Shown in pieces: positions 1-38,905 of a stretch of DNA of 38,905 nt (the first letter of the stretch is position 1; every line of letters starts with the position of its first letter). The notes under the pieces were generated by a model. It was not told the DNA's origin and did not search any database. It was given only the letters and a program-made list of their open reading frames with translations. A program made the translations under genes and the position numbers. The stretch spans positions 1 to 38,905 of the forward strand of contig JANJUN010000046.1 of NCBI GenBank assembly GCA_024710565.1, written 5' to 3'. The stretch comes from Candidatus Altimarinota bacterium. GTDB lineage: Bacteria; Patescibacteriota; Gracilibacteria; BD1-5; UBA6164.

Positions 1-2
1 GA

Positions 3-497
3 ACTCATAGTACTCTTGTGTACTCACTCGCAGCTCAATCATTAAATCATGGTGCTTCACTTACGATTACGAGTAATAATAGAGCTTTTGGTACGAGTCC
101 CGCTCATGGAACCACTTCTGCTAAATTTACTTACTCTTGTAATGCTGGTGATATAACTCTCACCTCTACTGCGAATAATGCTGGGGCTTGTTCTACAACT
201 TGATATACTTTTAATAATAATTATACTAGCCCTGGGTGTAATCCAAATAGCTGTACCACTCCATCTTCAGGAATTCATAGTACTCTTACATATAGTTTAA
301 CAAGTCAAAGTTTAGCTCATGGAAGCTCTGTAACTATAACGAGTGCTGATAGAGCTTTTGGTACGAGTCCAGCTCATGGAACCACCTCTGCTAAATTTAC
401 TTACTCTTGTAGTGCTGGTGAGATAACGCTCACTTCTACTGCGAATAATGCTGGAACGTGTAATACTGGATATACCTTTAATAATAATTATACTACT
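3..497 (+). repeat. Two tandem ~270-bp coding repeats
   Basis: The segment from about 7 to 230 recurs at about 277 to 497. The 3' two-thirds, from 'agagcttttggtacgag' onward, is nearly identical. The offset is 270 bases at the start and 267 at the end, so one copy has lost or gained one codon and the frame is kept. Recent duplication or gene conversion within a surface-protein gene is the likely origin. Confidence 0.85.
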
Positions 498-866
498 CCA
501 GCTTGTACTGCTAATTGTCCGGTTGGATGGGTATTGAGTGGTGGGAAATGCTACAGTTCATTGAAGTGACCTCTTGGATTTGAAGCTTGAATCAATGATT
601 GTAAGAGTTTTTGAGGAATAATGTCGGGTCCAGGAGTATACTGTTGATTTCATCCTTCTGATATATGTCCAAACAATTTATTATTGAAATGGAATTATGT
701 AGACGACTCAAGATATGGAATAAGATATATTGACAATTCATCAGGATTTTGAACTTACAATATTTCAGAATATTCTACATCATGAATTGCAGTTTTTTTT
801 CAAGATGATTTAAATGTATGATGATGATGAAGGGACGGAACACATTATTATAGATGTGAAAAATAA
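3..866 (+). CDS. Repeat-containing surface protein, C-terminal part (5' end outside window)
   Basis: The frame is open from the left edge and ends at TAA 864-866, giving 287 residues with UGA read as Gly. It starts with two copies of a Ser/Thr/Asn-rich repeat of about 90 residues (roughly 3-230 and 273-497), each with one pair of cysteines. A different cysteine-containing tail follows (residues ~168-287), beginning CPVGWVLSGGKCY and ending YYRCEK, which loosely recalls the edges of a C-type lectin-like domain. Low complexity, Thr/Ser richness and cysteine pairs suggest an exported, surface-exposed protein. Signal peptide and anchor would lie to the left. Four consecutive UGA codons (819-830) encode Gly near the end. 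The surface role is inferred from composition. Confidence 0.75.
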
Positions 867-894
867 GCTTAATTATACAATTAAGCTTATTTTA
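859..894. terminator. Bidirectional hairpin terminator between surface-protein gene and cysS
   Basis: A 14-bp perfect stem (861-874 with 879-892) and 4-base loop, with A-tract before and T-tract after. It serves both strands. The stop of the left gene (864-866) and the stop of cysS (887-889) lie inside the arms. Confidence 0.85.
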
Positions 895-2350
895 TTTTTT
901 CGACTCTACTTCCACTTCTGTCATCAATTATTTTGTATCAAAGTGTCAAAAGTTCTTCCCTCAAATCATCTGCTTTTTGAAAATCTTTTTGTTTTTTTGC
1001 GAGATTTCTTTGTTCGAATTTTTCTAAAATTTCTTCTGGAATTTCCTCTTGTATAAAATCAAAATTCATAATAGATAAAACCTCATTGAATGTTTTATAC
1101 ATATCAAGAAGTGCATTTGCTTCTCAAAAAGAAAGTTTTCCACTATCCACATGCGTATTTGCGAATGTAATAAATGAGAAAAATATAGAAATGGCTTCAG
1201 GCATATTGAAATCATCCTCTAATTTTTGAATATATTCACCAATATAATCCTGTAATTCTTCTCTTAAATCTCTTCTAAATACCGCATCACTCAAACTTCC
1301 AGAATCAATAAGTCTTGATAATTTTTTTATGGCTTCGTCTATTTTTTTTATATTGGTAAAATTTTGTTCTAATTTTTCAAATGAAAAATCTACACTTTCT
1401 CTATAACGAGCATTCATAAAAGAAAGACGAACAGCTCTGTATAAATCCTCTTTTTTAACGGAAGAAAATTTTTCTTCCAAATCTCTGAGAGTATAAAAAT
1501 TATTCGCTGATTTTGCCATTTTTTTTCCATTTACCGTAACATGTCCTCCATGTATCCAATAGTTTGCAAATTTTTTTCCTGTAAATGCTTCACTTTGTGC
1601 AATTTCATTTTGATGGTGTGGAAAAATATTATCAATTCCTCACATATGAATATCAATTTGTGCTCAAAAGTACTTTAAATTACAAGCAGAACATTCAATA
1701 TGCCATCCTGGTCTTCCTTTTAAAACTTTTTTTTCATCTCCAAAAATAAATTCTTTTTCCCAATAATTTTCTCCATCATCATCTTTCCATCATTTCCATA
1801 AAGCAAAATCTGCTGCATTTTCTTTATCATACTCATCATTGTTAATTCTCACTGATTGTTTCATCCCAGAGAAATCTAGGTGAGCAAGATTTCCATATTT
1901 TTTAAATTTTTTTATTTCATAATATACACTTCCATCTTCTCATAAATATGCGTATCATTTTTTGATAAGTCCATTGATAAGTTCTACCATTTCATCAATC
2001 AATCAAGAAATAGGCACGACATTATCAGCAAGAGTAACGTTCAATTTTTGTAAATCTTCTAAAAAATACTTCGCATATTTTTGTGTATACGGAATAAGTT
2101 TTTCGCCAAATTTTTGACTATCTCTAATAGTTTTATCATCAATATCAGTAATATTCATCGTAGTTTTTAGTTTATATCACAAAAATTTTAAAGTTTTTAT
2201 AACATAATCTTCAAAAATATAGGTTTTTAAATTTCCTATGTGTGCAAAGTTATATGGTGTTGGTCAGCAAAAATATACCTTTACTTCTTCTTGTCTTAAT
2301 GGTTTAAATCTATCTTTTTCTAAAGTTAACGTATTATAAATATGGAGCAT
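887..2350 (-). CDS. cysS: Cysteinyl-tRNA synthetase
   Basis: A 487-residue class I aminoacyl-tRNA synthetase that charges tRNA-Cys in the cytoplasm. The N-terminus has the zinc-site cysteine C28 in CGPT, whose glycine is UGA at 2264-2266. It continues with the HIGH-type signature AHIGN (36-40), the second zinc segment HIECSAC, HHQNEIAQSE, and the KMSKS-type loop KKMAKS (276-281). A DALR-type helical C-terminal domain follows and the length is normal. The ATG at 2350 begins MLHIYNTLT, as expected for the family, and lies 17 bases after the stop of the ferredoxin gene, so the two are probably co-transcribed. It converges on the surface-protein gene across a shared terminator. The invariant glycine encoded by UGA makes this one of the clearest proofs of the genetic code. 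Confidence 0.97.
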
Positions 2351-2367
2351 AAAAATTGAGTTATAAA

Positions 2368-2619
2368 TTAATTTTTCGTATTTTTTCTTTGTTTTGCTTT
2401 TTCCAGCATAATTTTTGATATCTTTATTGGATCACAGTAGTTTTCTAGTTTTCCATCGACAATAACATTTGGTCATTTTTCACATTGTCACTGGCAAGGA
2501 CATGTCTCATAAGCTATATTTTCTAATTTAAACTTCTCTATATCAGATGCTATTCTTTTTAAAATATATTCACTAAATCTCCCTTTACATGACTTTCAAG
2601 TACAAACTTGTATTTTCAT
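2368..2619 (-). CDS. Thioredoxin-fold [2Fe-2S] ferredoxin-like protein
   Basis: An 83-residue protein with the cysteine pattern of thioredoxin-like [2Fe-2S] ferredoxins (the NuoE C-terminal domain family): C6-x4-C11 near the N-terminus, then CPCQGQCEKGPNV (40-52), matching the family's C-x3-C followed by Gly-Pro. Three of the glycines around these cysteines are UGA. A further cysteine is at 62. It is a small soluble electron carrier; the partner is not evident, as no NADH dehydrogenase or hydrogenase lies nearby. It is first in a two-gene unit with cysS. The family call is good, the physiological role unknown. Confidence 0.8.
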
Positions 2620-2653
2620 AAAATTATTGTATTAATTCCTAAATTATGGCGAG

Positions 2654-2681
2654 ATTATACAAAAAAAATAAAAAAATACAA
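2654..2681 (-). promoter_or_regulatory. Promoter of the ferredoxin-cysS unit
   Basis: On the minus strand TTGTAT (2676-2681) and TATAAT (2654-2659) are separated by 16 bases. The expected start is about 2647, giving a leader of about 28 bases. Confidence 0.5.
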
Positions 2682-2688
2682 AATAAAT

Positions 2689-2715
2689 TTGCATAATATT
2701 TTTTTTCTATATAAT
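2689..2715 (+). promoter_or_regulatory. Promoter of tRNA-Phe
   Basis: TTGCAT (2689-2694), 15-base spacer, perfect TATAAT (2710-2715). Transcription would start about 17 bases before the mature tRNA. Divergent from the ferredoxin-cysS promoter. Confidence 0.65.
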
Positions 2716-2738
2716 AACAGAGCTTTAAAATAAGCAAT

Positions 2739-2813
2739 GCCGGGTTAGCTCAGTGGTAGAGCAGCGGACTGAAAATCCGTGTGTCGCAAGTTCAATCCTC
2801 GCACTCGGCACCA
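2739..2813 (+). tRNA. tRNA-Phe (GAA), CCA encoded
   Basis: A 75-base cloverleaf. The acceptor stem GCCGGGT/ACTCGGC has one G-T pair, the D arm is GCTC/GAGC, and the anticodon stem GCGGA/TCCGT carries loop CTGAAAA, so the anticodon is GAA. The variable loop has 5 bases, the T-loop is TTCAATC, and the discriminator A and CCA are genomic. The T-stem GCAAG/CTCGC has one A-C mismatch. Confidence 0.95.
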
Positions 2814-2870
2814 TTTCTTGATTAGTAAAATAAAGCTTTACTATAAAAATTCTATAATTTTACACCATAT

Positions 2871-2904
2871 GACACAAGGACAAAAAACCTTGTGTCTTTT
2901 ATTG
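2871..2904 (+). terminator. Terminator after tRNA-Phe
   Basis: Perfect 9-bp stem GACACAAGG/CCTTGTGTC (2871-2879, 2888-2896) with an 8-base loop, followed by TTTTATT. Confidence 0.85.
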
Positions 2905-2971
2905 TATTTTACACTAAAAATGGAATAAATAAAGTAAGCTGGTTTTAGTCCCGTTTTTTTAGTTTACATTT

Positions 2972-2998
2972 TTGCATTCTTTGAATATTTATGATACA
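2972..2998 (+). promoter_or_regulatory. Possible promoter of the 3034-7187 gene group
   Basis: TTGCAT (2972-2977) lies 15 bases from a weak -10, GATACA (2993-2998); an overlapping TATGAT (2990-2995) is a better hexamer at a poor distance. It is proposed because it uses the same TTGCAT box as three stronger promoters in the window. Confidence 0.3.
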
Positions 2999-3033
2999 CT
3001 TAAGAAAATATAAAAGATTTGAATACTCTAACT

Positions 3034-3357
3034 ATGATAGTAAATAAAAATAATCTATTAGAATACATAAAAACTTCTCAATTTATTGATAATATTTTTA
3101 AAAATAATTTGCTAAAATATTTTGATAAACTAGAGCAAGAAAAGATTTTACTTTTAGTAAAGTATTTTAATATTCAAAGACAAGAAGTTTTAACACTACT
3201 TACAAGATTTAAAGATGTAGAAATTTGTACCTTTGATGATATAAAAAATAACATTGATAATACAACAAGAATGAAAATAAAATATGAAGAAAAACAAGAA
3301 CTTAAAAGTGAAGAAGATGAACTATTAGCATTAGTACATTCAATTAATAACCTATAA
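3034..3357 (+). CDS. Hypothetical protein, 107 aa
   Basis: Begins at ATG 3034 (MIVNKNNLLEYIKT) and ends at TAA 3355-3357. A TTG 15 bases upstream is a possible alternative start. It is rich in Lys, Glu, Leu and Asn, almost certainly all-helical and soluble, with no signal peptide or membrane segment. The C-terminal third is highly charged. It is only 4 bases from the next gene, so translational coupling with the large membrane protein is likely; it may be a partner of that protein. No family recognised. Confidence 0.75.
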   Translation: MIVNKNNLLEYIKTSQFIDNIFKNNLLKYFDKLEQEKILLLVKYFNIQRQEVLTLLTRFKDVEICTFDDIKNNIDNTTRMKIKYEEKQELKSEEDELLALVHSINNL

Positions 3358-3361
3358 TTTT

Positions 3362-6235
3362 ATGCCACAAGCAGAGTTATTACAACAAAATAATACATCA
3401 CCTGCGATTAATAGAACAGAGCTATTAAAAGACTCTCAAGATAGAGAATTTAATAGGCTTTTATGAACTCTAGAATCTGACCGTTTCTCATTACTGGATT
3501 TAGAAAATTTACTTATAAATATTTGAAAAACTAATCCAAAAGTAATTCCATATATTCAAGAATATAACGCCAACTTTAATACTTGATTAGAACAAGTTTT
3601 AATGCAAAGTTGAGTTTGAAAAATTGAAACACAATTTAAACCAAAAGAAAGAGCTAAGGTTTGAACTGAAAAACCAAATATAACACTCTCTCAAGAAAAA
3701 CAAAATAGTCTTGTGAAGTCTTGAGAAATTGAAATAAAAGCCAAAGAACAAGAATTAAAACAACTAGAACAAAAACTTATTCAAATAAATCTCATAAGCC
3801 AAGTTGCAAGTATGTATAAAGAATACTTGCAAAGTATAATGGAAGCAATAAAACTAAAATCTATTCCAGACTTATTTTCAAAAAGTCCAAATATGTTTAA
3901 AGATGAAAGATATGCAGGACAAATAAAAGTTATTTGAGAAAAAGTAAGATTTTTAGACAATCTCGTATCATTTTTAAGCACATTATGAAATTATAATGAA
4001 GTAAAAAATTTAGATGTAGGAAAAATCGTAAATGAGCTTTTTGTATCGGAAAAAGAATTATCAGAGAGTTGAATTATGAGTCAACCACTTGTAAATTGAA
4101 TTTTACATAAAGAAGCAAGGGTATCTTGAGCAAACCACTGATATGAAGAAATAAAAAGAATGTTATTAACTCCTAATTTAACACCAGAAAAAGCAGAAAA
4201 AATAAAACTTTCAGTATTTGAAAAAATAAGACAATTTGATACATTATGAAATGATGATAATTGACTTGTTTTAGATTCATGAGAAGCTATATCATCAAGA
4301 ATAACTCCAAATATTTTAGAAAATAAAAAATTAAGAGAAAGACTAGATATTAATGATGTTTTTAATTCTCTTGAATCTTTTTGAAATGACAAAAAAGAAG
4401 TATTATTAAAATCTTTAATTAATTGAAAAACTTGATTAAGAGAGTTTATAAATTGAACTTGATTATTAGATAAACTATGATTTAAAACTGAAAAATCTAA
4501 AACTAGCTTTATTGAATCTCTTTATAAAAATTTAAAAGAAAATCTTTGAAAAATAGATGATAATAAAGCAAAAGAAGAACTTAAATCAAAAATAAACGAA
4601 CAATTTGATTTTCAAAAACAAAGATTACCTCAAGAAAAACACGAAGAATTAGAAACAAAAAGAAAAAAGGCGTTGATTGATAAAAATATTTCATTATGAG
4701 TTCAAATATTAAAACAAGAATCAACTTTTATGATTTTTGAAAAAATGTTTATCAATAAAGTTTTAAAAAATAATGCAAGATTTGTAGAAAGTGTTTGAAA
4801 GTCAGATAATGTTGTAAATCTTTATAGAGATATTGAATGAATTTGAGATAAAGTAAGTGATAAAACTTTTAACAGTATTTCTGTTTGAACACAATTTTTA
4901 ACTGAACAAATAGCAATAATGCTTGTTTCTTGAGTGATTTGATGAGTGTTAGCAAAATGATGATGATTACTTATGTGAAGAATTGCCCCAGCAAGTCAAA
5001 ATCTTCCTTGAGCTTTAAAGTGGAGTGCTTGAACTATGGTAGAATGAACTTGATTCTATTTTGTTTATACAGTTATGAACGGAGCTGTTCATGAAGAAAA
5101 ATCATGAGAAATAATGAAAAATTATAGTCATTATGATTTAGCTAGAACTATCGTATTTTTATGAGTATTAAGAAGTCTTCCTCTTGATAAAGCAAAAGAA
5201 ATGACTAATATTCAAAATGGTTGATTAAATGAATTAAAAAATATTACTCTTGATACTACAGCTATACTTTGAACTGATATAGCTATTAGATGAGCTTCAC
5301 AACTTTTAACTGGAAAAGAATCATTTAAAACCGATGTTGATGGAAATATAACAGTTGAAAGTATCTGAGAATTTTTAGTTGAAGAATTAGCTTTTATAGT
5401 TCCACTTATTATTTGATTAAGACAATCTGATAAAGCTATTGGAAGTTTATTTGAAAATGGTAAAAACCCTAAAATTACAGTTATCACAAAAGAAAATGAG
5501 TTTATAATTCAAATTGAATGATTAAAAAAAGAAATAAGAGCTTTAAGGCAACAAACGAATAGTTTGAAAAATAAATGAAAATCTAGTAAAGAAGTAAGTG
5601 AAGAATTAAAAGCAAAAAAGAAAGAATATAAAGAATTGAGAGATGAAAATGCTGATATTTTAGGAAAATCTTGAAGTTGAAATACAGATATTAAAGATAC
5701 AGTTCTACCAAATCAAAATCAATCTCAAAATCCTAAAGAAAATTCAAGACAAGCAAAAGACACCAATAATCAGAAAGATAATGTAAATATGAATACTGGT
5801 ATAAGAACTTTACAAGATGTGTTAAATTGAAAAAATATTGAAGATGTGATGAAATGATTTGATGTGACCAAAAGATGATTATCTGGAAAATTTCAAGAAC
5901 TAATAAGAAATTGATGAGATAAAATAAAAGCAGAAGAATTAATTAGACAAGAAGTTGATTTGAGAGTAATGGAGCTTGAAAAAGCTGGAGTAAAAATAGC
6001 CCCAGTTGAATGAGAATTATTTATAAGGAAATTTAAAGACGATAGAATAGCTGAATTTGATAAATTAGTTGAAGCTAGAAAATGATGAAATATTCCTGAA
6101 AATATGAAAATAAGTTATAACTGAAGAGAATGGGATTTAAAGTTGAGAGATGTAAAAGGAATGAATGAATATTTTGGAGAATGGTTGAAAAATCAACAAA
6201 ATAAAGCAAATAATAAAAATGAAAATGTAGAATAA
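3362..6235 (+). CDS. Large membrane and coiled-coil protein of unknown function, 957 aa
   Basis: Continuous for 957 codons once UGA is Gly; the standard code cuts it into fragments. Residues ~1-500 are helical, charged and Gln/Glu/Lys-rich, with a coiled-coil-like stretch near 120-150. Residues ~515-575 hold hydrophobic Gly-rich segments (VSGVIGGVLAKGGGLLMG, then FYFVYTVMNGAV), with another near 590-605 and one near 670-690 (FIVPLIIGLRQ). A strongly charged coiled coil follows (~710-765), then an Asn/Gln-rich linker and a C-terminal domain of about 170 residues. Both ends are probably on one face of the membrane. Gene order with the small upstream gene and the 309-residue downstream gene suggests one complex. 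No catalytic motif or known domain is visible. Confidence 0.85.
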
Positions 6236-6257
6236 TTAATTTATAATACCTATTATT

Positions 6258-7187
6258 ATGTGAGATTTACAAATACATAAACCTGAAATAGTTCAGCAAG
6301 TATCTTGATGACAACAAAATCCTCAAGAAGTTTTAAATAGTGCTATTGAAAAACAAAGGCAAACTATTATTGAATGAATGAGACAAAATTTAATAAATTT
6401 ATGATACTCTCAAGAAAAGATAAAAACTTTCAAGTTTGAGGTTGTTTGAAATATATGAATAATTATCAACTCAAAATGATTTTTAAATTCTTGGTATAAA
6501 TATTCAAATTGAAAAGTTGAATATTATACAAATTTACCATGAATTCAGAAAGATAGGTTTTTATGATTCTGAGAAAAAAAATCTTGATATAAACTTGAAA
6601 ATTGAAAATTATCTAAAGGGTGACAAGAAATACATCAATTCTTAAGTAATTGAAAAATAAATCCAGATTTTGTTAAATGAATAGATGATTTAGATTTCTA
6701 TACAGAAGCACAAAATACATTTTGATTAATGAAAGCAATATATGAATGAGATAAAATTGAATTTGATGTACCATCTTTTTATTTATCAATAGTAAGATGA
6801 GTATCAAGAATAAAAGATGTAATGTATTTTTATTCAAAATGATACATACCAGAAAAAGACTTTGAAAAATTATTATTAAGAGCAATGCAAGAACTACCAA
6901 ATCAATGTAGTGATACAAGATTTAATAATTTAGTATTATGAAAAAGAAATTGAGAAAATGTTACAATGGAAGTCACAAAAAGTGAATTAGATGAATATTT
7001 AAAACCAACAAAGTGAGCTCCTCTTATAACCCAAAAAATGTATGATGATTGTTTAAGAAGAATTGAAGCTAGAGATAGAAAATTAAATTGAGAAAAATGA
7101 GTAAAGGAACAATGAAGAACTGAAAGAAAAATCGAATGAGCTAGAAATTGATTTGTAGATAGAGTCAAAGGAGTTTTAGGGTTTTAG
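6258..7187 (+). CDS. Hypothetical protein, 309 aa
   Basis: ATG 6258 to TAG 7185-7187, 22 bases after the 957-residue gene and in the same transcription unit. The N-terminus resembles a helical repeat (QQVSGGQQNPQEVLNSAIEK). A middle segment is rich in Tyr, Phe and Gly, and the C-terminus is a very basic, charged helix ending in VDRVKGVLGF. There is no signal peptide and no clear membrane span. About one codon in ten is UGA-Gly, as in its neighbours, so it belongs to the same genome background. Function not recognised. Confidence 0.8.
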
Positions 7188-7206
7188 TAAATGTCTTCTA
7201 AAGACT

Positions 7207-7242
7207 AAAAAAAAGTTGATTTTAATAAATTAACTTTTTTTT
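7207..7242. terminator. Bidirectional terminator between the 309-aa gene and the PBP2 gene
   Basis: A 16-bp stem with one G-T pair (7207-7222 with 7227-7242), 4-base loop, eight A on the left arm and eight T on the right. The PBP2 stop codon begins at 7243, directly beside it. Confidence 0.85.
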
Positions 7243-9541
7243 ATTTCCCTTCCTTAGGAGGAATAGCATAATAGTTAAATAAATACTGTGAAATTCTTGC
7301 GAATGTTCTTGCTACGGTTTCTCAACCAAATATACTCGATCTTGGTCTTTCAATTTTTACAATCATTACAAACTTTGGGTCTTCTGCTGGAGCATATCAT
7401 GCAAAAAATCACATAGTAGAAGCAGGTCAGCTTTCATATCTTCCTTTATAAGCAATTTGCGCTGTACCTGTTTTTCAGGCAATAGAATACCCCTTTACCG
7501 CACCGTTTTTAGCAGCTCATGTATTTACTCAATCCACCAATACTTCAGTCATAGTTTTTGCCGTAGTTTCTTTCAATACTCTATGAGTAGCTTCTGGTTT
7601 ATTGACGATACTCTTTCCATCTGGAAAATCAATCTTTTTTACAATTTGCGGTTTATAATACACTCCTCCATTTGCTAACACGCTATATGCAGATGCCATT
7701 TGTATCATAGTCGCTGTAATTCATTGTCAAAATGAGGTGGTAAAAAGTTGCGCTCTTGACCATCTTTCATATGGATCAAGCCTTCCAAATACCTCTCATT
7801 CTAAGGTAATCCCCGTTTTTTTACCGATTCAAAAACTTTCTATATATTTATGAAAAATAGATGCCCCTATTCTTTGCGCAATTCTAATCATTCACACATT
7901 ACAAGAAAAATTCATTGCATTTTGAAATGTTTTATACCCTAAACATTGACTCGATACATTTTTAATCGTAAAGTTATCAATTTTTATAAATCATTCATCT
8001 TTATACATATCATATCTGCTGATTTCTCATGTATCAATAGCAGCAGCAAAAACAATAGGTTTAAAAATACTTCATACTTCGTATAAATCTTGAATAATAT
8101 CATTTTTATAAACCCCTCATCATTGTCTATTGGCAAATACGTATTTCTCTAGAGTCGGGTCGGTATATTCCTCTCTTGAAATTTCTCTTAAAAATAACTT
8201 TTTTCCGTCATAAATATACTCACTTCCACTCACATTATCAACTGCAAGAACACGAGACCCAAGCAAATTTACCATAGGATTTGGGTATTTTTCTGGAGTC
8301 ACTTTTATGAGTTCAAATGCCTCTCCTGGAGAGTTTGGATTAAATCTTGGATGACTTGCCATGGCAATAACATTTCCAGTTTTTGGGTCCATGACAACTA
8401 CACTTATATTGTTTGCCTGATAATCAAAAATATCTACGTCAATAATATCTTCCACTGCTTTTTGAATGTTTCTGTCAATAGTAAGAGTAATATTGGCTCA
8501 TGCCAATCATGTCTGATCTTCTAAACTCAGGGGTTCTATAAGTCTTCCAAGACTATCTTTTTTAGCGTAAGTTTCAGATGCCTTTCATTTGAGAAGATGA
8601 TTATAATATCCTTCGATTCCATATTTTCACTCTCAAGAATTATCAACAAATCCTAAAATAGTAGAGGCCATGCCATTTTCCGGATAATATCTATGTTGTT
8701 GTGAAGATACAATAATAAAATGGGCCATCATATCTTCTTTTTTGATAAATCCTCTAGCATACGCTTCTTTTTCTTCAGCGAGCTTCGTTTTTAAATAATC
8801 CGAAGTAGAAATAGAAAGTTTGGTTTGAATAAGTAAATATCTCAGTACTCTCTTTCTTATTAAATGTTCTATAGTATCTTTTTCTTCTCATATTACGAGA
8901 GCTACTCTATTGGCAACAAAAGGAGCATCCACTATCTCTTCTGGATTCACAAATAAATTACTCCCATTTATATAGACTCCTGATAAATGAAGTTTTTCTA
9001 ATTCAAATGCCTGTTCTACCGTTAAATTATCCTTAAGAAGAACACTCGTTACTTTTGTTCTGGAAATTCTTTCATTTACTCTTGATAATATTCTATCTTT
9101 CAAATACACTTCATTCATTCTAAAGTCTGGAACTTCGAGTACTCATAAAAATTTATTAAGTCATTTTTTACACTCATGAGTTGTTTTTGATGCACAAATT
9201 TCTCTATAAACAATATCGGTAAGAAAATTGGCTAATTTTGTCTTATTTCCCTCAAGTGATGGATCAATTGCTAAATCGATAAGATCAACCGAAGAAGCAA
9301 GCACCTTTCCTTTTTCATTATCAGAAAAAATATTCCCCCTTGATACTGGAGTTTTAGTGGTTGATGTTTGTTGTTTAATAGCCAAGTCTTTATAATAAGA
9401 ATGGTTTAATACCGTAAAAGAAAATAATTCAATAATTATCAAAAACGCAAAAATACCAAAAAAAGAAAATACATAATATTCTCTTGGATATTTTTGAAAT
9501 AATTGAGATATTTTTAACAATACTGCTTTTTGTTTATTCAT
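7241..9541 (-). CDS. Penicillin-binding protein 2/FtsI-type peptidoglycan transpeptidase
   Basis: A 766-residue class B PBP, cross-linking peptidoglycan stem peptides outside the membrane. Residues ~1-16 are a cytoplasmic basic tail, followed by one membrane span (FFGIFAFLIIIELFSF, ~28-43) and the PBP dimerisation region including TPVSRGNIF. The transpeptidase domain has the active-site serine in GSIFKP (S491, K494), the SxN motif FSCNVG near 543 and KTGT at 690-693. The glycines before the active serine and before KTGT are UGA. It lacks the N-terminal glycosyltransferase domain of class A enzymes, and the length is slightly above the family's norm. The start overlaps the end of the murL-like gene by 8 bases, so the two are translationally coupled. 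Whether it serves division or elongation cannot be decided. Confidence 0.93.
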
Positions 9542-10907
9542 ACTTTTGTAATTTTCAAACTAAATGTTCCGGAATATAATGATTATTAAAATCAGGATTA
9601 CATACTTTTTTTCTTATATTTTCAAAATCTTGTTGTGACATTTTTGATTGTACTTCTTTTTGAAAAATTTCAAGTATAAATGGGAAATCTCATTGCCAAT
9701 TATCATAGGCCATTTTCATAGCTAAAATAACTTCCTCATTGGTTCCTACACATTCAAAAGGTTTTATTCAAGAAATTCAAGCAAGTTCTCTAAAAAGAGT
9801 TTCGAGTGTAACATCTTCGTATAATTCTTTTCAAAAAATACTGAGTGTTTCATCTCGAGTCAAAAAAGGTCTTAATATACTGTACACAAAAAGGCATTTT
9901 GGACAAGCATTACACCAATATTTTTTTACTCCTGATTGGATTGAAGCAGAAGTTTTAAAGATTTTAAAATTTGTATTGCAACTCGAAAAAGAAGTAAAAT
10001 ATTTTTTTCAAAATTTGGCAAAAAATTCTGCTATTTTTATCTCATAATAAGGTCTGAGTAACGAAAAATATTTCGTATGTGATGAAATATATTCAGATAC
10101 ATATGCTCAAAAATCTTTTTCAAATTCGACACTTTTACTCCATTGATGATTTATCTCAAATCCTTGATAAAAAGTATTTCCAAAATTGGCAGATTTTTCA
10201 TTGGATAAAACGATATATTTATAATCATACAGATAACTCACCAGCTCGAGCACAAACGCTATCATTCCAGTAATCGGAACATGTCAATTATACGCTCATA
10301 AAGCATTTACCTCAGAGATATTTTTTGAAAGCTCTCTCTTAATGAAAAGTCTTTTTATTCCAGCATTATAAGAGGTATTTTCATATAAAATATTGTCATT
10401 TTGAGCAAATGTAACCAAATCTATTTTTTCTCCCATTTGTTTTAAAAGTTCTATAGAAACTATTGAATCTTTTCCTCATCCAACTGGCACAAGGTATTTT
10501 TCACTTGATGAAAAATCTTTTTTATGATACTGTTTTTCACTCAAAAAAGAAAATTGAAAAAGATTGCTTGGATCTATTTTATTTTTATATAAAAATTCCC
10601 CCAATCCATGCAAATAAAATTTTTTCCAAAAAGAGAGTTGTTTTTCGTCCAATTTTCATGTTTTCAAAATCAGATTTTTTGAAAGAAATGTTTTATAATA
10701 ACTAATACCCAGTGCGATATGAAGATGAAACAGCATATTTTCTACTATAGTCATATCGATATCTTGTCTGAGAGAAAAATCATCTTGAGAAAAGAAAATT
10801 TTTTCCTCAAAAAAAACTACCTCGTCAAAGGAATATACAAAAGTAGCTTGCATTTTTTCTTTTTCAAAGAAAAAGTTTTCAAAATAAAAATTATTATATG
10901 CTTTCAT
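9534..10907 (-). CDS. murL: MurL-like UDP-MurNAc-L-Ala-L-Glu epimerase
   Basis: 457 residues. A PP-loop-like ATP site, VPVGGGKDSIVS (~140), lies in a HUP-type domain. A cysteine-containing segment follows (YWCNACPKCLFVYS) and then FECVGTNEE. These fit, as I recall the family, MurL of Xanthomonas, which uses ATP to epimerise the L-Glu of UDP-MurNAc-L-Ala-L-Glu to D-Glu. The ATG at 10907 is preferred over an in-frame TTG at 10916. Coupling by an 8-base overlap (ATGAATAA) to a PBP2 gene supports a cell-wall role. If right, the cell may make its D-Glu after MurD-type ligation rather than through a glutamate racemase. The family call rests on motifs only; other HUP-domain enzymes are the alternative. 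Confidence 0.65.
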
Positions 10908-10971
10908 GTTTTTCAAAATTAATTTTTTCTATACTAAACAAAAAGATATTTTTTTCAATAAAAAAAATAAT

Positions 10972-10999
10972 TTGAAAAAAAAACAAATTCCTATAAAAT
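10972..10999 (+). promoter_or_regulatory. Possible promoter of the prepilin-like gene
   Basis: TTGAAA (10972-10977) and TAAAAT (10994-10999) with a 16-base spacer, in the A+T-rich gap between divergent genes. About 30 bases upstream of the start codon. Confidence 0.35.
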
Positions 11000-11036
11000 G
11001 CCTATTAAGTATTTTTACCTATATAATTTTCATACC

Positions 11037-11660
11037 ATGAAGTTTTCTCAAAATGGAACTACTATTATTGAATCTATCGTAGTAATGATGATAGTAGTTG
11101 TATGAGTCATAGGAATGTATAATATTTTTGTTAAATCCCAACATATTTCTACCAGTACCTCAAATAGAGTTCAAGCAATAGCAATGGCAAGAGAATGAAT
11201 CGAAGCACTCACCAATATAAGAGATACCAATTGGTTGTTATATGGAGTAAATAACCAAAAGTGTTGGCATACCATGAATTATAATGGAAATTGTATTACG
11301 GCAGCCAGTTGAGCTACTATGATAGCAACTGGAAGTTATATTCTCTATCAAAACCCTTCAAGTAATAGATGGTATTTATCATGAGTAACAGTAATTGATG
11401 ATAATTATTCAACCGGAACATATAGAAATGATTTTAGAGTGAATTTAGAAATGGTAGGAGGTAGTAACTTTTACACACAATCAGGAGGAACCAATTTCTC
11501 ACCTCTATTTACCAGAGAAATAAAAATCAGTTACCTAGATAGTTTTTCTCCTCCACAACAAATGAAAGTAGAAGCTTTAGTAAGATGGTCTGATAGTGCT
11601 AGAAGTTGATGAAACTATGAAGTAAAATTTGATACGATTTTAACAAACTGGAAAAAATAA
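11037..11660 (+). CDS. Type IV prepilin-like protein
   Basis: 207 residues. The N-terminus is a classic prepilin leader: short basic stretch MKFSQNG, then a cleavage Gly followed by TTIIES with Glu at mature position 5, then a hydrophobic helix (IVVMMIVVVGVIGMYNIF) that is membrane segment and pilus-core helix. The globular part has several Trp and two Cys (near 'KCWH' and 'GNCIT') that could form a disulfide, and is Ser/Asn/Tyr-rich like minor pilins. Processing by a prepilin peptidase and assembly by a type IV pilus machine are inferred; no pil genes are in the window. It stands alone between its own promoter and a terminator. Confidence 0.85.
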
Positions 11661-11690
11661 AGATTTACAAAATTGTAAATCTTTATTTTT
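11659..11690. terminator. Terminator shared by the prepilin-like gene and the 1231-aa gene
   Basis: Perfect 12-bp inverted repeat AAAGATTTACAA/TTGTAAATCTTT (11659-11670, 11673-11684) followed by ATTTTTT. It overlaps the prepilin stop. The stop of the convergent gene (11690-11692) is directly beyond it. Confidence 0.8.
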
Positions 11691-14600
11691 TAGGCTTCTG
11701 ATTGTTCTTTATCGCTTGTTGGTAATCCATCCAGAATCTCATCAATAGATCTTTCAACTTTTAATTTTTGTCAAAATATCTCATTTTCTTCTTCTTGATG
11801 AGGTTTATTTTTTAAGTTATCATAAACTTTTTTTATCATCTCACTATATTTAGCTTCATTATTTTCATTCAGTTCATAAGGAAATATTTCAAATCCTTTT
11901 TTACTCATTGCTACTACTATTTGATAATCCTTATATCCATCAATTCATCATCTTTTTAGAAACGGTTGTATTTTTGAAAAAACATCCCTTTCTAAATTCA
12001 TATAAGATTGTTTAAAAAATTCAAATCTATTTTCTTCATCTTTATCAAGTTCTTTATTATTCGTGATTTCTGTCATAGAGTCCATATGCATCGCAAGAAT
12101 TTTTTTTGAAGATTTTGAAGTAAAAGTTCCTCCATCTCACAATTTAATTTTTGATAATAATCCTCAAGTTACAGCTACAGTAGAATTCCCTTGATCATAA
12201 AATCATTCTTCGATAGCATCTTCCTTAGCAGAAAATCCATCATCTGTTACAATTCACTTAATTTTTTCATAGTACATTTTTAATACTTCATTATCTTTTT
12301 GATTCATTTTAGTAACTACAAATCCATCATTCATATTAATCACAGGGTATAATGTCTCTCCATATGTATCCCAAAAATTCTTCATTGATACAGAGATTTT
12401 TCAGGAATCACTTCATTTTTTTGCTTTTTGAAAAGCTTCATACATTTTTGTTTTCGTTCCTCAGGAATAGAGTTCAATAACCCTCTCTAAATATTTTTGA
12501 TATAACTCGACTCAAGATTTACTAGTACATAGAGCTAAAGAATTATATGGTGTAGTACCTCAAAAAGTTTTTAATTTTTTAATTAAAGATTGATGCAAAT
12601 CAAGAGATAATCCTGAGGCCATGATTACAAATGGTATGGTATTCATCTTCCAAGCTGGATCTGGTCACATAGCCCAAACATTTTCCATTCATCCAATCCC
12701 ATTGGCAAAAGTTGATCATTTAAACTCTCACATAATATAACTAATTCTTCAATCAGCCGTCATTTTCAATGAAGTTTCTCTCTCTCCATCACCATTTTCT
12801 TTTGATAGTCCTTCTTGAATAGCACCTCCGAAGTCTTTATGTATTTTAGATCTTCTTTTTGGTTTTATCTTTCCATCAGCTTGTTGACCTAAAAGTGTTT
12901 GAATTAAAGCTTCCTCAGTAATAACCAAATTAGGGTCATCTTTTAATGCATCTTCAGTAAGCTTTGGAATCATACTTTTATGTCCTCAAAGTTTTTCAAA
13001 CCACATATAACTTCCTCTGTATTTAGCTAAATCTTTGGGATAGAGTGACCCATACTTAAGTACCGCAAACATAGCTGCCTCTATCTCATACTGAGGTGCT
13101 GATTTATTCTCTAAAATATGTAAAATCATTGGAAACATAACTTTTGAATCAACTCAAGTCAGTTCTTTTTTAATTTTTTCCATGGTTTCTTTTTCAGAAT
13201 TTTCCACTTCTGATTGTAATTCAACGCGCAAATGATAGGGAAGAAATTTTCCAAAAAAGAGCGCTGCTTTAGCTGCTTTTACTTTATTTCCAGTTTCTAA
13301 ATTATGCTCAATAGTATGAATCATCTGCTCTACTCATTTCATAATTTCCGTAATAGACCAAAAATTTGACATCCACGAAGTAAAAAGACTTCTATGTCCA
13401 TGAATATGTTCCCCATGGTGTTCTTCGTGCGCCTCTTCAACAGGTTGTTTTTTAGGAGTAAGATCTCTTTTTTTTATGAGCATAAAAAAATCTGTGTAAT
13501 TCATATTTTTTCCATACTTTTTACCTTCAAAAACATTTGGTTCATTTTTATCTTTATTTCATTCTTTATATTCTCACATACTAAAAGTTATTTTATCATC
13601 CTCTATTTTATCTATTAGTATAGTTTGATCCTTTTTTTGATCTTTTCCAACCAATAAATTAATTCCAGAATAATCTTTTAAATTCTCAGCATCTTTTGGA
13701 ATCAATTTTCAATCTTTAAAAATAATATCTTTAAAGTTTTCATTTACTGTCGATAGAGTATCCAAAAATTCTGTCACAGTATCGATTCTTTCAAAACGAG
13801 TACATTTATTTTGCTCAAAAGCTTCTAAAAATATAGATAAATTCTCTCATGCAAAAACTTCTCAACTATCGAGTCTTATAGAATTATCAACTTCATTATA
13901 AGTAACTGAAAAAAAGTTTTCATCAAAATCATTATTTTTATCATTTTTTCCTTTTGGAAACTTAAATGCCATTTTTTCAAGTGGAATATTTTGTCATTTT
14001 GGATCTAATTCATTGAGTGCATCCTCTAAATCTTTTCTTGATTTTATTTCATTCTTTTCAGGTATTTTACTTAATTCACTATCATTTTGAATTGTTTCAT
14101 TTTTTTGAATTGAAACAAATGCATTATTTGATTGTGATTTATTTAAAAGTTGAAATAATTCTTGATATGTATGAATCTTTGCAGTTCAAGTATTTGAAGA
14201 GGAAATTCAGTATAATTTTGTTACATTCACCAGCTCAACTCAAGTAGTTGAAATATTTTTTATATAAAAATAAAATGTTTTATCGTTTCAAGATTCGTCT
14301 TTTTTTGTAATTGTTAAATAACTTCAAACAGAAAAATTTGAATTTATTTCTTCTTTCAATGATTGACTTAAATCTTTTGAAGCTTTACAAAATGATTTAA
14401 AATCTTGTAATCATAAAATCTCATTTGATTCTAATTTATTCAAATTAAATTCATCAGTTATCGATTGTAAAATTTGATTTGAATCATCTAACAAATCAAT
14501 TTTGTTCCATTCTAATTCGTTTGTATCTAAATATAATCTACTCAAATCTACTTCGGTTTTAATTTTTTGAACTTCGTCATCAGTTAAAAGATTATTAAAT

Positions 14601-15385
14601 TCCTTTATCTTTTTATCAATGAAGTCATTTATTTTATTATCATCGATAAGTTTTAATCATTTTGCATGAGCAATTGATATACTTGGAATAAAATATTGTA
14701 TAAATTCTAATTGTGATTTTTTATCTAAATAACCTAAAATTCATTTTATATCTTCTACATAAACTGTAGAATTCATATTATAAATAGAGAGAATTTTTAA
14801 TTGTAATTCCTTATTATTGTTTATTTGGTGAATAATCCCTGGATTGCTAAAAATATTTTCTAATATCTTTTCTTCATCTTTTGTTACAACCTTAGATTGG
14901 TTTTCTAAATCTTCTTTTTTGATTCAAACTTGATTTATGAGAAAATTTCTTCTTTTTATTTGTGAATAATATATTCTAGAAAGCTCTGATTGTGATGATG
15001 ATATAATTTTTTTATTTAATTCTTTTTTTTGCTTATCATCGAGATTATATTCATAAATAAATAATTTTTCTAGATTTTTAATTAAATCATAAATAGGAAA
15101 AGTTTGGTAATTTATTAAATAATTCAGTTTTTGTAGATAGACATTTTTATTTTCTCAAAAATTTTTTATGATACTATGATCGTAATCATTATCCGCTTTT
15201 TCAAGAAAATCCATAAAATCTTTCCACTTATTTTCTAAGGAAATATTTTTAAAATATTCTAAATTTCAATCTATTTTATCTTCAATAAATGCTTGTATTG
15301 GTCATTTATAATCAAAATGAGTTACTGATTTTTTAGGGATTTCTTGAGTCTCTATTTGAGATAATTTTTCTTTACTATTTGCCAT
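11690..15385 (-). CDS. Very large hypothetical protein, 1231 aa
   Basis: One uninterrupted frame with UGA as Gly, from ATG 15385. No signal peptide or membrane span is evident, so it is probably cytoplasmic. Residues ~1-450 are helical, rich in Lys, Asn, Asp and Ile (for example LDDKQKKELNKKIISSSQ). The middle (~450-640) appears more beta-rich with repeated Asp/Glu/Lys segments (GVELVNVTKLYGI, ITFSMGEYKEG). A His-rich stretch, HEEHHGEHIHGH, is at about residues 653-664 and could bind metal. The C-terminal ~550 residues look folded and more conserved, with many Gly and aromatic residues. It has its own promoter and a terminator shared with the prepilin gene. No family recognised; size and monocistronic layout suggest a lineage-specific protein. 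Confidence 0.85.
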
Positions 15386-15416
15386 AAATATTATTGTTTT
15401 AAAAAATATTTTGTTT

Positions 15417-15445
15417 ATTATAACATAAAATAGGGAAAAAAGCAA
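15417..15445 (-). promoter_or_regulatory. Promoter of the 1231-aa gene
   Basis: On the minus strand TTGCTT (15440-15445), 17-base spacer, perfect TATAAT (15417-15422). Leader of about 25 bases before ATG 15385. Confidence 0.6.
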
Positions 15446-15454
15446 AAATAATAT

Positions 15455-15482
15455 TTTACTAAAAAAAGTTTTTAAATATAAT
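15455..15482 (+). promoter_or_regulatory. Promoter of the rseP-HD-tgt group
   Basis: TTTACT (15455-15460) with 16 bases, or TTACTA (15456-15461) with 15 bases, before a perfect TATAAT (15477-15482). Start expected near 15489, 23 bases before the rseP ATG. Confidence 0.55.
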
Positions 15483-15511
15483 CTTTTCCACTTAAGAAAT
15501 AACTTATTTTT

Positions 15512-16870
15512 ATGCTAATTTTTATTTGAATTCTCACCTCAATTATCGTTTTTTCGATCATTATTTTAGTTCATGAATACGGACATTTTAAAACGGCTCG
15601 TATTTTTAAGGTAAAAGTTGAAGAATTTGGGCTTTGAATTCCACCAAAAGCTCGTAAATTATGGACCGATAAGCATGGTACTGAATATACCCTCAATTGG
15701 CTTCCACTTTGAGGTTTTGTAAGACTGAGATGAGAAAATATCCATACTTTTGCTCTCTACGATGCAGAAAAAAATATTCACAATAATGAAAGCCTCTCAC
15801 ATGCCATCAAAAATAAACAAGATATTTTTGATAAAACTGGAAAAAAAATTCCTCTTTTCCTCATAGAAGAAATCGAAGAAAAGCTCAAAGAAAACGAATC
15901 AGAAGATTCCCTCCAGTCAAAACCAGCTTGGCAACAAGCAATTATCATGTTAGCTTGAGTTTTTATGAACTTTTTGTTAGCTATTTTTATATTTTCAATT
16001 TTATTTTTTATCTGAATTTGACCGATTTGAATAAATGATAAAATTCAAACTTCTCTCGATTTAAAACTCATTCCAACACCTGAAAAAGCAAAAGAAATCT
16101 GACTCATTTTAGAAAATTCTTGAGTATATTTATTACCAGTGGAAGATTCTATTGCTCAAAAATCCGGAATAAAAAATTATGATTTAGTTTTAAAAGCAAA
16201 TCAGAGAGAAATAAACAACTATGAAGAATTAAAAAATATTATCTGAGAAAATAAAGAAAAATCTATTGTTTTTGAAATACAAAGAAGTCTTAATAATTGT
16301 GATATCAGCAAAACAAATAATTGTAGTTTTGAAATGGTTGAACTTTCTATAATTCCCGATGATGAAGGAAAAATCGGAAGTTATTTAATTCCAAATACAC
16401 AAATTAACAAAGATTTTCAATATAATTTTTCTTTTATAGAATCTATTCAATATGGATTTAGCGAAACCTATGGACAGATCATTTTGACCTTTAAATGACT
16501 TTCGATGATAACTCAAAAGATATTTGCACCAGAAACTCCAAAAGAAAGACAAGAAGCTATAGCCCAAATATCTTGACCGATCGGAATGGTTGATTTTATG
16601 ACGAAATCTATTTCTAATGGAATCATATTTATTCTCATTATATGAGCTATTATATCTATCAATTTATGAGTTTTTAATTTATTACCAATTCCAGCTCTTG
16701 ATGGAGGAAGATTTTTACTCATTACCATCAACTCTATTATAAAGAAAATATTTGGGAAAAAAGCTATTTCAGACACGCTTGAAGGAATGCTTCATGTTGG
16801 TTTTTTTATACTTTTAATTGCTTTAAGTATAATAATAGCATATAATGACATCATTAAAATTATGAACTAA
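15512..16870 (+). CDS. rseP: RIP metalloprotease RseP (site-2 protease)
   Basis: 452 residues; an intramembrane zinc protease that cuts membrane-bound regulators. The first span carries the zinc-binding HEYGH (21-25). The region after it (GLGIPPKARKLW, then LNWLPLGGFVRLRGE) is the membrane-reentrant segment of the family. A PDZ domain spans roughly 205-300, and the last spans carry NLLPIPALDGGRF (~388-400) with the third zinc ligand Asp in LDG. A second hydrophobic segment sits near 155-175. Length and order match RseP/RasP. It leads a group with the HD protein (28 bases downstream) and tgt. No anti-sigma factor is seen nearby, so the substrate is unknown. Confidence 0.93.
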
Positions 16871-16898
16871 ATAATATATTAATTTTTACCTTTTATAT

Positions 16899-17507
16899 AT
16901 GAATGAAAATATAATTTCTGGAATAAAAAAATACGTAAATATGATGATGTGACCTTTAGAAAATCACTATTATCACCAATATGAACATGCTCTTGATGTA
17001 GCCAATAGAGTAGTCGAATTATGAAAAAAAGAGTGAATTTCTGATGAAATGTTAGAAATACTGGTAATTGCTGCCTTGTTTCACGATATATGATTTGTTA
17101 TTCAATATGATGACAATGAGTCGATAGGAGCTACTATTGCAAAAAACTATCTCAAATCTATTTTTTATCCAGCTGAAAAAATCAAGCTTATTGAAGAACT
17201 TATTATTGCGACTACTCCGACGAGATTACCAAATAATATCCTAGAAAGTATTATAAAAGACGCCGACACAGACAACGTGTGAAGGGATGATTTTTTTGAA
17301 AAAGGAAATAGTTTAAAAAAAGAATTAGAAAGTATTAAGAAAATTAAAATTCTTGATCCAGAATGGACTCATTATTCTATAAATTTTTTACGCGAACATA
17401 AATTTGTTACTAAAACGAGTGTCATAGAAAGACAAGCTAAAAAGGAAGAAAATTTAAGAAAATTAGAAGAAAAAGTAGTTCTTCCAGAAAGTTGACCATC
17501 TCTTTAA
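16899..17507 (+). CDS. HD-domain phosphohydrolase
   Basis: A 202-residue soluble protein with the metal-binding pattern of HD hydrolases: His in HQYEHALDVANRV (~26-38), the His-Asp pair in ALFHDIGFV (~60-68), and a later Asp in KDADTDNVGRDD (~124-135). The last ~60 residues are a charged helix. Such enzymes hydrolyse nucleotides or phosphoesters through two metal ions; the substrate is not predictable from the motif. It lies between rseP and tgt on the same strand with short gaps and is probably co-transcribed with them. No second domain (RelA, GGDEF, nucleotidyltransferase) is present. Confidence 0.85.
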
Positions 17508-17572
17508 AAAAGAAAAAAATGAAGCAGCAAAAGATTGAGAAAGAAGAGATTTTAAAATTAACCATAAAAAAA

Positions 17573-18748
17573 ATGTTTCAATTTGAATTAAAAAACACTG
17601 ACAATAAAGCAAGAGCTTGAGTATTTCAAACACCACATGGGAGTATAGAAACTCCTGTTTTTATGCCCGTTGGAACTAAATCAACTGTTAAATGAATCCA
17701 CAATACTGAACTGGATGAAATGTGAGCTCAAATTATTTTAAATAATACTTATCATCTGTATCTCAGACCTGGAGATAAAGTTGTAAAACATTTTGGATGA
17801 ATTCATAAATTCTCAAACTATAATAAACCAATGCTCACTGATAGCTGAGGTTTTCAAGTATTTTCTCTTGGACAAACTGGAATGAACGGATTTAAAAATA
17901 AAGAAAGTCTGGTAAAAATAACAGAAGACTGAGTTCACTTTAGAAGTTTTATTGATGGATCAAAACATTTTTTCACGGCAGAAAATGTGATGGATATTCA
18001 ATCAAATCTTGGGGCGGATATTATCATGGCTTTTGATGAGTGTGCTCCCGGAACTTCAACTCATGATTACGCAAAAAAAGCGATGGAAAGAACTCATCGT
18101 TGGGCTCTGAGAAGTCTTGAGCAAGTTCAAAAAAATAATAAAAAAAGGATTGAAGAATGAAGTTACCCTCAAGCACTCTTCCCTATTATTCAATGAGTAA
18201 CTTATGATGATTTAAGACTTGAATCTACTCGTTTTATTTCATCACTTGATACTCACTGAGTGGCTATTTGATGACTTTCCGTTTGAGAAGCAAAACCAGA
18301 AATGTATAGAATACTTGAAGTGATAAATCCTGAACTTCCACAAAATAAGCCGAGATATATCATGTGAATTTGAACACCTGAAGATTTGGTTGAATGTATT
18401 TATAGAGGAATGGATATGTTTGATTGTGTGCTACCAACTCGTATCGGAAGGCATTGAACTGCTTTTTCTGCTCAGGGATATATAAAAATTACCAATGAAA
18501 AACATAAACTCAGTGATGAGAAGCTTGATCCGAGTTGTGATTGTAAAGTATGTAATAACTATTCTAAATGATATCTAAGACATCTCGTACAAGAAGATGA
18601 AATGCTTGGACTTCAACTGATGAGTTATCATAATTTATATTTTTTAGTACATCTTGCTAAAAACGCAAGAAAGGCAATTTTAGAAAATAATTATGAAAAT
18701 TTCAGAAACGATTTCTGGAGTAAATATGATTTGAGTTTAAAAAAATAG
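17573..18748 (+). CDS. tgt: tRNA-guanine transglycosylase (queuosine pathway)
   Basis: 391 residues. It exchanges guanine-34 of GUN-anticodon tRNAs for preQ1. Seen: TPVFMPVGT near the start, DSGGFQVFSLG (~91-101) with the catalytic Asp, GGLSVGE, whose Val suggests the bacterial preQ1-type pocket, FDCVLPTR with the nucleophile Asp near 285, and the zinc site CDCKVC followed by a His in YLRHL. Conserved glycines in DSGG and GGLSVGE are UGA. The start at 17573 (MFQFELKNTD) matches the family. An in-frame ATG at 17519 would add 18 residues (MKQQKIEKEEILKL...) not expected in Tgt. Fourth-domain zinc ligands are intact, so the enzyme looks functional. No preQ1 biosynthesis gene is in the window, so salvage is possible. 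Confidence 0.96.
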
Positions 18749-18750
18749 AT

Positions 18751-18777
18751 TTGCATTTATTTAAAAAACTATATAAT
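18751..18777 (+). promoter_or_regulatory. Promoter of the malic enzyme gene
   Basis: TTGCAT (18751-18756), 15-base spacer, perfect TATAAT (18772-18777), directly after the tgt stop. Leader of about 24 bases. Confidence 0.65.
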
Positions 18778-18807
18778 TTATAGTAATTTATTATTAACAA
18801 AAATATT

Positions 18808-19968
18808 ATGAATTACTTTGAAAAAAGTCTTATTGAGCATAAAAAATATAACTGAAAACTGGAAACTATTTCAAAAGTTCCTCTGGAGAATAAAGATGAT
18901 TTAAGTACGTATTATTCTCCTTGAGTTGCTGAGCCTTGCAGAGAAATTGCTCGTGATAAATCAAAAGTGTATGATTACACGCTCAAAGCAAATACGGTTG
19001 CTGTGATTTCAGACGGAACAGCAGTTTTGGGACTATGAGATATAGGACCAGAAGCTGGGCTTCCAGTTATGGAGTGAAAATGTGTATTATTTAAAAAATT
19101 TGCTTGAATAAATGCTTTTCCAATAGTTTTAAATACCAAAGATACTGAGGAAATTATTAGAACGATAAAAAATATTGCTCCAACTTTTGGTTGAATAAAT
19201 CTTGAAGATATTTCTGCTCCGAGATGTTTTGAAATAGAAGAAAGACTCAAAAACGAACTTGATATTCCAGTAATGCATGATGACCAACACGGAACCGCTA
19301 TAGTAACATTAGCTTGAATTATTAACGGGTTAAAAATTACTGGCAAGAAAAAAGAAGAAGTAAAAGTAGTGGTAAACTGAGTTTGAGCTGCATGAGTTGC
19401 TATAACAAAATTATTACTATTATACGGAATAAAAGACATAGTTATGGTTGATAGTGTTTGAACGATTCACCCTGGAAGAAAAGATTTAAATCCAGTAAAA
19501 GAAATGCTAACTAATATCACCAATACTGCTTGTTTACTTGACCCAAGTAGTGACAGTTGTATTATTGGAGGACTTGATACAGCAGTTGCTGGAAGAGATA
19601 TATTTATTTGAGTCTCTGCCCCATGAGTTTTAACTCCTGAAATGGTTGCGTCGATGAATAAAGATCCAATGATTTTTGCTATGGCAAATCCAACTCCAGA
19701 AATTATGCCAGATATTGCAAAAGCTGCATGAGCAAAAATAATAGCAACTGGGAGAAGTGATTTCCCAAATCAACTAAACAACGTTCTCGTGTTCCCTTGA
19801 GTATTTAAGTGAGCTTTAAAAAATTGAGTGAAAAAAATTACTGATGAAATGAAACTACGTGCTGCTGAGAATTTAGCAAATGCCGTAAAAAATCCAAATC
19901 CAGATAAAATAATTCCTTCTCCTTTTGAAGACTGAATTGCTGATTTAGTGGCAGAAGCTATAAAATAA
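18808..19968 (+). CDS. NAD(P)-dependent malic enzyme
   Basis: 386 residues; oxidative decarboxylation of malate to pyruvate and CO2. Seen in order: [14 protein letters not shown] (~40-53), [34 protein letters not shown], the metal-site block [23 protein letters not shown] (~151-161), and the Rossmann glycines VNGVGAAGVA (~188-197), several of them UGA, followed by [15 protein letters not shown] and [13 protein letters not shown]. Length fits the short bacterial class without a phosphotransacetylase extension. It is alone in its unit, with its own promoter and terminator. In an organism with little central metabolism this would be a source of pyruvate and reduced cofactor (inference). Cofactor choice was not determined. 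Confidence 0.95.
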
Positions 19969-19982
19969 TTTGATATTTTTAT

Positions 19983-20026
19983 AAAAGACTATAAGATAAG
20001 AAAAATTTATTTTATAGTCTTTTTTT
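19983..20026 (+). terminator. Hairpin terminator directly before the rsmG start
   Basis: 12-bp stem AAAAGACTATAA/TTATAGTCTTTT (19983-19994, 20012-20023), inner partly paired loop, then a T run that reaches the rsmG ATG at 20027. It is the obvious terminator of the malic enzyme gene, but it leaves no room for a normal leader for rsmG. Confidence 0.75.
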
Positions 20027-20716
20027 ATGAACGAATTATTTAAAAATTATGATATCAAACTCAGTAATGAACAAGAAAAAAAATTTCAAGATTTCTTACA
20101 AATTTTTATAGAAACCAACTCTCAAATCAATCTATCTGCTATCAGAGATGAATCAGGAATTATAGAAAAACATTTTATTGATAGCATTATTCTCAACAAC
20201 TTTTGTTCCATAGAATGAAAAATATTAGACCTTTGAACTGGTTGAGGCTTCCCTGGAATTCCATTAAAAATTATGGACAATAATAACAGTGACTTTACAC
20301 TAGTTGATAGTATCTGAAAAAAAGTAAAAGTAGTAAATGATTTTATAGAGAAGCTAGAACTGAAAAATATAAAAGCTATTCAAGCAAGAGCTGAAGAGCT
20401 TGGTCATAACCCTGAACACAGAGGAAAATACAACATGGTTGTTTCTCGCGCAACTGCTTATCTACCAACACTTTTAGAATATACCATTCCCCTTTTATCA
20501 GTTGGATGAATTTTTGTTTCGTATAAACTAGATAATGATGAAGAGATAAAAGAAGCCACAAAAGCACTCCATGTACTCGATGCTGAAATAATTGCTATAA
20601 AAAAATATGAGCTTGCTGGACAAAAAAGAGCATTTTTATTTATACAAAAAATAGCCGAAACTCATAAGAAATATCCTAGAAGTATTTGAGAACCGCTTCA
20701 AAATCCTATTAAATAA
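20027..20716 (+). CDS. rsmG: 16S rRNA (guanine527-N7)-methyltransferase RsmG
   Basis: 229 residues, close to the usual ~210. The N-terminal helical part has QINLSAIRDESGIIEKHFID (~34-53), the family signature before the SAM domain. The Rossmann motif DLGTGGGFPGIPL (~67-79) has two of its glycines as UGA. VSRATAYLPTLLEY is the later conserved block. It methylates G527 of 16S rRNA with S-adenosylmethionine. ATG 20027 gives the expected N-terminus and lies immediately after a terminator hairpin, so the mRNA may be leaderless or start inside the hairpin. Confidence 0.94.
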
Positions 20717-20792
20717 TTCTTTTTTTACCTCACAAAAATCGGATTCTTTCCTAAAAAATCTGAAGGTTATATATTAACACTAACTTAAATTT

Positions 20793-21341
20793 ATGATTTA
20801 TATTCTTCCTACCGATACATGTTTTGGTATTGGTTGTGCCTTTGATGATACAAAAAACTACCACAAAATATACCAAATAAAAAAAAGACCTTTCGAAAAA
20901 CCTCTCGCAATTATGGTAGAAAGCTTTGATTGGCTTTGAGAAAACACATCTTTAAATAACGAGCAAATAAAGTTTCTAAAAAATTACAAAAGACCTTTTA
21001 CTATTTTGACTGAATGTCCTTATATGCAAATGGTCCTCAATCTCGAACAAGAAGATTTTGAATACCAAAATAAAGAAGCCTATAAGAAAATAGCTTTTCG
21101 AGTAGCACATAATGACATACAAAAAAAGCTTATCTCTGAAATTGGTCCTATCTTTTTAACCAGTGCTAATTTTTCTGGAGAAAAAGAGATTTATAATATT
21201 GAGGAGGCTAAAAAACAATTTAGTAATTGTAAACATATTACATTTTTATGAGAATGAATTACTCTCGATAATTCCGTAAAACCATCTGATATCTTTGAAT
21301 TTGAAGGAGAAACTCTCAATATACATTACCTCAGACAATAA
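20793..21341 (+). CDS. YrdC/Sua5/TsaC-family protein (threonylcarbamoyl-AMP synthase-like)
   Basis: 182 residues with the YrdC fold signatures: LPTDTCFGIGCAF (~5-17), the substrate-site KKRPFEKPLAIMV (~33-45), RVAHND (~109-114) and FLTSANFSGE (~125-134) near the end. In TsaC these bind threonine, bicarbonate and ATP to form threonylcarbamoyl-AMP for the t6A37 modification of ANN-reading tRNAs. It is somewhat short, with no Sua5 C-terminal domain, so TsaC-type. It follows rsmG by 76 bases and ends in the hairpin shared with the convergent permease gene. The group rseP-tgt-rsmG-tsaC contains three RNA-modification genes. Confidence 0.88.
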
Positions 21342-21373
21342 AAAAGAATGCGATTTAAATCGCATTCTTTTTT
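21340..21373. terminator. Perfect 17-bp bidirectional terminator
   Basis: AAAAAAGAATGCGATTT and its exact complement meet without a spacer at 21356/21357. The TsaC stop (21339-21341) and permease stop (21372-21374) both overlap the ends of the palindrome, so it is the shared terminator of two convergent genes. Confidence 0.9.
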
Positions 21374-22586
21374 ATTCTTCAACTTTTCTGGAAACTCGAA
21401 TTGATTTTTTTAAACTTTTTTTTGTTTCATTTTCGACTTCATTCATATCTCATAAAACCATCTTTGATTTGGTAATAATTTTATCCGCATCTTTTAAGAG
21501 TTCTAACAATAAGTAAAAACTACTGATTCATATTACCAACCCGGCAAATCACATAAAATGCTCTGATAAAATAAGTACTAAAAACGTTAAACTTAAAGGA
21601 AGTTTTATGTATGAAGATACTATTTTAGGATTGAGGTAGTAGGCTTCTACTGCGTGAATAAATGCAACCAAAAATATTATTTCAAAAATCACACTCAGCG
21701 TTCCAAATGTAGTATAACCGATAATTAAAATAGGAAAACTCGATATAAAAGTTCAAAGTACCGGTATAAATCCACAAATAAATACAATAATAGCTAACGT
21801 ATAGAGAAATGGAAACCCAGAGGAGTGAAGAAGTCAAATAATAAATAATCCAATCGTTGTAAGAACAGCATTTGTAAGAGCAATCATGCTTTGTGCCTTA
21901 AACACAAGACCAAAAGTTTTTACGATTTTTTCTATTATAATTTTATATTCATGATAGAGAAAACCAAAATTTGATTTTTCAAGTCATTTTAAGTATTCCC
22001 CCAGTTTATCTCTATCGATAATAAAAATATAACTGAGTATTAAAGAAATCATTATTTTAATAAATACTGCTCAAAAAGCTTTTATTTTATCAAATACTTG
22101 CATAAGAATATCAATATCTTGTTTTGAAAAAATTTCATTGATACTTCCTCAAATTTCTGAATTGATATTTTTGATTTCTTCAAGTTTCGATGTTATCATC
22201 ATAACAGGTTCTTTTAAAGCTGGAAGATAATTTGGTAGTTCTCTCAATTCACGAGTCAGTTGTGGTAATAAATCTGAAAGTGCAAAAAATATCGTTCCTA
22301 TAAATATTAAGTACAAGAAAATAATGATAATATTGAGAGAAAAGAATTTTTTCACTACAAGAATTTGTTTTTTACTTCTCAATATTTTATCAATAAATTG
22401 ATCAAATTTATCTTTTATAAAACTTCAAGAAGTCAAAAATAGATAAGAGAAAATAAACGTGAGAAATAATACGAGTAAAAAATGCTGTAATAAATAAAAA
22501 GCTCCTATTAAAAGGAAATACGCTATTATTTTTTGTAAAAAATATTTATTTAAAAAGAGGCGAGAAGCTTTTTTAAGAAAAGACAT
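21372..22586 (-). CDS. AI-2E family transporter (PerM-like permease)
   Basis: A 404-residue polytopic membrane protein. N-terminal spans lie at ~20-55 (IIAYFLLIGAFYLLQ, VLFLTFIFSYLFL), a third near 80-100 (NIIIIFLYLIFIGTIFF), then a soluble loop (~100-170, including LPQLTRELRELPNYLP), then several spans. The conserved C-terminal part has GFIPVLGTFISSFPI followed by FLVAFIHAVEAYYLNPKI, the characteristic signature of the family, and a short charged tail. Members export small molecules or run ion antiport; the substrate cannot be read from the sequence. It lies 28 bases after the RNase R gene and is probably its operon partner. Confidence 0.9.
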
Positions 22587-22614
22587 AAGGCGTAAGTTAT
22601 TTTTTAAACTTTTT

Positions 22615-24720
22615 TTATTTTATAATTTTTTCTAAAAAATCAAAATTTAATCTTCTTTTCTCCATTTCAACACTTCCAATTTTGATTTTTAGAGTGTCTC
22701 AAACTTGAAAAAATAAATCTTTAGAAAAACTAAATTTCATATGTTCACTATCATAATCAAATTTATTTTTTCATATACTATTTCCAACTTGTTCAATGGA
22801 AACAAATCATTCTGCTGTATTATCTAGTTCTACAAAAAATCAACTTTCTATCATACCAGAAATCACTCATTCAAACTCTTCTCCGATGCGTTTTTCATAA
22901 TATTTACAAATCATAAGATCTCTTACAGCATATTCTAATTTTTCAGCTTTTCTTTCAGTATCAGAAGTATTTTTTGAAACTGATTTTAAAATAGTTTTAT
23001 AGTGTTCGATTCTTACTTTATCGAGTTTTCAAGATAATTTTTCTTTTATAATTCTATGAATTTGTAAATCTGGATATCTTCTTATTGGTGAAGTAAAGTG
23101 AGAATAATATTCTAAATTCAGTCAAAAATGCCCAACATTTTCCTCAGAATAAATAGCTTTTTCAAGGCTTCTCAAAATAAGTTTTTGAAGTAATTTTTGT
23201 TTTGGATTTCACTCAATTTGTTTTAATATATCAGCCAAAATTTTTGGTGTTAAATTTTTGTATGGTAAAATAATCTCAAAAATATTGAGAGTATTTCTGA
23301 GTTTTTCTACATCATCTTCTGCTGGAACTGGATGTACTCTATATACAAAAGGAAGCTTAGAATAGACCTCTCAAACGCTTTCATTTGCTAAAACCATAAA
23401 TTCTTCAATGATTTTCATACTCTCATATCTCTCATATTTTTCTATTGCGATAGGATTTCAAAACTCATCAAGTTTTATCTTTGTTTCTGGAAAATCAAAA
23501 TCAAGGATTCAAGCTTTTTGTTTTTTTAATTTTACGATATTTTTTAGCTCATAAGAAAGATTTACCGCGTCAGAAAGCTCTTTTGAAATAATTCAACCAA
23601 ATTTTAATTCATCTCAAACTCATAATTTCTTATCCAGTATTTCTTGTACTTCCCTATAGGTGAGACGAAAATGAGAAGAAATCACACTTTCATATACTTT
23701 TTTTGAAATAACATTTCATTTTTCATCAATAACCATTTCACAAGTGAGTGTGAGTTTTTTTGTATGAGGATTGAGTGAGCACAGGTCATTTGATAATTTT
23801 TCAGGAAGCATCGGAATAACTCTATCAACTAAATAAATAGAGTTTCATCTTTTAAAAGCCTCTTTATCTAAGAAACTTCATTCTTTTACATATTCTGCTA
23901 CATCAGCGATAGAAACAAGTAATTTATAATTTTTTCCGTCTTTTTCTACTCAAACGGCATCATCTAAATCTTTTGCATCTTCGCCATCAATGGTAAAAAT
24001 AAGTTTTTTTGTGAGATCTATTCTTTTTGCGCTTTCTTCAAATTTTAATTTTTCAGCTTCTGCTAAAACACTTTCTCAAAAACGAATTCTTGCTCATCAC
24101 TCGAGAGCAATTCACATAATATCTACTCAAGTTTTTTCACTATCTCAAAGTATTTCAAAAATACTTCATTCAGGATTTTTTCCTTCCCAAGCAGTGATTT
24201 TTATAGCAACTTTATCTCAGTTTTTTATTTGATCTTTATATTTTGATAGTTTTTTATTTGAAATATGAACATCCGCTTTAAAAGCTGGATTATCTAGTAC
24301 AACAAAAGCAAAATCTTTTACTAGTTCAATTTTTCACACTAAAATCCTATCCGCCCTTTTTATCACCTTGGTAATTACGGCTTCCTTTCTACGATTAAAT
24401 ACTTTTATAACAGCCTCAACTTCATCTCCATCTAGTGCTCCGTTTAGATTTTTTGGATAGACAAAATATCACTTTTCTTGCCCTTCTACATCTACAAATC
24501 AAAAATCATTATTTTTACTTCCAGAATACACTCAAACTATTTTTTCTAAGTCTGAGTAATCTTCTTGCTTTTTTATATAATTTTTATATCTTGAGGTTTT
24601 ATTGGAAAAAGATTTTTTTTCATCTTTTTTTTGAAATCTATTTTCTTTATGATTTTTCTTGAATTCTCCCCCAGAGGATTTTTTTTTGTCTTTTCAAGAC
24701 CATTCACCTTGTTTTTTCAC
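22615..24720 (-). CDS. rnr: Ribonuclease R (RNB-family 3'-5' exoribonuclease)
   Basis: 701 residues. A lysine-rich N-terminal tail (~1-50) is followed by an OB/cold-shock region with [15 protein letters not shown] (~73-87), the RNB catalytic domain with [17 protein letters not shown] and its aspartate cluster (~241-257), [16 protein letters not shown] (~568-583), and a C-terminal S1 domain ([15 protein letters not shown] ... EGFVSIE). This is the normal RNase R/VacB order, processively degrading structured RNA. No ATG lies in frame near the expected start; GTG at 24720 ([14 protein letters not shown]) is chosen. It is first in an operon with the AI-2E permease. A second, shorter RNB gene lies at 34056-35594. 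Confidence 0.93.
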
Positions 24721-24747
24721 TTTTTGAAAATTAGTAATATTATGCGT

Positions 24748-24774
24748 ATTTTACCTATTTTAGAAAAATAGCAA
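24748..24774 (-). promoter_or_regulatory. Promoter of the RNase R-permease operon
   Basis: On the minus strand TTGCTA (24769-24774), 15-base spacer, TAAAAT (24748-24753). The start would lie about 20 bases before the GTG. It begins just after the terminator at 24779-24806. Confidence 0.55.
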
Positions 24775-24778
24775 AAAT

Positions 24779-24806
24779 AAAAGAAAACTTGAGAAAGTTT
24801 TCTTTT
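24779..24806 (-). terminator. Terminator of the phosphatase-nucleotidyltransferase/Nudix unit
   Basis: 12-bp stem AAAAGAAAACTT/AAGTTTTCTTTT (24779-24790, 24795-24806) with a 4-base loop; minus-strand reading leaves it into TTTTATTTTTG. Between it and the Nudix stop (24810-24941) I see nothing but A+T-rich sequence. Confidence 0.7.
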
Positions 24807-24941
24807 ATTTTTCCTTAAATATATTTTTGTAATTTTAAGTATTCAACTTGGGAAAAGATCTATTTATATTTTCATCTAGATTTTTTAAAGTTGCTTTTAG
24901 AGATATTTAATAATTTGCTATTTGTGATATATATTATTATA

Positions 24942-25358
24942 TTAGTTTATAAATTCTATGTATGTATTATTTTTATCTAATAAATCAAATATTTCTTTTG
25001 GTCTTACGTCCAAATTATCAATATAAGATTTTTGTAAAAATTTTGCATCACTAATTTCAAACGCATGTGTGGCTGATTGATTATTGATTTCATCAAAATC
25101 ATGAATATTTAGTATTTCAAACCATATATCCAAATACAATTCTCCACTTAAATTTTTAAATTCTCTTATGAGTACACATTTTCAAATCTCTGGCGTTATT
25201 CATAATTCTTCTACAAATTCTCTTGAGAGACATTCTTTAAAAGTTTCTCATCCTTCATACGTTCATCATGGTAAACAATAAAATCATCATTTGTTTACAT
25301 ATGCAAAGAAAATTTTATTTTCCTTTTTTACTACTCATCTCACTTTAATTGTGTGCAT
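24942..25358 (-). CDS. Nudix hydrolase
   Basis: 138 residues with a complete Nudix box, G32-x5-E38-x7-R46-E47-F-V-E50-E51-L-G53-I54. Several of its glycines are UGA. The family cleaves nucleoside diphosphates linked to another group (oxidised NTPs, NDP-sugars, ADP-ribose and so on), with Mg bound by the REVxEE glutamates. The C-terminal half (YLDIWFEIL, PKEIFDLLDKN) does not point to a substrate. It lies only 5 bases downstream of the phosphatase-nucleotidyltransferase fusion, so the pair is almost certainly translated from one mRNA and probably acts on related nucleotides. Confidence 0.9.
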
Positions 25359-25363
25359 ATATT

Positions 25364-26941
25364 TTATTTGTTAAATAATAAATTATAAAAATCATATCTC
25401 GCCTGTAAATCTTGTTGAAGATATTTTGGAAATCTATCTTTTCTAATAAAAATATCAATAATACTTAAATTACTTAGTTCATTATTTTGTTTTTTTGCAT
25501 CATTATATATTCTTAAAAAAGATTTTCTTAAATTAAACAACTGCTTCTTAACTTCTACCTCATTTTTAAATACTTTTGTAAAAGAACAATATTTATCAAT
25601 GTTATTTCAAGCTACAAATCTTCATTGTTCCCATTTATATAATGGATAATGAATAATTTGTCCTTCTTTTGTATAAGTGATATTATTATTCCATGAAAAA
25701 TGGTCTCAAAGAAATGATTTTCTACATGCTATAATACCATTTTCTCTATATTGTTTTCTAAATTCTTTCATAATATATTCATTTCACGGTTTGAGGGTAT
25801 TTTGACAAATTTTTTCAAAACAGTCCTTTTTAGTAATTCTATAATCAATTGGTCTTCATTTATACATAGATTTAAAGGAAAAATAATCTGATCATGAGAG
25901 TAAAAAATCATGGAAATCTTTTTGAATATCTCAATACGAATATCCTAAAAGGATATTATCTTTCAATTGAGAAATATCAAATTTATCATCAATAATTAAC
26001 TCAATGTCTAAATCTGAGTTATCTTTAATAGAATAATTCTTTCCATAAATAGTACTTCCGAAATATAAAACTGAGTATATTCCGTCTATTTTACATATAT
26101 CATTTATTTCTTGAATCAAATCATTTACTTTTATAGTATTTTCTAATAATTTTAGTAAATTTACCACATGATAATTATCTAAATGATTTTTAAATTTTTC
26201 AACTAAATAATCTATTACTTCTTTTTCTTGATGAAGAGATATTTTTGCAAAATTAGATAAAAAATCATCTGATAAGGCCGAATTAAAGTCAAAAGTATCA
26301 AATAAATTATCTAATATATTTACTATTTGATTTCAAGAAAACGATATATTATTATTCAATGAAGTTAATTCTTTTTCCTCTAATCTAAATATCTCATCAT
26401 TTCTAATATTATTTTCTAACCAAACCTTTGGGGGTAATTGATGAATATTTCATATCAAACATCTGGCTATACTATTATGTGTTAATAATAATAAATTATA
26501 GTTTTGTGTTTTAGTAACATTAATTATTTTTTTTATTTCTGGTATAACTCTTAATTCCATTTCTTGAGCTGATTCTCAGAAATTTGACTTATGAATATAC
26601 TTATTTGTTTCAAGAGTGTGTAAACAATTTGTTAATCATTTTTCTCTCGCCTGATCTAAAGTAAGTCATTCTATTTCTCAAAAATTTTGGGGATGAAGTA
26701 CCGGAAATTCAACCACACAAGGATTACCATATTTCCTAATAATATCTGACGTCATTTGGGCTCTCATTTGTGGAGAGGATATAATCATATCAATTTGTTT
26801 TCATATTCTTGCTCAAATATTATGAGCATCAATCTTTCATTTATCAGTAAGCTGAACATCTGTTATTCAAACAATAGCTTTCGTTATATTTGCAGTTGTT
26901 TCTCAATGGCGAGCTATATATATTTCTCATTTCATATTCAT
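25364..26941 (-). CDS. Histidine phosphatase fused to a nucleotidyltransferase domain
   Basis: A continuous 525-residue frame. Residues ~4-190 are a histidine-phosphatase (phosphoglycerate-mutase-like) domain: ARHGET (10-15) with the phospho-accepting His12, ISSPQMRAQMTS, GEIEGLTLDQA and the second catalytic His in LLLLTHNSIARCLIG. A helical linker follows (~200-285), then a Pol-beta-type nucleotidyltransferase core, FGSTIYG (294-300) and NSDLDIEL (308-315), the GS-x10-plus-DxD metal site. About 200 C-terminal residues (aromatic and Lys-rich) are unrecognised and may bind substrate. I do not recall this domain combination. The Nudix gene 5 bases downstream suggests nucleotide or nucleotidylated-sugar chemistry: transfer, removal of phosphate, pyrophosphate cleavage. 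Domain calls rest on visible motifs; the overall function is unknown. Confidence 0.82.
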
Positions 26942-27024
26942 TTATTTAAAAAATAAAGCATTGCAAATTGCCAAGCTTTTATACCCTTTGTAAAAAATAA
27001 AAATATTGAAAAAATTAAGAAAAA

Positions 27025-27330
27025 TTATTTTATATCTTTTAATATTTTTTTTTGTTTTGATTTTTCCATCTGTAAAAATGGTAATGATAGTTTTTCAAGC
27101 AATTCTTTTGTTTTTATTTTGAGATGAATGTTTTCAAACATGACATCAAAAAAAAGTTCATCATATAAAGGACTAAAAAAATTATACATTCCTTCAAAAT
27201 TATTTTCATTTAAAAACTCTTTTTTCGCAATTTGAAGTACAAGTCTTTTTGCAATTTTCTCTTTATCATTTTTAAGTAAATAAAGTATTTTTTGTCTAAA
27301 AAAAGTTAAATTATCTTGTGTTATTTTCAT
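27025..27330 (-). CDS. Hypothetical protein, 101 aa
   Basis: ATG 27330 to TAA 27025-27027, with no internal UGA, so it reads the same under either code. Strongly charged and predicted helical (KNDKEKIAKRLVLQIAKKEF, then KIKTKELLEKL), soluble, no motif. It is 83 bases upstream of the phosphatase-nucleotidyltransferase fusion on the same strand and may open that unit. Such small charged proteins can be regulators or antitoxin-like partners, but nothing in the sequence proves it. Confidence 0.65.
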   Translation of the reverse strand: MKITQDNLTFFRQKILYLLKNDKEKIAKRLVLQIAKKEFLNENNFEGMYNFFSPLYDELFFDVMFENIHLKIKTKELLEKLSLPFLQMEKSKQKKILKDIK

Positions 27331-27382
27331 AATTTTTGTTTAATAATTCTATAAATATATCCATTATTTTTTATAATTTGAT

Positions 27383-27640
27383 CTAAAGTCAAAAGGTAAA
27401 TATTTCATATTTTCCTGAAAAATAGCTAAATAAATATCTTCAACAACATCTTAAGATAGAAGTAATTCTAAAATTATCTCCTCTTAAATTCAGTGAGAAA
27501 TACTTCTTTTTAATCTCTATATGAATGCAAAAAAGTGGCCTATTTTCGTTGTTTTTCAATAAAATATATTTTTGAAAAAGAATGAGTCTTGGTAGACTTT
27601 TTCAAATAATCTTACTTTTATAAACATGATTATTTTTTTA
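27383..27640 (-). other. Open frame without a start, possible gene remnant
   Basis: Between the NACHT gene and the 101-aa gene is a gap of more than 300 bases. On the minus strand one frame stays open for about 85 codons to TAG 27383-27385, with a protein-like stretch containing RPLFCIHIEIKKKYFSLNL and RGDNFRITSILRCC, but no ATG. A second frame offers a 35-codon ATG peptide starting near 27637 that stops where the first becomes protein-like, as if a frameshift had split a gene. It may also be chance in A+T-rich DNA. Confidence 0.25.
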
Positions 27641-27657
27641 TATTTTGGATATTAAAA

Positions 27658-27686
27658 AAATACCTCACATATACTATGAGGTATTT
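27658..27686 (-). terminator. Terminator of the NACHT gene
   Basis: 10-bp perfect stem AAATACCTCA/TGAGGTATTT (27658-27667, 27677-27686), 9-base loop. Read on the minus strand it is followed by a T run. About 33 bases after the NACHT stop codon. Confidence 0.75.
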
Positions 27687-27718
27687 CAAAGAAAAATACT
27701 GAAAAAGTTAAGAAAAAG

Positions 27719-30700
27719 TTAGTTATTATCTTCAAGTAAATGTTTATGCTGTTCTATAAATAAATTATTTTCTTTTCATCAAATTTGTTGTAAGAGTTTT
27801 AAGAATATACGTTTATATTCATTTTTTATTATTCAACCTGTAATAAAACCTTTTATCATATCAGTAGTAAATTTTCATCAAAAATGAGAATTATACATAT
27901 GTAAAATTTGTTCAATTATTTCTAAATTATAAAAATTCATCGATAGTTTACTCAATAGCACCATAAGCTCTTTTTCCCCATACAATTCATAATATGATAT
28001 AAGTAATTTCTCCTTATTTGGTATATCATCATCTCACGTGGAATCATAGTCAAAATATTCTTTTTTATGAATATTGAAAATTTTTATAATATATTCAGTA
28101 AGAGTATGTAATATTCTTTTATTATATTTATAGTCTGTTCAATTTATTATATCCAAACAATATAATAATTTTTCAATATCATTATCACGTTGAGTGTAAC
28201 CATCTATAATTTCTTCTATTTCGGAATTACTCATACCATGGATAGCAAATTGAAAGTTATTTTCACAGATTGAAAAGTCTTTTAATAACAACTTATGTAA
28301 TTTTCAAGATATTTTTATGTTTCTTTTATTAGCATATTCTAATATATGAGATAAAAAACTTGTTTTTTCATTTTTGTCAATTGACTCTAATTCTAATATT
28401 TTATAAACTACTAATTCTACTTGTTCTCATAAAAGTATTATTAAAACCTTTAATATATCATAAATTATTGGTCGATCAATAGATTCAAAGTTTTCTAATA
28501 AATAAAATAATTTATTTTCACATACCTTTATCAATTTACTTTGTTCAATACCTGCTCTTAAGAATACTTCTAATATTGCATTATTTATAAGATAATTTGA
28601 ATTAGAATAGAATTTTTCAATAAAAAAATCTATTCCAAAATGTGAAAAATTTCTTGAAATAATATCAATAGATATTTCACAAATTTCTGGGCTTCATGAT
28701 AAAATACCTTCTATATAAATATGTTTATAAGATGCATCAAAATTTTTTCATAAAATAGCCAACACTATATCTGGATATTTTGAATCATTATTAATATATA
28801 GTTGCATAAAAAAATCAAATATCTCTTTTGAATTTCTCTCTAGAAAAATTTTTAAAAATTCATTTTCAAAAAAATGTCATTTAACATATGTATAATTTTC
28901 TTTAAAGAAATGGAATAATTCATCACTATTCAATATATCACTATATTGAGACAGACAAAAAAGCTTAATATAAATATCATTTGTATGAAAAAAAACATTA
29001 TAAATTTCTTGTTGAAAACGAGTATCATCTGTTAATACTTTTCTCAATGTTTGGATATATGATCTTGCTAAATCTCGACTTATATTTCTTTTGAGAATAT
29101 CTATTACCTGATTAATATTTTGAAAAGAACGTTTTTGTAAGATATTTAAAATGAGAGTCTGTCCCCTATAATCTTCATTTATTACTGATTGAGTTAAGTA
29201 TAAATCAACATAATATAAATATTGAGATTGATTTAAAAAATATCACTCATTTAAAAAATCAATATATTTTTCTCATTTAATATTTTTCTCATTTAATTCA
29301 GATATAATAGATTCCCAAATATCAACTAAAAAATCAATTTCTTTTACATCGCTTCCAAGTCTTTCTCTGAGAAAATAATATACTGTCTTAATAACATAAA
29401 AAAAATGAGTCTGTTGAATAATTTCTAATAAAAATTCTGTTGAAACATAAGAAAAAATTTTTATGATATCAGCTGGAATGTTATAATCATTATATGTTTT
29501 TTTAATATATTCCTCTAGAAACTTAGTTTCTCATAATAAATATAATTTCTCACTAATGAGTAACTGATAATCTTTTTGTAAAAATGTTTTTTTTAAAAAG
29601 TCTTTAATATATAACTTCTTATTATCCAGAATTAAAATATATAATATTTCTATATTTTCTTGAGATAACTCAATTCTTTGTAAATATTCATTCATCATTC
29701 CTTCATCTAATTTTCCCAATAAATAAACTATCTTATGATGTATTGTTTGAGAAAAATAGTTCTCATTCTCATCTATTTGTTTTAAAAATTTTTCCTTTAA
29801 TTCTTCATCTGTTTTTATAAAATTCACTAACATCTCCAAAAAATTTGTATCAACTTTTTTCAATTCTTGGCACAAAAATCATTCATAATTAAAGTCTGGT
29901 TCACTTTTCATTTCATCAAAAATATATTTTGCAGCAAAATATTCTTTAAAACTTTGATGTACAAAATCAAATTCCTGAGTCTCAGTATTTTTCCTAAATA
30001 GTAAATTTACTCACTCTATTGCATCATCATTCGGCAATGATATGTATTCATCAAGACTGGTTATTTTTTCATTCTCTATTATTTGTAAATATGCTATTTT
30101 TCCTAATCCTGAATATATTTGTTTTAAATATGATTCTTTATTTATCTTTCTTTCTTTATTTTTTCATACATTAAAATCAACCAATCTTCTTTTCACTATT
30201 CTTTCGTAAAGTTCTATTATATTTATTTGGCCTATTTCTAACACTTCATCACTCGCAACCAGCTCACAAACCATACACAAAACAAGTGGATTATTTCATG
30301 CTCCGTTGAGTTTTTCTAGTATCGTCTGAGTACTAGCTATTTTTTTCTCATTATTATGAAAATATTTTCTTAAATAATCATCTATATTTTCTTTCGTAAA
30401 ATCTTGTATTTCTATTATTTCTTGATTTCTTTCTATTATTTTTTTTTGTTGTTTTCCCTCATCTTTTTCTTCATCATATGTTTGTAAATATCCCTTTCTT
30501 GAGGTAATAATCACTTTTGTATTTTTTGAAAGTTCTAATAGTTTTTCATCTAATTTTTTTCTATTTTCTTCTCATTTTATATCACTTTCATCTATTGAAT
30601 CAAATAAGTAAACAACTTGATAGTTTTCATAAATAGCATGATTTAATTCTTGAATTATATCTAATTTTTTTCATGACAAATTTATGTAAACAGGATAATA

Positions 30701-32050
30701 TGGTTTAACCAAGTTCTGACTTATAAGGATTAATTCATTAAGCGCTTCTAGAATATACAATAATAAATATGATTTTCAAGATCATGCTTTTCACTCAATA
30801 TATTTTATAGGTTTTCAACTTTTAATTAACTCTATAGGATTACCTATATATTCACTATGACTAAAATTAAAATGTGGATTTATATCTACTCATTCTTTTA
30901 TTCTTTTATCTAATGATCTTTCTCTAGTTTCTATTACTTGTGGATATACCTCTAAGTAATATCTTATAATATTTTCTTCTTCTTTTGATAATTTTACTTT
31001 AATTTCTTTTACTAAATCTATATATTCTTTATCAGCGAATAATTCATTTAATATCTTTATTTCTTTATTTTTTATTAGTTTTATTAAACAAAATATTCTT
31101 AATTCTATTACATCACTATAAAGATATTCATCTCTTTTAAATAATTCAGTATTTTTTATAAAATACACATTCAACTTATTTTGAAAATCTATCATTGATG
31201 AATACTCTATCTCTGGAAATATTTGTTTCAATTTTAAATAATTTGATAACGTGATTTTTAATATATCTTTATTATTTATTTTTTTGTGATTTGAATTATA
31301 ATCTATAAAATCATATAATTCTTCTTCAAATCTACATATACTTCATCTTAATGATATATTTCATTCAGCTCACAATAAACTCATTCAATGTGAATATGAT
31401 CTATTTCAGATTATTATTATATTTTCATATTTATTGTCTTGATTTAAATTTTCTAATTCTGTTACTACTTTACTTATTTCTCATGGTTTTTCTGCATATT
31501 CTTTTCCTGTATCTACAGTTTTATCTGATCATGGCAGATTTACATGTTGTTTATTTTCAACTTCAAATTTTATAGCTAATGATTTTCCTGTTATTCTACA
31601 CCTTTGCATTCATTCTTCAGAATCATAATATGCCAATAATGTTCTCTCTGGATTATTTAATAATTCTTTGATTTGTTCATAACTAATATATTCCCCTACT
31701 TTCATTTCTTTAAAGTCTGTACATATTAATTTATCTACTATGCTTGATAATTCATTTATTCTTTTTTTCTCATCTTCCGTTATTATTTTTTTTCTTAATT
31801 TCTCTAAAAGTATATTATACTCCTTTACTTCTTCTCTAGTTTCATCATAAGGAAAATGTCTTAAATATGTTATTCTTGTTTTTACTTTTCTCTCTCATAA
31901 TACTTCTTGTATTTCTTTAGGTGTATAATTAATTTTTCTTGATACTTTTACTACATCTTCTTTTACTCATTCACTAGCTAAAATAACCTCTTTATCCAAA
32001 GAAGTTTGTTCTCTATTTCAGTTTATTTGAACTCTCTTATTTATTGTCAT
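27719..32050 (-). CDS. NACHT/STAND NTPase with large helical C-terminus (NLR-like)
   Basis: 1443 residues in one frame. The NTPase core has Walker A EGKAGSGKS (419-427), a NACHT-type Walker B LFDSIDE (482-488), sensor-like VIITSR (513-518), an NPLVLCMVCELVA segment and the C-terminal NACHT motif FVHQSFKEYFAAKYI (~695-710). Residues ~715-1443 form a long helical array (LYILILDNKKLYIKD, IKLFCLSQYSDI), probably HEAT/TPR-like sensor repeats. The first ~400 residues match no effector I know; they hold charged helices and a Gly/Ser-rich part (IIIIGNRSYSHGMSLLGAEG). All three Walker A glycines are UGA. In bacteria this architecture is typical of NLR-like antiphage proteins. The defence role is inferred. 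It has its own promoter and terminator. Confidence 0.88.
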
Positions 32051-32077
32051 AAAAAAAGAAGTAATTAATACTCCTTT

Positions 32078-32106
32078 ATTTTATCATATTTTCTCTTATT
32101 ATTCAA
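32078..32106 (-). promoter_or_regulatory. Promoter of the NACHT gene
   Basis: On the minus strand TTGAAT (32101-32106), 17-base spacer, TAAAAT (32078-32083), in the 64-base gap after the GHMP-like gene. A GGAG lies at the probable 5' end of the message, too far (~21 bases) from ATG 32050 to be a normal ribosome binding site. Confidence 0.5.
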
Positions 32107-32114
32107 ATTTCTGA

Positions 32115-33830
32115 CTATATTTTTCTGATAGTTCAAATTTTTAAATTTAATTCTCACATTTTTATAAAAAAATCTGTTATACTTCATTTACAAACTATTT
32201 GTAATTTTTCTCCAGTTTTTGCTTCTACAAACTTCAAAAGTGGTAAAATGATTTTTCAAAGCATTTCATTTTTATTTCAAGTATAACTTGAGATAGGTAA
32301 ATCCTTATTTGATATTTCTTCTCAAATATTTTCAAGTAATTTATTTATAACTTCTATTGTCGTATTTTGTGATGGAATATCTTTTGAAGTTAATTTTTGA
32401 CCATTAAAATATATTTTACTTTCAATCATATCAAACAACAATCAATCAGAATGATTTTTAATAATTTCATTATAATCTCATAAAAAACTATTTCATTTAT
32501 TGTCTTTAAAAATAACCTTATTTTTATCAACGTATTTTGAATAAATTCAATTTGTTATAAATTGCTCTATTTTAATAGGAGAAACCTCAGAATCATCCAT
32601 ATATGATGCATATTCTAATTCTATTTGTGGATAATTATTTTTTATATCTTCAATTGTTTTTAAAACTGTATTTCTAGAAACTCAAGATTTTGTAACCAAA
32701 ATATACCCTCATCAAAGTTTTCAAGTATAAATAGGACATATTCACATTATTTCTTGATAATTAGTTCTATTATTTTTAAATAAATGACTAAAATCTCAAG
32801 CAAAACTATTTTGTTCCTCAAAAGTTTCTATAACATTTCTACAAGTATTAACATGATTTATAAATTTTGACGTAAATTCCTCATTAAATGGCTCATTATA
32901 AATTTTATATAAATACTCTAACATCTTTAGATTTTCTAAATTTATATGTTTAAGTTTTGTTTGTAAAACTTGATTTTTATCTTCAAAATCTAAAAAATAT
33001 TTTTCTTTCGTGTCTTTATTTATTATTTTAACAAAATCAGAAATATAATCATTTTTGCGTTGTAAATCTTTATAATATTCTACTTGATTTGTATTTGATG
33101 GTAATCAAGAAAATAAAATATAATAATCAAATGGTAATCAAACTCATGAATTATTTAAAGAAGAGAAAGTATATGAAATATCATCAAATGAATCAATATC
33201 TACATCTTTTGCAGAAGATAAAAAATATGAAACTGACTTATTTCATTTAAGCGTAAAAACAGAATTATGTCAAAGAGATGTATTGTATCAAGAACGAGAT
33301 AAAAAATTAATTTTTCAAGAAAGAGAAAAAACATCTTTTTCAATATTTATAAAATCACTTCAATTACTTTCTGACATTAAAAATAATAATCAATAAGAAA
33401 GTATTGCTGATGAAGTTGGAGAAAATCAAAGTGAATGTCATCTAGCAGTTTCTGAAAGTATTTCTATTTCTACTCAAAAGTTTATATTATTTTTATGAAA
33501 TTCTTCTAAAAGTAAATTTACAACTTTTTGCTCTTCTTTATTTATTTTAGAATATTCAACTTTTTCAAATTCTTTTTTATTCAAATTAAAAAAAGTAACA
33601 TTATTAAAAATTATTTTTTTATCATTTCTTTTTTTTATTCAAACATAACATTTTAAAGGAATAGATGACTTAATTCTTAAATATCAAACTGAATTTAAAC
33701 CAATTCCCTCATAAGTCCAAGGAAAACTAAAACACCCACTTAAAACCAAATCATTTCTTGCAAAAAAATCTTTATATACATCTGGAAAATGTTTTTGTAA
33801 ACTCTCGGTATTCATAACAATTCTTTCCAT
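32115..33830 (-). CDS. Divergent GHMP-kinase-like protein, 571 aa
   Basis: Residues ~28-60 (LSGCFSFPWTYEGIGLNSVG) are in the place of the GHMP N-terminal strand-loop. RGHSLGFSPTSSAIL (130-144) resembles the GHMP phosphate-binding motif P-x3-GLGSSAA, and a late glycine block, GKLGGGYILVTKSG (~366-379), resembles GHMP motif 3. GHMP enzymes phosphorylate small alcohols or acids (mevalonate, homoserine, sugars). The protein is much longer than a normal GHMP kinase (~300-350), with an extra middle region and about 190 unrecognised C-terminal residues. It is directly upstream of the NACHT gene on the same strand, but the NACHT gene has its own promoter. Motif matches are partial; the family is likely, the substrate unknown. 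Confidence 0.5.
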
Positions 33831-33862
33831 AAATAAAGAAAAAAATATATAAAATTAAAATA

Positions 33863-33889
33863 ATTATATAAAAATCAGAAAAATAGCAA
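33863..33889 (-). promoter_or_regulatory. Promoter of the GHMP-like gene
   Basis: On the minus strand TTGCTA (33884-33889), 15-base spacer, perfect TATAAT (33863-33868). About 30 bases upstream of ATG 33830. The rest of the gap to 34055 is A+T-rich with nothing recognisable. Confidence 0.55.
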
Positions 33890-34055
33890 AAATTAATTTA
33901 TAAGAAATAAATTGAAATTATTATATTTAAAAGAAAAAATATATATAGAAATCTAAAATTTTAAATATTTTTAATACATGTTGTACCAAACATTTTTCAC
34001 TTTTTTGTCTTTTTTTAAGAACAAAAATATAATTTATTTTAATTTAAAAATCAAA

Positions 34056-35594
34056 CTATTTTCAACAAAAATGCTCTACTATTTTCTTTACTGCTTTATT
34101 TCTTAATTTTCCAATAGCCTCATTTTTCTCATATTTTCAATAATTAAGATAAAGCGGATGAAATAATTCTTGTTGCTTATATTGTACAGATATACTTAAT
34201 TGACTTCACTCCTCTTTTTCTTCAATTTGAAACAAAAATTCCTCATCGGTATTTAAAACTTTTGTCACACTTAAAAGAGAAAGTATTGATTTTGAAGTAA
34301 ACTTTTTATCCTGAAGCAAGACCTTTTTTAGAGTTTGTTTGAGTGCCTCACTTTTTCAAACCAATAAAACCCCAATTGCCCAAGCCCAATTTGCTTTTTC
34401 CCCATTTTCTAAATCATTACGTATTTCTTCCACAATTATTTGAGGAATTTTTTTCCCAGCTCATACCGTATCTCTTATATTTTTTGTAAAATGGGAAGTA
34501 TTTAAATCTTCTCCATTTTTATGTTTTAATTTCGAAACAATCTTCTTTCATTTGAGTTCATTATCAGCATCTCTTCCAAGAATATCAATCACCGTTCTGG
34601 AAACATTGATATGTTCAGCAATATCAAAAATTTCTTGTTGTGAATATACTCAGGATTCTTGTCTTAAATGAACCCATTTTAAAACCCTGTGTATCACCGT
34701 ATCGGCATATCTTCTAATAGGTGAAGTAAAGTGTGAATAATTCATCAATGCTAATCCAGCATGACGTCAAGCACAAGCATAATAATATGCCTTTTCATCG
34801 GTTGAATTATGAAGTCTAAAAATAGAATCATATTTATTTCTTACACATAAAATAGCAGAACATATATTTGCTAAAATCATATACTCTTCAATAATGATAG
34901 ACGGTATTTTTTTTCTCGAAAAATGTTCTTTTTCTCTATTGGGTCAAATATAAAGTTGTCTATCACTTTCATCAAAATTCATATTTGCTCATTCTCTTGT
35001 TCTTATATATCTCCTTTTTCTTGCTATTTCATACATCAATTGAAATATTTCATGATCTTCCATTTCTGGATTTGAAAAAACATCCATAAAACTTTCATAA
35101 TCATGTCTTTTTTTATTTTTAAAAATGGATTCATAAATACAAAAATCTTTTATTTCTGCATCGTTATCCAAATCTATTCTGATACTTAATGTTAATTTTT
35201 CCCCATTTTCATTAAGTGATAAGAGATTTTGTGATAATTCAGGAGGAAACATATTGATTACTCATTCTCCCCTATAAATACTCGTGGTTCTTTTTAACGC
35301 TTCTACATCAAGTGGAGTATAAACAGGAACTGCTTCTGTAATGTCACTAATATGGACAAAAACACTATATCCATTTGCATTTTTTTCTACCCAAATAGCA
35401 TCATCCAAATCAAGTGATTCAATTCCATCGATACTAATTCCTGTCTCATAAACTCTTTTTATCGCTTGATCTTGAACTCCATTTTGCGTAAGTAGTTTTG
35501 CTTGGTGAAGTGAGAGTTTTGAATAGTCTGCGTTTATAATTGTTTTTTTATCGTATCCAGACAATATTTCAGTAATTCTTGAGGATTGTTTCAT
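34056..35594 (-). CDS. Second RNB-domain exoribonuclease, short form
   Basis: 512 residues with the RNB catalytic signatures: [16 protein letters not shown] (~53-68) carrying the metal-binding aspartates, [10 protein letters not shown], and [16 protein letters not shown] (~292-307). It starts almost directly at the catalytic domain, lacking the cold-shock/OB domains of RNase R, and no S1 domain is evident at the C-terminus, which is instead ~170 charged residues. ATG 35594 gives [11 protein letters not shown]. It hydrolyses RNA from the 3' end like RNase R/II (family knowledge); without RNA-binding domains the substrate range is probably narrower or partner-guided (inference). It shares only the catalytic core with the gene at 22615-24720, so it is not a recent duplicate. 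Confidence 0.87.
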
Positions 35595-35622
35595 ATTTAT
35601 AAAATAATTCTATAAGAGGTCA

Positions 35623-35649
35623 AGTATATATTTTAAAACAAAATGTCAA
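35623..35649 (-). promoter_or_regulatory. Promoter of the short RNB gene
   Basis: On the minus strand consensus TTGACA (35644-35649), 15-base spacer, TATACT (35623-35628), about 29 bases upstream of ATG 35594. Confidence 0.6.
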
Positions 35650-35691
35650 TAATTTTTATTGTTTTTTATAAAAATCCTACTATGAAAAATA

Positions 35692-35718
35692 TTGCATTAA
35701 AATAAAAAAGATTATAAT
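35692..35718 (+). promoter_or_regulatory. Promoter of the TPM-LemA unit
   Basis: TTGCAT (35692-35697), 15-base spacer, perfect TATAAT (35713-35718), 24 bases before ATG 35743. Confidence 0.65.
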
Positions 35719-35742
35719 ACCAAGTATCATAAATAAAAAAGT

Positions 35743-36594
35743 ATGAAAAACCTATTAAAATTATGTATTATTGCTTTCTTTTTGATATTCTTTTGAAAGA
35801 CATTTTGATTTGATATAAATACTTTAGGACCTATTGATTCTTCTGTTATTGATCAAGTAAAAATCCTCTCCTCAGAAGAAAAAAAAGACATTGAAACCAA
35901 AATTGAAGAAATACGAAACAAATATACTGCAGAAATACTTTTGGTGATGATTTCTACGACAAATGGTGAAGATATTGCCTCTTTAGGAACAGAAATATGA
36001 CAAAAGGTCTGAGTCTGAAAATCAGATATCGATAATGGAGTGGTCGTTTTAATAGCACTTGACGATCGTGCTTGGAATATCTCAACTGGATACGGAGTAG
36101 AATGAGTTTTACCTGATTTACTCGTAAATAAATTGTGAGAGAAAAATTTTTCTCTTTTCAAAGAACAAAAATATTTTGAAGGGATATATTGACTTTTAAA
36201 TGATATAGATACTGTTTTTTCTTGAGATAAAAGTATTATTTCCTCTCAAAATGAAAATCAGTGAGACATTTCCTTCCTTTTGGTTATCAATTTTTTTATA
36301 GCCATGATAGTATCAAGTATATTTTTAAAACCTCTGCAAAAAAGACGCGAAATAAAAAAACTATTGAGTTTCGTTGGAATAGCCTATCTAGTAACGCTTC
36401 CTCTTACTATAATAGCCGTTGGTATGATATGAATATTGGTACATATCTTGATCTGGATTTTTTGATGATTTTTTTGAATATTTTGAGAGGCTGGAAAATG
36501 AAATGGTGGTAGATTTTGATGATGAGGGGGAAGTTCTTCTTGATGATTTGGGTGAGGAGGCTTTTGATGATGAGGGAGCTCTTGAAAATGGTAA
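35743..36594 (+). CDS. TPM-domain membrane protein (YgcG family)
   Basis: 283 residues. A signal peptide or anchor (LLKLCIIAFFLIFFGKTFG) leads to a TPM domain (~25-165) with VIDQVKILSSEEKKDIETKI, GVGKSDIDNGVVVLIALDD and WNISTGYGVEGVLPD, the usual landmarks. Two hydrophobic spans follow (~185-205 and ~215-245). The tail is extremely Gly/Ser-rich and ends SSGKW, typical of the family; many of its glycines are UGA. TPM proteins often neighbour LemA genes, as here (lemA begins 35 bases downstream), and are thought to act in envelope stress or photosystem/membrane protein upkeep. The exact function is unknown. Confidence 0.92.
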
Positions 36595-36629
36595 TATTAT
36601 TTTATATTTTATTTTTTAAATATTGTATT

Positions 36630-37211
36630 ATGAAAAAAACATGAATCATTGTATTATGAATACTCATATTTTTAGGAATTTTTTTCTCTTGAAAATATAA
36701 TAATTTAGTAACCAAAGAAGAAGCTGTAAATACAGCTTGGTCACAAGTAGAAAATCAGTATCAAAGAAGATTTGATCTGATCCCAAATATAGTTGCTTCT
36801 GTAAAATGAGAAGCAAATTTTGAAAAATCAACTCTAGAATCTGTAATCCAAGCAAGAGCATCTGCAACAAAAACTACTATTGATATAAATGATGCCACCG
36901 AGTTTGAGGAATTTCAAAAAGAACAATCTGGTATTTCTCAAGCACTCTCAAGACTCTTGATGGTGAGCGAAAACTATCCAAACTTAAAAGCAAATCAAGC
37001 CTTTAGCGATTTAAGAATACAGCTCGAAGGAACTGAAAATAGAATTTCAACAGAAAGAATGAGATATAATGAAGTAGTACAAGATTTTAATGTTTATATC
37101 AGAAGTTTTCCAAATAATATTTTCGCCTCTGTATTATGATTTGAGAAGAAAAATTTATTTCAAAGTGATGAAGGAGCTCAAAAAGCACCAACCGTAAATT
37201 TTGAAGAATAA
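36630..37211 (+). CDS. lemA: LemA family protein
   Basis: 193 residues. The N-terminal membrane anchor ([19 protein letters not shown], ~5-23) leads to the LemA four-helix domain with [77 protein letters not shown] and [12 protein letters not shown]. All family landmarks are present and the length is normal. It lies just after the TPM gene, sharing its promoter, and ends in a strong hairpin. LemA proteins are anchored in the membrane with the helical domain outside; their role is not settled. A co-transcribed LemA-TPM pair is common in bacteria. Confidence 0.95.
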
Positions 37212-37241
37212 AAAAAGTGAACTTTAAAGTTCACTTTTTTT
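37210..37241. terminator. Perfect 16-bp bidirectional terminator after lemA
   Basis: AAAAAAAGTGAACTTT directly abuts its complement at 37225/37226, with seven A and seven T at the ends. It can end lemA on one strand and the tRNA-Leu transcript on the other. Confidence 0.9.
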
Positions 37242-37268
37242 ATTCAAATATATTCATTGCTGATATTT

Positions 37269-37353
37269 TGGTGCCCAAGATGGGACTCGAACCCACACAC
37301 CTTTCGGCATACGCACCTCAAGCGTACGTGTCTACCAATTCCACCACCTGGGC
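37269..37353 (-). tRNA. tRNA-Leu (GAG), CCA encoded
   Basis: An 85-base class II tRNA. Acceptor stem GCCCAGG/CTTGGGC, anticodon stem TACGC/GCGTA with loop TTGAGGT (anticodon GAG), long variable arm (TGCCGAAAGGTG), T-loop TTCGAGT, discriminator A and CCA in the DNA. Second of two tRNA-Leu genes, 17 bases after the first. Confidence 0.95.
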
Positions 37354-37370
37354 ATAAATTATGAGGTTTT

Positions 37371-37455
37371 TGGTGCCTCGAGCGAGAATCGAACTCGCAC
37401 TTCTCGCGAAATGGGATTTTGAGTCCCACGTGTCTACCAATTCCACCATCGAGGC
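37371..37455 (-). tRNA. tRNA-Leu (CAA), CCA encoded
   Basis: An 85-base class II tRNA. Acceptor stem GCCTCGA/TCGAGGC, anticodon stem TGGGA/TCCCA with loop CTCAAAA (anticodon CAA), long variable arm, CCA encoded. It shares the D-arm sequence (TGGTGGAATTGGTAGACACG) with its neighbour, indicating duplication. Confidence 0.95.
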
Positions 37456-37472
37456 AAAAAGAAAGCTTTGCA

Positions 37473-37499
37473 ATTATATGCAAAACTTCTAAAAATCAA
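37473..37499 (-). promoter_or_regulatory. Promoter of the two tRNA-Leu genes
   Basis: On the minus strand TTGATT (37494-37499), 15-base spacer, perfect TATAAT (37473-37478). The start is expected about 10 bases before the first tRNA. Confidence 0.55.
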
Positions 37500-37518
37500 A
37501 TTTTTTATAATATTTTTC

Positions 37519-38904
37519 TTATTCCATTAAAAGCGCATTCGCAATTACCTTTGAAACTTCGGCTCTTGTCATATTTTTATATGGTTGAAACATAACTTTT
37601 CCATCTATGGTATATCCATCAACCACACACATGTTATTTGCTTTTTGAATATACTTTACCTCCCATCCAGATTGATCTACATCCTCAAAACGAGTAATAT
37701 AAGCTTCTTTAGGAATAACTCCTGATATTTGAAATATCATCTTAAGAGCCTCAGCACGAGTTACAGGATCATGTGGACGAAATAAAGAATTCTTTTTATC
37801 TATTACTCATAATTCTAATGCTTTTGCAATCACTTTTGCCTCCCAAGCATTTTTATCAACGTCCGTATATGAAATATTATAGGTAACTGCTTTCGTATAG
37901 TCAACACAAAATGATCTCAGTAATACTTTTAAATATTCTGCTCTTGATATAGTATTTTCTGGTTTAAATAAACTCGTATCATAATATCATTGCATAATAG
38001 ATGAATTCCCTAGTGATTGAATATATTTTTTTGCAAAAGAATTTCCAATATCTGAAAAAGAAACATTCATTTTAGGAAATACACACTGCCTTGCTTTTAC
38101 CAACTCATTTTCCTCACATTGTTTTAGTTTTTTCTTTTCTATAATAGGATTTACCGGTTTTTCAGGAGGAGTTTTAGTATCAATAACTTCTGGAGGATCT
38201 GTATTTTTTACAGGGTCTTCTCCGACAGATGTTGGGGTCTCTTTTTGAGACTCTCAACAAACTCAATCATAATATGTTGGTGAAAAATCTCCCTCAGGAC
38301 AATTATCTTTTTTCGGAGTAATTGATGCCCCACCACCTCATCATCCAGATGAAGAAGATGCAACTATAAGCCACCTAGCATATGCTGTCATATTTCAAAT
38401 AACTTTTGTATTTGGTGTTACTTGTATCCCCCCTGTTCCACTATCAAACCATCATTGAAAAGTATATCCTGTTCTATTAGTAGAAGAAAGAGTACCTATT
38501 TCATTATCATAAATCACTTTTTGACTTCATGGGGTTGGAGTACTTCCTCCATTTCCATCATATGTTACGGTATATTGTCTTGCTACACTACATGAAGAAG
38601 TCGTTCCTCATTGTCAATCACATGACCATGTAAAACTTCCTGTTCATGAAGTAATACTTGACGCAATTCCTGATGCACATAGATTTGTACTTGGCGCTGT
38701 TAGAGTAGCTTCTGTCGTAGCACTTCAACAGACTCCATTGATCGTAAGGTCCCACTGAGCATATACTGTCATATTTCAAACAACTTTCGTATTTTGTGTC
38801 ACCTGTGTACCTCCTGTTTGACTATCAAACCATCATTTAAATACATATCCGCCTCTCGTACTCGTCGCAAGACTTCCTATTTCATTATTATATATTACTT
38901 TTTG
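37519..38904 (-). CDS. Surface protein with InlB-type repeats and three SLH domains (5' end outside window)
   Basis: The C-terminal 461 residues of a larger protein, stop TAA 37519-37521. It has two Listeria-Bacteroides (InlB B) repeats (38752-38904, incomplete, and 38371-38578; TYDGNGGSTPTPG ... GYTFQGWFDS ... YARW) with an ~60-residue Cys/Ser/Thr-rich spacer. A Gly and then Pro/Lys/Glu-rich linker with paired cysteines leads to three SLH modules (FSDIGNSFAKKYI, YTDVDKNAWEAKVI, FEDVDQSGWEVKYI, each ending with a TRAE-like motif, in the first SRAE). SLH domains usually hold a protein to secondary wall polymer; the InlB-like repeats are typical of adhesins. A displayed adhesin or S-layer protein is inferred. 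Several glycines in the repeats are UGA. The signal peptide would lie beyond the right edge. Confidence 0.93.
38371..38904 (-). repeat. Two InlB B/Listeria-Bacteroides repeats in the surface protein
   Basis: Two copies separated by about 57 codons share VIYNNEIG/VIYDNEIG, GYVFKGWFDS/GYTFQGWFDS, and VVGNMTVYAQW/VIGNMTAYARW at protein level, and matching DNA such as the 'tttgatagt' and 'gaaatatgacag' blocks (minus strand). The outer copy is cut by the window edge. Confidence 0.85.
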
Positions 38905-38905
38905 A

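Follow-up and report, generated by a model that had tools for sequence, protein, structure and literature searches.

A histidine phosphatase domain fused to a probable Pol-beta-type nucleotidyltransferase and followed by a Nudix hydrolase gene in a Gracilibacteria lineage with TGA recoded as glycine

Results

Gene layout and genetic code

The window, that is, the whole stretch of DNA analysed (38,905 nucleotides, contig JANJUN010000046.1 of a Candidatus Altimarinota bacterium), carries on its minus strand a gene for a 525-aa fusion protein, P0001 (positions 25364–26941), and, beginning 5 bases past its stop, a gene for a 138-aa Nudix hydrolase, P0002 (24942–25358). The nearest named relative found for this Gracilibacteria-type genome is a MAG of its own family, labelled Candidatus Gracilibacteria. 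All frames described here depend on code 25 (Gracilibacteria), in which TGA is read as glycine. Under the standard code, 19 in-frame TGA codons interrupt the P0001 region, and the list of open reading frames contains none of at least 80 aa on the minus strand in the region of the two genes; this reading, which leaves only short fragments open, was rejected. Under code 25 each gene is a single open frame, and the chance of finding 525 codons free of TAA and TAG at the base composition of the window is about 8e-16. The sequence-only reading had placed both domains of P0001 in one frame, which is what code 25, and code 25 only, gives; the recoded TGA was absent from it.

TGA makes up 19 of the 26 glycine codons of P0001 and 8 of the 10 of P0002, shares that resemble those of the neighbouring genes (31 of 47 for RNase R and 30 of 36 for a GHMP-kinase-like protein). 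Since TGA encodes G13 of the RHG motif as well as the glycines surrounding the Nudix box, recoding falls on conserved positions.

From the code 25 frame, domain searches and a structural model, P0001 can be divided into a phosphatase domain (residues ~5–190), a helical linker (~190–285), a probable nucleotidyltransferase core (~285–380) and a conserved C-terminal part (~380–525). The linker, about 100 residues long, is low in G+C and has a single TGA-encoded glycine in 95 residues. Between residues 190 and 359 there is no ATG codon, only TTG and GTG, which excludes a separate ATG-started nucleotidyltransferase; the TTG or GTG codons of residues 195, 259 and 275 could in principle serve as starts. 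The fusion of phosphatase and nucleotidyltransferase is confirmed as real, on condition that TGA codes for glycine.

The phosphatase domain lacks the general-acid glutamate

Pfam profile PF00300 matches residues 7–188 of P0001 (26378–26923, minus strand; E 2.1e-28; 99.8 bits, cut-off 21.7), and the match spans the whole histidine phosphatase domain of branch 1 of the superfamily. Among known structures, the nearest PDB entries are 1ebb and 1h2e, the latter matched with E 6e-10. We compared the active site, by alignment, with those of 18 histidine phosphatase domains taken from the retrieved loci. P0001 retains R11, H12, G13, R60, E123 and H155, and so shares with branch 1 the RHG motif, the second arginine and the second histidine. 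It differs from that branch in its fusion to a nucleotidyltransferase and in the general-acid position, where P84 stands in place of the catalytic glutamate present in all 18 relatives. The histidine phosphatase assignment made from the letters alone is borne out by the profile and the RHG motif; from its residues, the domain is best described as a putative phosphatase without the general-acid glutamate.

P0001 falls far short of all NCBIfam equivalog cut-offs. The nearest model is that of the CobC alpha-ribazole phosphatase (73.5 bits, below the cut-off of 162.9), and TIGR00249, the SixA model, matches weakly (E 9e-06; 25.6 bits, below the cut-off of 74.5). SixA is a short single-domain protein, whereas the phosphatase of P0001 is part of a fusion. 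SixA-type phosphohistidine phosphatases are likewise not known to have the acid glutamate, and their substrate is phosphohistidine.

The probable nucleotidyltransferase core and the C-terminal part

Residues 295–366 (25844–26059, minus strand) carry the GS-x-DxD motif of the Pol-beta superfamily in the form FGS-x13-DLD (G295, S296, D310 and D312), with D366, in GRPIDYRI, as a candidate third acid whose column is not acidic throughout the remote relatives. The Pfam and NCBIfam profiles gave no nucleotidyltransferase match in P0001, and PF01909 gave none up to E 1. Weak alignments link the protein to other nucleotidyltransferases. By tblastn and profile searches of phylum genomes, remote standalone proteins were found (L032, L033, L069 and L071) that have the same motif, in the form GS..YG..SDxD, and similar later strands; their family matches the CdnE profile weakly (E 0.005).

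A single-sequence AlphaFold2 model of the whole protein (pLDDT 35) was discarded as useless. With six alignment rows, AlphaFold2 modelled residues 197–525 at pLDDT 50.5. Residues 71–200 of this model (P0001 267–396) often align with Pol-beta-fold chains, among them Rel synthetases, PolX/Pol beta, ANT(6), ANT(4'), LinB and Tam41 in the rows returned by VIA-align, at Z 4–5.5, a range in which unrelated folds also score. Foldseek of the low-confidence model against the PDB and viral structures returned nothing at E <0.001, its top match being an unrelated transporter (E 0.039).

Taken together, the motif and the weak fold make a Pol-beta-type nucleotidyltransferase at residues ~285–380 probable, though unproven; the earlier assignment stands to that extent, on the motif, the weak alignments and the low-confidence model. 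In comparison with the DNA polymerase beta-like nucleotidyltransferases (PF01909, ANT, MNT, CD-NTase, Rel synthetase), P0001 shares GS-x13-DxD and, in the weak model, a similar secondary structure of the core, but it has no profile match, and its last ~150 residues match nothing described.

Several other candidates were set aside. A phmmer match to a CRISPR DxTHG family (P0001 159–306) straddles the domain junction, has no other support and was attributed to chance, as was the 71% identity over 21 residues within a 6561-residue frame at L037. Seven further loci (L035, L067, L068, L070, L072, L077 and L078) code for other nucleotidyltransferases that have little in common with P0001 besides the motif. 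As a separate observation, L068 (1–825), from a genome of the same class, is a CdnE-like CD-NTase matched by the nucleotidyltransferase profile.

The Nudix gene and the distribution of the architecture

P0002 matches PF00293 (E 6e-08) and has a complete Nudix box, GTYEGGETFKECLSREFVEELGI, at residues 32–54, in agreement with the GX5EX7REUXEEXGU pattern; the Nudix gene proposed from the letters, 5 bases beyond the fusion, is thus borne out. With its full box and profile match, P0002 is an ordinary member of the MutT/Nudix hydrolases and differs from the others only by its place beside a nucleotidyltransferase. Its subfamily is present in 23 of the 353 genomes of the class, with varied neighbours.

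With either the C-terminal 336 residues of P0001 or the whole protein as the query, we searched 99 near relatives, 353 genomes belonging to the class and 380 belonging to the phylum; as these sets overlap, they amount to ~690 distinct genomes. One close relative of the C-terminal part was found, a stretch of 158 residues, 50–54% identical, in G014, another Gracilibacteria genome. The part it shares with P0001 comprises residues 368–525 (25367–25840, minus strand; 53% identity to the shortened copy on JAHDHC010000024.1). The 5' half of the G014 frame is replaced by unrelated sequence, so this copy is a remnant. The same record was the sole C-terminal match in 84,980 GTDB genomes, in a scan seeded with short peptide patterns, which divergent copies can escape. 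No match to the C-terminal part came from plasmids, phages or IMG/VR.

In G014, 4 bases separate the C-terminal relative from a downstream Nudix gene, whose product is 41% identical to P0002, and among the inspected loci of the Nudix subfamily only this copy adjoins the nucleotidyltransferase part. Because the copy is shortened, the evidence for the pairing amounts to one intact case and one remnant. Comparison of these loci gives some support to a nucleotidyltransferase–Nudix pairing and none to a unit of three activities. The C-terminal part was met beside Nudix once more; the full fusion was seen in the window's genome only, across the ~690 phylum genomes, the GTDB pattern scan, IMG/VR, phages and plasmids, and by these searches the architecture of P0001 is a near-singleton. 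An exact-word search of one open-access library gave no paper that names a histidine phosphatase and a nucleotidyltransferase domain together, with or without Nudix or fusion.

A slot of exchangeable genes

Synteny with the congener G001 defines a variable slot at positions 24721–34055, between the RNase R gene (22615–24720) and an RNB gene (34056–35594). The genes of G001 match those of the window on both flanks, malic enzyme through RNase R on one side and the RNB gene through a cell-surface protein on the other, which speaks against a chimeric contig. Between the same flanks G001 has a single unrelated AAA+ gene, and the fusion is therefore part of a slot whose genes are exchangeable. The RNase R genes of G002 and G003 sit in still other settings. 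The G001 AAA+ gene (L090, 5441–7153) is ClpB-like and resembles PADLOC PDC-M37B. The two RNB-family exoribonuclease genes of the window, ~9 kb apart, are both kept in the congener; in the second, only the RNB domain was detected.

In the window the slot holds the Nudix gene, the fusion, a 101-aa ORF, a 1443-aa NACHT protein and a GHMP-kinase-like protein. The 101-aa ORF, P0006 (27025–27330, minus strand), has no family match; 83 bases separate it from the fusion gene downstream. The NACHT gene, P0003 (27719–32050, minus strand; Pfam NACHT E 1.4e-6), is 388 bases from P0006; an EruA-like NCBIfam model matches its product in the NACHT region only and far under the cut-off. P0003 and P0004 gave no match against plasmids. 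The N-terminal 250 residues of P0003 contain RHF...SHG, possibly a diverged phosphatase-like effector; we do not claim phosphatase identity for its N-terminal 400 residues, which have no Pfam match and no BLAST similarity to P0001. The protein of 571 aa encoded at 32115–33830 carries a GHMP-kinase-like motif, ARGHSLGFSPTSSA, and matched no Pfam family.

Phosphatase domains inside tRNA synthetases

Histidine-phosphatase domains are inserted within the isoleucyl-tRNA synthetase of many relatives, where a protein has one such domain or, often, two, and within the valyl-tRNA synthetase at L021 and L028. The insertions were seen at G000:C28 (L093, 1360–5043, minus strand, and L094), L004, L006–L009, L011, L012, L015, L018, L020, L021, L024 and L027–L030. 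By a rough motif count, 14 of 28 loci fall inside synthetase frames, and more do so by eye. There are two main insertion sites, one following the SRxRxWGxPxPVW region and the other following WNTYSFFxTYANID. A single such insertion is present in the genome of the window (G000:C28), and it retains the catalytic glutamate. Alpha/beta-hydrolase-like segments (HSLGG or HSMGG) are also inserted in the isoleucyl-tRNA synthetase of L004 and L011, in L011 apparently as a tandem pair. No paper on phosphatase insertions in tRNA synthetases was found in the literature.

Discussion

P0001 is a new combination of known domain kinds. We tentatively favour the view that it is a bona fide accessory enzyme with two domains, from a Gracilibacteria lineage in which TGA means glycine, with a nucleotidyltransferase core, a Nudix partner and a phosphatase module that is specialised or non-catalytic. 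The observations behind this view are the open frame, the phosphatase profile, the adjoining Nudix gene, the same pairing, degraded, in one other genome, and the variable slot. The motif residues, the alignment of the model core with Pol-beta-fold chains, the remote standalone relatives, P84 and the NACHT neighbour also speak for it. Against it count the absence of any Pfam or NCBIfam nucleotidyltransferase match, the low pLDDT of the model and its Foldseek result, the lack of PADLOC matches for P0001 and P0003, and the truncation of the G014 copy. The chemistry of both proteins, all of which we infer, could be as follows. The Pol-beta-type domain would be the working core and would move NMP from NTP onto a small molecule, RNA or protein; P0002 would hydrolyse the nucleotidyl-diphosphate product or a modified nucleotide; and the phosphatase-like domain would either act on a substrate for which no proton donor is required (phosphohistidine or phosphoramidate, as in SixA) or serve as a binding or regulatory module. 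The overall role would probably be accessory modification and clean-up, or related to defence, rather than core metabolism.

A more doubtful possibility is that an acid-less phosphatase became joined to a nucleotidyltransferase by chance, in a fast-evolving or decaying accessory gene, with no coupled chemistry. The near-singleton architecture, the lost general acid, the linker with its low G+C and few TGA-encoded glycines, and the degraded homologue in G014 would all fit such an origin. Yet 525 codons are still open, whereas the frame of a pseudogene would usually be broken, and RHG, R60 and H155, the GS and DxD motifs and the Nudix box are all retained. A defence role is conceivable given the NACHT neighbour, and an anti-phage or toxin–antitoxin module with the NACHT protein, P0006 or both would also draw on the variable slot in which that neighbour lies, on the PADLOC resemblance of the gene that occupies the slot in G001, and on the similarity of P0002 to the PADLOC candidate PDC-S07. 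We consider this module unlikely: PADLOC gives no match for P0001, tested for a CBASS CD-NTase, or for P0003 or P0006; the test for a HEPN–MNT toxin–antitoxin pair found no MntA match for P0001 and no HEPN-type Rx4-6H in P0006; and 388 bases separate P0006 from the NACHT gene.

Somewhat less probable still is the compact pathway, or self-limiting nucleotidyl switch, that had been proposed from the letters alone, in which the nucleotidyltransferase makes a conjugate, Nudix cleaves it and the phosphatase strips the remaining phosphate. The tight gene order with its 5-base gap, the intact Nudix box and the recurrence of the nucleotidyltransferase–Nudix order in G014 are consistent with it. Against it, what recurs is the C-terminal part with Nudix, once and degraded, the Nudix subfamily lies mostly beside other genes, and our genes sit in a variable accessory slot. 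Hydroxyls are the usual targets of Pol-beta-fold enzymes, and such a modification would give no pyrophosphate bond for a Nudix enzyme to cleave. A three-step pathway is possible, but P84 at the general-acid position makes it less likely, and the analysis does not support the proposal. The insertions in the synthetases bring to mind a histidine-phosphatase fold used as a plug-in module for nucleotide and aminoacyl enzymes, with P0001 as a nucleotidyltransferase acting on RNA or tRNA ends and its phosphatase-like module recognising or trimming that substrate; we regard this as very improbable.

We return to the favoured reading, that of a two-domain accessory enzyme with a Nudix partner. As the gene is a near-singleton and accessory, its general importance is small on present evidence, and the recurrent phosphatase insertions in the tRNA synthetases of the lineage may matter more than the fusion. 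If both domains of P0001 work, nucleotidyl transfer and phosphate chemistry would be newly paired on a single polypeptide, in a lineage whose genomes are tiny and whose accessory genes are poorly understood.
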